NCBI RefSeq assembly: GCF_010994095.1
Contig: NZ_WJYO01000001.1
Location: 806,001-870,000, forward strand
Origin: Mumia xiangluensis
GTDB taxonomy: Bacteria > Actinomycetota > Actinomycetes > Propionibacteriales > Nocardioidaceae
Direction of reading: 5' to 3'
DNA: 64,000 nt
Part shown: positions 1 to 64,000 of the stretch, one piece after another
Layout of the letters: each line of letters opens with the position of its first letter
Position numbering within the stretch: position 1 is the stretch's first letter
Notes under the pieces: model-generated
What the model was told of the DNA's origin: nothing
Databases searched by the model: none
The model's input: the letters and a program-made list of their open reading frames with translations, nothing else
Position numbers and translations under genes: made by a program

Positions 1-2963
1 CCGACTCGTACGCGACGCTGGCGGAGGACCTGACCGAGCTGCAGGCGGACGTCGTCGACGACCTCTACCTCGCCGAGCACGCGACGGGCGCGACGCTCGA
101 CTACAAGCAGGCCCAGACCGACGCGCAGATCGCACTCGACAACCCAGGCGCGGTGCTGTCGCCCGCCAACCCGACCGGGCCCATCGCGACACGGCTGGCC
201 TTCGTCGAGAAGGTCCGCGCCGAGGTCACGCGGCGCAAGCGCAGGGCGGCGTTGCTCGGCTACGACGACCTCCTCAGCGAGCTCGCCGACGCGTTGGAGG
301 CTGACGACAGCCCGGCACGGCGGCGGATGCGCGAACGCTGGTCGGTCGTACTGGTCGACGAGTTCCAGGACACCGATCCGGTGCAGTGGCAGGTGTTCTC
401 CAGGGTGTTCGCGACCGACGATGAGGGGTTTCGACTCGCTTCGCTCGCTCAACCAACGGAGGCTTCGCTCGCTCAACCAGCGGGGGGTAAGACGCTCGTC
501 CTGATCGGCGATCCGAAGCAGGCGATCTACGCGTTCCGCGGCGGCGACGTGGCCACGTACCTGCTCGCCGCCAAGACGGCGACGACGCGGACGTCGCTGC
601 CGACGAACTACCGCAGCGATGCGCCGTTGGTCGACGCGCTGCAACGGCTGATGGCGAACGTCCAGCTCTCGCCTGGCATCGTCGCCCACCCGATCACCGC
701 CCAGAGGACGGCGCACCGGCTGCAGGGAGCGCCGGACAACAGCCCTCTCCGGCTGCGGGCGATGCTGAGCAGCAAGAAGCTCGCGATCGGGACGGTACGA
801 GAGAACGTCTGCGCCGACGCTGCCGCCGACATCGCGCGCCTGCTCACCTCCGGCGCCACGTTCGACGACTCTCCGGTACGACCCCAGCACATCGCGGTCC
901 TGGCGCACACCAACCGCGACCTGCATCTTATGCGGACGGCGCTGCGTACGCGCGGGATCCCGTCCGTCCTGGTCTCCAGCGAGTCGGTCCTTCGTACGAT
1001 CGCCGCTGAATGGTGGCTTCACCTGATGATGGCGCTGGAGCAGCCGCACCGCCCCGAACGCCTTCGCCTGGCGGCGCTCACGCCGTTCCTCGGGTGGACG
1101 GTGGAGCAGCTGGATGCCGACGGGGACCAGGGGACGGAGGCGATCTCTGCACAGGTGCGCTCCCTGGTCGCGGCGTATCACCGCGGCGCCATCGCCGCCG
1201 TACTCGACGTTGCTCGCAGCCAGGGTCTCGACGCGCGCGTGTTGTCGCAGGTCGGAGGCGAGCGCGATCTGACCGACATCGAGCACTGCGCCCAGCTCCT
1301 GCAGGAGCACGTACTCGACGGGACACGTGCGCTTCCGAGCCTGGTCGCCTGGCTCAGGCAGCAGAGCGCGGACGACACGGCGACCACCGCGGCGTCGCGG
1401 ATCATGCGGCTCGACTCCGACGCCCTGGCCGTCACCTTGTCGACGATCCACGGCAGCAAGGGCCTGCAGTATCCGATCGTGTACGCGCCATTCCTGTTCG
1501 ACCACTGGATGCGGGACGACCCGACGCCCGCGATCATCCACCGCGACGGGCAACGGGTGCTCTCCTTCGATTCGACCGAGGTGAACAAGCCCGAGCACCG
1601 CTCCGAGGCGCTCGGCGAGAACATGCGCCTGGCGTACGTCGCGATGACGCGGGCCCAGTCGCAGGTCGTCGTCTGGTGGGCTCCCACGTGGAACACCGCC
1701 AACTCGGCCCTGCACAGGCTCCTGTTCGGACAGGCCGACTCTGCCGAGCAGCTCGAGTCGTTGCTTGCTGCTCGCGCACAGGGTGGCGATGGTGACGTGG
1801 TGGTTCCTGCTGAGCAGGTGCCGCTGAAGGACGGAGCGACCTCCGAGCACATCCTCCAGACCTGGGCGGCTCACGGCGCGTTCAGCCTCACCGAGGTCGA
1901 CGGCGATCGGCGCGCGCCGGAGGTCCCGGCCGAGCAGGCGACGACACCCCTGGCAGTGCGGGGTTTCGACCGCTCTTGGGTCGACCAGGTGTGGCGCCGA
2001 ACGTCGTACTCGTCGCTGACCGCGGCCTCGCACGACTCGGGCTCGGCCACCTCAGAGCCCGAGGCCGATGCGGTGGGACGCGACGACGAGGAACCCCTCA
2101 CTGCCGCCGGCCCGCGCGCGTTGGTCGGCGGCGACGTTCCCTCACCGATGGCGCAGATGCCCGTCGGCACCACGTTCGGATCGTTGGTGCACGCGGTGCT
2201 GGAGGACGCCGACTTCCAGGCCGACGACCTGCATCGCGATCTCGCCGACCGCACCCGCGAACACCTGACGTGGTGGCCGGTCGACGTGGACCCCGACGCG
2301 CTGGCCACGGCGCTCGAAGCCGTCTGTACGACGTCGCTGGGGCCGCTGGCAGACGGCGTGACCTTGGTCGACCTGCCGCGTACGGATCGGTTCGCGGAGA
2401 TGGACTTCGAGCTGCCGTTGGCGGGTGGCGATCGCCCTCACGCGAACGCGCGGTTGGGGGCGATGGCGCCGATCCTGCGCGAGCACCTGCCGGCCGGCGA
2501 CCCGCTGCGGGCGTACGCCGATGCCCTCGACGGAGAGGAGCTCGGCGGTCAGGCGCTGCTGGGCTATCTGACCGGCTCGATCGACCTCACCTTCCGGCAC
2601 GACGGCAAGTTCTACGTCGTCGACTACAAGACCAACTGGCTCGGACCGACCGACGCCGAGCTGACCCTCGCCGAGTACGCGCCAGCGCGGCTGGCCGAGG
2701 CGATGACGCACTCGACGTACCCGCTGCAGGCGATCCTGTACTCGGTCGTGCTCCACCGTTATCTGCGCTGGCGGCTCCCGGCGTACGACCCCGACGTGCA
2801 CCTGGGCGGCGTGATGTACCTGTACCTCCGCGGCATGGCCGGCCCCGACACCCCGCTGGTGGACGGGCACCCGTGCGGGGTGTTCTCGTGGCGTCCACCG
2901 TCGGCGCTGCTCGAAGACCTGTCGGCCGTGCTCGACGGTCGTACGCGGGAGGGGGTGCGATGA
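1..2963 (+). CDS. recB: RecB, 3' part (exodeoxyribonuclease V beta subunit), cut by left edge
   Basis: Helicase-nuclease subunit of RecBCD, which resects double-strand breaks and degrades foreign linear DNA. The frame is open from base 3, so the N-terminal part with the Walker A motif lies outside the window; 986 residues are visible. Seen: UvrD-type motif II (DEFQDTDPVQW, about 350-385), motif III (GDPKQAIYAFRGG, about 505-545), late helicase motifs including GSKGLQYPIVY and AYVAMTRAQ, and a C-terminal PD-(D/E)XK nuclease with VVDYKTNW near 2620. recD follows with a 4-base ATGA overlap, so the two are translationally coupled; recC is expected upstream, out of view. Odd: about 21 residues between motifs II and III (EGFRLASLAQP...) are the translation of an intergenic-type repeat inserted in frame. 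Identity is firm. Confidence 0.93.
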   Translation, partial: DSYATLAEDLTELQADVVDDLYLAEHATGATLDYKQAQTDAQIALDNPGAVLSPANPTGPIATRLAFVEKVRAEVTRRKRRAALLGYDDLLSELADALEADDSPARRRMRERWSVVLVDEFQDTDPVQWQVFSRVFATDDEGFRLASLAQPTEASLAQPAGGKTLVLIGDPKQAIYAFRGGDVATYLLAAKTATTRTSLPTNYRSDAPLVDALQRLMANVQLSPGIVAHPITAQRTAHRLQGAPDNSPLRLRAMLSSKKLAIGTVRENVCADAAADIARLLTSGATFDDSPVRPQHIAVLAHTNRDLHLMRTALRTRGIPSVLVSSESVLRTIAAEWWLHLMMALEQPHRPERLRLAALTPFLGWTVEQLDADGDQGTEAISAQVRSLVAAYHRGAIAAVLDVARSQGLDARVLSQVGGERDLTDIEHCAQLLQEHVLDGTRALPSLVAWLRQQSADDTATTAASRIMRLDSDALAVTLSTIHGSKGLQYPIVYAPFLFDHWMRDDPTPAIIHRDGQRVLSFDSTEVNKPEHRSEALGENMRLAYVAMTRAQSQVVVWWAPTWNTANSALHRLLFGQADSAEQLESLLAARAQGGDGDVVVPAEQVPLKDGATSEHILQTWAAHGAFSLTEVDGDRRAPEVPAEQATTPLAVRGFDRSWVDQVWRRTSYSSLTAASHDSGSATSEPEADAVGRDDEEPLTAAGPRALVGGDVPSPMAQMPVGTTFGSLVHAVLEDADFQADDLHRDLADRTREHLTWWPVDVDPDALATALEAVCTTSLGPLADGVTLVDLPRTDRFAEMDFELPLAGGDRPHANARLGAMAPILREHLPAGDPLRAYADALDGEELGGQALLGYLTGSIDLTFRHDGKFYVVDYKTNWLGPTDAELTLAEYAPARLAEAMTHSTYPLQAILYSVVLHRYLRWRLPAYDPDVHLGGVMYLYLRGMAGPDTPLVDGHPCGVFSWRPPSALLEDLSAVLDGRTREGVR
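425..486. repeat. Palindromic-family repeat inserted in frame inside recB
   Basis: Two partial copies of a unit containing CTTCGCTCGCTCAACCA stand at 427-455 and 463-485. The first 29 bases (GGTTTCGACTCGC... to ...CTCAACCA) match the reverse complement of the intergenic repeat at 38721-38753. The insertion adds a whole number of codons without a stop, between helicase motifs II and III, so RecB probably remains functional with a surface loop there. Confidence 0.8.
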
Positions 2964-4690
2964 CCGCGGACCCAGCCGTCACTGTCGTCGCCGAGGGGCG
3001 GCTGGCGACCCTCAACGAGGCGGGCTTCCTGGACGGCAGCGACTGCGTCGTCGCCACGCGAATCTGCCGCCAGCTCGGTGAGGAGGTCGGCGGCGATGCT
3101 GCGCTCGCGCTGGCGTTCGCCGTACGTGCCGTCCGGGACGGTTCGACTGCGCTCTCGCTCAACTCGGTCGCCGCACTGACCGCGGACCTCGACGACGAGG
3201 ACGACGTCGACGGGGAGCCACCGACCGTGGGCGACACCGTGGAGCTCCCCGAGTCGGGAGCGTGGCTGGAGGCCGTACGTTCTAGTCCTCTCGTCGCCGC
3301 CGGCGTGCTGCGCGTCGATCTCGGACTGGTGTACCTCGACCGCTATCACGGCGACGAACGGCTCATCGCTGACGCGCTGCGCAGGCGAGGCGCCACCAGC
3401 GTGTTGCCAGTGGACATGGAGGTAGTCGAGGACGTCGTACGCGACAGGACGCTGGATGACGCGCAGAAGGCGGCCGTACGCCGCGTCGCCGAACGCGCCA
3501 CTACGGTCCTGACGGGCGGGCCCGGGATGGGGAAGACGTACACGATCGCGACAGTCATCCGCGCGCTGGGCGACAGCAGCGGGCAGACACTCCGTATCGG
3601 TCTCGCCGCACCCACGGGCAAGGCTGCAGCGAGGATGAACGAGGTGCTGGAGGACGAGCTGGCCCACGCCTCGTCGATCAGCCCCGCGATGACCCTGCAC
3701 CGCATGCTGGGCAGCAAGCCAAGCAACAGCCAACGGTTCCGGCACGACGCCCGCAACCCGCTGCCGCACGACCTGGTCGTCGTGGACGAGGCCTCGATGG
3801 TCTCGCTGAGCATGATGGCGCGACTGGTCGAGGCGCTGGCGCCGTCGGCCCGGCTACTCTTGGTTGGGGATCCCGACCAGCTGGCGTCCGTCGAGGCTGG
3901 CTCGGTTCTCGCCGACCTCGTACGCGGCCTCGAGCCCGGCGGGAGTGTCGTACGGCTGACGGAGAACCACCGGCTGCGTGAGGACCGTGCGGGGCTTGCG
4001 GCCGCGTTCAGGACCGGTGACGCGGAGGCGGTGCTCGACGCCGTCGACACTGCCACGACGGGCGTCACGTTCATCGAGACTGACGAGCCGGGGCTCGACC
4101 TGTTGCCGCAGGTCGTCGAGCACGCTGTACGACTCCGCGAGCTCGCCTTGGACGGCGACAGCGTCGGCGCTCTCGCGCATGTGGGGACCAACCGCCTCCT
4201 GTGCGCACACCGTACGGGGCCCTTCGGCACCCGGCGCTGGAACCAGCTCGTCGAGCGTGCACTCGCCGAGCGGGCGCCGGAGGTGGCGCTGCAGACGATG
4301 TATGTCGGTCGACCGATCCTGGTCACGCGCAACGACTACGGGCTCGGTGTCCGCAACGGCGATGCCGGCGTCATCATCCGAACCGACGACGGCCCTCTCG
4401 CGGTCATCGAGACGGCGAGCGGATTCCTGTCGCTCGCGCCGTGGCGCCTGTCCGACATCGAGACCATGCACGCGATGACCGTGCACAAGGCTCAGGGGAG
4501 CCAGGCCGAGAACGTCGTCGTCATCGTCCCGCCGCCCCGCTCCCGGCTACTGACCCGCGAGATGCTGTACACCGCGATCACTCGCGCGGAGCAGCACCTC
4601 ACTATCGTCGGCAGCCGCGACGCCGTGCGTCAGGCCGTGGAGGCAACTGCCCAGCGATCTTCGGGCCTGGCCGCGCGGCTGGCCAACTGA
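2960..4690 (+). CDS. recD: RecD, exodeoxyribonuclease V alpha subunit
   Basis: The 5'-to-3' helicase subunit of RecBCD, 576 residues. The ATG at 2960 overlaps the recB stop (ATGA), which decides the start; a longer frame upstream is only recB read out of frame. Superfamily 1 motifs: Walker A LTGGPGMGKTYT at about 184-195, Walker B VVVDEASMVS at about 273-282, GDPDQLASV near 305, and the C-terminal motifs MTVHKAQGSQAENVV and LYTAITRAEQHL at about 505-550. Slightly shorter than E. coli RecD (608) but complete. It is the last recognisable gene of the rec operon; the sequence becomes degenerate and lower in GC right after it. Confidence 0.95.
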   Translation: MTADPAVTVVAEGRLATLNEAGFLDGSDCVVATRICRQLGEEVGGDAALALAFAVRAVRDGSTALSLNSVAALTADLDDEDDVDGEPPTVGDTVELPESGAWLEAVRSSPLVAAGVLRVDLGLVYLDRYHGDERLIADALRRRGATSVLPVDMEVVEDVVRDRTLDDAQKAAVRRVAERATTVLTGGPGMGKTYTIATVIRALGDSSGQTLRIGLAAPTGKAAARMNEVLEDELAHASSISPAMTLHRMLGSKPSNSQRFRHDARNPLPHDLVVVDEASMVSLSMMARLVEALAPSARLLLVGDPDQLASVEAGSVLADLVRGLEPGGSVVRLTENHRLREDRAGLAAAFRTGDAEAVLDAVDTATTGVTFIETDEPGLDLLPQVVEHAVRLRELALDGDSVGALAHVGTNRLLCAHRTGPFGTRRWNQLVERALAERAPEVALQTMYVGRPILVTRNDYGLGVRNGDAGVIIRTDDGPLAVIETASGFLSLAPWRLSDIETMHAMTVHKAQGSQAENVVVIVPPPRSRLLTREMLYTAITRAEQHLTIVGSRDAVRQAVEATAQRSSGLAARLAN

Positions 4691-5206
4691 GATCGTCCGA
4701 GGAGGCCCCCGACGTGTCCGCCTCTGGCATGTCAGGACGACGCCGACGACGTGTGAGTCGGCCATGACCACACAACCGTCATGTCGTCCTCGTCGAATCG
4801 CGTCGTTCCGCTCCCAGAATCACGCGATCGGATCCGCCGAATGGGTGCAGAGCGCGTCTTCGCCTCGCCAGCGCGAACCCGGTGGCGCGGGCGACGGCCA
4901 TGCCGAGCAAGGCTGCGACGACCGTGGCTGCGAAATTAGCCACTGAGCCCACCAGCGCGCCAACGACAGATCCGACCAGTTGACCTCTGAGTCGCCCGTA
5001 TGCGACGCGTTGCCCACGCTAAACCTGATCACATTCTGTCGGCAAAGAAGAATCCGGTCACCGCGCCGACCAGGCTGATGGTGATGAGCGCCGTACCAGC
5101 TATGCGACACATGCTCGCGCCTGAGCGCTCGACCGGGCGCCAGGTGGCTGCGCCGGTCGGGCGTCGGCGCCGCGCCCTGAGGCAGAGGTTGGATGGCTAG
5201 CGGATG
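4691..5206. other. Intergenic, gene-poor junction between recD and the defence-like island
   Basis: No intact gene of convincing length. Base composition falls toward that of the following island. The minus strand holds two short hydrophobic reading frames (see 4779-5112) interrupted by stops, best read as remnants. Plus-strand frames here are short and lack any recognisable protein character. Confidence 0.5.
4779..5112 (-). pseudogene. Remnant of a small membrane-protein gene(s)
   Basis: Minus strand, 5112-5029: ATG opens a 27-residue frame (MCRIAGTALITISLVGAVTG, then FFFADRM, stop) that is one clean transmembrane segment. In another frame, 5018-4779 is open without a start and reads as a long glycine-zipper hydrophobic stretch (GQLVGSVVGALVGSVANFAA...ALLGMAVA) followed by an arginine-rich tail. 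Two membrane-like segments in different frames separated by stops suggest a decayed membrane protein. The 27-residue frame alone could instead be a genuine tiny membrane peptide. I cannot name a family. Confidence 0.25.
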
Positions 5207-8200
5207 CTAATCGTCGGTGGCTGGAGGTGTCTTTTCGGGCGGGACTGACCCTTGATCGACAATGCGGTGGGTTCGCCACACGTTGAGGTTCTGCTGGTAA
5301 ACCTTCCGGATGGCGTCGGGAACTTCCACGTTGGGGAGGGAATGCGTGAGTTGGCGTTCACCGAAACCGACCGTGATGACTGCTAGTCCGCTGGCGTAGC
5401 TCTTCAGGATGTCTTCTCTGATGTAGAGGAGGTTGCCTTCGAGCCCGGCTGAGGCCGCGTAGCTCTTGGATGCCGGCGCCCCGGTTGGGTCTGTTTGATT
5501 GAACGATGCAGGCGTAGAGCGGAGATTTGAGGCGTTGGAGAGTCGTTTGCTAGGGACGTAGGAGAAGGCCTGATTCTCGGAGCTGTTGTGTCCTTCCCAG
5601 GCGAAGGTGTGGGCGAGCACTTCGAACGGGAGAGTCGTGGCCTTCCGGGGCGGTTCGACGGGCAGTTTCGGGGGCGTGGGGGTTGTGTCGTCTGCGGTGC
5701 CGCCGTACTTGGCCAGTAAGTCATTGATCTCGGTGGGCAGGTTTTCGAGTTCGTCGGTTTGGTCGGTGTACGGGGCGGGGTGGTATCCGCGGACGAAGCT
5801 GTTGTACGGGTCTTCGTGGGGCTCGTTGTGGTAGTCGGTCCAGCCGTCGTTGGGGTCCCAGGGGATGTTCTTCATGCCTGTTCCTGCCATGTCTTCTCCA
5901 GAGGACACCATTCGTGGGTGCCATGGGATTTCTCCGGCGAACAGGTAGTAGGCGGCTGGTAGGTCAATTAGATCGCGACCGGGGTAGCTGATGCTCTCCC
6001 AGTGCTTGAGGATGTCTTCGCTTTGGGAAGCGTCGACGGCGATGGTGTTGAAGAGGCCAAAGGTGTTGCGGCCGGTGGCATTGTCTTTGGAGCTGAGGTT
6101 GGCGTGGACGAGTACCCAGGGGCCTTCGTCGCCATCGAGCGTTGGGCGGTACAGGAGGTCGTCTGGGACTTCGATGGTGCCGTTGAGGAGCCATTGCTCG
6201 TCACTTGAGTCGGTGGTGCCGATCCATTCGGGAAGGTCGAATGGGAGCTGCGGGTTGCGTTGGGGGAAGGTCGGGTCGATGTCCGTTTCGAGCCAATGTA
6301 GCCGGGCGCCGCTTGCTAGGAGTTCTCCTGCCACAAGGTAGAACCCGATCCAGGCGTACTTCTTGCCGTAGCGGTCGATTCGGTCCGGCCCGCGGTCGTT
6401 GTTGCGTCGGCCGATGCTCGAGTCGATCTTGAGGAACTCCTCTTGGCGCCACCCTAGGTCGTAGACGACGCCGAGGATCTGGGCGATCGCTTTCTGGTGG
6501 CCGAGGTGTTTGTCGTCGTAGTTGCCGCGGTCTCTGAACAGGCGTCCAACTGTGTAGTTGCCGAAGTCCATGTGGATCGTGAGGTTGGCGTCATTGTGGG
6601 ACGGATGTCCCTTGGGGATTGGGGCGGGAAGGGCGCCTGGGGCGAAGTCGATTCCGTCGGCCGCTGCGGGCGGGAGTGCGTGTGGGTAGTGGGCTCGGGC
6701 GAACTCGATGGTGCCTGCGATGTAGTAGCGGGTGAGGCGGTGGAAGGTGGGCGCTGTGGGTTCGTCGCCGGATACGATGGGCACAAGTTTGGTGAGGTAC
6801 TCGGCGAGTTGGATTTCGAACTCGGGGTCGTGCTGTTGGTGGGCGGTGGCGACGCCGTAGGCGGCGGCGGTGGCGCGTTCTCCGATGTAAGGGTCGTTAA
6901 TTGTCAGTGCGTCGAGCGCGAGGTTGAACAGGGCGGTGCTGTTGCCGCGGCCGTACCAATAGAGAGCTGCGGTGGCTGCGTCGCGGAGGTCTCTGACGGT
7001 GCTTGTGAGGACCCAGAGGAGCCATCGTGCGCGGAGGGCATCTGCGTCTGTTCTTTCGGGCCGGTTCTGCCAGTCGGCGGCGATGGCATGGGCGTCGGCG
7101 AGTGCGCTCTGCCAGTTTGAACGGAGCCACTCGGTCCATCGGAGGTCGCGGTTGCTGACGGCCATGGGGCGAAGGATGGTGTCCAGGAAGGTGGTGTTTA
7201 GGGGGTGGTCGGGAATTGCTCGAGATTCGCGGAGGCGGGCCCAGTAGGGACTGGTGTTCTCAGCGTTGTTGATGGCGTTGGTCCACGTCTCGACCGTCGC
7301 GTCGTCCACTGATGCGGGATCGAGGGCGACCGTCCGCAGCAACGCGGGTCGAACGAACTGGTCGCCAACGGCTTGCCACAACTGTCCGTGGTTGTGCCTT
7401 GGGAGCACGAACGCGAGAGCGTCGAAGATGTCTGTCGCTAGCTGGTGGCGCGTTGCCGAGGTATTCGCGAGAAGTCCTTCGACCTCTGGTGTCTTGAGAG
7501 CTTGGACGAAGGTGTTTCCGCCGTGCCTGACTGTCGCGGACGCGATGAGGTATCCGGCGAGAAGGTCGTATACGACTGCAACGACGAGGTCAGGTCTTAG
7601 TGTGTGGTCCGGAGCTTCGGCATCTTGGGCCGGTTGGCGGATCAGCACGCCCTCGTTCTCGAGCGCAGCGAGGATGCTTCCGTCCCACCGGGCTCGAGTC
7701 AGGTCGCCAAAGATCTCCTTCACGCGAGCTTCGGGGAGCTCACGTGTTCCTTCCTTCCACAGTTCGAGCCCGAGCGCGTCGAGCGCCTCGAGAACTTCCG
7801 ACGCTCTGAGTTGCGGGTTGAGGTCCTCGATTCGGTCGGCGACCTCGGCGAGGTAGGTGCCGAACATTTCGTTCAGCGAACGGGGAAGGTGGGCCAGGAC
7901 GACCGTCTCTTCCCTGCTGGGGTTGGCCACTGTGCAGAAGATGCGAAGGGCTAGCGGCTGGCGGAACAGGTCGCGTGGCAGCTCAGTACGGGGTGCGTCG
8001 ATCTTGAAGTACTCGAAGTACTTCTTTACGACTTCGGACAGTTCGACGGTGAACCCGTCCAGGGGCAAAACGCGATCGATGCTTGTGGGGATGGCTCGCG
8101 GTACGAATGTCTCCCTGATGGTGCAGATGACGAGCACTGATGGGTACTTCTCGAGCTTCTTCTGGAGCTTGTCGAGTAGTGGACGCCAGTCGCCAGGGTT

Positions 8201-9439
8201 CTCGGCTTCATTGAGGCCGTCGACGACGATCGGGAGGCGGCACTGGGCGCGTGCTGCAGCGGCGTCGACGGCTGCTAGGAGTGCGTCGAAGGTTTGTACG
8301 GGTTTGCCGGCAAGCGTGACTTGCCGCGCCAGTTGGTCGAGATCGTCTCGGTCGCTTAGTCGCCGCCCGTACAGGAGGACACCGGCTGGTCGTGCCTCGG
8401 TTGCGGTCGTGAGCCTCGCGGCGAGGTGGGTCTTTCCGAATCCTGCATCTCCGGTGACTACAACTATTTGGGCGGCGAGGCGGTCGAAGACTTGGTTGGC
8501 GAGGGATATGGCTTCCCGCGTGCGAAACACGAGGTTGGTGAGCGGCGGCGCTGCTGGGTGGTTTTCGGCTCGCAGTTTGCGCAGGACCGGTGGTGTGGCG
8601 GGAGGGGGTGTTGGGATAACAGCGTCACCGAGTTCGCGCCAGGTGTGGTCACCGTCGGGCGACAGTCGTTCGTAGACCTCCGCTAGGAGTTGACGCACGT
8701 TGAACGCACGCTCGACCAAGTCGGCCAGATCGTCCGCAAGGTTGGCGGGGATGGCGACCTGCCCGACAGTGCCGTCGACTCGTTGGACAAGGGACTTGAG
8801 TTCATGGCCGATGTGGTCGAGGTCGTTCCAAGCGTCGGGTTCTGCAAGCATCTGCCGCAGGGCAAGTTCGACACTGGTGGACTGATGGACTTCAGGGAAC
8901 CAGCGTTCGCGGACCTCGGAGACCGCCGATTCCTGTAGTTCTTCGAGTCGGGCGGCATTGATGACTAGGTCTCCAAAGTAGGTTTCGCGTAGGAGTTCGA
9001 CGTCGCCGACGAGGAGGTTGGCGAGATCTTCGGAGACCTGATGGTCGAGTTTGAAGCCTGGCGTGAGGCTGCTGAACCAGGCCTGGTCTTTCGGGGTGAA
9101 TGGCCTTCGGGTGCATAGGACCCAGTCGGTCAGGTCAGGGAGGTGCATAGCGGTCTTCGCTTGGGAGTCTTCTACGTCGTCTCGGCGGTTCGTGCCGATG
9201 GCGGTGCCGGATGACACCTTCCACCACTTCGTCTGCCAGCCGAACCAGCGACCGGCTTCGCCGAGGCCGCAGTCTTGGTTGAGATGGATGTGGAACTCGA
9301 CGCCGGGCTGCTGGGCTCGCGCCTGGAAGTCTCCGTACCGGCCGTAGGTCTGGCGGATGGCTCCGCGCCATAGAAGTTCGAAGTTCGCTGTGCTGTCGCC
9401 GGGAAGTTCGTCGAACTTGTCCCAGTTGAGGTCTGGCAT
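5207..9439 (-). CDS. Nuclease-like/NACHT-type STAND ATPase with long helical C-terminus, putative anti-phage effector
   Basis: A 1410-residue protein. The ATG at 9439 is preceded by GGAGGAG seven bases upstream; a frame continuing further upstream is the neighbouring gene out of phase. Domains: residues 1-150 resemble a restriction-endonuclease-like (Mrr-type) domain, with E48 in PGVEFH and Q69-T-K71 in GWQTKWW fitting the acidic and QxK active-site positions; P-loop VVVTGDAGFGKTHLA at about 324-338; Walker B IVVDGLNEAE at about 405-414, typical of NACHT ATPases; a winged-helix-like LVVAVVYDLLAGYLIA after the ATPase core; then some 750 residues, mostly helical in character, that could form a sensor. 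Signal-dependent oligomerisation triggering the nuclease would fit bacterial NACHT/Avs proteins. It is last in an operon behind a 133-residue protein (58-base gap) and a radical SAM enzyme. GC is visibly lower than in flanking genes, implying transfer. Nuclease and ATPase calls are motif-based; the role is inference. Confidence 0.75.
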   Translation of the reverse strand: MPDLNWDKFDELPGDSTANFELLWRGAIRQTYGRYGDFQARAQQPGVEFHIHLNQDCGLGEAGRWFGWQTKWWKVSSGTAIGTNRRDDVEDSQAKTAMHLPDLTDWVLCTRRPFTPKDQAWFSSLTPGFKLDHQVSEDLANLLVGDVELLRETYFGDLVINAARLEELQESAVSEVRERWFPEVHQSTSVELALRQMLAEPDAWNDLDHIGHELKSLVQRVDGTVGQVAIPANLADDLADLVERAFNVRQLLAEVYERLSPDGDHTWRELGDAVIPTPPPATPPVLRKLRAENHPAAPPLTNLVFRTREAISLANQVFDRLAAQIVVVTGDAGFGKTHLAARLTTATEARPAGVLLYGRRLSDRDDLDQLARQVTLAGKPVQTFDALLAAVDAAAARAQCRLPIVVDGLNEAENPGDWRPLLDKLQKKLEKYPSVLVICTIRETFVPRAIPTSIDRVLPLDGFTVELSEVVKKYFEYFKIDAPRTELPRDLFRQPLALRIFCTVANPSREETVVLAHLPRSLNEMFGTYLAEVADRIEDLNPQLRASEVLEALDALGLELWKEGTRELPEARVKEIFGDLTRARWDGSILAALENEGVLIRQPAQDAEAPDHTLRPDLVVAVVYDLLAGYLIASATVRHGGNTFVQALKTPEVEGLLANTSATRHQLATDIFDALAFVLPRHNHGQLWQAVGDQFVRPALLRTVALDPASVDDATVETWTNAINNAENTSPYWARLRESRAIPDHPLNTTFLDTILRPMAVSNRDLRWTEWLRSNWQSALADAHAIAADWQNRPERTDADALRARWLLWVLTSTVRDLRDAATAALYWYGRGNSTALFNLALDALTINDPYIGERATAAAYGVATAHQQHDPEFEIQLAEYLTKLVPIVSGDEPTAPTFHRLTRYYIAGTIEFARAHYPHALPPAAADGIDFAPGALPAPIPKGHPSHNDANLTIHMDFGNYTVGRLFRDRGNYDDKHLGHQKAIAQILGVVYDLGWRQEEFLKIDSSIGRRNNDRGPDRIDRYGKKYAWIGFYLVAGELLASGARLHWLETDIDPTFPQRNPQLPFDLPEWIGTTDSSDEQWLLNGTIEVPDDLLYRPTLDGDEGPWVLVHANLSSKDNATGRNTFGLFNTIAVDASQSEDILKHWESISYPGRDLIDLPAAYYLFAGEIPWHPRMVSSGEDMAGTGMKNIPWDPNDGWTDYHNEPHEDPYNSFVRGYHPAPYTDQTDELENLPTEINDLLAKYGGTADDTTPTPPKLPVEPPRKATTLPFEVLAHTFAWEGHNSSENQAFSYVPSKRLSNASNLRSTPASFNQTDPTGAPASKSYAASAGLEGNLLYIREDILKSYASGLAVITVGFGERQLTHSLPNVEVPDAIRKVYQQNLNVWRTHRIVDQGSVPPEKTPPATDD

Positions 9440-9497
9440 TACGCGTACTCCTCCACTGAGTTCAGGGTCTGGCAGTGGCGGCAGAATGCGTCCACGG

Positions 9498-9899
9498 CTA
9501 GATGTCCGAGCCGTGTGGGTGAACGTGCTTCGAGTACATCTCGATCTTTGCGTCGAGGTGCAGAAGGACCTTGATGTAGCCGAGGACTTCGACTTCGTCG
9601 GTGGCGAGGACGAGTTGATTGCCGTGCACTGTGGCGTCCACTTCGTAGAGGAATTGCTCGAGGTCGTTGTACCCGAAGCTGTGCATGTTGACTTCGTCCA
9701 TGACCTTGAGGAGTTCGCCGCTGAATTCACGGTTGTGGTTGCCGAGGGAGAAGCGACCTCCCTTCTCTTCGGCGGCCATGGCCTCCTTCATCCGGTCGAT
9801 GACGTACAGTGCGTGCCTCGCATCGACTTCAGTCTTGAAATGGCCGACCATCGCCAGGTTCATTGAATGCTCCGTCCCGAAGCCGTTCCAGATCTTCAT
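9498..9899 (-). CDS. Small conserved protein of unknown function in the radical SAM/NACHT operon
   Basis: 133 residues, ATG at 9899 overlapping the stop of the radical SAM gene (ATGA), so translationally coupled. No signal peptide, no transmembrane segment, no cysteines. It begins MKIWNGFGTEHSMNLAMVGHF and contains a second block ending in KIEMYSKHVHPHG; predicted alpha/beta. I recall similar openings in proteins labelled DUF6375, but this is from memory and unchecked. Conserved-looking residues (GxGTEHSMN, ATDEVEVLGYIK) suggest a real family. Its place between the enzyme and the ATPase makes it a plausible substrate, carrier or adaptor for one of them; no sequence feature decides which. Confidence 0.75.
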   Translation of the reverse strand: MKIWNGFGTEHSMNLAMVGHFKTEVDARHALYVIDRMKEAMAAEEKGGRFSLGNHNREFSGELLKVMDEVNMHSFGYNDLEQFLYEVDATVHGNQLVLATDEVEVLGYIKVLLHLDAKIEMYSKHVHPHGSDI

Positions 9900-10795
9900 G
9901 CCGCCTCGGCTTCTTCCAGCTCACGAAGTGCTGACAGTACGCCTGCCTCGCCGACGGCTACTCCGACCGAGGAGTACGAGGTTGCACGTAGGTATCCTGA
10001 TGCGTCGATGTGCGCGTACGAGCGGAGCCCACTTTCGAGCGGGAGTGGTTCGGCAATCGGTAGCGATGTGCCTATATGGGCAGATATGGAGAGTGGAACA
10101 GGACCGTCGTACGACCGTACCCATTCGTCCATAAGTTCGATGACAGCCGAGGTGGCGCCTGGTCGCGCGGCGGTCGGCTGCTCCGGGAGTAGGAGCAATT
10201 CGGAGGCTCTTTGTTGCTCGGCGAGGGCTGCGACCGCGGTGAGGTCGGTGACTGTGTCACTGTTGACGACGCAGTTCAGGCCCATTCGGAAGTTCTCGCT
10301 GATGAGGCCCAACTTGTCGAGGAGTGCCGGAAAGGTCCGGCCTCGTAACCGTTCGTAAGTATCGGATACTCCGTCGACACTGACGCGGACGAACTGGACA
10401 GCGCCCCGCAGACTAGCCACCAACTGGTTGTCCCATCGGTGACCATGGGTGGTAAGGGTGACGGCTAGCCCGGTGTGTTCTGCTGCGTAGGCACACACCT
10501 CGGGGAGTGCGCGGAAATGGGTTGGCTCGCCGCCGCCGAATCCGACGCCGAGCGTTCCTGCGGCATCGAGCTCGGCCATCCACCTGCAAAGTTGTTCCGC
10601 GGGTGCAGCCGCGCGGTGCTTCGGGGCGTAGCAGTAGCTGCAGGACAGGTCACAGGTGTTAGTGACGGCAATAGATACCTGTCGCGGCCCGGGCGACCAC
10701 TGGTGCTCCGGGACGACGATCTCGTCGAGCAGCACGTTCCATCCTGTTGCGCGGTCGAACACGTGGATCCCGTCGGGGCCAAGCCGGTATTTCAC
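9896..10795 (-). CDS. Radical SAM enzyme, first gene of the putative defence operon
   Basis: 299 residues, GTG start at 10795 with GGAAGG nine bases upstream. The CX3CX2C cluster motif is C48-DLS-C52-SY-C55 (NTCDLSCSYCYAPK), followed by the SAM-binding GGGEP at about 87-91, so a 4Fe-4S radical SAM enzyme of the MoaA/SPASM superfamily is clear. The C-terminal segment (YAHIDASGYLRATSYSSVGV) has the layout of a SPASM/twitch region but lacks its auxiliary-cluster cysteines. It does not carry motifs I associate with prokaryotic viperins, so nucleotide-analogue synthesis is not supported; peptide or protein modification is possible. It leads the operon and overlaps the next gene by four bases. The substrate is unknown. 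Confidence 0.88.
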   Translation of the reverse strand: MKYRLGPDGIHVFDRATGWNVLLDEIVVPEHQWSPGPRQVSIAVTNTCDLSCSYCYAPKHRAAAPAEQLCRWMAELDAAGTLGVGFGGGEPTHFRALPEVCAYAAEHTGLAVTLTTHGHRWDNQLVASLRGAVQFVRVSVDGVSDTYERLRGRTFPALLDKLGLISENFRMGLNCVVNSDTVTDLTAVAALAEQQRASELLLLPEQPTAARPGATSAVIELMDEWVRSYDGPVPLSISAHIGTSLPIAEPLPLESGLRSYAHIDASGYLRATSYSSVGVAVGEAGVLSALRELEEAEAA

Positions 10796-11294
10796 GCTGC
10801 GCTTCCTTCCTAGACATGGGTCTCAGTCTGGCACCGGCAGGTCTCCGCCAGCATCTAGTTGTGGGCTCGGTGAGGATCCGTGGGTGGCGTGCGGACGGAT
10901 GTCCGACCGGCGGGCTCCTGGGAGGTGGATGGAAACAAGGGCGCCCCGCCGGTTGTGTGACCCGCGCTCAAGGGCTTGTCGCCGGAACCGCGCCCACCGG
11001 ATTTCCGTCGAGCGCGAAGCCAAGCTCTCAGTAATCCTCGCTGGCGCACCGGCCCGCCAAGCCACACCAGGCCGCTCTCTACAATTCTTTGAGCATCGCG
11101 ATGGCCTGCTCGAAGGAGTTCTCAAGCCTTTTCCGCGTCATCCCACCGCGACGTACCGTCGTCCAGCACGCCCCCACAAACTCACCCTCCGCTGAACCCC
11201 CGCTCTCGTACGGTCGTCCAACGCCCAGCCCATCGGGGGAAGGGCTGGGCTCCAATCCGTACTCGGCGGATCTGACACACGGGGGAACACCAGG
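10796..11294. other. Intergenic region upstream of the radical SAM operon and the beta-helix gene
   Basis: Contains the divergent promoters of the operon (minus) and the beta-helix protein (plus). No convincing gene. A minus-strand frame ending at 11079 reads ...MTRKRLENSFEQAIAMLKEL before its stop and looks like the C-terminal helix of a lost protein; an ATG at 11141 would give only 20 residues. A 9-bp hairpin lies at 11223-11250. Confidence 0.5.
11223..11250. other. Inverted repeat upstream of the beta-helix gene
   Basis: GCCCAGCCC (11223-11231) and GGGCTGGGC (11242-11250) form a perfect 9-bp stem with a 10-base loop, ending 44 bases before the ATG at 11295. There is no T-run, so an operator or 5'-UTR structure is as likely as a terminator. 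Confidence 0.5.
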
Positions 11295-14200
11295 ATGCTT
11301 CGCGCTGCGCGCACGGGTGCGCTCATGCTCGCCACCACGACCGCTGTCGTCGCCGGCACGCTCGCCGCCACGACAGGACCAGCCGCAGCCGCGAGCCCGT
11401 ACACCGTCACCTCAGCCGCCGACCACGCCGACGCCACTCCCGGCGACGGCCAGTGCCGTACGAGCGCAGCGAACGGCGCAGTCTGCACCCTTCGCGCCGC
11501 GATCCAGGAATCCAACGCCAGCGCGGGCGCGGACACGATCCGCTTCGCCATCGGCTCAGGCCCGGTCACGATCTCGCCGACGTCCGAGCTCCCGCAGATC
11601 ATCGACCCGGTGACGATCGACGGGTTCAGCCAGCCCGGCGCGGGGACCACGCCGATCGTCCACCTCGCCGGCGACACTGTCGGCGCCAATGGTGACGGCC
11701 TCCGCCTCGCCGCCGGCACCAGCTCGGTCTCCGGCCTCGTCCTCACCCACTTCGACGTCGCGATCTTCATCTCCGGACCAGGCGGCAACCTCGTCACCGG
11801 CACCTACGTCGGGATCGCCCCGGACGGCACGACCGGGCGCGGCAACTCGTTCGGGATCGTCATCGACAAGTCCCCCGACAACGTCATCGGCACCTCTGCC
11901 AGCCCCAACGTCATCTCCGGCAACGCGCAGACCGGCATCACGGTCAACGGCGCGGCCGCGCAGGGCAACGACATCGCCGGCAATCGCATCGGCACCAACG
12001 CCGCAGGGACCGCGGCGGTCGCCAACCTTCTCGGCATCAGCCTCCTCAGCGGCGCCCTCGACACCCGCATCGGCGGCACCACCGACGCCGACGGCAACCT
12101 CGTGTCGGGCAACGTCTCCCACGGCATCGAGGTCGCGGGTGCCGCCAAGGGGACTGTGATCTCGCGCAACCGCATCGGCACCAACGCCGCAGGCACCGCC
12201 AAGCTGCCGAACCGCAGCCAGGGCATCGCCGCCATCACCGCCGCCAAGGTGACGATCCAGTCCAACCTGATCTCCGGCAACGGCGAGACCGGGGTCTGGG
12301 CGTCCGGCCTCGCGGGCTCCGACCCCCATCTGATCGCTGACAACCTCGTCGGTACGAACGCGGCCGGCACCGCAGCCCTCGACAACGTCTCCGACGGGAT
12401 CCGGCTCTCGGCGACCGGCGACCCCAGCGTCCCCACCGCGTACGCGAAGGTCACCGGCAACACGATCTCCGGCAACGGGCGCGACGGCATCCGTACGGCC
12501 GACAGCGGCTACAACGACATCAGCGACAACACCATCGGTCTCGCCAAGGGTGCGACGACGACGCGGGTCCCCAACAAGGGCGTCGGCGTCCTTCTCGTCC
12601 GCGACCGCCGCTCGTCGGTGCGTACGAACGTCGTCTCCGGCAACGACGGCGGCGGCGTCTTCGCCGTCGGGGGCCACACGGGCAACCCGCTCGAGATCCT
12701 CAACAACAGGGTCGGGACCGACGGCACCGGCGGATCGGCCGCACCGAACAAGAACGCCGGCATCAAGCTCACCGCCGAAGCCGCGGCGCCGACCGCAGGT
12801 GCGTACGGCGACGTCCGCAGCAACCTCGTCTCCGGCAACGACGGCGACGGGATCGTGGTCGCGCACGGCATGTCGGCCAGCACCATCACCGACAACACCG
12901 TCGGCGCCAACCTCGCCAAGACCGGCACCCTGCGCAACCAGGGCGTCGGCATCTGGGTCGAGAAGGGCAGCGGCCACGACGTCGGCACGCCGGGCCACGG
13001 CAACCTGGTGGTCGCCAACAGCGTCGGCATCCTCGTACGGGGTTCGTCCCACGTGTCCGTCGCCGCCAACACCGTCGGGGTCCTCCCCAGCGGGGCTGGC
13101 GCGCCCAACCGCAGCCAGGGCGTCAAGATCGACGGCGGTGCGACCAAGGTGACGATCGGCTCCAAGCCCACCGACGCGATCACCGCCGGCAGCTGCACCG
13201 CGGCGTGCAACACGATCACCGACAACACCGGAGCCGGCGTCGCGATCGAGGGCGACGACGCCACGACCGCCGTCACGGTCCGCGGCAACGTGATCGACAA
13301 GAACGGCGGCATCCCGGTCGACCTTGGTACCGCCGGCCCGACCCCGAACGATGCCGCCGACGCCGACACCGGTCCCAACGGCCTGCTGAACTTCCCGGTC
13401 GGCGTCTCCGCGTCGTACGACAAGGTCAAGGCGAAGACGTTCGTCACCGGCGTCCTCACAACCCCGGACCCGAAGGGCGCCGTCGTCGACGTCTACAAGG
13501 CGGCGGGCCCAGGACCGGTCAACGGGTTCGGGACCGCGAAGGAGTGGGTCGGCAAGGCGACCTCCTACCCGACCGCGGCCGGCGCGCACTTCGTGCTCGA
13601 GCTGGCCGGCGACCAGACCGCGAACGCCACGTACTCCGCGACGGTGACCACCTCCGACGGCTCCACCTCGGAGGTCTCGATGGTCTGCCTCGACACCGAC
13701 GGCGACGGCACGCTCGACGACGACGGCGACGCGATCTGCGACAGCTGGGAGACGAGCGGCATCGACTACGACGGCGACCGGGTGGTCGACCTCCCGCTCA
13801 ACGCTGCGCCGTACGGGGCCGACCCGACCAAGCCCGACGTGTACGTGGACGTCGACTACATGGAGGGCGCGCTGCACAGCGACCGCCCGTCCACCCACGC
13901 GCTCGGACGGGTCGTCAAGGCGTACGAGTTCGCGCCGAACAACGGCATCGCGCTGCACCTCTCACCGGGTGCCGCCGGGCGCGCCGACGACGCCGTCGAG
14001 CACAGCGGCGACATCTTGGTGATGGGGCGTGGATCGGGCGATGACGACGACTACTGGGACCTCAAGGACGGCACGCCGGGCGACCTCTGCGACGGCGCGT
14101 TCGGGACGAAGGCCGACCGCACGGGCCCCCGCTGCCACGCGGTGCTCGGAGCGAAGCGGCTGATCTACCGGTACGCGCTGTTCACCCATCGGTTCGACGA

Positions 14201-17200
14201 GTCCCCTCGGACGTCGGGTGTCTCGGACCTCGGCGGACAGGACGTCCTCGTCAGCATCGGCAGCTGGGACGACGACGACGTCGTCAGCGTCGGCGGGACG
14301 CTCAGCCGTTGCGTCACGCTCGAGTGGTGCAAGAGCGAGGTCGAGGCCGGCACCTTCATGCACGAGCTCGGCCATGCCCTGGGACTCGACCACGGCGGCG
14401 GTGACGACGTCCAGAACAAGCCCAACTACCTCAGCGTCATGAACTACACGTTCCAGCTCCTCGGCTCGACGCCCGACCGTCCGCTCGACTACTCGCGGTG
14501 GAAGCTCCCGACCTTGTTCGAGAACAACCTCGACGAGGCCGCCGGCATCGCGGCGAACGAGTCGGTCGCGACGAAGGCCGAGATCTCCCGGCGCTGGTCG
14601 GCCACCGCCTTCAGCTGGTACGACGCCGCGAAGGGCGAGTGCGTCTGGCGCAGCGGGTCGCCGATCTGGGCCATCGACTGGAACCAGGTCGGCGGTGCCG
14701 CGCAGACCGGTGTGGCGGCCGGTATCGCCGCCGACGGACGCGGCGGCACGGACTGCCTCACCGCCCGTTCGATCCCGCTCGCCGGTCACGACGACTGGGC
14801 GAACCTCCGGTACGACATGCGCAGCTCGGGCTGGTACCGGACCGAGGGCGTGCCCGCCGCGGTCGCCGCGCGTGCCGGAGCCGCTCGGTCGGGGCAGGAC
14901 GTTGAGGATGCAGCGGCGCTCGCGACCGCCTCCGACAGCGACGGCGACGGCGTCCCGAACGCGACCGACGTGTGCGTGCTCAAGGCCGACCCCGCCCAGC
15001 TCGACCAGGACGCCGACGGCATCGGCGACGCCTGCGTCGACGACATCACCGACCGCGACGTGTCGGTGAGCGTGACCGCGCCGACCGAGCAGCCGCCGGT
15101 CGGGTCGACGGCGACGGTGCGCGTGACCGCCTCGAACTCCTTCCCGCTCCCGGCGACCGACCTTGAGATCGAGGTACGGCTGCCCGAGGGCCTCGTGCCC
15201 GTGTCCGCGACGCCCAGCCAGGGCTCGTACGACGCGGGCTCGGGCACGTGGACGATCCCCTCGCTGGCGAAGCGATCCTCCGCCACGCTCGACCTCGCCG
15301 TACGCGTGACGCGTGCCGAGACCGATCTGGACGTCGAGGCCGAGGTCGTCGCCGCCGGCGAGGACGACCGCGACTCGGTGCCCGACAACGGCGACCCGCT
15401 CGAGGACGACCTCGCGTCCGGCGCCGTACGGGCGAAGCTCGTCTACACGCTCGAAGCGTTGCCGAAGGACGTCGTCGGCGCGGTCCGTGATGGCGAGACG
15501 ATCGCGATGCTGAGCCGTGACAGCGCGGGGACGCGGCGGATCACGCTCGAGCACTCAGGCCGTACGACGACTCTGCCGGTCGCGTCGGACAACCTCGACC
15601 TCCTCGGCGTCAACGCCCACGGCGAGATCGTCTACTGGCTCGACCAGGTGTCTTACCTGTGGCGTGACGGTGCGCCCGTACGCCTGCCGGAGGGTTTCGT
15701 CGCCACCGCGCTCAACGATGCCGGTACCGTCGTCGGCCGGTCGTACAACAAGGCGGCGACATGGATCGACGGCACGGTCACGCTCCTGCCTGACCTCGAT
15801 CCGACCCACCCGTCGGCAGGCGGCACGGCGACCGCGATCAATGACGACGGGCTGATCGTCGGCTACTCGCTCTCGCGGTTCGGCCGCGAGAACGCCGTCC
15901 GCTGGGAGAATGGCGGGATCGACTCGATGGGCATGGACCCCGGCGATGTCTCGATGGCCCTCGACGTCGCGGACGGCGGCGCGATCGCCGGTGAGCTGAT
16001 GAGCCGCCCGCTGCGGGTCGTGGACAGGAAGCGGACCGTCATCGAGGAGGGACCGGGTCGTGCCGAGTCGGTGAACGCGGTCGGTGACTTCGTCGGACGC
16101 GCTCAGGACCTGCGGGCATTCGTCCATACGTCAGGGAAGGCTTGGCGCCTGGAGGCGCTGGTAGCACCCGGACAGGACTGGTTCCATCTCCACGGCGCCA
16201 TGGATATTGCTGACGACGGGTCGATCTTGGGTGTCGGCGAGTATCGCGGTGAGCTGCGCATGTTCGTCGCGCGGGTCGGCGCCGGTGCGCGGACGGGAGG
16301 GGTCACCGCCGATCCGGGCAGCGTCGACGTCGGCGTGGTCGAGCTCGGCTCCAGCTCCGACGCCACGGAGGTGACGTTCACGAACACGTCATCGGCTGCC
16401 GTGCAGGTCGAGGCGCCGCGGCTCGAGGGCGCAGCCGCGGCGGACTTCGCGGTCGACGGCGGGACGCTGCCCCGTACGCTCGCGGCCGGCGAGTCGGTCG
16501 AGGTGTCGGTCGAGTTCACGCCGACGGCGGCCGGCACGCGTACGGCGTCGCTCGTCGTGCCCGCGTCGAACGGAGACGTGACCGTCCCGCTGCGGGGCGA
16601 GGGCGTGGCCGCCGACGACACGGCTCCGAGCATCACGTGCGCGAAGCCGTCGGCGGCCTGGTCGCGGGCCGACGTCTCGGTCTCCTGCACGGCGACCGAT
16701 GGCGGCAGTGGCCTCGCGAACCCGGCGGACGGCGCGTTCGTGCTGCGGACCTCCGTCGCCGCTGGGACGGCGACCGCGGACGCGGCGACCGCGTCGCGGC
16801 GGGTGTGCGACAAGGCCGGCAACTGCGCCACGGCCGGCCCCGTACGCGGCGTACGCGTCGACAAGCGCGCACCGTCCGCGAGGGCCGCGCGCGGTGCCGC
16901 GGTGACGCTCGACGGCCGGGCGGTCGTACGGCTCTCGGGGGCCGACGTCGGGTCCGGTGTGGCGTCGTACGACACGCGTGTCCGTACGGTCGCTCGCTCG
17001 GGAGGGACGTCGGGATGGTCGGTGCCGAAGGGCTGGCAGGCGTCGCGGACGACGACGCTCACCCGGGCCGTGGCGGCGGGGACGACGGCGTGCTTCTCGA
17101 CGCGGGCGCGCGACCGGGCAGGCAACGTGTCGGCGTGGAGCGCGACGGTGTGCACGAGCGCGCCGTACGACGACCGCGCGCTCAAGGCGTCGGCCGGGTG

Positions 17201-17510
17201 GAAGCGGGCGAAGGGCGCGGCGTACCTGCAGCGCACGATCTCCACGACCACCCGCAAGGGCGCGACGCTGAAGACCGGCCGGACCCGGGGTGGGGCGATC
17301 GCGTTGGTCGTCACGCGGTGCAAGGGCTGCGGGACGGTCGACGTGCTCGTCGGCAAGCGTCGGATCGCGCGCGTGACGCTGAGCGGAGCCGGGACGCGTC
17401 ACCGCCAGGTGGTCGTGCTGCCGCGGCGGGCGTTCGCGGGCCCGATCACGATCAAGACCGTGACGAAGGGGAAGTCGGTGCGCATCGACGGAGTGGCCGT
17501 GCTGCCGTGA
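11295..17510 (+). CDS. Large secreted parallel beta-helix protein with metzincin-type protease motif and HAF repeats
   Basis: 2071 residues; ATG at 11295 after a GGGGAA ribosome site. Signal peptide: basic MLRAARTG, hydrophobic core, cleavage near AAAA at about 33. Residues 35-700: right-handed beta-helix, opening with VCTLRAAIQESNA and repeating ISGNGxxGI-type turns. About 795-850: calcium-binding DTDGDG segments. About 1020-1032: HELGHALGLDH, the metzincin zinc site, followed some 25 residues later by SVMNY (Met-turn). About 1213-1250: thrombospondin type-3-like repeats. About 1255-1340: DUF11-like domain. About 1390-1660: HAF-like repeats (INDDGLIVGYS). About 1670-1775: choice-of-anchor-D-type Ig domain, then a further Ig-like segment to the end. 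No LPXTG motif, so probably released or non-covalently bound to the wall. Probably an extracellular polysaccharide-binding or protein-degrading enzyme; substrate unknown. Ends at a strong hairpin. Confidence 0.85.
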   Translation: MLRAARTGALMLATTTAVVAGTLAATTGPAAAASPYTVTSAADHADATPGDGQCRTSAANGAVCTLRAAIQESNASAGADTIRFAIGSGPVTISPTSELPQIIDPVTIDGFSQPGAGTTPIVHLAGDTVGANGDGLRLAAGTSSVSGLVLTHFDVAIFISGPGGNLVTGTYVGIAPDGTTGRGNSFGIVIDKSPDNVIGTSASPNVISGNAQTGITVNGAAAQGNDIAGNRIGTNAAGTAAVANLLGISLLSGALDTRIGGTTDADGNLVSGNVSHGIEVAGAAKGTVISRNRIGTNAAGTAKLPNRSQGIAAITAAKVTIQSNLISGNGETGVWASGLAGSDPHLIADNLVGTNAAGTAALDNVSDGIRLSATGDPSVPTAYAKVTGNTISGNGRDGIRTADSGYNDISDNTIGLAKGATTTRVPNKGVGVLLVRDRRSSVRTNVVSGNDGGGVFAVGGHTGNPLEILNNRVGTDGTGGSAAPNKNAGIKLTAEAAAPTAGAYGDVRSNLVSGNDGDGIVVAHGMSASTITDNTVGANLAKTGTLRNQGVGIWVEKGSGHDVGTPGHGNLVVANSVGILVRGSSHVSVAANTVGVLPSGAGAPNRSQGVKIDGGATKVTIGSKPTDAITAGSCTAACNTITDNTGAGVAIEGDDATTAVTVRGNVIDKNGGIPVDLGTAGPTPNDAADADTGPNGLLNFPVGVSASYDKVKAKTFVTGVLTTPDPKGAVVDVYKAAGPGPVNGFGTAKEWVGKATSYPTAAGAHFVLELAGDQTANATYSATVTTSDGSTSEVSMVCLDTDGDGTLDDDGDAICDSWETSGIDYDGDRVVDLPLNAAPYGADPTKPDVYVDVDYMEGALHSDRPSTHALGRVVKAYEFAPNNGIALHLSPGAAGRADDAVEHSGDILVMGRGSGDDDDYWDLKDGTPGDLCDGAFGTKADRTGPRCHAVLGAKRLIYRYALFTHRFDESPRTSGVSDLGGQDVLVSIGSWDDDDVVSVGGTLSRCVTLEWCKSEVEAGTFMHELGHALGLDHGGGDDVQNKPNYLSVMNYTFQLLGSTPDRPLDYSRWKLPTLFENNLDEAAGIAANESVATKAEISRRWSATAFSWYDAAKGECVWRSGSPIWAIDWNQVGGAAQTGVAAGIAADGRGGTDCLTARSIPLAGHDDWANLRYDMRSSGWYRTEGVPAAVAARAGAARSGQDVEDAAALATASDSDGDGVPNATDVCVLKADPAQLDQDADGIGDACVDDITDRDVSVSVTAPTEQPPVGSTATVRVTASNSFPLPATDLEIEVRLPEGLVPVSATPSQGSYDAGSGTWTIPSLAKRSSATLDLAVRVTRAETDLDVEAEVVAAGEDDRDSVPDNGDPLEDDLASGAVRAKLVYTLEALPKDVVGAVRDGETIAMLSRDSAGTRRITLEHSGRTTTLPVASDNLDLLGVNAHGEIVYWLDQVSYLWRDGAPVRLPEGFVATALNDAGTVVGRSYNKAATWIDGTVTLLPDLDPTHPSAGGTATAINDDGLIVGYSLSRFGRENAVRWENGGIDSMGMDPGDVSMALDVADGGAIAGELMSRPLRVVDRKRTVIEEGPGRAESVNAVGDFVGRAQDLRAFVHTSGKAWRLEALVAPGQDWFHLHGAMDIADDGSILGVGEYRGELRMFVARVGAGARTGGVTADPGSVDVGVVELGSSSDATEVTFTNTSSAAVQVEAPRLEGAAAADFAVDGGTLPRTLAAGESVEVSVEFTPTAAGTRTASLVVPASNGDVTVPLRGEGVAADDTAPSITCAKPSAAWSRADVSVSCTATDGGSGLANPADGAFVLRTSVAAGTATADAATASRRVCDKAGNCATAGPVRGVRVDKRAPSARAARGAAVTLDGRAVVRLSGADVGSGVASYDTRVRTVARSGGTSGWSVPKGWQASRTTTLTRAVAAGTTACFSTRARDRAGNVSAWSATVCTSAPYDDRALKASAGWKRAKGAAYLQRTISTTTRKGATLKTGRTRGGAIALVVTRCKGCGTVDVLVGKRRIARVTLSGAGTRHRQVVVLPRRAFAGPITIKTVTKGKSVRIDGVAVLP

Positions 17511-17535
17511 CGCGGCCAGCGCCTGGGACGCATGG

Positions 17536-17567
17536 CAACGCCCCCGGCCAGACGGCCGGGGGCGTTG
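17536..17567. terminator. Bidirectional terminator between convergent genes
   Basis: A perfect 14-bp stem, CAACGCCCCCGGCC (17536-17549) with GGCCGGGGGCGTTG (17554-17567), loop AGAC, lies between the stops of the beta-helix gene (+) and the repeat-rich secreted protein (-). No clear U-tract, as is common in actinobacteria. Confidence 0.8.
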
Positions 17568-17584
17568 ACGCGGGGTGATCCGGA

Positions 17585-18370
17585 TCAGACGATCGGCTTG
17601 CCGTTGACGAGCAGCGTGGTCGCGCCGTAGACGAGGTCGCCCACGTTGCTGATCGCGCCGTCCGTGATCGCGCCGTCCGTGATCGCGCCATCGGTGATCG
17701 CACCCTCGGTGATGACGTTCTCGACGTCGGTCACGTTCGGGTTGCCGCCGAGGCAGACGCTCGGGTTCTCGGTCGGCGTGCCGGTCCAGTCGCCGTACGC
17801 GACGGCGCCGAACGCGTAGTCGCCGAAGGCATAGTCGCCGAACGAGTAGTCGGTGCCGAACTCGTTCTCGCCCATCGTGGTGCCGGTCACGACCGGCGCG
17901 CTCAGCCAGAAGCCGGTCCACTGACCGGTCTTGCGCGCGTCCCACACGATCGAGCTGGCGACCGTGCCGTTGACGACGCCGTCACGCTCGCCGGCCCGGG
18001 TGCCCTCGCGGGTGCCGGTGGCGACGCCCTCGCGGGTGCCGTCGCGGTGGAACTGGATCTTGTTGGAGTTCAGCGTGCAGGACACGTCCTGCGACACCGA
18101 CTGGGTCGCCGTCTGCGTGCCCGCCTGCGTGCCGGCCTGCGAGAGCGCCTGCGAGACGTCCTGCTTGCTACTGAATGTCAGAGCGTTGGAGTCGACCGCC
18201 TTCTGAAGTGCGGCGTTGTTCATGCCGAGTGCGGTCTGGACACTGCCCTTGCCGAGGAACGTGGTCCCGGCCGGCTGAGCGGCCCCGGTCGTCGCGGCGT
18301 CGGCGGTACCCGTCAGGGCAATAGTGCCGAGCACGCCGACGGCGAGCGCGGCCATGATGGTCTTGCGCAT
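17585..18370 (-). CDS. Secreted low-complexity repeat protein, unknown function
   Basis: 261 residues with a Sec signal peptide (MRKTIMAALAVGVLGTIALT, cleavage near ADA at 26). The mature part is built from short imperfect repeats: AGTQAGTQTATQSVSQ, a charged GTREG/GTREGTRAGERDG block, a five-residue aromatic-glycine block (YSFGD YAFGD YAFGA VAYGD), and four AITDG-type pentads near the C-terminus. Two cysteines (in VSCTLN and VCLGG) could form a disulfide. No known catalytic motif. The gene is divergent from a TetR regulator with a perfect palindrome between them, so TetR control is likely. Possible roles include a surface or adhesive structural protein; I do not recognise the family. Confidence 0.75.
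   Translation of the reverse strand: MRKTIMAALAVGVLGTIALTGTADAATTGAAQPAGTTFLGKGSVQTALGMNNAALQKAVDSNALTFSSKQDVSQALSQAGTQAGTQTATQSVSQDVSCTLNSNKIQFHRDGTREGVATGTREGTRAGERDGVVNGTVASSIVWDARKTGQWTGFWLSAPVVTGTTMGENEFGTDYSFGDYAFGDYAFGAVAYGDWTGTPTENPSVCLGGNPNVTDVENVITEGAITDGAITDGAITDGAISNVGDLVYGATTLLVNGKPIV
17651..17710. repeat. 15-bp tandem repeat, four copies, in the secreted repeat protein gene
   Basis: GATCGCGCCGTCCGT starts at 17651 and 17666, with variants at 17681 and 17696. On the minus strand this encodes the (ITDGA) pentads of the 261-residue protein. The first two copies are identical at DNA level, suggesting recent slippage expansion. Confidence 0.85.
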
Positions 18371-18438
18371 GTGAGGTGTCTCTTTCGTCCTGCATCTTCG
18401 GGAAGCCGTCCCAGCGCGGGGCCTGGCCAGGCCAAGTC

Positions 18439-18454
18439 AGTCGGTTGACCGACT
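18439..18454. promoter_or_regulatory. Perfect palindrome, candidate TetR operator
   Basis: AGTCGGT-TG-ACCGACT is a perfect 7+7 palindrome with a two-base centre, lying in the divergent intergenic region 69 bases from the secreted-protein start and 87 from the TetR start. Size, symmetry and position are typical of TetR-family operators. Reading the minus strand, TATTAG just beside it could be a -10 element. Confidence 0.65.
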
Positions 18455-18540
18455 AATAGGGAACGACATTTCGGACAATTCATGACGCGAGAACGCGATA
18501 ATGTGACGCAGAACACAGTCGTACGACCGAAAGAGAATCC

Positions 18541-19149
18541 ATGGCATACGTCAAGGCCTCTGACCGGCGCCGCCAGTACTTGGCTGCCGCCCGTGCGGTG
18601 CTCTCGCGCGACGGCGTCGCCGGCACGACGCTGCGGGCAGTGGCCGCCGAGGCGCAGGTGTCGATCGGGACGCTGTACTACATCTTCCCGGTGAAGGAGG
18701 AGATGATCACTGCCGTGCTGGAGGACGTCCGGGCGGAGGTCTCAGCGGTCTTCGAGGCAACTGATACCGGCGCGGGCCTGGAGCACGCCATCCGGCACGG
18801 CCTCGACCGCTACTGGGAGCGGCTCGTCGTCGACGACCCCCGGCTGGCCCTCATGCGGCACGAGCTGTTCGCGTACGCCCTCCGGACCCCCGGCCAGGAG
18901 CACCTGGCCCGGTGGCAGATCGAGGGCTACACCCGGATCGTGTCCCGGTTGTGCCAGCAGGCCGCCAGCAACGCCGGCGAGACCTGCGCCGTACCGTTCG
19001 ACACCCTCGCCCGGGCGCTGGTCGCCAGCGTCGTGGGCACCGTCCTCGTGTATCTCAGTGACCAGGACCACGTGCGGTCGCAGCAGGACCTGCGCGCCGT
19101 GGCGGACATGCTCGTGGGGCTCGCCGCTCCGACGGTTCCGGGTGGCTGA
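18541..19149 (+). CDS. TetR/AcrR-family transcriptional regulator
   Basis: 202 residues, ATG at 18541 preceded by AAAGAGA. The N-terminal helix-turn-helix is clear (YLAAARAVLSRDGVAGTTLR...AEAQVSIGTLYYIFPVKEEM, residues 13-58), followed by an all-helical ligand-binding domain. Divergent from the secreted repeat-protein gene at 18370 with the 16-bp palindrome between, so it probably represses that gene and itself. The ligand cannot be read from sequence. Confidence 0.92.
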   Translation: MAYVKASDRRRQYLAAARAVLSRDGVAGTTLRAVAAEAQVSIGTLYYIFPVKEEMITAVLEDVRAEVSAVFEATDTGAGLEHAIRHGLDRYWERLVVDDPRLALMRHELFAYALRTPGQEHLARWQIEGYTRIVSRLCQQAASNAGETCAVPFDTLARALVASVVGTVLVYLSDQDHVRSQQDLRAVADMLVGLAAPTVPGG

Positions 19150-19165
19150 TCGCCCGTACGAGCCG

Positions 19166-19654
19166 TCAGCCAGGCCCCTCGCCGGACGGCACCTGCTGGG
19201 CGAGGTACTGCTGGATGCCGATCCGCTCGATCGCGTCGAGCTGGCTCTCGAACCAGTCGGCGTGCCGCTCCTCGTCGCGGACCATGTCCTCGAAGACGTC
19301 GGCGGTGCCGTGGTCACCGAGGTCGTGGCACTCCTGTGCGCCGGCGTTGAACTGGGCGACCGCGACCTTCTCGCTGTCGTACGCGAGCCGCAGCATCTCC
19401 TCGGCGGTCTCACCGACGGTGATCGCGTTCAGCCGCTGGACGTTGGGGTGACCGTCGTACATCAGGATGCGGTTGATCAGCTCGTCGGCATCCTTCATCT
19501 CGTCGATCGACAGGTCGTAGAAGATCTTGCCGAGCTTGCCGAAGCCCCAGTTGTCGAGCATGCGGGCGTGGAGGAAGTACGTGTTGGTCACCGTCAGCTC
19601 AAACGTCAGTGCGTCATTGAGCAGTTCGATGATCCGTGGGCTCTTCGGCTGCAC
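19166..19654 (-). CDS. bfr: Bacterioferritin with a changed ferroxidase ligand
   Basis: 162 residues, the usual bacterioferritin length: a four-helix-bundle haem-binding iron-storage protein that oxidises and mineralises Fe2+ in a 24-mer. YFLHARMLDNWG, the E19, E52 and DEERHADWF ferroxidase positions and the presumed haem ligand M53 (DEMK) are present. Where E. coli Bfr has His54 (EMKHAD) this protein has Asp55 (EMKDAD), so one diiron ligand differs. The gene lies downstream of the Bfr-associated ferredoxin gene, same strand, with a small hairpin between. Iron control through the upstream IdeR-like boxes is plausible only if transcription reads through that hairpin. Confidence 0.93.
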   Translation of the reverse strand: MQPKSPRIIELLNDALTFELTVTNTYFLHARMLDNWGFGKLGKIFYDLSIDEMKDADELINRILMYDGHPNVQRLNAITVGETAEEMLRLAYDSEKVAVAQFNAGAQECHDLGDHGTADVFEDMVRDEERHADWFESQLDAIERIGIQQYLAQQVPSGEGPG

Positions 19655-19706
19655 CTTGTACCTCCGGGGTGTGGCGGCTCAGACCTCGATGCTGGCACAC
19701 CAAAGC

Positions 19707-19726
19707 CCATCCGGAAACCCGGATGG
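19707..19726 (-). terminator. Hairpin between bfd and bfr
   Basis: CCATCCGG (19707-19714) pairs with CCGGATGG (19719-19726), loop AAAC; on the minus strand GCTTTGG follows. It may attenuate rather than stop transcription from bfd into bfr. Confidence 0.5.
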
Positions 19727-19742
19727 TTCGGAGGGTCAGGCC

Positions 19743-19946
19743 TCAGCTCGCTGCGCCGTCGGCCTCCAGGAGCTCGTACTCGTCACGCTCGTGCCGGCAG
19801 ACCAGCGCCTTGACGGAGAAGATGCAGGCACCGCAGTCCTGCGCGGCCCCGGTGGCTCGGCAGACGGCCCCGACCGTGCGCGCGCCAGCAGCGACGGCGG
19901 CATCCACCGCTTGGTCGCTGACGACCTTGCACTGACAGACGATCAC
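19743..19946 (-). CDS. bfd: Bacterioferritin-associated ferredoxin (BFD-like 2Fe-2S)
   Basis: 67 residues if started at the GTG at 19946, which has GGAG six bases upstream; an ATG at 19970 in the same frame would start within the regulatory box and is less likely. The BFD [2Fe-2S] pattern is present: VCQCK near the N-terminus, then VCRATGAAQDCGAC, four cysteines spaced as CXC...CXXC. In characterised systems Bfd reduces bacterioferritin to release stored iron, matching the adjacent bfr. Two IdeR/DtxR-like boxes sit just upstream. Confidence 0.88.
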   Translation of the reverse strand: MIVCQCKVVSDQAVDAAVAAGARTVGAVCRATGAAQDCGACIFSVKALVCRHERDEYELLEADGAAS

Positions 19947-19956
19947 GGCCCACTCC

Positions 19957-19998
19957 GTTAACAAGCCCAACCTAAGTTTGCTGAGGTTAACCTAACTT
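19957..19998. promoter_or_regulatory. IdeR/DtxR-like iron boxes upstream of bfd
   Basis: Two matches to the TTAGGTTAGGCTAACCTAA-type consensus: TGAGGTTAACCTAACTT at 19982-19998, containing the perfect palindrome AGGTTAACCT, and a weaker minus-strand copy TTAGGTTGGGCTTGTTAAC at 19957-19975. They lie 11-52 bases upstream of the bfd GTG, where a promoter would be. Iron-dependent control of bfd, and perhaps bfr, is inferred. Confidence 0.6.
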
Positions 19999-20062
19999 GG
20001 TGGTCCGAGGGAAGAGGCAGCGGGGTCCGAATCGACCGAAAGGTACGCCGCCGGCCGCCCTG

Positions 20063-20356
20063 TCAGCCCCTGTGCTGAGGCCCCGCCGTGCGCGAGCGGA
20101 CGAGCCGCCACAGGAGCAGCGCGACGACCGCGCCGAGGATCGAGAAGATCAGGCCGCTCGGCTGGAAGAACCCCTCGTCCTCGTCCCAGCCGAACAGGAG
20201 ATAGCCGCCGAAGCCGCCGATGAACGAGCCGACGATCCCGAGCAGCATGGTCTGCCACCACGCCATCGGGTCCGAGCCCTTGACCAGCAGCCGGGCGAGA
20301 TAGCCCGCGATGAGGCCGACGACGATCAGGTAGACCACGGTCCAGAAGTTGAACAT
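20063..20356 (-). CDS. GlsB/YeaQ/YmgE-family small membrane protein
   Basis: 97 residues with three hydrophobic segments (VVYLIVVGLIAGYLARLL, LLGIVGSFIGGFGGYLLF, IFSILGAVVALLLWRLV). ATG at 20356 has GAGGGGG upstream; an upstream in-frame extension is discarded because it lacks membrane-protein character. The pattern IAGYLARLLVKG...GIVGSFIGGFGGYLLFG is that of the transglycosylase-associated (GlsB) family, general stress membrane proteins of unclear mechanism. A repeat cluster lies just upstream. Confidence 0.85.
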   Translation of the reverse strand: MFNFWTVVYLIVVGLIAGYLARLLVKGSDPMAWWQTMLLGIVGSFIGGFGGYLLFGWDEDEGFFQPSGLIFSILGAVVALLLWRLVRSRTAGPQHRG

Positions 20357-20449
20357 CGCGCCCCCTCGGGGTTGTCCTCGCGTCGGTGCGGTCAGCGACA
20401 ACCTCATCATCACACCGGGGGTGAGCGTGGGTGAGGAGGCGCGACGGGG

Positions 20450-20575
20450 GGTCTCGATACGGCCCTCGCCTAGCGGCTCGTGCCTACTCGACCACCAGGG
20501 GGGGCTAGCGGCTCGTGCCTACTCGACCACCGGAGGGGTGCTAGCGGCTCGTGCCTACTCGACCACCGAAGGAGC
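20450..20575. repeat. Palindromic-family repeat cluster, three tandem copies
   Basis: Begins GGTCTCGATACGGCCCTCGCC at 20450 and continues with three copies of CTAGCGGCTCGTGCCTACTC plus GACCACC, starting at 20470, 20505 and 20541 (period 35-36). Same family as 21066, 30149 and 34365. The last copy encodes the C-terminus and stop of the following minus-strand gene. Confidence 0.85.
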
Positions 20576-21044
20576 GGCCAACGGTGCGCTTCGGCTCGGC
20601 GAGGTGGCGGCGCGCCATGTCGAGCGCGGCCTTCAGGCCCTCGTACACCTCGTCCTGGAGCTGCTTCAACTGGTCGCCGTCCGCGGCGCCGTTGAACCGG
20701 CCGATTGTCCGTCGGGCTCCGGACAACGCCTTCTCGAGGTCGCTGTCTCCGGTGAGGATGTACGCCTGCCCGATCGCCGAGCGGGCCCGCGCGTTGCAGC
20801 GGTAGGCCTCTTGGCGGATCAGGTCGCGCTCTGACTCGGGACGCTGCTCCAGACGTGACTTCACCCGGTCGTACGTGGCACGCGAGTAGTCGAATAGCGA
20901 GTCGTAGCACTCGGCGTACACGCGGAGGCGTGCCTCGAGAATGCGGCCCTCACGGTCGGTTCGGTGCTGCGAACGCCCGGCCAGCCAGACACTCACGAGG
21001 GACGTCGCGAAGCCCATGCCCGCGACGACGACCGTCGGATCCAT
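20541..21044 (-). CDS. Membrane-anchored helical protein of unknown function
   Basis: 167 residues, ATG at 21044. One N-terminal transmembrane segment (residues 4-22, VVVAGMGFATSLVSVWLAG) followed by a charged, mostly helical cytoplasmic part (EARLRVYAECYDSLFDYSRA...LKQLQDEVYEGLKAALDMARR). No family recognised. The last dozen or so codons (RSFGGRVGTSR) and the TAG stop are supplied by the repeat copy at 20541-20575, so the gene's original 3' end has been replaced or extended by repeat DNA. Confidence 0.7.
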   Translation of the reverse strand: MDPTVVVAGMGFATSLVSVWLAGRSQHRTDREGRILEARLRVYAECYDSLFDYSRATYDRVKSRLEQRPESERDLIRQEAYRCNARARSAIGQAYILTGDSDLEKALSGARRTIGRFNGAADGDQLKQLQDEVYEGLKAALDMARRHLAEPKRTVGRSFGGRVGTSR

Positions 21045-21065
21045 GGCCGGACAGTAGCGGACTGG

Positions 21066-21230
21066 GGGGTCTCGATACGCCCTCGCCCAGGGGCTCGGGC
21101 TACTCGACCAGCGAGGGGGTGGGCGGGGCTCGGGCTACTCGACCAGCGAGGGGGTGGGCGGGGCTCGGGCTACTCGACCAGCGAGGGCGTGGGCGGGGCT
21201 CGGGCTACTCGACCAGCGAGGGGCTGGGCG
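21066..21230. repeat. Tandem palindromic-family repeat, four copies, 35-bp period
   Basis: Starts GGGTCTCGATACGCCCTCGC and continues with GGGGCTCGGGCTACTCGACC plus AGCGAGGG at 21090, 21125, 21160 and 21195. It occupies most of the 323-base gap between the divergent genes at 21044 and 21368; the rest (21231-21367) is AT-richer and should hold the namZ promoter. Same family as the array at 34365. Confidence 0.85.
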
Positions 21231-21367
21231 GGGCCTCGGCCCCGCTGTTCGCCCTTGACCGCAGCGACAGCCGCCCACTACGTTCGCGGCAAGTTGTGAA
21301 ATTCGCCACACATTATCGCCACGTTATGCAAGACGTTTCGCCACGACCCTCGATCACGGGAGAAACC

Positions 21368-22666
21368 ATGCGACGTAGGGATGTTCTCGCCGGCATGCTC
21401 GGAGCGGCCAGCGTGCCGGTCCTGGGCGGCATGACCGCCTCAGCCAGTGCCAACCCCGGAGGCAACGGAGTGGGCCCGAAGGTCCGCACCGGCTTCGAGA
21501 CGCTTGCCGCCTCGGGCTACCAAGAGCTGCGCGGACAGCGCGTCGGGATGATCTCCAACCCGACCGGCATCCTGCGCGACCTGACGCACGAGGTCGACGT
21601 CCTCGCGGCCAGTCCGGAGGTCGACATCGTCGCGGTCTTCGGCCCCGAGCACGGGTTCCGCGGGGTCTCGCAGGCCGGCCAGGGCCAGGCGTTCTTCATC
21701 GACGCCAAGACCGGCCTGCCGGTCTACAACGCGTACAACGACGCCGCCCGGATGTCTGACCAGTTCGCCGAAGCGGGCATCGACACCGTGGTCTTCGACA
21801 TCCAGGACGTCGGCGCCCGCTTCTACACCTACATCTGGACGATGTACCTCGCGATGGAGGCGGCCGCGGAGCTCGACCTGCGGTTCGTCGTCCTCGACCG
21901 CCCGAACCCGATCACCGGGCTGCAGGCGGAAGGTCCCGTCCTCCACCCGGAGCACTCCACGTTCGTCGGGCTGAAGCCGATCGCCCAGCAGCACGGCATG
22001 ACGGTCGGCGAGCTGGCCCAGCTGTTCAACGGCGAGTTCCTCCCGCCCGCCATCGGCAAGAAGGTCGACCTGACGGTCGTACCGATGAGGAACTGGTTCC
22101 GCGACATGTGGTTCGACGAGACCGGGCTCCCGTGGGTGCTCCCGTCGCCCAACATGCCGACCGTGGACACGGCGACCGTCTATCCCGGTACGGCGCTGTT
22201 CGAGGCCACCGCCCTGTCGGAGGGGCGCGGCACGACCCGGCCGTTCGAGCTGATCGGCGCACCGAACATCGACCACCGCTGGGCCGACGCGCTCAACGAC
22301 CGGGAGCTGCCCGGCGTGCGCTTCCGCGAGGCGTACTTCACGCCGACGATCTCCAAGCAGGCCAACAAGGTCTGCGGCGGCGTCCAGGTGTACGTCGAGG
22401 ACCGCGACGCCTTCGATGCCATCCGCACCGGCCTCGCCATGATCGTGACCCAGCGTGAGGTGTTCCCGGAGTACGGCTGGCGCAGCCAGGACGTCACCTC
22501 GTTCTGGCTCGACAAGCTCACGGGAACCGACCGCGCCCGCCTCGTCATCGACGCGGGCGGGGACGTCGACGAGATCGTCGCCGGGTGGCAGGCGGACCTC
22601 GCCGACTTCCGGCGCAAGCGCGAGAAGCACCTCATCTACCGCCGTACGCGTGGTGGCCGGAACTAG
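21368..22666 (+). CDS. namZ: NamZ-type exo-beta-N-acetylmuramidase (DUF1343), exported
   Basis: 432 residues; ATG at 21368 with GGGAGA upstream. The N-terminus MRRRDVLAGMLGAASVPVLG resembles a Tat signal (RRRDVL). The rest is full-length DUF1343: GISNP-like RVGMISNPTGI, then VFGPEHGFRG at about 88-97, where Glu93 matches the catalytic glutamate of characterised NamZ, and VFDIQDVGARFYTYIWTM. NamZ releases N-acetylmuramic acid from the non-reducing end of peptidoglycan fragments. The next gene, 15 bases downstream, is a secreted serine hydrolase, a partner commonly seen with this family, so the pair probably works in cell-wall turnover or recycling. Confidence 0.88.
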   Translation: MRRRDVLAGMLGAASVPVLGGMTASASANPGGNGVGPKVRTGFETLAASGYQELRGQRVGMISNPTGILRDLTHEVDVLAASPEVDIVAVFGPEHGFRGVSQAGQGQAFFIDAKTGLPVYNAYNDAARMSDQFAEAGIDTVVFDIQDVGARFYTYIWTMYLAMEAAAELDLRFVVLDRPNPITGLQAEGPVLHPEHSTFVGLKPIAQQHGMTVGELAQLFNGEFLPPAIGKKVDLTVVPMRNWFRDMWFDETGLPWVLPSPNMPTVDTATVYPGTALFEATALSEGRGTTRPFELIGAPNIDHRWADALNDRELPGVRFREAYFTPTISKQANKVCGGVQVYVEDRDAFDAIRTGLAMIVTQREVFPEYGWRSQDVTSFWLDKLTGTDRARLVIDAGGDVDEIVAGWQADLADFRRKREKHLIYRRTRGGRN

Positions 22667-22681
22667 GGCGGAGGAGACGTC

Positions 22682-24460
22682 ATGCGTCGTACGAGCTGGG
22701 GCGTCGCCCTCGCGGGGGCAGTCGTCGTCGGCGCCCTCGCCTCACCGGCAGGAGCCGACCCCGCGCAAGGAGACCAGACCGGCCCGCCGACGGTGACCGG
22801 GGCGGACGTCAAGTTCTCCCCCGATCGCAAGCTGCGCGAGGGGAGCCCGCGGGACGCGGGCCTCCTCCCGGAGCACATCGCCCGGATCATGCCGGACCTC
22901 GCCGCCTATCTGCAGACCACGCCGGAGAACCCGAACTTCCCGATGTACGCCGGGGCGGTCGCGCTGGTCGCCAAGGACGGCGTGATCGTCGAGCACGGCG
23001 CGGTGGGCGACGCAGTGCGGTACGCGAGCGCCGACGGCACCGAGCTGCCCGAGTCCGAGCAGATCCCGATGACGGAGGACACGCTCTTCGACCTTGCGTC
23101 TGTGACGAAGCTGTTCACCGTCGTCGTCGCACTGCAGCTGGTGGACCAGGGGCGCGTCGACCTCGACACGCCGGTGGCCCACTACCTCCCGGAGTTCGCC
23201 CAGAACGGCAAGAGCGAGGTCACGGTCAGGCATCTGCTGACGCACACGTCCGGCCTGCGGAGCTGGGTCAACCTCTACTCGGCGTACCCGACTCCCGAGG
23301 CGCGCATCGCGGCCGTGTACGCGCAGACCCTCGTGACTCCTCCGGGCACGGCGTACGTCTACTCCGACCTCGGCCTGATCACGCTGGGCAAGCTCGCCGA
23401 GCGGGTCACCGGCCAGACCCTCGACCGGCTCGTGGCCGATCGCATCACCAAGCCCCTGCGTATGACCGACACGATGTTCAACCCGCCGGCGTCCTTGAAG
23501 CACCGGATCGCGGCGACCGAGGACATGTCGTCGATCGGCCGCGGCATGGTCCACGGCGTCGTGCACGACGAGAACGCCTGGTCGCTCGGCGGCGTCGCCG
23601 GTCATGCCGGCCTGTTCTCCACCGCGAGCGATCTCGCTGTCTTCTGCCAGATGCTGTTGAACGGCGGCGAGTACGGCAAGACGAAGATCCTGTCCGAGGA
23701 GATCATGCGGGAGGCGATCACCGACCAGAACGTCGGCATCCCGCCGGCGATCACGTCCCGCCGGGGTCTCGGGTTCGAGCTGAACCAGCCCTTCTACATG
23801 GCGTCCGTCGACTCACCCGTGACGTTCGGCCACACGGGCTTCACCGGCACCTCGCTGGTCATCGACCCGCTGTCCCGCTCGTTCGCGGTCCTGCTCACCA
23901 ACCGCGTCCATCCCAACCGCGCCTGGGGCTCGAACAACGGCGCGCGACAGTCCGTCACCCGCAACCTCGGCCGCGCCATCCCGGTGCGGCCCGCGGTGGG
24001 GCGTACGGCGTGGTTCGCCGGTCGACCGACCGCCACGACGCACACGCTGACCGCCCCGCTCGCCCGTCCGGCGGCCGAGGGCGCGCGGCTGGCGTTCCGG
24101 CTCTGGTACGACACGGAGGCGGACTACGACCTCGGACGGCTCGAGGCCTCGAGCGACGGCGGCGCGACGTGGCAGCTCGTGCCGCTCGACTTGGTGGCGA
24201 AGGACGCCCGCTGGACTGACGAGGGGACGTTCTCCGGCTTCTCAGGACGCCAGTGGCTGAGGGCGGGCGCCACCCTGCCCACGGGTGCGACGCACGTGCG
24301 CTGGAGCTACACCGGTCTGCGCACCACACCGTCCCGCGGAAGGGGTGTGTACGTGGACGGCGTGCATGCCGGTGACGACGGCGGCGTGCTGTTCAACGGC
24401 CAACGGCCGGCCGACGCGGCGCGCTTCGTGGCCTCGGGATGGGAGGAGTCGTCCGACTGA
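22682..24460 (+). CDS. Secreted serine hydrolase (beta-lactamase/class C PBP family) with C-terminal beta domain
   Basis: 592 residues; ATG at 22682 after GGAGGAG. Signal peptide MRRTSWGVALAGAVVVGALA. Beta-lactamase fold motifs: DLASVTKLF with nucleophile S140 and K143 (SxxK), YVYSDLGLITLG near 225 (Y-x-N position), and FGHTGFTGTSLVIDP near 385 (HTG). The last 165 residues form a separate domain (LEASSDGGATW...GRGVYVDGV) like those on secreted proteases. Likely a D,D-carboxypeptidase or esterase of cell-wall material. The 3' end overlaps the convergent racemase gene by 68 bases. Follows namZ closely, forming an operon. Confidence 0.87.
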   Translation: MRRTSWGVALAGAVVVGALASPAGADPAQGDQTGPPTVTGADVKFSPDRKLREGSPRDAGLLPEHIARIMPDLAAYLQTTPENPNFPMYAGAVALVAKDGVIVEHGAVGDAVRYASADGTELPESEQIPMTEDTLFDLASVTKLFTVVVALQLVDQGRVDLDTPVAHYLPEFAQNGKSEVTVRHLLTHTSGLRSWVNLYSAYPTPEARIAAVYAQTLVTPPGTAYVYSDLGLITLGKLAERVTGQTLDRLVADRITKPLRMTDTMFNPPASLKHRIAATEDMSSIGRGMVHGVVHDENAWSLGGVAGHAGLFSTASDLAVFCQMLLNGGEYGKTKILSEEIMREAITDQNVGIPPAITSRRGLGFELNQPFYMASVDSPVTFGHTGFTGTSLVIDPLSRSFAVLLTNRVHPNRAWGSNNGARQSVTRNLGRAIPVRPAVGRTAWFAGRPTATTHTLTAPLARPAAEGARLAFRLWYDTEADYDLGRLEASSDGGATWQLVPLDLVAKDARWTDEGTFSGFSGRQWLRAGATLPTGATHVRWSYTGLRTTPSRGRGVYVDGVHAGDDGGVLFNGQRPADAARFVASGWEESSD

Positions 24461-25520
24461 CGGACTCCTGCTTGGTCACGAACGGGGACGTCATCGCGCG
24501 GACGAGGGCGCCGTACCCGAGTCCGAACGCGACCTCGTCGCCGACCGTCACGTCGTGGTCTCCCACGTCGATCACCAGGTGGTCGCTGCTGGCGGCCAGG
24601 ACGACCATGCCCGGTGGTGCGACGAGGCCGTCCGGGTCGACGTCCTGCCGGCCGATCGCCGCGATCGCCTGTCGGACGAGGCCCGGACGGACATCTCGCT
24701 CCGGCTCGTGACCGAAGGCGGTCTGGCCTCGGGCACCCCAGGGCTGCGCCGGCTTCGTCTTGACCTCGATCAGCTCCGCCACGAGCGTGAACGCATCGGT
24801 GCGCAGGCCGTCGATGGGCCGCCGGTGCAGCGGCTCCGTACCCAGCAGGATCGACTCGCCCAGACGCAGGTCGTCGATGCGGCCGACATCGCTGGTGGCC
24901 AGAGCCCAGTCGAGGTTGGCGGAGTTGCCGCCGGTCACGACCGTCAACCGGTCACCGACCGCTCCCTCGACCTTCTCGACCAACCCTGTCAGCTCGTCCA
25001 TCTTGGTCTGGTCGGGGACGACGCCGCTCCGGCACGCCAGGTTGGTGCCGAGCCCGACCAGTCGCAGACCCGGTCGGCGGGCGGCGGTGACGGCGAGGTC
25101 GACCACCTCATCGACGGGTACGCCCTCACGCAGGTCACCCAGCTCGACCATGAGCACGACATCGTGGGTGGTCCGCCGGCCGACGGCAGCCGCTGAGAGC
25201 GCATCCAGCACCGACGCCTCGGTGTTGAGACTGAGATCGGTGTCGCGGACGACGTCGTCGACCTGGCTCAGCATCGGGGACCGGATCAGCATGACCGTGG
25301 CATCGGTGCCACCAGCGCGCAGCCGCGCGACGTTCTCCATCCGCGCGTCGCCGATGCCGCTGGCCCCGCCGCGCAACATCGCTGCGGCGACTCCCGGCGA
25401 CCCGAGGGCTGCCTTCGAGATGCCGGTGACTCGGATCCCCCGCGGTGCGAGGCGCGCGACGAGGGTGCGCGTGTTGTGCGTGATCGCGACGAGGTCGACG
25501 TCCAGCCGCGGTGCCGTCAC
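24393..25520 (-). CDS. Alanine/ornithine racemase-family PLP enzyme
   Basis: 375 residues, GTG at 25520 overlapping the upstream gene's stop (GTGA). Alanine-racemase N-terminal (fold III) features: LDVDLVAITHNTRTL at the start and the PLP lysine in VTGISKAALG (about residue 34), then VTGGNSANLDW and LRLGESILLGTEPL. This layout matches the stand-alone alanine/ornithine racemase-like family rather than Alr, whose extra C-terminal domain is not evident. Coupled to a DgcN-like protein and convergent with the namZ-hydrolase operon; interconversion or breakdown of D-amino acids from peptidoglycan is a reasonable inference. The proline/arginine-rich last 30 residues overlap the convergent gene. Confidence 0.8.
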   Translation of the reverse strand: MTAPRLDVDLVAITHNTRTLVARLAPRGIRVTGISKAALGSPGVAAAMLRGGASGIGDARMENVARLRAGGTDATVMLIRSPMLSQVDDVVRDTDLSLNTEASVLDALSAAAVGRRTTHDVVLMVELGDLREGVPVDEVVDLAVTAARRPGLRLVGLGTNLACRSGVVPDQTKMDELTGLVEKVEGAVGDRLTVVTGGNSANLDWALATSDVGRIDDLRLGESILLGTEPLHRRPIDGLRTDAFTLVAELIEVKTKPAQPWGARGQTAFGHEPERDVRPGLVRQAIAAIGRQDVDPDGLVAPPGMVVLAASSDHLVIDVGDHDVTVGDEVAFGLGYGALVRAMTSPFVTKQESVSRTTPPIPRPRSAPRRPAVGR

Positions 25521-26641
25521 CGGCTGCTCGAGGCTGACGTCGCCTCGAGCTCGGGGAAGGAGAGCAGGACCATCTCGACGAGCTGGTCGAGGGGTCGGGT
25601 CAGAGGATCGGTGGCGGGCACGCCGAGCTCGAGCTCGATCTCGTCGATCGCGGCACCGATCTCGCGGTCGGTCATGTGCTCGTGGTTGACCGTGACGCCG
25701 ATGACCCGGGTGTCGGCGAAGGCCTCGATCAGATCCACCTCGCTGGCGACCGAGGGCATCGGGACCATCGGGAAGTCTCCGAGCACCTTGCGCTTCGGCG
25801 CGTGCTGGACGATGACGCCCGCGGGCCTGCTGCCGCGAAGGATGTGGGCGGAGGTCAGATAGGCGGGGTGGCTGAGTGCACCCTGGCCCTCGACGACGAT
25901 CACGTCGGGATCCTCGCCCTCGAAGGCGGCGACGACCTGGTTCTCGACCTCGCCCGAGCAGAACTGCGGGACCAGCGCGTCGAGCGCGACGCCGTACCTG
26001 CCGCCCTGGATCAAGGTGGTCTGACCGGTGCCGACCATCACTGCTCGGATGCCGCGAGCGTTCAGTGCCTGGACCAGCAGGGTCGCCGTCGTGCGCTTGC
26101 CGATCGCCCCGTCGGTGCCGAGCACGGCGATGCGGGGGCAGGTCACGTCGAAGATCCGCCCGGAGAAGAGGTGGAGGTCCTTCTTCTCCTTCGGGCGGCG
26201 GATGTCGGTGATCGTCACACCCGCGAGGAGGCTGGCGGCGACGAACTCGGCGTCGTCGTTCAAGAACTCGTGGAGCCCGTTGATGATGTGCATGCCGCGG
26301 GCGATGCCGTCGAGCAGGACCACGCGCTGCTCAGCCGACAGCAGCCCGTCGGCCGGAGCGACCCCGCAGATGAGGTAGTCGGGGACGTGACCTGCGTGCG
26401 CGATGGCCTCAGCGAGGTCGGCGAGCACGGGGATGCCCTTGGGGGTGCCGTCGAGGAACGACCCGGCGTCCACGCCGGCCTGCAGGCTGTCGATCACGCT
26501 GAGGATCTCGTACCGCTCGGAGTGCCGGACGAGGCCGTTCGCCGTCTTTCCGTCCTGCTCGCCGAACTGCCCCTCGCAGTAGACGATGGCCGAGGTGCCG
26601 ATCGGCGTTGAGGCATCAGAGCAGGGGGCAGCGGGGTCCAT
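25517..26641 (-). CDS. DgcN-like (DUF1611) P-loop protein
   Basis: 374 residues from the ATG at 26641, which has GAGGAG five bases upstream; an ATG six codons earlier lacks a good site. DUF1611 landmarks: ICGVAPADGLL, IARGMHIINGLHEFL, P-loop-like VLGTDGAIGKRTTATLL at mid-protein, VVEGQGALSHPAY and PVTVNHE-like GVTVNHEHMTD. DgcN of this family was reported as a D-glutamate N-acetyltransferase in D-Glu catabolism; whether that holds here is unknown. Partner gene is a racemase-like enzyme (4-base overlap), which fits a D-amino-acid route. Confidence 0.82.
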   Translation of the reverse strand: MDPAAPCSDASTPIGTSAIVYCEGQFGEQDGKTANGLVRHSERYEILSVIDSLQAGVDAGSFLDGTPKGIPVLADLAEAIAHAGHVPDYLICGVAPADGLLSAEQRVVLLDGIARGMHIINGLHEFLNDDAEFVAASLLAGVTITDIRRPKEKKDLHLFSGRIFDVTCPRIAVLGTDGAIGKRTTATLLVQALNARGIRAVMVGTGQTTLIQGGRYGVALDALVPQFCSGEVENQVVAAFEGEDPDVIVVEGQGALSHPAYLTSAHILRGSRPAGVIVQHAPKRKVLGDFPMVPMPSVASEVDLIEAFADTRVIGVTVNHEHMTDREIGAAIDEIELELGVPATDPLTRPLDQLVEMVLLSFPELEATSASSSR

Positions 26642-26869
26642 GAGTCTCCTCGAGGTCATTCAGAGGAGGCGTCAGAAACGAAAGAGGCCGTTGAAGGCCG
26701 GACGGTCGACAAGAAGTCTTCCCTGATAGCCGGCAAGCTGCCCGCTGCGCTCAACCTAGCAGGCCCCCGCGGTCGACCTCGACGGCACGAACCGCTCACG
26801 CCGATAGGTTGTGAGCATGCTGATCGCCGAGGAGAGCGCAGCGGCGCGTTCGGCTGAGCGGGTACGACG

Positions 26870-27385
26870 GTGATCCTGCCGAAGGTGCGTGACCCGCGCT
26901 TCATCACGATCCGGCGCGGGGGCACCCTCACCGACGCCGATCACCATCTCCTCGCCCTGTGGGCGGCCGAGTGCGCCGAGCACGTGCTTGGGCTGTTCGA
27001 GGCTGTCCGCCCCGACGACCCGCGACCACGGCAGGCGGTCGAGGGCGCTCGTGCGTGGACGCGGGGTGAGCTGAAGATGATGGAGGCGCGCGCCGCAGGC
27101 GGTCACGCGATGGGCGCAGCGCGGGACCTGAGCGGTGCCGCGCGATTCGCCGCGTACGCCGCCGGGCAGGCCGGCGCGGTCGCGCACGTGGCCGCCCATC
27201 AGCTCGGTGCCGCCGCCTACGCGATCAAGGCCGTGCGGGCGGCTGCACCCGCGGGAGAGGCGGAGGCGGCCGGGCGGGCTGAGTGCCGGTGGCAGCGGGG
27301 TCGCCTGCCCGAGGAGATCCGCGAGCTCGTGCTCGACGACCAGCGGCTCCGCAACGAGATCTGCTGGTCGGTCTTCGAGGTCTGA
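26870..27385 (+). CDS. Imm-5-like putative immunity protein
   Basis: 171 residues, GTG at 26870 with a weak ribosome site. The opening LPKVRDPRFITIRRGGTLTDADHHLLALWAAECAEHVL and the alanine-rich helices (AARFAAYAAGQAGAVAHVAA) match the small actinobacterial proteins named putative immunity protein (Imm-5-like). No polymorphic toxin gene is recognisable next to it, so the immunity label rests only on family resemblance. Cytosolic, no membrane segment. Confidence 0.7.
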   Translation: MILPKVRDPRFITIRRGGTLTDADHHLLALWAAECAEHVLGLFEAVRPDDPRPRQAVEGARAWTRGELKMMEARAAGGHAMGAARDLSGAARFAAYAAGQAGAVAHVAAHQLGAAAYAIKAVRAAAPAGEAEAAGRAECRWQRGRLPEEIRELVLDDQRLRNEICWSVFEV

Positions 27386-27478
27386 CCACGCCGTCCTTGC
27401 CGGCGGCGCGCGCCCACGGGCGTACGTGTCGGTGGCTCGTGCCAGTCTGATCTGACCGCAAGCGCGTGGAGGTGTCCC

Positions 27479-27922
27479 ATGGCTGTGACCTACCAACTGA
27501 CGATCGACTGCACGTCGCCCGAGCTGCTCACGCAGTTCTGGGCCGAGGCGCTCCACTACAGCGTCGTGCCTCCACCGCCAGGCTTCGGCTCCTGGGACGA
27601 CTTCTACCGGTCCATCGGTGTTCCCGAGGATGAGCTCGGCGATGGCGCCGATCGCATCGAGGATCCGAACGGAGAGGGCCCGAGCATCTGGTTCCAGGTC
27701 GTTCCCGAGAAGAAGTCGATCAAGAACCGCATGCACATCGACGTCAACGCGAGCGGTGGCCGCGCCTTCGACCTCGCGATCCGGCGCGAGCGGGTCGAGG
27801 CCGAGGCGACGCGGCTCGTGGCTCTCGGCGCGACCCGGCTGCGGACCGCCTTCGAGGAAGGGCTCGATCACTACGCGGTGGCGATGACCGACCCCGAGGG
27901 CAACGAGTTCGACGTCTTCTGA
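27479..27922 (+). CDS. VOC (glyoxalase/bleomycin-resistance fold) family protein
   Basis: 147 residues; ATG at 27479 preceded by GGAGGTG. Two beta-alpha-beta-beta-beta halves are visible: YQLTIDCTSPELLTQFWAEAL...IWFQVVPE and NRMHIDVNA...YAVAMTDPEGNEFDVF. The DPEGNEFDV ending is diagnostic of VOC proteins. Substrate unknown. Monocistronic, 93 bases after the Imm-5-like gene. Confidence 0.88.
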   Translation: MAVTYQLTIDCTSPELLTQFWAEALHYSVVPPPPGFGSWDDFYRSIGVPEDELGDGADRIEDPNGEGPSIWFQVVPEKKSIKNRMHIDVNASGGRAFDLAIRRERVEAEATRLVALGATRLRTAFEEGLDHYAVAMTDPEGNEFDVF

Positions 27923-27952
27923 GCGGGTCGCTCCGCGCCAGCTCAGCGGTGG

Positions 27953-28750
27953 TCAAGACGCGGCAGCGCCGGACCCCGGCCCTGAGGCTGCCAGCTCCTC
28001 GGCGAAGAACCGCAAGGCCGTCTGTGTCTTGGTCTGCTGCTCGGCGAGCATGTTGATCCCCCGGCCGGACAGATAGGCGCGAGTCTCCGCCGCGACCTGG
28101 AAGGCTTCATCGATCGAGCACTTGGTCGAGAGCTCGAGGATCCGGGAGCCGTCCGGGTAGGTCCACAGCTCGGCAACGAGTCGGCGGCCGTAGTCAGCCG
28201 GTGCGAACTTCAGCTTGTGGACGGCGATCGGTCCCAGCACGGCAAGCTCGTCGAGCTTCACTCCCGCCGGGGCATGCGCGGCGTACAGTGCGCGCTGGTC
28301 CTTGGAGAACAGCTTCCGTACGGGGCTGCGGCCGGCCACCACATCCTTGATGATGCTGTCCCCGGCAGCCGCCTTCAGCGAACCGGAGCACACGAAACCG
28401 CCGGGCATCGCGTCGACCTCGACCGAGAACCCAGGGACGTTCCTCGTCGCGTCCGGGATCCTCTCCGGGTCGAGGGGGCGCAGCTTGATCACGCTGTCAC
28501 CCGACTTGCGCTGGATCCGGCGCGCGCGCACAACGACGCCGTGCTGATTGAGGGTGAGATCAGGGGTGTCGAAGAACACAACCTGGCGCATCTGGGCTTC
28601 GAGCGGGTCCATCTCGAGCGCGGCGATGGCCGACCGGCGGTCGACATCGGGCACGCTGACCTTCAGCTCGACGCTGTCCGCCCCTCTGACCAACCGCAGC
28701 GCTTGCGCGAGCTGCTCCGAAGACAGCCGAGAAGCCTCGTCCGAGGTCAT
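27953..28750 (-). CDS. CYTH-like triphosphate-tunnel domain protein
   Basis: 265 residues from the ATG at 28750, eight bases after GGAGGAG; an ATG two codons earlier is too close to that site. N-terminal VELKVSVPD resembles the ExExK strand of CYTH domains, followed by VVFFDTPDLTLNQHGVVVRARRI and SVIKLRPLDP, the expected tunnel strands. CYTH proteins act on triphosphate-bearing substrates; the incomplete ExExK makes catalytic activity uncertain. Stands alone between a VOC protein and the DUF1905 gene. Confidence 0.7.
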   Translation of the reverse strand: MTSDEASRLSSEQLAQALRLVRGADSVELKVSVPDVDRRSAIAALEMDPLEAQMRQVVFFDTPDLTLNQHGVVVRARRIQRKSGDSVIKLRPLDPERIPDATRNVPGFSVEVDAMPGGFVCSGSLKAAAGDSIIKDVVAGRSPVRKLFSKDQRALYAAHAPAGVKLDELAVLGPIAVHKLKFAPADYGRRLVAELWTYPDGSRILELSTKCSIDEAFQVAAETRAYLSGRGINMLAEQQTKTQTALRFFAEELAASGPGSGAAAS

Positions 28751-28862
28751 TGCCATGTCTCCTCCTGCGCTCAAGGGCGTCGACGACTGACGGCACCGTA
28801 CCCCGCGGACCCCTCACTCGTGTCGGGATCAGAAGGTCATCCGTGCCGCGCCCAGCGCGCGG

Positions 28863-29159
28863 CTACTCGCGCCCCACGCGTAGCTCTGCGGTCAGCACCT
28901 GGCCGAGCTCGATGCGCGCGGACCGGCGTACGACGTCCTTCAGCGGCAGGAGGTAGCGGCCGTCCTTGGGGAACAGTGCGGTCGTGAACTCGACGCCGTT
29001 GACGCGCACGACCACCGGCACCTGGCCCCAGTACTCGATGCCCTTCGCAGCGAACTTGATGTCGTCGCTCTCGTCCTCGGGGATGGCGAGGAAGTAGTAC
29101 GGCGCGGGACCCCGCCACTCGATGACGGGACCCTCGAACGCGAAGTCCATACCGTTCAT
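28863..29159 (-). CDS. DUF1905 family protein
   Basis: 98 residues, ATG at 29159 overlapping the upstream membrane-protein stop (ATGA). Beta-rich sequence with FEGPVIEWRGPAPYYFLAIPE and GWGQVPV-like YWGQVPVVVRVNGVEFTTALFPKDGRYLLPLK, the DUF1905 pattern. Function of the family unknown. Translationally coupled to the PH-like membrane protein upstream. Confidence 0.85.
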   Translation of the reverse strand: MNGMDFAFEGPVIEWRGPAPYYFLAIPEDESDDIKFAAKGIEYWGQVPVVVRVNGVEFTTALFPKDGRYLLPLKDVVRRSARIELGQVLTAELRVGRE

Positions 29160-29761
29160 CGAGCCACCTCAACGGACTCGACCGCGCCGAGGACGCGGTC
29201 CGTCGTACGCCCCCCGCCGCGGCGCCCGAGCCCCGGGCGGTCGCTGGGGTTGCGCCAGAAGTGGTGCACGACCGCGGTCACCGGGTAGGCCGCGGCGGCG
29301 TCGGCCATCATCAGGCTCCCCGCCGACCCGTCGACCACCATCCGGTCGCGCCCGTCGACCCGCTCCGCGCGGACATCGCGTACGTCGGACCAGGGCACGT
29401 TCTCGACGCCCTCGGCCGTCAGCACCGACAACGTGTCAGGCGTCAGTCGGACGAGCACGACCTTCGGCCGGCTCGAGAACAGCGACGCAACCACGCCTCC
29501 CACGAAGACGGCGGCCATCAGGATCCCGACGGAGAACGGCAGCCACGCGGGCACGGTGCCGCGGCGTGAGCGGACCGGAGCCGTCGGGCCCTCCGTGAAG
29601 AACGTCGGGGCCGCGTGGTTGAGCACGAGCACCGTCAGTGCGCCGAGGATCAGCGCCGGGACCGCGTAGCCCAGCATCGCGAGCACCCGCCGCGGGGCGC
29701 GTGCCTCCGCGAGCAGCACGCCGTACCGGGTGACCCACGTGGCCTGGCTGCGTCGCGACAC
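29156..29761 (-). CDS. Membrane protein with C-terminal PH-like region (paralogue of 30915-31571)
   Basis: 201 residues. Two transmembrane segments (VPALILGALTVLVLN and LPFSVGILMAAVFVGGVVASLF) followed by a cytoplasmic beta-rich domain (VVLVRLTPDTLSVLTAEGVE-NVPWSDVRDVRAERVDGRDR) and HHFWRNPSDRPGLG. The same layout and motif order recur in the gene at 30915-31571. Overlaps the DUF1905 gene downstream. Confidence 0.72.
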   Translation of the reverse strand: MSRRSQATWVTRYGVLLAEARAPRRVLAMLGYAVPALILGALTVLVLNHAAPTFFTEGPTAPVRSRRGTVPAWLPFSVGILMAAVFVGGVVASLFSSRPKVVLVRLTPDTLSVLTAEGVENVPWSDVRDVRAERVDGRDRMVVDGSAGSLMMADAAAAYPVTAVVHHFWRNPSDRPGLGRRGGGRTTDRVLGAVESVEVAR

Positions 29762-29782
29762 GCCGACCAGTATCGCCGACCG

Positions 29783-30130
29783 CTAGGCGCTCTCCGCGTG
29801 CTGCTTGCCCAGGGCGGCGGCGACCTGCTCGATGAGGTCGTACGGGATGGGGTCGCGGTAGGGGAAGCGCACGCTGTCCTTGCCTGAGCGGTACGGCGCG
29901 ACAGTGGTCTCGAGGCCCGGCTCGAGCACGGCGACGGGATAGATGCCGAGGTGCTTCTTCCAACCGGCGAGGTGCAGCGCGTACCGGCCGCCGATGATGA
30001 ACGCCGCCATCCCGTACCGGATCTTCTCCGGCGCCCCGGGGAGGCCGCGGCGGGTGGCGTCGGCTGCCCGCGCGACGGGCTCCCGTACGTCGTCGGGCAG
30101 GCTCGCGATGTAGTCGTCCACCTCGCTCAT
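29783..30130 (-). CDS. DUF1801 (YdhG-like) protein
   Basis: 115 residues from the ATG at 30130; a TTG four codons earlier is the alternative. Features of DUF1801: VDDYIASLPDDVREPVARAADATRRGLPGAPEKIRYGMAAF, then HLGIYP and SVRFPYRDPIPYDLIEQV. Small soluble protein; role in the family poorly defined. Two repeat units lie immediately upstream. Confidence 0.85.
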   Translation of the reverse strand: MSEVDDYIASLPDDVREPVARAADATRRGLPGAPEKIRYGMAAFIIGGRYALHLAGWKKHLGIYPVAVLEPGLETTVAPYRSGKDSVRFPYRDPIPYDLIEQVAAALGKQHAESA

Positions 30131-30148
30131 GGGGCCAGTCAAGCAGGG

Positions 30149-30238
30149 GGTCTCGATACGGGCTCGTTCCTCGCCCTACTCGACCAGCGGGACTTGGTCT
30201 CGATACGGGCTCGTTCCTCGCCCTACTCGACCAGCGGG
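30149..30238. repeat. Two tandem copies of the palindromic-family repeat
   Basis: GGTCTCGATACGGGCTCGTT followed by CCTCGCCCTACTCGACCAGCG starts at about 30149 and again at 30196 (period 47), identical in the core. Lies between divergent genes (DUF1801 and LysE family). Same unit as in the 34365-35079 array. Confidence 0.88.
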
Positions 30239-30310
30239 GGGCGGGGATCTTTGCGCGGCCTGGCCGGAATGCGGGTGCTGCGGCGAGCGGCCCTCTGAAA
30301 CCATGAACGC

Positions 30311-30949
30311 ATGATCGACACCGCCGCCGCCGTCGGGATCACCCTCGTCGCGCTCGGCATGGTGCTCACGCCGGGGCCGAACATGATCTACCTCGTCTCC
30401 CGCAGCATCAGCCAGGGCCCGGCCGCCGGGCTGGTGTCGCTGCTCGGCACGATGGTCGGCTTCGCGGTCTACATGGTGATGGCGAACGTCGGGCTCGCGG
30501 CGGTGTTCGTGGTCGTCCCGTGGCTCTACGTCGCGCTCAAAGTCGCGGGAGCGGCGTACCTCTTCTGGCTCGCCTGGAAGACCCTGCGCCCGGGCGGCCT
30601 GTCCGCGTTCGAGGCCCGCGACCTGCCGCGAGACTCCCACCGGCGCCTGTTCACGATGGGGCTGACGACGAACCTGCTCAACCCCAAGGCCGCGATCATG
30701 TACGTCTCGTTGATCCCGCAGTTCGTCGACCTCTCGCGCGGTGACGTGGTGATGCAGGGGTTCGCCCTCGGCAGCATCCAGATCACCGTCAGCGCGGTCG
30801 TCAACGCGACGCTGATCGTGGTCGCCGGCGCGATCGCCGCGTTCCTCACGCGACGCCCGGCGTGGATGGCCTGGCAGCGCCGGGTGAGCGGCAGCCTGCT
30901 CGGCCTCGTCGGCGTCAAGCTCGCGGTGGAGGCGCCGAAGCCGGCGTGA
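30311..30949 (+). CDS. LysE/RhtB-family amino-acid exporter
   Basis: 212 residues, ATG at 30311. About six transmembrane segments. Family signature GMVLTPGPNMIYLVSRSISQG in helix 1 and TNLLNPKAAIMYVSLIPQFVD in the middle. Exports amino acids or homoserine-lactone-like compounds; substrate not predictable. The last 35 bases overlap the convergent PH-like gene. Confidence 0.92.
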   Translation: MIDTAAAVGITLVALGMVLTPGPNMIYLVSRSISQGPAAGLVSLLGTMVGFAVYMVMANVGLAAVFVVVPWLYVALKVAGAAYLFWLAWKTLRPGGLSAFEARDLPRDSHRRLFTMGLTTNLLNPKAAIMYVSLIPQFVDLSRGDVVMQGFALGSIQITVSAVVNATLIVVAGAIAAFLTRRPAWMAWQRRVSGSLLGLVGVKLAVEAPKPA

Positions 30950-31571
30950 CGTCCTGCAGCGCGTCCACGATGCCGACGACCCGGTCCTCGCCGCGACGCC
31001 GGCCGATGGCCTCGCGGTCGGCGGGGTGCTGCAGGAAGTGCTCGACCACGGCCACCGCCGTACGGGCATCGACGAGGTCGACTGCCAGCAGCGTCGTCTC
31101 CGCGCCCTCGACCACCGCGCGTACGGCGACCCGCTTGCGCCCGTCAATCTCCTCGAGCGCCACGTCGACCACGTCCTCCCAACGCAGGGTGACCTCGGCC
31201 GCCGGGCGCGTCGCGCTCCGGCCCGACGGGAGCACCGAGAGTCCGTCCGCACGAAGCCGCAGGATCGCTCGTACGTCGCGCGGTCTACGGAGGGAGAGGA
31301 ACACGACACCGCCCATGAGGCTGAGGAAGGCGATCCCGCCCCCGAGGGTGATCCACGCCGACCGCGGCCCGTACCTGCCGCCGGTCTGCGCATCCGCGCC
31401 GTCCGTGATCAGGGCGATCGCGCCAGCCCCGGCGTACAGGAGGCCGAGCGTCCCGACCACGCCGACGATCGCCAGGACGTACCACAGCTGCCCGAGCGGG
31501 CGGGGGGTCACCGCCTCGACGAGGAGGGACCACTGGCGATACACCCAGCGCGTACGACGTTGCTTCGGCAC
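30915..31571 (-). CDS. Membrane protein with PH-like domain, paralogue of 29156-29761
   Basis: 218 residues from the GTG at 31571 (GAGG upstream). Two transmembrane segments (LGQLWYVLAIVGVVGTLGLLY and ITLGGGIAFLSLMGGVVFLSL), then AILRLRADGLSVLP...LRWEDVVDVALEEIDGRKRVAV and VEHFLQHPADREAIG, matching the earlier paralogue in order and spacing. Its 3' end overlaps lysE by 35 bases. Confidence 0.72.
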   Translation of the reverse strand: MPKQRRTRWVYRQWSLLVEAVTPRPLGQLWYVLAIVGVVGTLGLLYAGAGAIALITDGADAQTGGRYGPRSAWITLGGGIAFLSLMGGVVFLSLRRPRDVRAILRLRADGLSVLPSGRSATRPAAEVTLRWEDVVDVALEEIDGRKRVAVRAVVEGAETTLLAVDLVDARTAVAVVEHFLQHPADREAIGRRRGEDRVVGIVDALQDVTPASAPPPRA

Positions 31572-31673
31572 GTGCCTCAGTATCCGGCACACCGCATGCG
31601 CGATGCTTATCGCGTCGCGTCTGACACCGGTGACGCATAACGTAGGACAGAAGTGCGGATCAGGAGGCGTTGG

Positions 31674-32693
31674 GTGGACGACACGACTCGTGATCTGACG
31701 CGCTCCGACGCTCCGTTGACGTCGCGCCGGCGTCGTGCCACGGCGATGATCACCTTCGTCGGCGGCTTCGCGCTGTGGCTCACCTTCGTCGGGCTGCCGA
31801 CCGACGTCGTCCAGATCGTCGCGTGGCTGTGGGTGCTGACGATCGCCTGGAACATCGGCGAGGGCTGGCGCTCGCACCTGCAGTTCCTGCGTGACTGGTG
31901 GGGGCCGGTCGCGTTCCTCCTCGTCTACCTCTACAGCCGCGGCCTCGCCGACGAGCTGTTCGCGATGCCGGTGCACTTCTCGGAGCCCGTCCGGTTCGAC
32001 GAGTGGCTCGGTGGCGGCACGACTCCGACGCGTCATCTGCAGGAGTGGCTCTGCGACCAGCCCTGCTCGGCGGGCGGGTCAGCACCCCACTGGTACGACG
32101 CGTTGCTCACCACGGTCTACTTCACACACTTCATCGCCGGTCTCACGATCGCCGTCGTCCTGTGGATGGTGAGCCGGCGCGAGTGGGTCATGTGGATGCG
32201 CCGCTACCTCGCGATCAGCTTCGGTGCGCTCGTGATCTACATCCTCTACCCGATGGCGCCGCCGTGGATGGCGTCGCAGGAGGGCTACCTCAACGACGAG
32301 GTCGTACGCCTCACCGGCCGCGGCTGGTCCACGTTCGGGCTCGGCGGGTTCCACCTCGCGCTCGCCAACGTCGGCAACCCGGTCGCGGCGATGCCGTCGC
32401 TCCACGCCGGGCTCGCGGCGCTCATCGCGTTCTACGGAGTGCAGCGGCTGCGTTCGAGCTGGCGGTGGCTGCTGCTGCTCTATCCGCTGGTGATGTCGTT
32501 CGCGCTCGTCTACTACGCCGAGCACTACGTCATCGACATCATCGCCGGCTTCGCGCTCGCGGGAGCAGTGCTCCTCGGCTGCAACGCATGGGAGCGAAGG
32601 CGTGGCGAGGAGGCCCGCTCCGTGCGCCGCCGGCGGCACACGCACGCGCCACCGCAACCGCAGCCCCCGCAGCAGAGGTCGACCTCCGGCTAG
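31674..32693 (+). CDS. PAP2-family membrane phosphatase/phosphotransferase
   Basis: 339 residues from the GTG at 31674, six bases after AGGAGG; a GTG seven codons earlier lacks such a site. Six or so transmembrane segments. PAP2 catalytic motifs: AAMPSLHAGLAALIAF and YYAEHYVIDIIAGFALAG, with the two histidines in place. Of the inositol-phosphotransferase-like PAP2 group found in actinobacteria, possibly in phospholipid or lipoglycan metabolism. Ends in an arginine/histidine-rich tail; its TAG shares bases (CTAG) with the stop of the convergent DUF4446 gene. Confidence 0.88.
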   Translation: MDDTTRDLTRSDAPLTSRRRRATAMITFVGGFALWLTFVGLPTDVVQIVAWLWVLTIAWNIGEGWRSHLQFLRDWWGPVAFLLVYLYSRGLADELFAMPVHFSEPVRFDEWLGGGTTPTRHLQEWLCDQPCSAGGSAPHWYDALLTTVYFTHFIAGLTIAVVLWMVSRREWVMWMRRYLAISFGALVIYILYPMAPPWMASQEGYLNDEVVRLTGRGWSTFGLGGFHLALANVGNPVAAMPSLHAGLAALIAFYGVQRLRSSWRWLLLLYPLVMSFALVYYAEHYVIDIIAGFALAGAVLLGCNAWERRRGEEARSVRRRRHTHAPPQPQPPQQRSTSG

Positions 32694-33088
32694 CGTCGCC
32701 GCGCCTCCGCCAGCGCCCGCTCCTCCTCGGGCGTCAGCGTCTGCTCGCTCGTCCACGAGCTGACGCTCTTCGCGTACGTCCGGGTCTCGTTGCGCCCGTG
32801 GATGCTGGTCAGCACCACTCCGGATCCGCCGTCGTCGACCAGCGCGAGGCTCCACGACAACGCGCCGCCGGTGTCGCCGAACGCGTCGTACCGGACCACC
32901 GCGAGGTTCCGCAGCGCGTGCTCCTGAGCCTGCGCCAAGGCGGCGACCTCACGCCGCAGCGCAGCCGTGTCGCGGGGAAGCCGATCGACCGGCCGGCTGC
33001 GCGAGCGTACGCCCCGCGCCGCCGCGAGCGTCACACCCAGCGCGCCGAGGGCCACCACGAGGGCGACGACCGAGATCACGAGAGTCAC
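32690..33088 (-). CDS. DUF4446 family protein
   Basis: 132 residues, GTG at 33088. One N-terminal transmembrane helix (LVISVVALVVALGALGVTLAA), then the DUF4446 core: LAVVRYDAFGDTGGALSWSLALVDDGGSGVVLTSIHGRNETRTYAK. This pattern is common in actinobacteria and Firmicutes; function unknown. Divergent from arcA. Confidence 0.88.
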   Translation of the reverse strand: MTLVISVVALVVALGALGVTLAAARGVRSRSRPVDRLPRDTAALRREVAALAQAQEHALRNLAVVRYDAFGDTGGALSWSLALVDDGGSGVVLTSIHGRNETRTYAKSVSSWTSEQTLTPEEERALAEARRR

Positions 33089-33110
33089 CCGGTCAGCCTA
33101 GGGTGAAGAG

Positions 33111-34319
33111 ATGGACGAGAGCGTCAACCCGCCGGGCGTCGCGAGTGAGGTCGGCCGTCTCCGCACGGTCATGCTGCACCGCCCCGGCCCCGAGCTGAAG
33201 CGGCTCACCCCCCGCAACAACGACTCGCTGCTGTTCGACGGGTTGCCGTGGGTGGGTCGGGCGCAGGCCGAGCACGACGTGTTCGCCGACGCGCTGTCCG
33301 ACCACGGGGTCGAGGTGCTCTACCTGCGCGACCTCCTCGTCGAGACCCTCGCCAACCCCGCCGCGCACGCGACGGCGGTCGCCGACGTCACCTCCGACCT
33401 GCGACTGGGTGACACCGTCGCCGAGTACCTCATCGGCGCACTGACGACGTACGACCCCGAGCGCCTCGCCCACATCCTCACCGCCGGCCTGCGCAACGAC
33501 GAGCTCGACGGCGTACACAGCGTGGTGACCGCCCTCCTGCAACCCGACGACTTCCTCATCGACCCGTTGCCCAACCTCCTCTTCACGCGTGACTCGTCCG
33601 TGTGGCTCCGCAGCGCGGTGGCGCTGACGAGCTTCGCGATGGCGGCGCGTGACCGCGAGTCGCACCTGACGCAGATCGTGTACGAGCACCACCCGCGGTT
33701 CGCGCACGTCCCCCGCATCCACGGGCCGCACCTCGAGCACCTCGAAGGCGGCGACGTCCTCATGCTCGGCAGCGGGGTGATCGCGGTCGGCGTCGGAGAG
33801 CGTACGACGCCCGCTGGGTTCGAGCGCCTCGCTCGCCAGTGCTTCGACCACGGGCTCGCCACGACCGTCCTCGCCGTGCCCATCGCCCAGGACCGCGCCA
33901 CCATGCACCTCGACACCGTCGTCACGATGGTCGACGTGGACGCGGTCGTCATGTACCCCGCGGTCGCCGACACGCTCCGCGCTTACGCCGTCACTCCCGG
34001 CGGCGGGTCGACCCTGGACGTCGCCGAGCCGATGCCGTTCCTCGAAGCAGCCGCGAAGGCGCTCCAGATCGACCGGATGCGCGTCATCGACACCGGCCTC
34101 GACGCGGTGACCGCCGAGCGTGAGCAGTGGGACGACGGCAACAACACGCTCGCGATCGCGCCGCGGCTCGCCGTCGCGTACGAGCGCAACGTCGAGACCA
34201 ACGCACGGCTCGAGGCTGCGGGGGTCGAGGTCATCCGGATCCCGGGGTCCGAGCTCGGTACGGGCCGGGGCGGGCCGCGCTGCATGTCGTGCCCGATCGC
34301 GCGGGACCCGCTGGAGTAG
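33111..34319 (+). CDS. arcA: Arginine deiminase
   Basis: 402 residues, usual family length. Hydrolyses arginine to citrulline and ammonia. Motifs: [18 protein letters not shown] at the start, [14 protein letters not shown] (FTRD), [24 protein letters not shown], and the C-terminal [16 protein letters not shown] with the nucleophilic cysteine (CMSCP). No arcB, arcC or arcD is adjacent, so it is a solitary gene here. A large repeat array begins about 45 bases after its stop. Confidence 0.95.
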
Positions 34320-34364
34320 TCGCCGGTCGAGGTCCGCGCCCGCCGGTCGATGTCCGCGCCCTCC

Positions 34365-35079
34365 CGCTGGTCGAGGCGCGAAGCGATCGAGACCTGGTCT
34401 CGATATGGGCTCGTTCCTCGCCCTACTCGACCGTCGGGGGAAGGGCCGGGGTCGGGGCGCTGGGCCTTCCCGCTGGTCGAGGCGCGAGGCGATCGAGATC
34501 TGGTCTCGATATGGGCTCGTTCCTCGCCCTACTCGACCGTCGGGGGAAGGGCCGGGGTCGGGGCGCTGGGCCTTCCCGCTGGTCGAGGCGCGAGGCGATC
34601 GAGACCTGGTCTCGATACGGGCTCGTTCCTCGCCCTACTCGACCGTCGGGTGGAAGAGCCGCGGTCGGGGCGCTGTGCCCCCCCCCGCTGGTCGAGGCGC
34701 GAGGCGATCGAGATCTGGTCTCGATACGGGCTCGTTCCTCGCCCTACTCGACCGTCGGGTGGAAGAGCCGCGGTCGGGGCGCTGTGCCCCCCCCCGCTGG
34801 TCGAGGCGCGAGGCGATCGAGATCTGGTCTCGATATGGGCTCGTTCCTCGCCCTACTCGACCATCGGGGGATGGACCGGTCTCGATATGGGCTCGTTCCT
34901 CGCCCTACTCGACCATCGGGGGATGGACCGGTCTCGATATGGGCTCGTTCCTCGCCCTACTCGACCGTCGGGGGAAGGGCCTGGTCTCGATACGGGCTCG
35001 TTCCTCGCCCTACTCGACCGTCGGGGGAAGGGCCTGGTCTCGATACGGGCTCGTTCCTCGCCCTACTCGACCGTCGGGT
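34365..35079. repeat. Nested tandem array of palindromic repeats (5 A units, 9 B units)
   Basis: Unit A is CGCTGGTCGAGGCGCGAGGC plus GATCGAGAYC (starts 34365, 34471, 34577, 34686, 34795). Unit B is GGTCTCGATAYGGGCTCGTT plus CCTCGCCCTACTCGACC (starts 34396, 34502, 34608, 34717, 34826, 34878, 34930, 34983, 35036). A is close to the inverted complement of B, so each A-B pair can fold into a hairpin. The first four A-B modules repeat at 106-109 bases, then B alone repeats at 52-53 bases. It fills most of the 893-base gap between arcA and the MFS gene; apparent reading frames across it are translated repeats. Confidence 0.92.
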
Positions 35080-35212
35080 GGAAGGGCCGCGGTCGAGGCC
35101 AATCAGCCTGAGCAGAAGCCGGGGTGCGGGAATGAACGCGCACCACCTACGGTTGGTTGCCATACGGAACTAGGTCGCAGTCGGTGGCCTCCACACGCCA
35201 AGGGGGCTCTCG

Positions 35213-36655
35213 GTGATCTCGTCCGCGCGACGCTCGAACTATCGCGTCACCCTCGCCGTGCTCAGCGTCGGCGTGGCGTCGTTCGCGCTCGTCCAGTCGC
35301 TGACGATCCCGGTCCTCCCGCGGATCCAGGACGAGCTCGGCACCGACCCGACGACGGTGACCTGGGTCGTCACCGCGTACCTCGTCTCCGCCTCCATCTT
35401 CACGCCGGTCGCCGGGCGCCTCGGTGACGCGATCGGCAAGGAACGCGTCCTCGTCGCGGCCCTGGCAGCGCTCTCGGTCGGCTGTGTGGTCGCTGCGCTC
35501 GCGCCGAACATCGGCGTGATGATCGCCGCGCGGGTCGTCCAAGGCGTCGGTGGTGGCGTCATCCCGCTGTCGTTCGGGATCATCCGCGACGAGTTCCCCG
35601 AGCCGAAGATCGCCGGAGCGATCAGCTTCACGTCCGCGCTCCTCGGCGCCGGGGGCGGGCTCGGGACGGTCGTCGCCGGGCCGCTCGTCAATACCTTCGG
35701 CTACGCGTGGCTGTTCTGGCTGCCGGCCATCGTCACCGGCGTCGCGGCCGTGGCCGCCTGGCTGCTCGTGCCCGAGTCCCCCGTACGCACGCCCGGTCGC
35801 ATCCCGCTGCTGCCGACCCTGCTCTTCGCCGGCTGGCTCACCGCGCTCCTGATCGGGATCAGCGAAGGCTCTCGCGAGGGCTGGGGATCCGCTCTCGTGG
35901 TCGGGCTCGTCGTCGCCGCGGTGGTCGTATTCGCCGGTTGGGTGGTCGTCGAGCAGCGCGCCACCGTCCCGTTCATCGACCTGCGGATGATGCGGCTGCC
36001 TGCAGTGTGGACGGCGAACCTCGTGGCGTTCCTCGTCGGTGTCGGCATGTACGCGTCGTTCGCCTTCACGCCGCGCCTGCTGCAGACCGACGTGGACGTC
36101 GCCGGGTACGGCTTCGGCGCCACCGTCACCGAGGCTGGCCTGCTGATGCTCCCTGCGTCGGCCGGCACGTTCGTGATGGGGCTGGTCTCCGCGCAGCTCG
36201 CCCGCATCCGCGGCGCGAAGCCGGTCGTCGTGATCGGGTGCGTCGTCGCGGCCGTCGGACTGGCCGCGATCGGCCTCGTCCACGAGCAGCCCTGGCAGAC
36301 GGCGGTCGCGAGCGGCTTGTTCGGGCTCGGTCTCGGCGCGGTGTTCGCGAGCCTCGCGAGCCTCGTCGTCGCCGCAGTGCCGCCGGAGCAGACCGGAGTG
36401 GCGAGCGGCATGAACGCCAACATCCGTACGATCGGCGGCGCGGTCGGCTCGGCCGTGATGGCCACGATCGTGACCGGCCACCTCGGACGTGGCGGCGAGC
36501 CGCACGAGTCCGCGTACACGGCGGGCTTCCTCTTCCTCGGTGCGGCGCTCCTCGTCGCCGCACTCGTCGCGCTGGCGATCCCGAGCATGTCGTCGCGCGA
36601 GCTGGAAGACGCTCTCGAGGCGGAGCCCGAGCCGGAGCACGTCTTGGCTGACTGA
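35213..36655 (+). CDS. MFS (DHA2-type) multidrug exporter
   Basis: 480 residues, GTG at 35213. About 14 transmembrane segments, as in drug:H+ antiporter-2 proteins. Motif A GRLGDAIGKERVLV in the second loop, motif C-like GAGGGLGTVVAGPLVNTFGYAW, and TVTWVVTAYLVSASIFTPVAGRLGD near the start. Acidic C-terminus. No regulator adjacent; substrate unknown. Confidence 0.93.
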   Translation: MISSARRSNYRVTLAVLSVGVASFALVQSLTIPVLPRIQDELGTDPTTVTWVVTAYLVSASIFTPVAGRLGDAIGKERVLVAALAALSVGCVVAALAPNIGVMIAARVVQGVGGGVIPLSFGIIRDEFPEPKIAGAISFTSALLGAGGGLGTVVAGPLVNTFGYAWLFWLPAIVTGVAAVAAWLLVPESPVRTPGRIPLLPTLLFAGWLTALLIGISEGSREGWGSALVVGLVVAAVVVFAGWVVVEQRATVPFIDLRMMRLPAVWTANLVAFLVGVGMYASFAFTPRLLQTDVDVAGYGFGATVTEAGLLMLPASAGTFVMGLVSAQLARIRGAKPVVVIGCVVAAVGLAAIGLVHEQPWQTAVASGLFGLGLGAVFASLASLVVAAVPPEQTGVASGMNANIRTIGGAVGSAVMATIVTGHLGRGGEPHESAYTAGFLFLGAALLVAALVALAIPSMSSRELEDALEAEPEPEHVLAD

Positions 36656-36711
36656 GTCTCGCGGACTGACGTCGGTCACCTCCGCCGTACCGTCGGGGCG
36701 GGGAGGGACGC

Positions 36712-37584
36712 TCAGATGTTGGAGCCGTCCGGCGGTGCGTCGGGGGTGGGCGGAGTGCCGGCACCTGCTGCGCCGTCGGCGGGTGGGCAGTCCAGGTCGA
36801 GCGTGTACGCGGTCATCGACAGCGACCCGTAGGTGTAGCCGTCGACCAGCACCTCCGCGCCACGCCCGGTCTCGTCGGCCATCCCCGCGAGGTAGAGCAA
36901 CGGGAGGAAATGGTCCGGCGTCGGCACCGCGTGACGGTAGTCGGCGTGCGCGTCCAGGGTCGGGATGTTCGTCGGGTTCTCGGCCATCAGCTGCTTGGCC
37001 GACTCGTCGAAGCGGTGCGCCCAGTCGTACCCCTCGTCCGGGAGGCCCCAGTTCATGCCGCCGAGGTTGTGGACGACGTTGCCGCTGCCGAGGACGAGGA
37101 CACCGTTGGCCCGCAGCGCATTGAGCTTCTGGCCGAGGTCCAGGTGGTAGTCGAGCCCCTTGTCCGCGTTGATGCTCAGCTGGACGACGGGGATGTCGGC
37201 CTGGGGGAACACGTGCGTGAGCACCGACCAGGTGCCGTGGTCGATGCCCCACGAGTCCTTGTCCTCGCCGCACCACGTCGGGTGCACGGCGTCGGAGACC
37301 TCCTCGTACAGCTCGGGCATGCCTGGCGCGGGGTACTGGACGTCGAACAGCTCGCGCGGGAAGCCGTAGAAGTCGTGGATCGTCCGCGGGCTGCGCATCG
37401 CGGTGACGGCGGTCGCGTTGATGTACCAGTGCGCGGAGACGACGAGGATCGCGCGCGGCGTCGGGAGCGACTCGCCGAGCGTGCGCCACGCTTCGGTGTA
37501 GCGGTTGCGCTCGAGGGCGTTCATCGGGTTGCCGTGGCCGATGAACGCGGCAGGCATGAGGGAGGGCGTTGCGGCATCGACCAT
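36712..37584 (-). CDS. ygiD: 4,5-DOPA extradiol dioxygenase-family protein
   Basis: 290 residues from the ATG at 37584; an upstream extension in the same frame overlaps the divergent promoter region and is not typical of the family. Class III extradiol dioxygenase landmarks: AFIGHGNPMNAL, ILVVSAHWY, GIDHGTWSVL, VVQLSIN, LVLGSGNVVHNL. The histidines in these motifs are expected metal ligands. Physiological substrate in bacteria uncertain. Divergent from the luciferase-like gene, 58 bases apart. Confidence 0.9.
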   Translation of the reverse strand: MVDAATPSLMPAAFIGHGNPMNALERNRYTEAWRTLGESLPTPRAILVVSAHWYINATAVTAMRSPRTIHDFYGFPRELFDVQYPAPGMPELYEEVSDAVHPTWCGEDKDSWGIDHGTWSVLTHVFPQADIPVVQLSINADKGLDYHLDLGQKLNALRANGVLVLGSGNVVHNLGGMNWGLPDEGYDWAHRFDESAKQLMAENPTNIPTLDAHADYRHAVPTPDHFLPLLYLAGMADETGRGAEVLVDGYTYGSLSMTAYTLDLDCPPADGAAGAGTPPTPDAPPDGSNI

Positions 37585-37642
37585 GCCGCCATTCTCCCGT
37601 ACGGGTCGGAATAGCGTGCAGGTAGTTGACGCTTCACCCATC

Positions 37643-38671
37643 ATGAGCGGTGTGAAGAATGTCGGCTTTCTGTCCTTCGGTCACTGGCAGGCGGTGCCTG
37701 GCTCCCAGGTCCGTACCGCGCAGCACGCGCTCCTGCAGACCATCGAGCTCGCGGTCGAGGTGGAGCGCCTCGGGCTCGACGGCGCGTACGTGCGGGTCCA
37801 CCACTTCGCACGCCAGCTCGCGTCGCCGTTCCCGCTGTTGTCCGCCATCGCCGCACGGACGTCGCGGATCGAGATCGGGACCGGCGTGATCGACATGCGG
37901 TACGAGAACCCGTTCGCGATGGCGGAGCAGGCAGCGGCTGCGGACCTGATCAGCGCGGGCCGGCTCCAGCTCGGGGTCAGCCGCGGGTCACCGGAGAACG
38001 CGCAGCGCGGGTACGAGTCGTTCGGGTTCGTCCCGCCCGAAGGCAAGACCGAGGCCGACATGGCGCGCACGCACAACGAGCTGTTCCTCGCCGCGATCGA
38101 CGGCGCGGGCGTCGCGCTGTCCGACCCGAAGATGACCGGCCAGCAGGTCCCGCTCGCGGTCCAGCCGCAGTCGCCCGGGCTGCGCGAGCGCATCTGGTGG
38201 GGCTCCGGGACTCGTGCGACGGCGGAGTGGACCGCGGGTCAGCAGATGAACCTGATGTCCTCGACGCTGCTGACCGAGGACACCGGTGTCGCGTTCGACC
38301 AGCTGCAGGCTGAGCAGATCGCGCGGTTCCGTGAGACCTGGGCGGAGGAAGGCTGGGAGCGTGAGCCGCGCGTCTCCGTCAGTCGCAGCATCATCCCGCT
38401 GCTCGACGACACCGACCGTGCGTACTTCGGTGACCGCTCCGACGCGGACCAGGTCGGCATGATCGACGGATTCGTGTCGCGCTTCGGGAAGTCGTACGTC
38501 GGTGAGCCGGCCGCCCTCGCCGAGGAGCTCGCCGCGGATGCCGCCGTACGCGAAGCCGACACGCTGCTGATCACGGTGCCGAACATGCTCGGCGTCGACT
38601 ACAACGTCGAGCACCTCGCCGCGCTGACCGAGGAGGTCCTCCCCGCGATCGGGTGGGAGCCGCGGGTCTGA
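37643..38671 (+). CDS. Luciferase-like (LLM class) flavin monooxygenase
   Basis: 342 residues, ATG at 37643; no obvious ribosome site, so it may be leaderless or start at a nearby codon. LLM features: ELAVEVERLGLDGAYVRVHHFARQLASPFPLLSAIAARTSRIEIGTGVIDMRYENPFAMAEQAAAADLISAGRLQLGVSRG. F420- or FMN-dependent oxidation of an unknown small molecule. Followed directly by a repeat cluster. Confidence 0.9.
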   Translation: MSGVKNVGFLSFGHWQAVPGSQVRTAQHALLQTIELAVEVERLGLDGAYVRVHHFARQLASPFPLLSAIAARTSRIEIGTGVIDMRYENPFAMAEQAAAADLISAGRLQLGVSRGSPENAQRGYESFGFVPPEGKTEADMARTHNELFLAAIDGAGVALSDPKMTGQQVPLAVQPQSPGLRERIWWGSGTRATAEWTAGQQMNLMSSTLLTEDTGVAFDQLQAEQIARFRETWAEEGWEREPRVSVSRSIIPLLDDTDRAYFGDRSDADQVGMIDGFVSRFGKSYVGEPAALAEELAADAAVREADTLLITVPNMLGVDYNVEHLAALTEEVLPAIGWEPRV

Positions 38672-38674
38672 CCC

Positions 38675-38753
38675 GCGCTGGTTGAGCGAGCCCCCGCGCT
38701 GGGCGAGCGAGCCCTTGTCTGCTGGTTGAGCGAGCGAAGCGAGTCGAAACCGC
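38675..38753. repeat. Palindromic-family repeat cluster (GCTGGTTGAGCGAGC type)
   Basis: Three tandem partial copies at 38675, 38696 and 38721; the last, GCTGGTTGAGCGAGCGAAGC plus GAGTCGAAACC, is the reverse complement of the unit found inside recB at 427-455. The remaining gap to 38865 is AT-richer (TTGAATTTTCACGTTTCAA at 38778-38796) and probably holds the next promoter. Confidence 0.85.
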
Positions 38754-38865
38754 TTGTGACCTGGGCGGATGCCCAAGTATTGAATTTTCACGTTTCAAGG
38801 ACGTGGGGCTCAAGTGCTCCGTACGCTCAGGTCACTTCCCTCCGGCTACAGTCTCGGGAGCACAC

Positions 38866-41800
38866 GTGAACAACGGCGTTCGTCCGTTCCGTCCCCTCGC
38901 CCTCCTCCTTTCGTTCGTGCTGGTCGCCAGTGCGCTCGCACTCGCCCCGGGTCTTGCCGATCCGGCCTCTGCGGCACCGACCGCGAGCAAGTGCGCCAAG
39001 TCCGGCCGCTGGCTCGCGCAGTACTACAAGGGCACGTCCTTCAAGGGCAGGCCGGTCGTCACTCGCTGCGAGAAGCGGGTCGCGGCCTCGTACCCGGCGA
39101 GCCGCAAGCCTTTCTCCGTCCGCTGGACCACCACACGCTCGCTGAAGGGCTCGTACGAGCTCCGCGGCCGCGCGGTCGGCAAGGCGACGCTCCGCATCGA
39201 CGGACGCACAGTCGCGACGTCGACGAAGGGCCGGTACGCCGCAGGAGTGCGCAAGCTGCGTAAGGGTAAGCACACCTTCGAGGTCCGCTACGTCAAGAAG
39301 TCCGGAGTCGGATCGGTCGCGGCCGAGTACGTGAAGTCTCCCGACCGTACGCCGCCCGCCGCGCCGACCGCTGTGCGCGCGGTCGCCGGTGACCGCGCCG
39401 TCGCGCTGAGCTGGAAGGCGTCGGCGTCGCTCGACCTGCGGGGCTACCGCGTCTACCGCAACGGCCGCCTCCTCCGCGAGGTCAGCACGCCGCGCTACAC
39501 CGACACCGGTCTGGTGAACGGCACCACGTACGCGTACTCGATCACCTCCGTCGACCACCGCGGCAACGCCTCTCGCCCGAGCGGCGCCGTCCGCGCGGCG
39601 CCGCGCGACCGGATCGCCCCGAAGGCTCCGACCGGCTTCGTCGCGACCGCGGGCGACGGCAAGGTCGACCTGTCGTGGAAGAAGAACACCGAGCCCGACC
39701 TGTCGGGCTATGTGCTGCGCCGTACGTCTCCGGGGACGGCCACGCAGACCTGGAACCTCGCGAAGACCGCCACGACGGCGACGGATCCCACCGCTGTCAA
39801 CGGCACTGCGTACATCTACTCGCTCGTCGCCCGCGATACCTCGGGCAACTCCTCGTCTCCCGCACTGTCGACCGCGACGCCGATCGACAAGCGCGCGCCC
39901 GCGACACCGATCGGGCTCGGTGCCGCACCCGGTGACAGCGAAGTCGCGCTGTCCTGGACGAAGAACACCGAGCCCGACCTCGACGGCTACGTCATCACCC
40001 GGACCCGCGCAGACGGCACGGGCGTGAAGGTGGAGATCGAGGCCGACGCGGACGCCGCGACGCTCACCGACACGAGCGCGGAGAACGACGTCGCCTACCT
40101 CTACACGATCCGTGCGGTCGACGGACGCGGCAACGCCTCGGCTGACTCGACGCCCGTCGCGGCGACGCCGAAGGCGGACGTCCCGGACGATACGACCGCG
40201 CCCGCGGCCCCGACAGGTCTCGCGGCCGAGGCCGGCGACGGCGAGGTCGCGCTGACATGGGACGAGAACGGTGAGCCCGATCTCGACGGCTACACGGTCT
40301 ACCGCAAGAGCGGCGCCGGGAGCTACGTCGCGATCGGCGAGGTCGCCGCCGGCACCACCGCGTACACCGACGAGGCTGCCGAGAACGACACGCTCTACAT
40401 CTATGCGATCGCGGCGTTCGACGAGAGCGGCAACACCTCGGAGTTCAGCAACGAGGCCACCGCCACCCCCACTGACACAACCCCTCCGGCCGCCCCGGCG
40501 AACCCCACCGCGGTCGCTGGTGACGCGCAGGTCGCCCTGACCTGGACCGCGAACACCGAGAGCGACCTCGGCGGCTACCGCGTCTACCGGTCCGAGACTG
40601 ACGACGTGCCGACGACCGGTGACGGCATCGCAGGTGTGGTCCCGACGGCGAGCTTCACCGACGAGGACGTCACCAACGGCACGACGTACTACTACGTCGT
40701 CGTCGCGGTGGACATCCACGGCAACCGGTCAGCTGCTTCGGGCAGCGCCTCGGCCACCCCGACGGACCTGACCCCGCCGGGCGCACCGACCGGCCTCACC
40801 GCCGCGGCCACCGAGGGCCAGGTCGCGCTCGACTGGGCGGACAGCTCCGCGCCCGACCTCGACCACTACGCCGTCTACCGCTCCGGCGGCGCCGCGGCGC
40901 TCGCGGCCGAGGACACCCCGATCGCCGAGGTCGAGGAGTCCGCGTACGTCGACACGACCGTGGAGCCCGGCACCGCGTACGCGTACTGGGTCGTTGCCGT
41001 CGACACGGCCGGCAACCCCTCGCCCGCGTCGGCGACCATCGAGGTCACGACCGTCGAGCCCGATCCGGAGCCGGTTCACGACAAGTTCGTGTTCCAGTCC
41101 GCCGCCGGGCCCGGTGTCGCCGGCTATACCAAGCACACGGGCACCGCCTGGAGCGACGCGACCGGCAACGGTTTCGTCCGCCAGGACAGCCTCACCGCCG
41201 CGACACACGTGCCGCTCGACATGACGACCAACACGCGCTTCCGCACGCGGCCGTTGCCGGTCACCGCGCTGCAGAACAGCCTGGTCCACCTGCAGTACGG
41301 GGACGCCACCCCGCCGCTGACCGCTGGTCAGAACACGGTGCCCGGCGCGTTCGAGCTCGCTGTCCCTGACGGCTGGTACGCCGTCAAGGTCTCCGTCGGC
41401 GATCAGGGCGGGGCCAACGGCTACGACAGCACGCACGTCGTCAACGTCGAGGGCGTCAAGGCGATCGATGCCTTCAAGAGCTCCAGCGCCAAGGAGTACG
41501 AGACGGGCACCAAGACCGTCGAGGTCACCGACGGACGTCTCACGATCGACGCCGTCGGCGGCTCCAACACGAAGCTCAACTACATCGAGGTCGACAGCAC
41601 CGACGAGCCCGAGCCGCCGGTCCTGGTGGACGAGAAGTACTCGTTCACCACCACCGCCGACAGCGCGGTCCCGGCGGGGTGGACGAAGAACAACGGCGCC
41701 GCCTGGACCGACGCCTCGGGCATCGGGTGGGTCTCGCAGGCGAGCCTCGCGACCGCGACGCACGAGCCGCTGGACCTCACCAAGAACACCCGGGTCCGCA

Positions 41801-44800
41801 CCCGGGCGACCGTGACGGCGCTGCAGAACCGCCTCGTCCACATGCAGTACGGCGACGTGCCCAACGGCAACCCCGCCAACGGCAACATCGTCCCCGGCGC
41901 GTTCGAGCGGGCGCTCCCCGACGGCTGGTACTCCGTCTCCGTCAGCGTCGGCGACCAGATGGGCGCAACGGCCTACGACAGCCTGCACACGATCCGTGCC
42001 GAGGGCGTCACCGTCGTCGGTGGGTTCCAGGCGACGGCCGCCAAGGAGTACGAGGTCGCGACCGGCGTCGTCCACGTGACCGACGGACGACTGACCATCG
42101 ACGCCATCGGTGGCACGAACACCAAGATGAACCACCTCTCGATCGTCAGCACCGAGGCGCCGAGCGAGCCTGACGTTCACCGCGCGGTCCGCTTCGCCGA
42201 CGAGGCGAGCGCCCCGCCGGCCGGGTACCTCAAGGACTTCGGAGAGGCGTACGGCCTGCGGAGCGGGAGCGACCAGGGCACCGGACTCGCGTACGGGTGG
42301 ATGCGCCTCGGCACCGTCGACCCGCTGAGCATCGTCGGCAACGGGCGCAACCGTCTCGACCCCGGCTCCGGGTCGGCGCCGGTCGGTACCCCGCAGCTGC
42401 GGGCGGGCACCATCCATATGCAGCTGCCTGAGAATGCGACCCAGGGCGTGAAGATCCCGGCGTACTGGGAGATGGCGGTCCCCAACGGCTCCTACCGTGT
42501 CGAGGTCTCCGTCGGCGACGCCGGAAGCGCGACGGACTCGGTGCACTGGATCAACGTCGAGGACCAGAACGCGATCGCCGGGTTCGTCCCGACGGGCGCC
42601 GCCGGTTCGGAGACCAAGCACGCCACGGCCGTCCGTACGGTCAACGTCGCCGACGGCAAGCTCACGGTCACGCCGACGGGCGGCACCAACACGAAGATCA
42701 ACTGGGTGACCCTCGACAGCGTCGCGGGTTCCTCGGCTCGACCGTCGGTGCGCAAGTCGACGCCCGCCAACCTCGCCGCGGGCGTCTCGCCCACCGGCAG
42801 CGTCGTGAGCGACCTCAACCTCGTCGGGGGAGGCGTGGCTCCGACCTCGCTGCAGGGCGGGACGGTCAGGCTGGTCAAGGTCTCCGACGGCAGCGCAGTC
42901 GCGGGCAGCGCCCTGACCAGCGGCGGCGCGGACACGATCAACTTCTCGCCGACCGCCACGCTCGCGGACAACACCGCGTACCGGCTCGAGATCACCGACG
43001 GCGTGAAGGACGTGGACGGACGTGCGTTCCTCCCGTACTCGATGGTCTTCACCACGGGCGTCGGCACGACGCCGGGTGGTCCGGTCGCGTTCGCCAAGAC
43101 CGACTCGGGCGCCCCGGCCGGCGCGATGTACACGTCGGTCGTCAAGGGACCGGACGGCAGGCTGTACGCCGGCTCGATCAGCGGCGAGATCTACCGGTTC
43201 GACATCCAGGCCGACGGCACCCTCGCCAACCGGCAGACGATCACGTCGGTCAAGACGTACTCGAACAGTGCGGCCAGCGGAGACACCTACAACAAGGGCA
43301 CCCGAACGGTGATCGGGCTCGCGTTCGACCCGGCGTCGACGGCGAGCAACCTGATCCTGTGGATCAGCGACAACGCGCCGTACCTGGGGCAGAGCAACGT
43401 GCCTGACTCCAGCGGCCGTATCGGCAAGCTCACCGGTGCGAACCTGGAGAACTACCAGGCGATCGTCGATGGGCTCCCGCGCTCGGTCAAGGACCACGAG
43501 GCCAACTCGGTCGCGTTCGGCCCCGACGGTGCGCTCTACCTCAACGTCGGGGCGAACAACGCGATGGGTGCACCTGACGGGGCGTGGGCCAACCGTGAAG
43601 AGCGCCTGCTCTCCGCAGCGGTCCTTCGACTGGACCCGAGCAAGCTGCCGGCCGCTGCGCAGCTCCCGGTCAACGTGCGGACCGGTGACGCCGGCTCGTA
43701 CGACCCGTATGCGGCCACCGCTCCGTTGACGGCGTACGCCACCGGCGTCCGCAACGCGTACGACCTCGTGTGGCACACCAACGGGCACCTGTATGTGCCG
43801 ACCAACGGCTCAGCCGCTGGCGGCAACGTCCCCGCGGTCCCTGACACGCTCCCGGCGGTCTGCGCGAAGCGTCCTGACGGCGGCTACACCGGACCGAAGG
43901 TCGCGGCGCAGACCAGCAACCCCGAGGAGACGGACTACGTCTTCGACATCAAGAAGGGGAAGTACTACGGGCACCCGAACCCGTCGCGCTGCGAGTACAT
44001 CCTCAACAACGGCAACCCGACCGCCGCCAAGGATCCGTTCGAGAACTCGAAGTACCCGGTCGGCACCCAGTCGGACCCGAACTACGCGCTCTCCGACGTG
44101 TACGACGCGGGGCTGCACGCCAGCGCGAACGGTGTCATCGAGTACAAGGGCAACGCGTTCGGCGGTGCGCTCAAGGGCAAGCTGCTCTACGTCCGCTACA
44201 GCAGCGGCCGCGACATCGTCTCCTTCGACGTCGCGGCGGACGGCAAGCTGTCGAACCGCAAGGAGGCGCTGAGCGGTACGACCAACCTGCAGCAGCCGCT
44301 CGATCTCACCGAGGACACCGCGACGGGCAACATCTATGTCACGCAGCTGACCGACAACCCGGCCACGACGTCGATCGCCCTGCTCAAGCCGCAGGGCGGC
44401 AACGGCGGTCCGGGTGCCGAGGTCTCGCCGCGGGTGGTCCTCAGCGGGCCGGTCAACGTGACCTCTCCGGCGGCCACGGCGACCGTCACGAACACGGGGG
44501 CGCAGACGCTCACCATCCCGGCAGGTGGGCTCTCGCTCACGGGGGCGGACGCCTCTCAGTTCGCCGTCGCCACTCCGAACACGGCACCGATCACGGTGGC
44601 GCCGGGCGCTTCCACTCAGATCGCGGTCACCTTCCGCCCCACGTCGACCGGGGTGAAGTCGGCGGCCCTGCAGCTCGCGTCAGACGCGGGCGCACGGACG
44701 GTTGCACTCCGTGGTCTCGGTGCGGCGGGCCTGGGCGGTTCGAACGAGCCGTCGCTGCAGCGGATCATGGACACGTTGCAGATCCCGATCAACGTCGGTG

Positions 44801-47133
44801 ACCCGGACCCGTCCAACGCGACGATGCCGTCGACCCAGGGCCCGATCGGCGACGAGGTCGCAGCCCAGCTCTTCCAGAAGGCGGCCTTCGACGCCCCGAT
44901 CACCATGACGCCGCTGGCGGCGTACGGACCGCAGAACAACGATCCCGCGGTACACGTCGGCTGGTACGACGCCGGTCAGGCCGCCAGCCTGCACCCGCAG
45001 TTCTCGATCAAGGCGTCCGAGGCGCAGGGTCTGATGATCAACCCGACAGGCTCGACCACCAACATCGATCCGGGTGAGGAGACCGTCTTCGGGTTCTACT
45101 CCGAGTGGCCGTACTTCAGTGGACGCAAGGCCTACACCGAGGACGCCCTCAACACGTGGGACGCTGCGCTCCCGCACCACCTCCGCGTCTACCCGTACAA
45201 GAACACCGACGGGTCGGTCGAGCCGAACGCATACGTGGTGGCGACCGAAGAGGTGCCCGGTCCGGCGTTCGACAGCCAGGACATCGTGCTCCTCGTCCGC
45301 AACGTGAAGCCGTACGTCCCGGCCGAGGCCGACGGTGCGGTGCTGAAGGCCGTGAACACCGACCCGGTCCCGTTCGAGGACCAGATCGCGTTCAACCGGC
45401 TGCAGACCACCGCGGACGGCAACCAGAAGATGGCCGATACCGGCACCGTACGGATCAGCAACCCCGGGACGGCGGCCCTGCAGGTCACCGGACTCCCGAT
45501 CACCGGCCAGTTCCAGCTGGTGACCCCGCCGTCGCTGCCGTTCACGGTCGCCCCCGGTGCGACGCGGGATCTGACGGTCAGGTTCGTCGCGCAGTCGACG
45601 AAGGTCCACAACGGCACCCTGACCGTGCAGTCCAACGCGGAGACCAATCCGCAACAGGTCATCCAGCTCGGTGGGCTCTGGCAGTCGCAGAGCGAGGGCG
45701 GCCAGGAACCGAACCTGTCGCAGATCGCGAAGGCGTTCGGGATCGGCAGCAACATCCCCAACGGGTTCACGAGCAAGGGTGAGTACTCGCCGATCGGCGA
45801 CGAGGTCCTCTCGCCGTACTGGTCGCGCGTCGACACCACCAAGCCCGTCACCGTGCGGCAGCTCGCCGGGTTCCACACCTACCCGAACGGCGCCTCGCTG
45901 CGGTGGCAGAACAAGACCGGCTCCCTGGGGAATCTGTTCGGGATGGGCGGGCAGTACGCGCAGTCGCTGCTGCCTCGCATCTCGAACACCGTCGGCGCCG
46001 CACCGGCTGCGGGCTCGTTCACTCCGGGCGCCTCTTTCGGGTTCGCCGTCGACGGCGAGCACGGTGATCGCAGCAAGAACAACGAGCAGGTCGACATCGA
46101 GAACGGGTGCGTCGCTCCCTGCGGCCAGCACGTCCGCCTGTGGCCGGTCAAGGACCGGACTGGGACGCTTGTGCCGGGCATGTACGTGCTCTCGATGGAC
46201 TACGCGGGCATCAACTACGACTACCAGGACAACGTCTACCTCGTCACCAACATCCGCCCCGAGGTCATCACGGCGCCGCAGGTCGTCGCGACGCCGGGCA
46301 ACAACAAAGTGACGCTCTCGTGGGGACGCAACCCGTACGACATCGGTGTCGGCTACCGAGTGTGGCGCGGGACGACTCCCGGGTTCACCGTCAACGACGC
46401 GTCGCTGATCAGCGGGCCGACCTCGAGCGCGCCGATCTCGGCGACGACGTTCACCGACAGCACGGTGGTGAACGGAACGACCTACTACTACGTGGTGCGC
46501 GCCGTGTATCAGGGCCTCGGCAACTCAGCCAACGGCACCGCATCGGCGACGCCGACGGCCGCGGCGCAGGTCGTCGACGTGAAGGTCGACTTCGGCAACG
46601 AGGCGGCAACGCTGGCGTCGGGTTACCTGAAGGACTTCGGTCAGGCCTTCGGGGCGCGGACCCGCCTCGACCAGGGCACAGGGCTGACGTACGGGTGGCT
46701 CGGCGAGACCACGCTGCAGCCGCTCGATCTCTCCGTCGGCGGCACGACGGGGCCCGGCAACGGCCGCTGGCGCAAGTCGGTGCAGCCGGACCTCCGACTC
46801 GACACGTTCATGCACATGCAGGCCGACGACGTGCCGAACTTCAACGGGACCCCGATGCCCGGACGATGGGAGCTCGCGGTGCCCAGCGGCACGTACGCCG
46901 TCACCGTCGCCGTGGGTGACCCCAACGTGGGCTCGGATCCAGAGTTCCACACGCTCAACGTGGAGGGCACCAAGGCGATAGACGCGTACGCACCGACGGG
47001 CGCGGCCGGCAGCGCGACGCGGCACAAGACGGCGACCGTCCAGGTCACGGTGAACGACGGCCGCCTCACGCTCGACGCACTCGGCGGCACCAACACGAAG
47101 ATCGACTACGTGGACGTCGCGAGCGTCGGCTGA
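38866..47133 (+). CDS. Giant secreted multidomain protein (PA14-like, FnIII, malectin-like, beta-propeller, anchor-D domains)
   Basis: 2755 residues; GTG at 38866 with GGGAG upstream. Signal peptide to about 38 (ALALAPGLADPASAAP). Order: PA14-like carbohydrate-binding domain (40-155); six fibronectin type III repeats (157-735); three malectin-like domains (about 737-915, 920-1100, 1103-1290); an SbsA-like Ig domain (1295-1410); a sugar-dehydrogenase-type beta-propeller (1415-1845, SVAFGPDGALYLNVGANN); choice-of-anchor D (1850-1955); an uncharacterised domain (1960-2150); a second anchor-D (2155-2270); a second copy of the uncharacterised domain (2280-2470); one more FnIII; a final malectin-like domain (2570-2755). 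No LPXTG or transmembrane anchor. Likely binds and perhaps oxidises extracellular sugars. Its N-terminal 700 residues are paralogous to the protein at 49453. Ends at a strong hairpin. Confidence 0.85.
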   Translation: MNNGVRPFRPLALLLSFVLVASALALAPGLADPASAAPTASKCAKSGRWLAQYYKGTSFKGRPVVTRCEKRVAASYPASRKPFSVRWTTTRSLKGSYELRGRAVGKATLRIDGRTVATSTKGRYAAGVRKLRKGKHTFEVRYVKKSGVGSVAAEYVKSPDRTPPAAPTAVRAVAGDRAVALSWKASASLDLRGYRVYRNGRLLREVSTPRYTDTGLVNGTTYAYSITSVDHRGNASRPSGAVRAAPRDRIAPKAPTGFVATAGDGKVDLSWKKNTEPDLSGYVLRRTSPGTATQTWNLAKTATTATDPTAVNGTAYIYSLVARDTSGNSSSPALSTATPIDKRAPATPIGLGAAPGDSEVALSWTKNTEPDLDGYVITRTRADGTGVKVEIEADADAATLTDTSAENDVAYLYTIRAVDGRGNASADSTPVAATPKADVPDDTTAPAAPTGLAAEAGDGEVALTWDENGEPDLDGYTVYRKSGAGSYVAIGEVAAGTTAYTDEAAENDTLYIYAIAAFDESGNTSEFSNEATATPTDTTPPAAPANPTAVAGDAQVALTWTANTESDLGGYRVYRSETDDVPTTGDGIAGVVPTASFTDEDVTNGTTYYYVVVAVDIHGNRSAASGSASATPTDLTPPGAPTGLTAAATEGQVALDWADSSAPDLDHYAVYRSGGAAALAAEDTPIAEVEESAYVDTTVEPGTAYAYWVVAVDTAGNPSPASATIEVTTVEPDPEPVHDKFVFQSAAGPGVAGYTKHTGTAWSDATGNGFVRQDSLTAATHVPLDMTTNTRFRTRPLPVTALQNSLVHLQYGDATPPLTAGQNTVPGAFELAVPDGWYAVKVSVGDQGGANGYDSTHVVNVEGVKAIDAFKSSSAKEYETGTKTVEVTDGRLTIDAVGGSNTKLNYIEVDSTDEPEPPVLVDEKYSFTTTADSAVPAGWTKNNGAAWTDASGIGWVSQASLATATHEPLDLTKNTRVRTRATVTALQNRLVHMQYGDVPNGNPANGNIVPGAFERALPDGWYSVSVSVGDQMGATAYDSLHTIRAEGVTVVGGFQATAAKEYEVATGVVHVTDGRLTIDAIGGTNTKMNHLSIVSTEAPSEPDVHRAVRFADEASAPPAGYLKDFGEAYGLRSGSDQGTGLAYGWMRLGTVDPLSIVGNGRNRLDPGSGSAPVGTPQLRAGTIHMQLPENATQGVKIPAYWEMAVPNGSYRVEVSVGDAGSATDSVHWINVEDQNAIAGFVPTGAAGSETKHATAVRTVNVADGKLTVTPTGGTNTKINWVTLDSVAGSSARPSVRKSTPANLAAGVSPTGSVVSDLNLVGGGVAPTSLQGGTVRLVKVSDGSAVAGSALTSGGADTINFSPTATLADNTAYRLEITDGVKDVDGRAFLPYSMVFTTGVGTTPGGPVAFAKTDSGAPAGAMYTSVVKGPDGRLYAGSISGEIYRFDIQADGTLANRQTITSVKTYSNSAASGDTYNKGTRTVIGLAFDPASTASNLILWISDNAPYLGQSNVPDSSGRIGKLTGANLENYQAIVDGLPRSVKDHEANSVAFGPDGALYLNVGANNAMGAPDGAWANREERLLSAAVLRLDPSKLPAAAQLPVNVRTGDAGSYDPYAATAPLTAYATGVRNAYDLVWHTNGHLYVPTNGSAAGGNVPAVPDTLPAVCAKRPDGGYTGPKVAAQTSNPEETDYVFDIKKGKYYGHPNPSRCEYILNNGNPTAAKDPFENSKYPVGTQSDPNYALSDVYDAGLHASANGVIEYKGNAFGGALKGKLLYVRYSSGRDIVSFDVAADGKLSNRKEALSGTTNLQQPLDLTEDTATGNIYVTQLTDNPATTSIALLKPQGGNGGPGAEVSPRVVLSGPVNVTSPAATATVTNTGAQTLTIPAGGLSLTGADASQFAVATPNTAPITVAPGASTQIAVTFRPTSTGVKSAALQLASDAGARTVALRGLGAAGLGGSNEPSLQRIMDTLQIPINVGDPDPSNATMPSTQGPIGDEVAAQLFQKAAFDAPITMTPLAAYGPQNNDPAVHVGWYDAGQAASLHPQFSIKASEAQGLMINPTGSTTNIDPGEETVFGFYSEWPYFSGRKAYTEDALNTWDAALPHHLRVYPYKNTDGSVEPNAYVVATEEVPGPAFDSQDIVLLVRNVKPYVPAEADGAVLKAVNTDPVPFEDQIAFNRLQTTADGNQKMADTGTVRISNPGTAALQVTGLPITGQFQLVTPPSLPFTVAPGATRDLTVRFVAQSTKVHNGTLTVQSNAETNPQQVIQLGGLWQSQSEGGQEPNLSQIAKAFGIGSNIPNGFTSKGEYSPIGDEVLSPYWSRVDTTKPVTVRQLAGFHTYPNGASLRWQNKTGSLGNLFGMGGQYAQSLLPRISNTVGAAPAAGSFTPGASFGFAVDGEHGDRSKNNEQVDIENGCVAPCGQHVRLWPVKDRTGTLVPGMYVLSMDYAGINYDYQDNVYLVTNIRPEVITAPQVVATPGNNKVTLSWGRNPYDIGVGYRVWRGTTPGFTVNDASLISGPTSSAPISATTFTDSTVVNGTTYYYVVRAVYQGLGNSANGTASATPTAAAQVVDVKVDFGNEAATLASGYLKDFGQAFGARTRLDQGTGLTYGWLGETTLQPLDLSVGGTTGPGNGRWRKSVQPDLRLDTFMHMQADDVPNFNGTPMPGRWELAVPSGTYAVTVAVGDPNVGSDPEFHTLNVEGTKAIDAYAPTGAAGSATRHKTATVQVTVNDGRLTLDALGGTNTKIDYVDVASVG

Positions 47134-47197
47134 TCGAGAGGCTCGGCCGCGCCGCGTCTCGACCAGCGGTGCTGGCGTTCAACCCCGGACAGCACGA

Positions 47198-47228
47198 CGC
47201 CCCGCTCCCTGCGTGAGGGAGCGGGGCG
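47198..47228. terminator. Bidirectional terminator between giant gene and pckG
   Basis: CGCCCCGCTCCCT (47198-47210) pairs perfectly with AGGGAGCGGGGCG (47216-47228), 13 bp, loop GCGTG, between two convergent stops. Confidence 0.8.
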
Positions 47229-47241
47229 CCGCGACCGGGGA

Positions 47242-49092
47242 TCACGCCTCGAGGCGTGCCTTCAGTGCATCGAGCTCCGTCCAGAGAACGGCCGGCAGCT
47301 TGTCGCCGAACTTCTCGAACCACTCGTTGATCTGCGGGATCTCGGCCTTCCACTCGTCGACGTCGACGGCGAGGGCCTTCGCGAGCTGCTCGTCGCTCAC
47401 GTCGAGGCCGTCGGTGTCGAGGGCACCCGCCGCGGGCACGAGGCCGATCGGCGTCTCGACGGCGTCGACCTTGCCCTCGATGCGCTCGACGACGTACTTG
47501 AGCACCCGGCTGTTCTCGCCGAAGCCCGGCCACAGGAAGCCGCCGTCCTCGTCACGACGGAACCAGTTGACGTAGAAGACCTTCGGGAACTTCGACTCGT
47601 CGTTGTTCTTCGCCATCGAGATCCAGTGGCTGAAGTAGTCGCCGGCGTCGTAGCCGATGAACGGGAGCATCGCCATCGGGTCGCGACGGACGACGCCGAC
47701 CGCGCCGGTCGCCGCAGCCGTGGTCTCCGACGAGAGCGTGGCGCCCATGAAGGTGCCGTGCGTCCAGTCACGGGCCTCGGTGACGAGCGGGATCGTCGTC
47801 TTGCGTCGACCGCCGAAGAGGATCGCGTCGATCGGGACGCCGTTCGGGTCGTCGTACTCGGGCGCGAGGATCGGGCACTGACGGATCGGCGTGCAGAAGC
47901 GGCTGTTCGGGTGGGACGACAGCTCCTCAGACTCGGGGGTCCAGTCGCGGCCCTTCCAGTCGGTGAGGTGCGCGGGCGCGTCCTCGGTCATGCCCTCCCA
48001 CCAGATGTCGCCGTCGTCGGTGAGCGCGACGTTGGTGAACACCGAGTTGCCCTGCGCGATGGTGCGCATCGCGTTGGCGTTGGTGTCCCACCCGGTGCCC
48101 GGAGCGACGCCGAACAGGCCGAACTCGGGGTTGACGGCGTACAGGCGGCCGTCGGCTCCGACGCGCATCCACGCGATGTCGTCGCCGAGGGTCTCGACCG
48201 TCCAGCCTTCGATCGTGGGCTCGACCATCGCGAGGTTGGTCTTGCCGCAGGCGCTCGGGAACGCGGCGGCGACGTACTTGACGTCACCCTCGGGCGAGGT
48301 GAGCTTGAGGATCAGCATGTGCTCGGCGAGCCAGCCCTCGTCGCGACCCATCACGGAGGCGATGCGCAGCGAGTAGCACTTCTTGCCGAGGAGGGCGTTG
48401 CCGCCGTAGCCGGAGCCGAACGACCAGATCATGCGCTCCTCGGGGAACTGCACGATGTACTTGGTGTCGCTGCACGGCCACGGGACGTCCGCCTGGCCCG
48501 GCTCGAGCGGGGCGCCGACGGAGTGGAGAGCGGGGACGAAGGACGCGCCGGTGGCCTCGATCTTGTCGAGGACCTGGCGGCCGACACGAGCCATCACGGT
48601 CATGGACGCCACGACGTACGCGGAGTCGGTGATCTCGACGCCGAACATCGGGTGGGCGGAGTCGAGGTGACCCATCACGAACGGGATCACGTACATCGTG
48701 CGACCACGCATCGAGCCGTCGTACAGCTCGGTCATGAGCTTCTTCATCTCGGCGGGCGCCATCCAGTTGTTGGTGGGCCCGGCGTCGGTCTCGTCGACGC
48801 TGCAGATGAAGGTGCGGTCCTCGACACGCGCGACGTCGGTCGGGTCGGAGGCGCACCAGAAGGAGTTCGGCTTCTTGGTCTCGTCGAGTCGCACGAAGGT
48901 GCCGGCCTCGACGAGCTCGTCGGTGAGGCGGACCCACTCCTCGGGGGTGCCCTCGATCCAGGTGATGGAGGCGGGCTTGGTCAGTGCGGCGACCTCGTCG
49001 ACCCAGGCCTGGAGCTCGGCGTGGGTCGAGCGGTAGGCGCTCGAGAGGTCGGAGGTCGTGACAGGGTCGTACGTGGTGGTGTCTGCGGCCAT
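47242..49092 (-). CDS. pckG: Phosphoenolpyruvate carboxykinase (GTP), canonical copy
   Basis: 616 residues from the ATG at 49092 ([10 protein letters not shown]); the in-frame extension upstream is not family-like. Converts oxaloacetate plus GTP to PEP, the gluconeogenic entry step. Motifs: [30 protein letters not shown], the P-loop [12 protein letters not shown] with reactive Cys282, [23 protein letters not shown], and [21 protein letters not shown] second, divergent PEPCK lies 5.7 kb away. The 360-base upstream region has a CRP/GlxR-like site and a 10-bp inverted repeat. Confidence 0.96.
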
Positions 49093-49190
49093 GGTGTGTG
49101 TAGTCCTTCTCGCATCGCGATTCAAGCGTGTTGATCGCACTGCCCGATCCATCCTGTGGTCGGCCAGCTGATGTGGATAGGTGGTCGCGG

Positions 49191-49231
49191 CCCGCGTGAT
49201 CTCAGCCGGGGAACGGTCCGAATCACGCGGG
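49191..49231. promoter_or_regulatory. 10-bp inverted repeat upstream of pckG
   Basis: CCCGCGTGAT (49191-49200) and ATCACGCGGG (49222-49231) are perfect inverted arms 21 bases apart, about 100-140 bases upstream of the pckG start. Could be two half-sites of a looping or dimer-of-dimer regulator. Confidence 0.4.
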
Positions 49232-49286
49232 TCGTGCAGTCAATGTATGCCCCGTATCGCCGATCCCATGTCAACGGGTACGTCGA

Positions 49287-49302
49287 AGTGAACTACATCA
49301 CA
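49287..49302. promoter_or_regulatory. CRP/GlxR-like binding site
   Basis: AGTGA-ACTACA-TCACA differs from the TGTGA-N6-TCACA consensus at one position. About 195 bases from pckG and 150 from the FnIII gene. cAMP-dependent control of a gluconeogenic gene is biologically sensible but inferred. Confidence 0.45.
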
Positions 49303-49452
49303 AAGGGCGTCTGACCTGCGGTTTTATGTTGATCGGCCCCACAAATCGGGTTCGGCGTGCATCATGAAGATGACGCGTTCGCGAGACACGCGTCACAACG
49401 GCCGTCTACCGTGCCGGTACGACGTTTGCCACTGCAGCTCGGGGGAGACCAC

Positions 49453-52400
49453 GTGATCCACGCTTTCAGGCCTGCCCGGACGGTCGGCGTCGTCGTCGCC
49501 GGCCTGACGGCGAGCCTGCTCGTGCTGGGGCCCGGCGCCGCCGATCCGGCCTCGGCTGCCGCACCGACTGCGGCGTCGTGTGCGAAGTCGGGCCGATGGC
49601 TCGCCCAGTACTACCGGGGCGCCTCGTTCAGCGGCACGCCCGCCATGGTCCGGTGCGAGCGTCGCGTCGCCGCCACGTACGGGGCGAAGCGCGCGCCACT
49701 CGCGGTGCGCTGGAGCACGACCCGCACCCTCGCGGGCTCGTACGAGCTGCGGTCCCGCGCAACCGGCACCGCGCGACTGCGCATCGACGGACGGAGGGTC
49801 GCGACCGCGTCGAAGGGCAAGTACGCCGCGGCGGTCCGCACGCTGCGCAAGGGCAAGCACACGGTCGAGGTCCGTTACGTGAAGAAGGCCGGCGCCGGCG
49901 CCGTCGTTGCCGAGCTGGTGAAGGCCCCGGACCGTACGCCGCCGGCCGCGCCGCGCGGTCTGCGTGCCGTCGCCGCCGACCGGGTCGTCGCCCTCGCGTG
50001 GAGTGCGCCGCCGTCGCTCGACCTGCGCGGCTATCGCGTGTACCGCGACGGGCGCCTGCTGCGCGAGACCGCGACCCGCCGCTTCACCGACACACGACTG
50101 ACCAACGGGGTCGCCGCCTCCTACGCGGTCGTCGCAGTCGACCACCACGGCAACGCCTCGGCGCCGAGCGCGGTCGTAAGCGCCACCCCGAAGGACACGG
50201 TCGCTCCGAAGGCGCCGGACGGCCTCGTCGCCGATGCCGGCGACGGCCACGTGTCGTTGACCTGGCAGCCGAGCACGGAGGCCGATCTCGCCGACCTCGT
50301 CCTGCGTCGTACGGGCGGGGGCGTCGCGAGGTCCTGGACGCTCGACGAGTCCGCGAACTCGTGGGTCGACTCGACCGTCGTCAACGGCACCGTCTACGCG
50401 TACGCGCTCGTCGCGCGCGACACCTCGGGCAACGCCTCGGCGCCCGCGCTGGCCGCCGCTGCCCCGGCGGACGCGTCCGCTCCGGGCGCGCCGACGGGCT
50501 TCGCCGCCGTGGGGAAGGACGGCTGCATCGACCTGACCTGGGCTGCCAACACCGAGAGCGACCTCGCCGGGTACGTCATCACCCGCACGCGCGTCGACGG
50601 GATCGGAGGGGCCGTGGAGTTCGCCCGCGGACCGGCCGCGACGACCTTCGCCGACATCAGCGCGAAGAACGGCGTCGCCTACTCGTACACGATCGTCGCG
50701 CGAGACACGTCGGGCAACACGTCCGCCGGCTCGACCGTCTCCGCGACCGCCCGAGACGTCGTCCCACCTGCGGTGCCCCAGGGGCTGGCGTCGGAGGTGC
50801 GGGGCGGCAACGTCGTGCTTCAGTGGGACGCCGCCACCGACGACACCGCCTCGTACGCGGTCTGGCGGTCCGACGACGGGGGCGACTTCGTCAAGGTCGG
50901 TGTCGCCGTCCGATCGGCACCGACGTACACCGACCACGGCGTCGCCGAGAAGGTCCTCTACCGCTACCGCGTGGTCGCCGTCGACGGTGCGGGCAACGTG
51001 TCCGCCCCCTCGGCGCCCGCCGACGTCACGCTCCCGGACACCGACGCACCGGAGACCCCGCGCGGATTCGCCGCGTCGGCGCACGACGGCCGCGTCGACC
51101 TGGTGTGGAACCCGAACGCCGAGGAAGATCTCGCCGGCTACCGCGTCTTCCGGTCGGCCGCCGGCTCACCGTCCCAGAAGATCGCCGACCTGGACCCGAA
51201 GGCCACGGGCTTCCGCGATGCCACGGTCGTCAACGGCACCACCTACACGTACGCGCTCAGCGCATACGACGACGAGGGCAACGAGTCAGGCCGTACGAGC
51301 GGGGCCACGGCGACGCCCCTCGACCGCGCCGCGCCGGCGGTGCCGACGAGCCTGGAAGCCGTTGCCGAGGACGGCGAGGTCGCGCTGAGCTGGGCCGCCA
51401 ACCCGGAGGCCGACCTCGACGCGTACGTCGTCGTCCGTACGGGTGGAGCCGGTGACCCGACGGAGATCGAGGTCGACGCGGGAGTCAACACGTACACCGA
51501 CACGACCGCCGCCAACGGGACGACGTACGCCTATGTGATCTCCGCTCGCGACCGCGCCGGCAACGTGTCGGCGGCGTCGCTGCCCGTGACCGCGACACCG
51601 GTGGATGCCACCCCGCCCGCGACACCGACGGGACTCACCGCAGTTGCCGGGGACCGCGTCGTCACGCTGCGGTGGGACGCCGGCACCGAGGACGACCTCG
51701 CGACGTACACGATCTACCGCGCCGTGGGCAGCCGTCCGCTCGCGCCGCTGGCCACCCTCAGGCGAGGGGCGACCAGCTATGTGGACACGACCGTCATCAA
51801 CGACACGCTCTACCGGTACGCGATCGCGGCCACCGACGAGACGGCCAACGCCTCCGCCGTCTCCGCGGAGGTGACCGGCGCGCCCACCGACACCACGGCC
51901 CCGGCGGCCCCGGCGGCGCCGACCGTCGTCGCCGGTGACCGAGAGGTCGCGCTCACGTGGACGGCGAGCCCCGAGCCCGACGTGGCCGGCTATCGCGTCT
52001 ACCGGTCGCTGAGCGCCGACGTGCCGACGACCGGCACCGGCATCGCGCGGCTCCTGCCCACCCCGGCGTACACCGATCGCGACGTCGCCAACGGGACGAC
52101 GTACTACTACGCCGTCGTCGCGGTCGACACCCACGGCAACGTCTCCGCCCCGTCTGCCAGCGTCGCCGCCACTCCTGCAGACCAGACCCCGCCTGCAGCG
52201 CCGACGGGCCTCGTCGCGGTCGTCGTCGACGGGTTGGTCGCGCTCGACTGGGCCGACAGCACCGAGCCGGACCTGGATCACTACGCCGTCTACCGATCGG
52301 TCGTCGGCACAGGCGGGCCGCTCGCGGGCGAAGCCCCGCTGGCCGAGGTCGACGAGTCCGCGTACGCCGACGCCACGGTCGCGGCCGGTACCTCGTACGC

Positions 52401-52485
52401 GTACCAGGTCGTCGCCGTCGACGCGTCCGGCAACGCGTCAGCAGCCTCGCTGCCCGTCGAGGCGACCACGCCGCTGCCGAGGTGA
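49453..52485 (+). CDS. Secreted PA14-like/fibronectin type III repeat protein, paralogue of the giant protein
   Basis: 1010 residues; GTG at 49453 with GGGGGAGA upstream. Signal peptide to about 38 (LGPGAADPASAA). A PA14-like domain (CAKSGRWLAQYYRGASFSGT..., 40-155) is followed by nine fibronectin type III repeats of about 93 residues, each with the VxLxW and DTSGNxSxPS patterns. Domain order and wording match the first 735 residues of the 2755-residue protein, so the two genes are paralogues separated only by pckG. No catalytic domain and no wall anchor. Possible adhesin or polysaccharide-binding scaffold. Confidence 0.85.
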   Translation: MIHAFRPARTVGVVVAGLTASLLVLGPGAADPASAAAPTAASCAKSGRWLAQYYRGASFSGTPAMVRCERRVAATYGAKRAPLAVRWSTTRTLAGSYELRSRATGTARLRIDGRRVATASKGKYAAAVRTLRKGKHTVEVRYVKKAGAGAVVAELVKAPDRTPPAAPRGLRAVAADRVVALAWSAPPSLDLRGYRVYRDGRLLRETATRRFTDTRLTNGVAASYAVVAVDHHGNASAPSAVVSATPKDTVAPKAPDGLVADAGDGHVSLTWQPSTEADLADLVLRRTGGGVARSWTLDESANSWVDSTVVNGTVYAYALVARDTSGNASAPALAAAAPADASAPGAPTGFAAVGKDGCIDLTWAANTESDLAGYVITRTRVDGIGGAVEFARGPAATTFADISAKNGVAYSYTIVARDTSGNTSAGSTVSATARDVVPPAVPQGLASEVRGGNVVLQWDAATDDTASYAVWRSDDGGDFVKVGVAVRSAPTYTDHGVAEKVLYRYRVVAVDGAGNVSAPSAPADVTLPDTDAPETPRGFAASAHDGRVDLVWNPNAEEDLAGYRVFRSAAGSPSQKIADLDPKATGFRDATVVNGTTYTYALSAYDDEGNESGRTSGATATPLDRAAPAVPTSLEAVAEDGEVALSWAANPEADLDAYVVVRTGGAGDPTEIEVDAGVNTYTDTTAANGTTYAYVISARDRAGNVSAASLPVTATPVDATPPATPTGLTAVAGDRVVTLRWDAGTEDDLATYTIYRAVGSRPLAPLATLRRGATSYVDTTVINDTLYRYAIAATDETANASAVSAEVTGAPTDTTAPAAPAAPTVVAGDREVALTWTASPEPDVAGYRVYRSLSADVPTTGTGIARLLPTPAYTDRDVANGTTYYYAVVAVDTHGNVSAPSASVAATPADQTPPAAPTGLVAVVVDGLVALDWADSTEPDLDHYAVYRSVVGTGGPLAGEAPLAEVDESAYADATVAAGTSYAYQVVAVDASGNASAASLPVEATTPLPR

Positions 52486-52518
52486 TCCGGGGTCCGCAGA
52501 CGGTGACCCGGGAATGGC

Positions 52519-52555
52519 GCAGGGCCCGCACCCCGATGGGGGGTGCGGGCCCTGC
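52519..52555. terminator. Strong bidirectional terminator hairpin
   Basis: GCAGGGCCCGCACCCC (52519-52534) pairs perfectly with GGGGTGCGGGCCCTGC (52540-52555), a 16-bp stem with five-base loop, between convergent stops at 52485 and 52571. Confidence 0.85.
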
Positions 52556-52570
52556 GGTGTACGACGTCGG

Positions 52571-54433
52571 TCAGCGCTTCTTGGGCTTGCCGTAGACCAT
52601 CACGGGGAGCATGAAGTCACCGCTGACGACCGTGGACGTCGCCTTGCGGGTCTTCTTCTCGACCGCCTTGCGTCCGCGGCCCATGCTCAGCGACGCGAAG
52701 ACGTCGTTGCCGTGCTCCGCGCGGGACATCGAGGCGATGAGGTCGGGGAGCGAGCTCACGTCGCCCATCGTGTCGTACTCCTCCTCGGCGTAGTCCTCGA
52801 ACATGTCCTCCTCGTCGAACGACCCGTAGGAGCCGCCGCTGACGGACAGGATGCCGATCGGCGACTTGAACTTGCGCCGCGGGACCGCGACGTTCAGGCG
52901 CACCGTCTTGGTCGCGACGCCCGTCGCGCCAGGGCTGCGCTTGAGCGTGGCGCGCAGCTTCAGGGTGCCGCCGCGGCGTACGAGCAGCGGGTCGGAGCCG
53001 ACGCGCGTCCACTGGCCGAACTGCTTCGCCTCGAGCCGCGAGATCGAGTACGCCTGGTAGCCCTCGGAGATCGTCGTGGACTCGGTCGCGCCGAGGATGG
53101 TGACGTCCTCGAAGCCGTTCCACAGGATCGAGTCGATGTCGCCGGCGAACGCCTCGGCGGCGCCGTACGACACGTCGTACCGGTCGGCGCTGATGTCGCT
53201 GCGCCGGTACGTGAGGATCTGGCCGTTCGAACGGCGCAGCTTGATCTCGCGGCTCGTGCGGACCACGCCGCCGAAGATGCCGTCGGTCACCCGGAAGGCG
53301 TCCATCGACGACTGCATGCCGCCGACGGTCGACAGCCAGTCCGGCGAGAGCGCCGTCGTGGAGGAGGTACGGCTGTGCGTGCCGAAGCGGTTCGTCGTAC
53401 GGACGGTCGTCCCCGTCGGGGCCGGGCCGAGGCTGCCGACGATCGCGGTCAGCCGGTCCTGGGTGAAGGAGCCGATCGGGGCGCCGACGTTGGCGATCTT
53501 GAAGGCGCCGTCGAGGTCGCGCTCCACGTAGACGGCGTCGGCACCGTGCAGCGACAGCTTCGTCTTGCCGAGCCAGTCCATCGGGTGGCCGAACGCGAAC
53601 ACCTTCGAACCGCAGACCGCGGTCGCCGTGCCGACGCCGACCAGCGGGAGGGAGCCGTACGAGTAGCCGGCCGCGACGTTCGAGCCGGCCGACACGGCGA
53701 TCGGCTGCGAGCTCGTCCGGCCGCCGCTCGACCCGCTGCGGAACGTGACGTTCTTGAGACCGGCCCGCTTCGCGATCGACTTCGCTGCGGCGGGCGAGAA
53801 CCCGGCAGGGAGGTTGACCGGGGTCGGGAGCCGGCGCATCGAGCCCCCCACTGCCTGCGGAGCGGCGCCGGTGGCGCGCATCGAGGCAGCGACCTTCGCC
53901 GGGATCGCCGCCGCCGCTGCGCCGGCCGCGTACGAGCCGGCCCGGTAGAGGTCGGCGGCTGGGGTCACGCCGGCGTAGTCGCTCGGCGCGTACGACATGC
54001 CGTACGAGACCGAGCCGACGAGGCGGCCGTCGGCGGCGTACACCGGGGAGCCCGACATGCCGGACCAGATGCCGCGGTCGACCGCGCCGGATGCGTCGGT
54101 GATCCGCGACCCCTTCATCTTGAAGACCAGCATGTCGACGCCCGGCGCGATGCCGTCGTCGATCGTGCCGACGAACTCGCCGGTCACGGTGTCGGGTGTC
54201 GTCCCTGCGGAGACGGTCAGGCCTTGGACGGGCGTGCCGGGGGTGGTGCTCGTCGCACGGACGAGCTCTGCCGGCGGGTAGGCGGCCGGGCAGGCGGACC
54301 CGACGGCCGGCGCGGGGGCGGGATCGTCGGCGACGGCGGGGCCGGTCGCGGCGAGCGTCGCTGCGGTGACGGCGAGCGTCGCTGCGGCGGCGATGGTGCG
54401 CGTGCGCCTGCGGGCGTGCGCGGGTGCGTTCAT
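52571..54433 (-). CDS. Secreted SpoIVB-like (S55) serine peptidase-family protein
   Basis: 620 residues, ATG at 54433. Signal peptide (RTIAAAATLAVTAATLAATGPAVA). The S55/SpoIVB-type core is in residues 60-170: GEFVGTIDDGIAPGVDMLVFKMKG and RGIWSGMSGSPVYAADGRLVGSVSYG, where the serine of GMSGSP is the expected nucleophile. Later segments (FGHPMDWLGKTKLSLHGADA) are typical of the long actinobacterial members. No sporulation genes nearby, so a role in envelope protein processing is more likely. Ends with charged, acidic DEEDMFEDYAEEEYD and a basic tail. Confidence 0.78.
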   Translation of the reverse strand: MNAPAHARRRTRTIAAAATLAVTAATLAATGPAVADDPAPAPAVGSACPAAYPPAELVRATSTTPGTPVQGLTVSAGTTPDTVTGEFVGTIDDGIAPGVDMLVFKMKGSRITDASGAVDRGIWSGMSGSPVYAADGRLVGSVSYGMSYAPSDYAGVTPAADLYRAGSYAAGAAAAAIPAKVAASMRATGAAPQAVGGSMRRLPTPVNLPAGFSPAAAKSIAKRAGLKNVTFRSGSSGGRTSSQPIAVSAGSNVAAGYSYGSLPLVGVGTATAVCGSKVFAFGHPMDWLGKTKLSLHGADAVYVERDLDGAFKIANVGAPIGSFTQDRLTAIVGSLGPAPTGTTVRTTNRFGTHSRTSSTTALSPDWLSTVGGMQSSMDAFRVTDGIFGGVVRTSREIKLRRSNGQILTYRRSDISADRYDVSYGAAEAFAGDIDSILWNGFEDVTILGATESTTISEGYQAYSISRLEAKQFGQWTRVGSDPLLVRRGGTLKLRATLKRSPGATGVATKTVRLNVAVPRRKFKSPIGILSVSGGSYGSFDEEDMFEDYAEEEYDTMGDVSSLPDLIASMSRAEHGNDVFASLSMGRGRKAVEKKTRKATSTVVSGDFMLPVMVYGKPKKR

Positions 54434-54597
54434 GGTGCCTCAAGAGGTCGTGTCGGCTTCTGACATGCCGAGTCGTCGATGAAAGGTACCGTCACCAGGG
54501 GTCGCCAGGTGTCCGAATCCGGAAGGTGGGGAACCCGATTTCGGTCTTCGGGGACGACCCGCTAGAGTAGGTGTCGCTTCGCCGGTGAGGGAAGCAA

Positions 54598-54670
54598 GCG
54601 CTCGTAGCTCAACGGATAGAGCATCTGACTACGGATCAGAAGGTTAGGGGTTCGAATCCCTTCGAGCGCG
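54598..54670 (+). tRNA. tRNA-Arg(ACG)
   Basis: 73-base cloverleaf: acceptor GCGCTCG (54598-54604) with CGAGCGC (54663-54669), discriminator G54670; D-arm GCTC...GAGC; anticodon stem TCTGA/TCAGA with loop CTACGGA, anticodon ACG (decodes CGU/CGC/CGA after A34 editing); T-arm AGGGG-TTCGAAT-CCCTT. CCA is not encoded. A terminator follows nine bases later. Confidence 0.97.
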
Positions 54671-54678
54671 CAGATCGA

Positions 54679-54712
54679 CGAAAGGCCGGACCCGATCGGG
54701 TCCGGCCTTTCG
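54679..54712 (+). terminator. Terminator of tRNA-Arg
   Basis: CGAAAGGCCGGACCC (54679-54693), loop GATC, GGGTCCGGCCTTTCG (54698-54712): perfect 15-bp stem, directly after the tRNA. Confidence 0.85.
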
Positions 54713-54837
54713 TGTCTCGTGAGGGCAGTCCCAACCCCGGACAAATGACCGGCGGAACAACAAAAACCCGGCGTCCATGTGGCGGCCGTTACGCATGTAG
54801 CCTCGTTCGCACCCCGCCCAAGCGAGAGGACCGAACG

Positions 54838-56676
54838 ATGTCAGATCCGGACAAGGCGATGGACGAAGCCGGCCTCACGAACCCCCAGGTACGTGACTAC
54901 GTCCGCCACTGGGCTGAGTTCACCGGAGCCGATCGGGTCGAGGTCGTCAGCATCGCCGACGACGCGCGCCTCATCGAGGAGGCCCTCGACGCGGGCGAGC
55001 TCGAGCCTGCAGGCACCGGGCGCTACTACTCCCGCAGCTACCACAAGGACACGGCACGCTCCGAGGAGCGCACGATCGTCGCGACCAACGATCCGAAGGA
55101 CAAGGGCGTCTACAACAACTGGCGCCCCGCCTCGGAGATGCGACCGCTGCTCGAGAGCAAGATGCGCGGGGCGCTGGCCGGCAAGACGATGTACGTCGTC
55201 CCCTACCTGATGTCGCCCCCGGGCAACGCGCTCGCGCCCTGGGCCGCAGGCGTCGAGCTGACGGACACCCGTACGGTCGTGCTGCACATGATGCGGATGG
55301 CGCGCGTCGGCGTGGAGTTCGTCAACGACCTCGAGGACCCCGACAGCTTCGTCCGCGCGGTCCACGTCACCGGCGACCTCGAGACCCTCGGTCACGGCAC
55401 CCCTGACGACCAGCGCTACTTCGTGACGGTCGCCGACGAGCGTACGATCCTGCACTTCGGCTCCTCGTACGGCGGCAACGCGCTGCTCGGCAAGATCGCG
55501 CACGGCCTGCGCCAGGGCGCGTACGACGGCTGGGACTCGCGCAAGTTCCTCGCCGAGCAGTACATGCTCATCGGCATCCACGACAAGCAGACCGGCGAGA
55601 CCCACCACATCTGCGGCGGGTTCCCGAGCGCGTCGGGCAAGACCAACCTCGCGATGATGCTGCCGCCGGATGCGCTGGGCGACCGCTACCACGTCTCGTT
55701 CTACGGCGACGACATCGCGTGGCTGTGGGTCGACGAGGCCAGCGGGCGCCTGTACGGCATGAACCCGGAGTACGGCGTCTTCGGTGTCGCGAAGGACACC
55801 AACGAGACCACCAACCCGACGGCGCTGCACTCCGTCGACGAGGGCACCGGCGCGATCTTCACGAACGTCGCCTACAACCCTCAGACGCAGGAGGTCTGGT
55901 GGGAGGGTCGTACGCCCGAGCCGCCCGCCGACGTCACCGGCTGGCTCGACTGGATGGGCGCCCCGATCGCCGACCGCGAGCCGGGCGACGACTCTCCGTG
56001 GGCGCACCCGAACAGCCGCTTCACCACGACGCTGGCGAACGTCCCCAACATCGCGCCCGACTACGACACCCCTTCGGGCGTGCCGATCGACGCGATCATC
56101 TTCGGCGGACGCACCCGTGACCGCGAGCCGCTGATCCGCGCGATCGACGACCTCGCCGAGGGTGTGTACGACGGGCTGACGCTGGGCGCCGAGGCGACGT
56201 TCGCGGCGGAGGGCGTCGAGGGCCAGCTGCGGTACGACCCGATGTCGAACCGTCCGTTCATGGCGTACGGAGAGGGCGACTACGCGCGCCACTACCTCAA
56301 TGTGGTCGGCGCTGCGAAGGAGCAGCCGATCTTCGCCCACGTGAACTGGTTCCAGCGTGACCCGGAGGACGACCACTTCCTGTGGCCCGGATACCGCGAC
56401 AACCTGCGTCCCCTCCTGTGGCTGATCCAGCTCAAGAAGGGTGAGGTCACCGGTCGCCAGACCCCGGTCGGCATCATCCCGACCGAGGAGGAGCTGCTGC
56501 TCGACGGCGTCGACATCACGCCGGAGGACCTCGAGACGATCCTCTCGATCGACGTCGAGCGCTGGCGTCAGGAGATCGGCTTCCGCGAGGAGCACCTCGC
56601 GCAGTTCGACAACATGCCGGAGGAGATCTGGGAGGCGCACCGTCGGGTCGCCGCCGCCCTCGACGCGGAGGCCTGA
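54838..56676 (+). CDS. Second, divergent GTP-type PEP carboxykinase with Cys-to-Ser in the P-loop
   Basis: 612 residues from the ATG at 54838 (MSDPDKAMDEAGL). Clearly of the GTP-PEPCK family: [129 protein letters not shown]. The P-loop reads FPSASGKTNLAM: Ser266 replaces the reactive cysteine (Cys282 in the canonical copy at 47242). Other signature loops also differ (SRFTT for SRFCT). It may run in the opposite direction, use another nucleotide, or be a regulated isoform; none of this can be settled here. Alone after tRNA-Arg. Confidence 0.88.
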   Translation: MSDPDKAMDEAGLTNPQVRDYVRHWAEFTGADRVEVVSIADDARLIEEALDAGELEPAGTGRYYSRSYHKDTARSEERTIVATNDPKDKGVYNNWRPASEMRPLLESKMRGALAGKTMYVVPYLMSPPGNALAPWAAGVELTDTRTVVLHMMRMARVGVEFVNDLEDPDSFVRAVHVTGDLETLGHGTPDDQRYFVTVADERTILHFGSSYGGNALLGKIAHGLRQGAYDGWDSRKFLAEQYMLIGIHDKQTGETHHICGGFPSASGKTNLAMMLPPDALGDRYHVSFYGDDIAWLWVDEASGRLYGMNPEYGVFGVAKDTNETTNPTALHSVDEGTGAIFTNVAYNPQTQEVWWEGRTPEPPADVTGWLDWMGAPIADREPGDDSPWAHPNSRFTTTLANVPNIAPDYDTPSGVPIDAIIFGGRTRDREPLIRAIDDLAEGVYDGLTLGAEATFAAEGVEGQLRYDPMSNRPFMAYGEGDYARHYLNVVGAAKEQPIFAHVNWFQRDPEDDHFLWPGYRDNLRPLLWLIQLKKGEVTGRQTPVGIIPTEEELLLDGVDITPEDLETILSIDVERWRQEIGFREEHLAQFDNMPEEIWEAHRRVAAALDAEA

Positions 56677-56732
56677 CGGGCTGGTTTCCCCGCCCGCCGC
56701 CCCCGCCCGCCCGCGTTTCCACGCTCCTTCCC

Positions 56733-56820
56733 CGTTTCCCACGCTCCCGTGGCAAATGCCCCCCGTGCCCCGCAAATTTGCGGGGCACGAGGGGCATTTG
56801 CGTGGGGAGCGTGGCAAACG
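56733..56820. repeat. 88-nt imperfect palindrome, probable bidirectional terminator or mobile palindromic element
   Basis: The core 56753-56800 is an inverted repeat with 24-base arms, one mismatch (C56763/A56790) and no loop, centred on AAATTT at 56776/56777; GTGCCCCGCAAA pairs with TTTGCGGGGCAC in the middle. Outer arms 56733-56752 and 56801-56820 still match at 16 of 20 positions. It lies between convergent PEPCK and amidase genes. Confidence 0.85.
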
Positions 56821-56826
56821 CCGGCC

Positions 56827-56871
56827 GGCGCTAGCGCTGCACCGAACGCCGCTCGGCGCTAGCGCCGCACC
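56827..56871. repeat. Two direct copies of a GCGCTAGCGC palindrome
   Basis: GGCGCTAGCGCTGCACC (56827-56843) and GGCGCTAGCGCCGCACC (56855-56871), each containing the 10-bp palindrome GCGCTAGCGC. The second contains the stop codon (CTA, 56859-56861) of the amidase gene, so the gene's end lies within repeat DNA. Confidence 0.75.
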
Positions 56872-59069
56872 TTCCCGGTCGGCGCGGACGGCGCGACCAT
56901 CGGATACAGCGCCTTGTCGTCGACCGACACGACGGCGATGACACGCTTGCCCGCGTCGGACGGCTTCAGCGTGTAGGTGTACGACGTCGCGTCCGCGACC
57001 TTGCGCCCACCGACGAGCCACGTGTACTCGAAGCCGTGCACCTCGCGCGACCACGAGCCGTTGCTGACGGTGAGGGTCGCGCCGACCAACGGCTGGCCGG
57101 TGATCTTCGGCAGCCTCGTCGGGACCACGACACGCTTGCCGGGGTCTGCGAGCGTGACGTCGTCCGCCTTCACGAACACCTGCTTGTGGGCGTACCAGAG
57201 CTGGTAGTACTCGAGCTCGCCCTTCACGTCGGTCCGGTCGTCGGGGATCGACCCGTCGAACGTCTTCGCGTGGTAGTAGTCGGTCTCGACGTCGTCGTCG
57301 CTCACGGCGTACGTCTGCCCGACCCCGAGCGTGTACTCGAGCGGCGAGATCGGCTGCACCGGGATCGCGTACGGCGCGTACGCCTCCGGCTCGGGGTAGG
57401 CGCGCCCGAAGATCGGTGCGGCTGTGGTCGGCGACGTCACCGTCACGGTCTTCGCCGTCGTACGGAGCACGGTCGGGTTCGCGGCCGGGTTCTCGATCCA
57501 GACCAGCGAGCCCGCCCACCACACGCCGAGCCACCCGTCCCGGACCTCGGCGACGACGAGCTTGTGCCCGGACTGGATGCGGGCGCTGATGTCGCTCGCG
57601 TAGGTCGTCCCGTCGGCGCCGCTCGGCTTCCACCCCGGGTCCTTCGCGAGCGGGGCGTCGACCGACGGCGCCTGGCGGGCGACGATGTAGTTCGTGCCCT
57701 GCCCGACCACGCAGTCACCCGAGCCGGGCGACGCCTGCTGGCATCCGGTGACGGGGTTGACGTTGTCGGCGTAGCCGGGGCGCACCTCGACGACGTCGCC
57801 GGCCTTCACCGTGGCGGTGTTCTTCGCGGACTGCCCGATCGGTGCTCCGATCAGGTCGAAGTAGTGCTCCCAGTCCCAGTACGGTCCCGGGTCCCAGTGC
57901 ACGTTCTTGGTGGCGCCGGCCGTGATGCCGGGGACCTGGTCGTGACCGATGATGTGAGCGCGGTCCAGCGGGATGTCGTGCTCCTCGGCGAGGTGGCGGA
58001 CGAGCTTCGCGGACTGCTCGTACATCGCCTCGGTGAACCAACCTGCCGAACCGGCCCAGCCTTCGTGCTCGATCCCGATCGAGTGCGCGTTGACGTACCA
58101 GTTGCCGGCGTGCCAGCCGACGTCCTTGGGATCGAGGTGGTTGGCGATGTGGCCGTCGGACGACCGGATCGTGTAGTTCCACGCGAGGTACGTCGGGTCC
58201 ATGACGAGGCGGATCGTGGGGTCGTACGCGGTCTCGGTGTCGTGGATGACGATGTACTTGATCTTCGGTCCGCCGGGCCCGGTGCGGTCGGCCTTGTCGT
58301 GGTTGCCGTAGTTGCCCGTGCTGTCGGGGTCCGCCGGGTCGCCCTTCGCGTAGCCGGCGGGGAGCCACTCGCACCCGAGGTCGGTCGGGCAGTCGGTCTC
58401 GGGGTCGCTGGCGGTGTCGTCGGGTACGTCGACGGTCGGGTCGGCCTCGAGGGTGACCGCCTCGCCCCCGGACGTGACCCGCGACTGCCCGCTGTGCAGC
58501 GTCGTCAGGACCTGGCGAGTGAAGGTCGCCGCAGCACCGAACTGCGCGATGGCGCCCGTCCAGCTCTCGGCCGGTGCGTCGGCGTCGAGGTCGGGTGCGT
58601 ACGACGCGGTGAGCGCCGCGGCTGCGCAGACGTTGGCGCGGTCGTCCGCGCGTACGGTGGTGGCGTCGAGCCCGGTGAGATCGGCAGCCCGCTCGAGCTG
58701 GCTCGTGGTGGATCGGTCGGAGCGGGTCGAAGTCCCCTTGCCGGCGGCGTCGGGCACGGCGGTGGTCGTGGACCGGAGATTGAACATCCCGTAGCCGCCG
58801 TCGTTGCTGGCGCGACCGTCGTGGCCCTCCCAGCGGGACTGCATGTACGAGACTGCCTTGAGCACGTCGGCGGGCACGTCTGCCGCACGGGCAGCGGCGT
58901 CGAACGCCGAGTCGAGCGTCGGGGCCGCGAGGACTGCGCTGCAGTCGACGGCCGGTGGGTCAGTGGGAGGTGTGGCCGAGGCCCACGAGGCGAGCGCCGT
59001 CGGGAGAGCGGTCAGCAGCAGTGCCGCTGTGCCCCCGGCGAGGCCGACTCGTACGAGTGAGGATCGCAC
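56859..59069 (-). CDS. Secreted N-acetylmuramoyl-L-alanine amidase (Amidase_2) with N-terminal lysozyme-like region
   Basis: 736 residues; GTG at 59069 eight bases after GGAAGGAG. Signal peptide (MRSSLVRVGLAGGTAALLLT). Residues 45-180: helical region with ADVLKAVSYMQSRWEGHDGR and GGYGMFNLR, reminiscent of transglycosylase-like domains. Residues 260-420: Amidase_2, with zinc-site IVIHDTETAYD, GWHAGNWYVNAHSIGIEHEG, HIIGHDQVPG and HWDPGPYWDW. C-terminal beta-rich part with Ig-like repeats (PKITGQPLVGATLTVSNGSW). Cleaves the MurNAc-L-Ala bond of peptidoglycan; acts outside the cell in wall turnover or against other bacteria. Confidence 0.9.
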   Translation of the reverse strand: MRSSLVRVGLAGGTAALLLTALPTALASWASATPPTDPPAVDCSAVLAAPTLDSAFDAAARAADVPADVLKAVSYMQSRWEGHDGRASNDGGYGMFNLRSTTTAVPDAAGKGTSTRSDRSTTSQLERAADLTGLDATTVRADDRANVCAAAALTASYAPDLDADAPAESWTGAIAQFGAAATFTRQVLTTLHSGQSRVTSGGEAVTLEADPTVDVPDDTASDPETDCPTDLGCEWLPAGYAKGDPADPDSTGNYGNHDKADRTGPGGPKIKYIVIHDTETAYDPTIRLVMDPTYLAWNYTIRSSDGHIANHLDPKDVGWHAGNWYVNAHSIGIEHEGWAGSAGWFTEAMYEQSAKLVRHLAEEHDIPLDRAHIIGHDQVPGITAGATKNVHWDPGPYWDWEHYFDLIGAPIGQSAKNTATVKAGDVVEVRPGYADNVNPVTGCQQASPGSGDCVVGQGTNYIVARQAPSVDAPLAKDPGWKPSGADGTTYASDISARIQSGHKLVVAEVRDGWLGVWWAGSLVWIENPAANPTVLRTTAKTVTVTSPTTAAPIFGRAYPEPEAYAPYAIPVQPISPLEYTLGVGQTYAVSDDDVETDYYHAKTFDGSIPDDRTDVKGELEYYQLWYAHKQVFVKADDVTLADPGKRVVVPTRLPKITGQPLVGATLTVSNGSWSREVHGFEYTWLVGGRKVADATSYTYTLKPSDAGKRVIAVVSVDDKALYPMVAPSAPTGKVRR

Positions 59070-59248
59070 GCGAGTGGCTCCTTCCGCCGCCCGACGGATT
59101 CAGGCGGATCCCTTGCATGCAAGCGCACCCGAGACTGGTTGCGCTACGCGTCGTATCAGCCTGTGGGATGAAGATTTGTTTCGTAAAGTCGCTCACAGCG
59201 CGATTCGGCCCATGATCACGGGGATGTGGGAACAGGATCTGTCACGCA

Positions 59249-60145
59249 TCATTCGACGGAAGACAGTCGAGCGAGCTCGTCCTCGGTCAGGTGGAGCGCG
59301 GCTGCAGCGACGTTCTCGGCGAGGTGCTCCGGGTCGCCGGTCCCGGGGATGGCGAGGACGTGGCGACCCTGCTGGAGCGTCCACGCGAGTCGGATCTGCG
59401 CGGGCGACGCGCCGTGCGCCGCCGCGATCTTGAGCGTCTCGTGCTCCTCGGTCGAAGCCGACCGGCCACGCTCCGCCCCCGCGCCGGCGACCGAGAAGAA
59501 CGGGACGAACGCGATCCCGAGCTCGCCGCAGGCCGCGAGGAGGTCGTGCGCCTCCGACGGCGCTCCGATGCCGAACCGATTCTGCACACACACCACCGGG
59601 GTGACTGCGAGGGCCTCGTCGAGGTGCCTGCGCTCGACCGCCGAGATGCCGATGTGCCGGATCAGGCCGGCGTCGCGCAGCTCGGCGAGTGCTCCGACGT
59701 GCTCGCTGATCGAGGAGACGGTCGGCATCCTGCGGAAGTTCACCAGGTCGAGGTGGTCGCGACCGAGCTGGCGAAGGTTCTCCTCGACCTGTCCGCGGAG
59801 CTGGTCGGGGCGGGCCGGGGGAAGCCACGCACCGGACGCGTCTCTCCCCGGGCCGACCTTGGTGGCGATGACGAGGTCGTCCGGGTACGGCGCGAGCGCG
59901 GTGCTGATCAGCTCGTTCGCCGAGCGCAGCGCCGAGAAGTAGAACGCGGCGGTGTCGATGTGGTTGACGCCCAGCTCGAGTGCCCGTCGGAGCACGTGGA
60001 TCGACCGGTCGCGATCGCTCGACACCCCGAGGTCGAAGGCTGCACTGCCCGTCAGCCGCATCGCGCCGAACCCGAGCCGGTTCACCGTCATGTCTCCGAG
60101 CCGCCAGGTGCCGGCGGCATCCGCTGAGATCTTCGTTCCGGTCAT
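59249..60145 (-). CDS. Aldo/keto reductase-family oxidoreductase
   Basis: 298 residues, ATG at 60145. AKR barrel features: LGFGAMRLTG, NHIDTAAFY (Asp and Tyr of the catalytic set), VIATKVGPG (Lys), HIGISAVERRHLDEAL, VVCVQNRFGIG, AIPGTGDPEHLAENVAA. The usual catalytic-histidine position reads DLVNFRRM, so His is absent, as in a subgroup of AKRs. NADPH-dependent reduction of an unknown carbonyl is expected. No obvious ribosome site; divergent from the GNAT gene. Confidence 0.9.
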   Translation of the reverse strand: MTGTKISADAAGTWRLGDMTVNRLGFGAMRLTGSAAFDLGVSSDRDRSIHVLRRALELGVNHIDTAAFYFSALRSANELISTALAPYPDDLVIATKVGPGRDASGAWLPPARPDQLRGQVEENLRQLGRDHLDLVNFRRMPTVSSISEHVGALAELRDAGLIRHIGISAVERRHLDEALAVTPVVCVQNRFGIGAPSEAHDLLAACGELGIAFVPFFSVAGAGAERGRSASTEEHETLKIAAAHGASPAQIRLAWTLQQGRHVLAIPGTGDPEHLAENVAAAALHLTEDELARLSSVE

Positions 60146-60190
60146 CGAAGGAGTCTGACAGGCGCGAAAACTGCGTTGCCCGGGTGGCGG

Positions 60191-60796
60191 ATGCCTGCTT
60201 GGGTCGCTCACGTGACGACACCCGACATCGCGTGGCCGCGCCGAACCGAACGGCTCGAGCTGCGCCTGCCCACCGCAGAGTCGCTGGACGAGGTCATGGT
60301 CTGGCGCAACGACCCGGACGTCACCCGTTGGCTGATCCGTACGGTCGTCGAGCCCGAGGCTTTCCGCTCGGCGTGGCTGGCGAGCGTCGCCGACCCGACC
60401 GACCACGCCGCGGTCGTGCACCTCGACGGTACGGCGATCGGTATCGCGTCGGTCGAGGTCCGTGACGGGCTGGGTCAGCGGGAGGGAGACGAACCCTGGC
60501 ACGGCGTCGAGGGGTCGCTCGGCTACACGTTCGCCCCGGCGTACGCGGGGAAGGGACTCGCGACGGAGGTCGCGTCGGCGCTGCTCGACCTGGCGTTCGA
60601 CGAGCTCGGCCTCCTTCGTGTCACCGCCGGATGCTTCGCCGCCAACACCGCGTCGTGGCGGGTGATGGAGAAGCTCGGCATGCGGCGTGAGCAGCACGGC
60701 GTACGCGACTCCTGGCACGCCGAGCTCGGGTGGATCGACGGCTATACGTACGGGATCCTCGCCGAGGAGTGGGCGGCGCGGTCCTTCGGGCGGTGA
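60191..60796 (+). CDS. GNAT family N-acetyltransferase (RimJ/RimL-like)
   Basis: 201 residues if started at the ATG at 60191; a GTG at 60212 (TTPDIAWPRRTERLEL) is a strong alternative since family homology begins there. RimJ-type pattern: RTERLELRLPTAESLDEVMVWRNDPDVTRWL, acetyl-CoA loop GYTFAPAYAGKGLATEVASALLDLAF, and GCFAANTASWRVMEKLGMRREQH. The stop codon lies inside the first tandem hairpin at 60791. Confidence 0.9.
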   Translation: MPAWVAHVTTPDIAWPRRTERLELRLPTAESLDEVMVWRNDPDVTRWLIRTVVEPEAFRSAWLASVADPTDHAAVVHLDGTAIGIASVEVRDGLGQREGDEPWHGVEGSLGYTFAPAYAGKGLATEVASALLDLAFDELGLLRVTAGCFAANTASWRVMEKLGMRREQHGVRDSWHAELGWIDGYTYGILAEEWAARSFGR

Positions 60797-60903
60797 GCCT
60801 GGTCCCACCCGCAGGCACCTGGGTGGGACCACACTCACCGCGACTCGGAACGGCGGTGAGCCTGGTCCCACCCGCAGGCACCTGGGTGGGACCACACTCA
60901 CCG
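60791..60903. repeat. Two identical 50-nt hairpins in tandem (63-bp period)
   Basis: 60791-60840 and 60854-60903 are identical. Each is an inverted repeat: GGTGAG-x-GGTCCCACCC facing GGGTGGGACC-x-CTCACC around a ten-base loop. Between convergent GNAT and nucleotidyltransferase genes, so they can serve as terminators on both strands. Confidence 0.88.
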
Positions 60904-60947
60904 CGAGGCGGGCACGGGGCGGGCAGCCGAACCCGTGCCGGGAGCGG

Positions 60948-61694
60948 TCAGCCGGTCGGCTCGGTCGCGGTCTCGACCGACGCGGTCAGCCGCTCGAGGC
61001 GTGCGAGCCCGTCGAGCGCGCCGTCGATCATCGTCGTGGCGAGGTGGGACTGCGCGACGGGGACGGCCTCGCGGACGTACTTCGCCTCGCCTCGGGACAA
61101 CGCCGCCCCCCGCAGGTCGCGCGCGGTCAGCATCGAGGCGAGGAGCGCGATGTCGTCGAGGTGGCGCTCGCGTGCGGGATCGACGGTGATCGAGTGCGCG
61201 GCGGCTTTGATCACGAGCGCGCCGAGCAGCGTGGGCCGGCGTACGGTGCCGGTCGTGTCGCCGACCGTGACCTCCACCGACTCCGACCGGCGCAATGCGT
61301 AGATCGCGCCCGGCGTCGCGAGGCCGGGATAGCCGCTCGCGCCGGTGCTGCGGCCGGGCTGGCCGGTGAACGCGGGGATGAGGACGTCGATGGTCGCGGC
61401 ACCCCGCACCCACCGGTGCTGCTTGCCGCTCGCGGTCAGCCCGCGCGGCTCGAACTCCGCCTCGGCGAGCGCGGACGTCACCGTCATGAGGATCTGCGGG
61501 TGGCCCCGGACGTCGAGGACGGTGTCGACGTCGGGCGTCGATCGGTACGGCTCGACGCCGCGCTCCGCGCAGTGGAGGTGGACCATCTGGCCGCCGACCA
61601 GCGTCCAGCCGTCCGGGACGGTACGGGCGAGGTGGAACAGCCCGAGCCAGGACTCCTCCTGCTGGGCGCTCATCACGGGCAGCATGATGCTCAC
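60948..61694 (-). CDS. Nucleotidyltransferase-fold protein, putative toxin of a two-gene module
   Basis: 248 residues, GTG at 61694 overlapping the stop of the HTH gene (GTGA). N-terminal nucleotidyltransferase (MNT) pattern: LVGGQMVHLHC followed by STPDVDTVLDV (GG...DxD), then ATIDVLIPAF. A helical C-terminal part follows. Layout resembles AbiEii/MenT-type nucleotidyltransferase toxins but overall similarity is weak by eye. Gene order (HTH protein first, enzyme second, overlapping) fits a toxin-antitoxin or self-regulating module. Confidence 0.7.
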   Translation of the reverse strand: MSIMLPVMSAQQEESWLGLFHLARTVPDGWTLVGGQMVHLHCAERGVEPYRSTPDVDTVLDVRGHPQILMTVTSALAEAEFEPRGLTASGKQHRWVRGAATIDVLIPAFTGQPGRSTGASGYPGLATPGAIYALRRSESVEVTVGDTTGTVRRPTLLGALVIKAAAHSITVDPARERHLDDIALLASMLTARDLRGAALSRGEAKYVREAVPVAQSHLATTMIDGALDGLARLERLTASVETATEPTG

Positions 61695-62359
61695 GGGGCC
61701 ACCTCACCTCCCGCCGATCCGAGCCGGACGAGCTCGTTCGCACGAGCACTCTCGCGGGATCCTAGGTGCTCGGCGAGGTCCGTCGCCAGGACCGGCCACG
61801 CCGACGTGTCGGGTCGCACGGTGGTGACGTGGAGGATCACGTTGCCCTGCTGGCGGTCCGCCGGGACGAGGAAGTAGTCGTCGACCAGGCCATCGACGTC
61901 GGTGGGCACGGCGTACGCCTCGAGGGTCGGGCTCACGATGAAGCTGCCCTCGGCGCTGGTGCCGGCGCGGCGCAGGCGGTCGTCGTCGCGGAGGTCGTCG
62001 AGGTCGGCTGGCGCGACGCGGAACTCGACGCGGTCGGCGCGCCGTACCATCCAGGCGCGCAGCAGCGCTGCCGGATCGTCGGCCGCTTGCAGACGCTCGG
62101 CGTACGTCCTGAGGCGGGCGCGCTCGGTAGAGGCGACCGTGGGCTCCCTGCCGGCGAGCAGGTCGAGCATCGCCCACGCCATCCGCGGTGAGAGCGGGCG
62201 CGAGCGGCGCGGAGCGGCGAGCGGCAGGCGGGAGGGGTCGATCGCCCACTGCGAGCCGACGCGGATCGCGGGAAGGGACCCGTCCTCGATGCGCTGCTGC
62301 ACGCGGCGAGGGCTGATCGCCAGGCGCTCGGCCGCCTCGCGGACTCCGATCAGGGTCAC
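61691..62359 (-). CDS. Excisionase-type HTH protein, putative antitoxin
   Basis: 222 residues, GTG at 62359. N-terminal MerR/excisionase-like helix-turn-helix: LIGVREAAERLAISPRRVQQRIEDGSLPAIRVGSQWAIDPSRL (residues 3-45). The remaining 170 residues (RADRVEFRVAPADLDDL, FIVSPTLEAYAVPTDVDGLVDDYFLVP) are not recognised; they may bind the partner enzyme. Translationally coupled to the nucleotidyltransferase-fold gene. DNA-binding autoregulator is the likely role. Confidence 0.7.
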   Translation of the reverse strand: MTLIGVREAAERLAISPRRVQQRIEDGSLPAIRVGSQWAIDPSRLPLAAPRRSRPLSPRMAWAMLDLLAGREPTVASTERARLRTYAERLQAADDPAALLRAWMVRRADRVEFRVAPADLDDLRDDDRLRRAGTSAEGSFIVSPTLEAYAVPTDVDGLVDDYFLVPADRQQGNVILHVTTVRPDTSAWPVLATDLAEHLGSRESARANELVRLGSAGGEVAP

Positions 62360-62472
62360 GACAGAAGGCTACGTGATCACGAACCCCAGTGTGGGGAGCA
62401 GGCGCAGGCGTGTCCATTGTCCAGCAGGCAACACTTGCCTTCGCGAGCGCGAAGAGATGTGAGCAGGGACGG

Positions 62473-63261
62473 TCAGGTGATGGCCTCGCGGACACGACGC
62501 GTCAGCTCGGCGAACTCCGGCGACGCGCGCAGGTCCTTCGGGTCCACGTCCGCCGACGCTGCGGCGAACGGGGCCGGCTCGTCGAGCACGATCCGGCCGG
62601 GGCGAGGACTCATCACCAGCACCCGCGTCCCCAGCAGCACCGCCTCGTCGACGCCGTGGGTGATGAAGAGGACGGTCTTGCCCGTCGCGCGCCAGAGCGA
62701 GAGCAGCTCACCCTGCAGCCGCTCACGGGTGAGGGCGTCGAGCGCGCCGAACGGCTCGTCCATCAGCACGATGTCGGGATCGTTCGCCAGCACGCGCGCG
62801 ATCTGCGTCCGCTGCTGCATGCCGCCGGACAGCTCGTACGGCCGTCGGTCGGCGAAGTCGGTCAGGCCCACCAGGTCGAGGTACGTGTCGGCGCGCGCCG
62901 TCCGCTCCGCCTTGGCGACCCCGCGCAGCTTCGGTCCGAGCGCGACGTTGCCGCGGACGTCGAGCCACGGGTAGAGCGTCGGCTGCTGGAACACGACGCC
63001 CCGCTCGGCGCCGGGACCGCGGACCTCCCGGTCGCCGACCGAGATGTTGCCCGACGTCGGCCGCATGAACCCCGCGACCAGACGCAGCAGCGTCGTCTTG
63101 CCGCACCCCGACGGCCCGGCGAGCGTGACCAGCTCGCCGGGCTCGATCGTGAGGTCGATCCGGTCCAGCGCCGGCACCTCGGCGCCGCGGGAGCCGAAGA
63201 CGTGCTCGACTCCCGCGACCCGCACGGCGCCGGAGTGCGTACGGACCGACGTGGCGGTCAC
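62473..63261 (-). CDS. ABC importer ATP-binding protein (nitrate/sulfonate/taurine type)
   Basis: 262 residues, GTG at 63261 overlapping the binding-protein stop (GTGA). Walker A GPSGCGKTTLL, Q-loop VFQQPTLYPWLDVRGNVALG, signature LSGGMQQRTQIARVLA, Walker B DIVLMDEPFGALDALTRE, switch His in FITHGVDEAVLLG. Sequence type SsuB/TauB/NrtD. Expected partners are a permease (not in this window) and the binding protein upstream. Confidence 0.93.
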   Translation of the reverse strand: MTATSVRTHSGAVRVAGVEHVFGSRGAEVPALDRIDLTIEPGELVTLAGPSGCGKTTLLRLVAGFMRPTSGNISVGDREVRGPGAERGVVFQQPTLYPWLDVRGNVALGPKLRGVAKAERTARADTYLDLVGLTDFADRRPYELSGGMQQRTQIARVLANDPDIVLMDEPFGALDALTRERLQGELLSLWRATGKTVLFITHGVDEAVLLGTRVLVMSPRPGRIVLDEPAPFAAASADVDPKDLRASPEFAELTRRVREAIT

Positions 63262-64000
63262 TTGCTCGCCGCCTCCGCCGCGCTCGCGTCGACACCATCG
63301 GCGTACGCCGACTCGGGGCCGACCGCCGCGATGCCGTCCTGGGTGAGCAGGAACTGCGCCGTCGCGAAGAGGTCCTTCCCGAGCTTGCCGCCGAGGTAGT
63401 CGGGGCCGGCCTGCTCGGCTGCCGACAGATAGACGAATCCGTCGAACTGCGCCTTCGCCTCGTCCGTCGTCACGCCGACCTCGACCGCGACGCTCTCGGC
63501 CGCCTTGTCCGGATCGTCCGCGATCTGAGCGATCGCGTGGTCCTGCGCCTTCGCCCACAGCGCGAGGAAGTCCGGGTTCTTCTCCACGAAGGTGTTGTCG
63601 GCGATGCCCACGTCGAACGTCGGCTTCCCGGCCTTCGCGGTGTCCTCGCTGGTGAGGATGACAGTGCCCTTGTCCTTCTTGAGCTCGCTCAGCGTCGGGT
63701 CCCACACCCAAGACGCGTCGATGTCGCCCCGGGTCCACGCCGGCGCGATCTGCTCCGGCTCGGCGTTGACGAGCTTGTAGTCGGCCGCGTCCTCACCGGC
63801 GTCCGAGATCGCCTGGAGCAGCGAGAAGTGCGCCGTCGACCCGAACGGTGTCGCGATCGTCTTGCGCTTGAGCCCGGCGATGTCGGTGGCGGCACCGTCA
63901 CGCACGACGAGAGACTCGGCCGCGCCGATGACGTCGTGGATCCACACCACCGAGACCGGCAGGTTCAGCGGCGCGGACAGCGCCTTCGTCGCCGGCGACG
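63258..64000 (-). CDS. ABC transporter substrate-binding protein (taurine/aliphatic-sulfonate type), cut by right edge
   Basis: C-terminal 246 residues; the frame stays open to base 64000. LNLPVSVVWIHDVIGAAESLVVRDG, LKRKTIATPFGSTAHFSLLQAI and DIDASWVWDPTLSELKKDKG match TauA/SsuA-type periplasmic-binding proteins for taurine or sulfonates. Signal peptide would be outside the window. Overlaps the ATPase gene by four bases, so one operon. Confidence 0.88.
   Translation of the reverse strand, partial: SPATKALSAPLNLPVSVVWIHDVIGAAESLVVRDGAATDIAGLKRKTIATPFGSTAHFSLLQAISDAGEDAADYKLVNAEPEQIAPAWTRGDIDASWVWDPTLSELKKDKGTVILTSEDTAKAGKPTFDVGIADNTFVEKNPDFLALWAKAQDHAIAQIADDPDKAAESVAVEVGVTTDEAKAQFDGFVYLSAAEQAGPDYLGGKLGKDLFATAQFLLTQDGIAAVGPESAYADGVDASAAEAASK

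Follow-up and report, generated by a model that had tools for sequence, protein, structure and literature searches.

A second GTP-type PEPCK homologue in the Mumia window

The window analysed here, a stretch of 64,000 nucleotides from Mumia xiangluensis (contig NZ_WJYO01000001.1, positions 806,001 to 870,000), contains two genes for homologues of GTP-type PEPCK. The protein under study, P0001 (54838..56676, + strand, 612 amino acids), was delimited by its open reading frame from ATG to TGA, by family profiles and by alignment. Its start was placed at the ATG at 54838, not at the GTG at 54712 that opens the longer reading frame, as most of the relatives listed align from residue 1. The comparison copy, P0002 (47242..49092, - strand, 616 amino acids), is a canonical GTP-PEPCK. 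The two genes are encoded on opposite strands, separated by 5.7 kb, and their products are 39% identical. An earlier note on this DNA had described a second GTP-PEPCK with the P-loop FPSASGK beside a canonical copy with FPSACGK, and both open reading frames and both motifs are indeed present. Against the NCBIfam PEPCK (GTP) equivalog NF003253, with a cut-off of 504 bits, P0001 scored 614.8 bits and P0002 990.6 bits. Both proteins also matched the two Pfam PEPCK domains, PF00821 and PF17297, P0001 with 397.8 and 183.5 bits against a cut-off of 23.8, and they are the only two GTP-PEPCK matches in the whole Mumia genome. Proteins resembling P0001 (at least 68% identical to it in the matches listed) are referred to below as B, canonical enzymes (about 37-43% identical to P0001) as A, and six far-diverged rows, hand-picked among the matches of roughly 30% identity to P0001, as D.

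Directly upstream of P0001, a tRNA scan identified a tRNA-Arg(acg) gene (54598..54671, + strand), which is also present in 19 of the 32 B loci scanned. Downstream, a terminator-like or REP-like inverted repeat of 44 bases (56733-56820, no spacer, 89% complementary) separates the gene from a convergent gene for an N-acetylmuramoyl-L-alanine amidase (Amidase_2; 56859-59069, - strand, 736 amino acids). The canonical PEPCK gene is flanked by genes for large fibronectin type III proteins (38803-47133 and 49357-52485; 2776 and 1042 amino acids), whose N-terminal stretches look alike by eye. Between these genes and P0001, a 620 amino acid protein (52571-54433, - strand) has only a sub-threshold trypsin-like match, and open reading frames of the same cluster occur in five other B loci.

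Active-site substitutions in B

Residues were compared across 119 B rows, 65 A rows and 6 D rows, with identical rows and matches spanning fewer than 480 amino acids left out and B defined for this purpose by a score above 600 bits to P0001. The B rows include 118 distinct sequences, 97 of which remain at 95% identity, and the A rows cover Actinomycetota, Alphaproteobacteria and Clostridia. Rat cytosolic PCK1 served as the reference for residue roles (PMC7948413, PMC4631375), and rat numbering is used for the positions compared. In the rat enzyme, Lys244 coordinates the oxaloacetate-bound manganese and is described as essential for coordinating PEPCK manganese; acetylation of this residue abolishes Mn2+ coordination and leaves about 1% of activity (PMC7948413). 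In the Mycobacterium tuberculosis enzyme Pck, metal site 1 is predicted to consist of Asp295, a lysine and His249, and metal site 2 of Thr276 and Asp295 (PMC4370629). That source prints the site 1 lysine as Lys249, the same number as the histidine; by offset it would be Lys229, so the printed number is probably a misprint.

The earlier note had mentioned further signature changes in P0001 beside the P-loop serine, and these proved to be the main point. The Mn2+ ligand Lys244 is replaced by Ile220 (55495..55497, + strand), with isoleucine in 119/119 B rows and lysine in 65/65 A and 6/6 D rows. The second Mn2+ ligand, His264, present in all A and D rows, is replaced by Gln241 (55558..55560, + strand), with glutamine in 119/119 B rows. 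The assignment of this column hinges on the placement of a one-residue insertion. A register scan preferred an insertion in the hairpin turn, scoring Gln241 at 36.7 and the less favoured Tyr242 at 31.1; it scored 33/65 A and 14/82 B segments, and its pattern missed 37/119 B and 6/6 D rows. Two structure models point weakly to the alternative register, with tyrosine or phenylalanine in place of His264, although the model of the canonical copy is of low quality (pLDDT 59.9). In either register of the alignment, His264 is absent from B.

The remaining Mn2+ ligand, Asp311, is kept as part of Asp291-Asp292 of P0001 (rat Asp310-Asp311; 55708..55713, + strand), as are most of the other active-site residues examined. 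Invariant in 119/119 B rows are the substrate residues Arg87, Tyr235, Asn403 and Arg405, the nucleotide and metal site 2 residues Lys290 and Thr291 (both in the P-loop) and Asp310, and in addition Lys243, Ser286, Asp311, Phe333, Arg436, Trp516, Phe517 and Asn533. Phe525 is found in 101/119 rows, the remaining 18 having tyrosine. Exceptions to this conservation are the guanine-pocket Phe530, which is tyrosine in 116/119 B rows, Arg437, which is threonine in 117/119, and Cys245, which is alanine in all. By alignment to these references, two of the three site 1 ligands are gone from B and site 2 is kept.

B also carries residues of its own. His206 (position 230; 55453..55455, + strand), a candidate new metal ligand, is histidine in all B rows and serine in all A and D rows. 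A stretch at 55492..55515 (+ strand) contains Lys219, His222 and Gln226 and corresponds to helices 216-221 and 224-234 in the B model. His222 (position 246) is histidine in 119/119 B rows and in 1/6 D rows and tyrosine, phenylalanine or leucine in A; Gln226 is present in 116/119 B rows, with isoleucine or threonine in A. Many further positions are fixed differently between A and B, in a comparison that took in open reading frames of at least 550 amino acids; the genome samples of the surveys reported here partly overlap.

The P-loop FPSASGKT (residues 262-269; 55621..55644, + strand) has Ser266 (codon 55633-55635) in place of the reactive cysteine, rat Cys288. The proposal that this serine defines a clade was borne out: it occurs in 119/119 B rows and in none of the 65 canonical or six far-diverged rows, all of which have cysteine, and the rows that carry it form one side of a tree branch. 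Serine in ordinary single-copy PEPCKs had been named as the observation that would speak against its significance; genomes with one PEPCK do carry it, though within the set of rows compared it is confined to the B clade. The emphasis placed on the cysteine as the key change did not hold up. In M. tuberculosis Pck, neither direction of the reaction is reported to require the corresponding Cys273; mutating it lowers the gluconeogenic reaction and is said to raise catalytic efficiency (PMC5279734), so the focus on the cysteine is misplaced. The replacements of Lys244 by isoleucine and of His264 by glutamine are the changes expected to have the most effect, outweighing that of cysteine by serine.

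Fold and comparison with known PEPCKs

The model of B (pLDDT 82.1, pTM 0.86) has the PEPCK fold and superposes on GTP-PEPCK structures, best on 9e32 with a Z score of 42.2 and 579 residues aligned at 2.2 A. With the GTP-PEPCKs of M. tuberculosis, Corynebacterium glutamicum and Polaromonas (EC 4.1.1.32), B shares the full-length fold, both Pfam domains and the P-loop, as well as the substrate-binding arginine, asparagine and tyrosine residues and the guanine-pocket Trp516 and Phe517 of the bacterial type. B differs from the bacterial enzymes in the three replacements found in every row (Lys244 to isoleucine, His264 to glutamine, Cys288 to serine), in its new invariant His206 and His222 and in the frequent Phe530 to tyrosine change, and it is 32-36% identical to them in the structural alignments listed. 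The P-loop FPSASGK is also found in the M. tuberculosis Pck variant C273S (PDB 5i67), which is by its entry title an engineered single-residue mutant and which, unlike B, keeps the lysine and histidine metal ligands in alignment. Of the rat PCK1 residues Lys244, His264, Asp311 and Cys288, B keeps Asp311 only. PPi-PEPCK, which has no InterPro family and is described as unrelated to the ATP- and GTP-dependent enzymes (PMC8100219), is a different protein from B, which is homologous to GTP-PEPCK.

Phylogeny, distribution and gene neighbourhood of B

A tree of 28 B, 36 A and 6 D rows (70 in all), built by a quick method without bootstrap and rooted on group D, places B on one side of a single branch with an SH-aLRT support of 100 and a stem of 3.2 changes per column. 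The A rows do not form one group in this tree, with L136 and L137, both clostridial, diverging close to its base, and two rows (L165 and L178) sit on long end branches. As judged from this tree, B is an old, deep and separate clade of GTP-PEPCK and not a recent paralogue; the support and length of the branch rule out a recent duplication of the canonical copy. Inside the B subtree the bacterial families are intermixed, with modest support on many forks, and this mixing suggests transfer between lineages.

The closest named relatives of P0001 among the matches listed (best 80 of 338) are from Mumia quercus (92%) and Mumia sp. zg.B17 (89%). A survey sampled 394 genomes of the class and scored at most the three best candidates in each; by our own count, B was found in 41 genomes under seven family codes, one of these genomes (G168) having a partial match. 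One genome of another class (G619) carries a B protein with 71% identity to P0001. The named hosts include Mumia, Nocardioides, Aeromicrobium, Janibacter, Knoellia, Phycicoccus, Blastococcus and Modestobacter. Among 59 matched plasmid records, none reached at least 60% identity. We found no paper on this clade among the matches listed, several lists being capped, in a search that covered the open-access literature, so we do not claim the clade to be unreported.

In Mumia, where six of six genomes searched (including that of the window) carry both genes, mean dN/dS calculated with our own Nei-Gojobori script was 0.167 for B and 0.148 for A (15 pairs each). The B gene is under purifying selection similar to that on A. 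Together with the invariant catalytic residues, this value rules out a pseudogene or a gene under relaxed constraint.

The occurrence of two PEPCK genes within 8 kb, previously regarded as unusual, carries little weight as a peculiarity of this genome, given the six Mumia genomes with both copies and the presence of both in the fetched stretch at 28 of the 80 named B loci (best 80 of 338), many of which end early at contig ends. In 27 of these 28, A lies downstream of B on the same strand, and in nine of the 27 the open frame of A (stop to stop) starts at most 200 bases past B; in the window and at another Mumia locus (L004), A is upstream of B on the other strand. Apart from the canonical gene, no gene recurred strongly next to B across these 80 loci and the window, with few exceptions. 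In Nocardioides, GGDEF/EAL-like and glycosyltransferase-like genes, named by sequence reading with no family search, lie between B and A. A divergent ArsR-like regulator, likewise named by our own reading with no family search, is found at most 1.5 kb upstream of B at 11 loci (L003, L004, L010, L020, L023, L032, L039, L052, L054, L055, L058). An acyl-CoA-dehydrogenase-like gene (cluster 2; name from sequence reading) is found upstream at eight loci. The neighbourhood of B and A looks less like a pathway cluster than like a common location.

B without a canonical copy in Aeromicrobium

B was found in 47 of 49 Aeromicrobium genomes, some of which are incomplete, and in 30 of the 49 it was found without A. 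These genomes share the genus code g20, which was assigned to Aeromicrobium on the grounds that the B positions in G754 and further g20 genomes match those at named Aeromicrobium loci. Both were found in 17, with 15 long A matches and two A fragments; one of the long matches (G764, C1:2660820-2662442) has a single in-frame TGA. The two genomes with A-like matches in which B was not found are a contaminated genome and one that is 71% complete. By our own count, 23 of the 37 Aeromicrobium genomes with a completeness of 90% or more and a contamination of 5% or less have B without A. Named B-only genomes are those of A. massiliense, A. phragmitis, A. camelliae and Aeromicrobium sp. Root495, and four other named Aeromicrobium have both. 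One genome (G789) has two B copies (C7:174085-175899 and C3:331718-333517; 76% and 74% identical to P0001) and no canonical copy.

Neither PPDK nor PEP synthase was over the cut-off in any of the 12 B-only Aeromicrobium genomes examined. Across 66 genomes from three classes, one or the other was over the cut-off in 10/25 B-only genomes, 10/18 with A and B, and 22/23 with A only, so that both were missing in 23/43 B carriers compared to 1/23 A-only genomes. This contrast comes mainly from two genera (Aeromicrobium and Mumia) and is not phylogenetically independent; within genus code g7 alone, both enzymes were missing in 4/13 B carriers and 1/6 A-only genomes. One genome counted as lacking both (G448) has a PEP-synthase-like piece of 334 bits, below the cut-off. 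ATP-PEPCK was not found in any of 13 genomes tested, four of them Aeromicrobium. The GlpX fructose bisphosphatase was detected in 14 of the 15 B-only genomes without PPDK and PEP synthase, including all 12 from Aeromicrobium, and also in 8/8 comparison genomes; its presence is not special to B carriers. Isocitrate lyase was over the cut-off in two of those 15 genomes and in none of the eight comparison genomes. For A. massiliense, API 20NE tests are reported as positive for maltose and gluconate assimilation and otherwise negative (PMC3569385).

Interpretation of the B clade

As read from its sequence, B is a genuine, well-conserved GTP-PEPCK variant with a changed metal site, and more than a change of cysteine alone. 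The role that we consider most likely, with evenly balanced confidence, is that of a functional carboxykinase that forms PEP and whose metal site has been rebuilt. The data show the substitutions, the separate clade, its conservation and its distribution. Its activity, metal site and direction are what we infer from the conservation of the other catalytic positions, the purifying selection, the PEPCK fold and the B-only Aeromicrobium genomes with neither PPDK nor PEP synthase over the cut-off. B would still interconvert oxaloacetate and PEP with a guanine nucleotide, relying on the retained Asp311, the residues that bind oxaloacetate and PEP, the P-loop lysine and threonine, and the aspartate of the nucleotide metal. 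The substrate-side metal at site M1 would be held differently, with isoleucine and glutamine in place of Lys244 and His264. Candidates for a rebuilt site, or for binding a different metal, are His206, His222, Gln226, Gln241 and perhaps the retained Lys219. Mumia and many Nocardioides would use B in addition to a canonical copy, and most Aeromicrobium would have B as their sole PEP-forming carboxykinase. Speaking against a working enzyme are the changes of Phe530 to tyrosine and Arg437 to threonine, the narrow substrate range of A. massiliense and the scarcity of isocitrate lyase. In addition, the residual activity of acetylated rat PCK1 means that loss of the lysine in B could mean loss of the reaction.

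The broader proposition is more tentative, and we hold it with somewhat less than balanced confidence: that an entire PEPCK subfamily catalyses the reaction without two of the three canonical Mn2+ ligands, by means of relocated ligands, another metal or no substrate-side metal at all, and is the sole PEP-forming gluconeogenic enzyme in most Aeromicrobium species.

It is rather unlikely, though more probable than the other rival readings, that B has been neofunctionalised, retaining the pockets for GTP and for PEP or oxaloacetate but, without the canonical M1 metal, using GTP in some other reaction whose substrate is a different keto-acid or phosphorylated compound. The long stem, the many positions fixed differently between A and B and the two M1 ligands missing from all B rows would fit such a change of function. 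Invariance of the residues that bind oxaloacetate and PEP argues against it, as does the position of B as the only PEPCK homologue found in 30/49 Aeromicrobium genomes, of which the 12 examined have GlpX yet neither PPDK nor PEP synthase over the cut-off. A new pathway would also sit uneasily with the lack of strongly recurring pathway genes adjoining B at the loci compared.

We consider it improbable that B is a GTP-PEPCK of the ordinary kind, altered chiefly in having a redox-insensitive P-loop, the metal site being effectively normal because, for example, the retained Lys219 replaces Lys244. This explanation would account for the serine in every B row and agrees with the reported tolerance of M. 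tuberculosis Pck to mutation of its cysteine (PMC5279734), but Lys244 and His264 are gone from all B rows and present in all 71 others, and B is a deep separate clade. Least probable of all is that B is a pseudoenzyme without catalytic activity, which would bind nucleotide or PEP and thereby regulate metabolism or the canonical enzyme. In favour of this reading, two metal ligands are lost, acetylation of Lys244 is reported nearly to abolish rat PCK1 activity (PMC7948413) and B lies near A at 28/80 loci (best 80 of 338). Against it, the search found no A in 30 of 47 B-carrying Aeromicrobium genomes, and the P-loop, Asp310/311 and substrate residues of B are invariant.

The equivalog model, whose cut-off the window copy exceeds, would call B proteins PEPCK (GTP) without evidence of that reaction. 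The naming of B proteins bears on metabolic modelling of Aeromicrobium, Nocardioides, Janibacter, Blastococcus and their relatives. A natural clade without Lys244 and His264 whose active site is otherwise mostly intact, and which is the only PEPCK homologue found in many genomes, would allow a test of how much of the metal site is indispensable for the PEPCK reaction.
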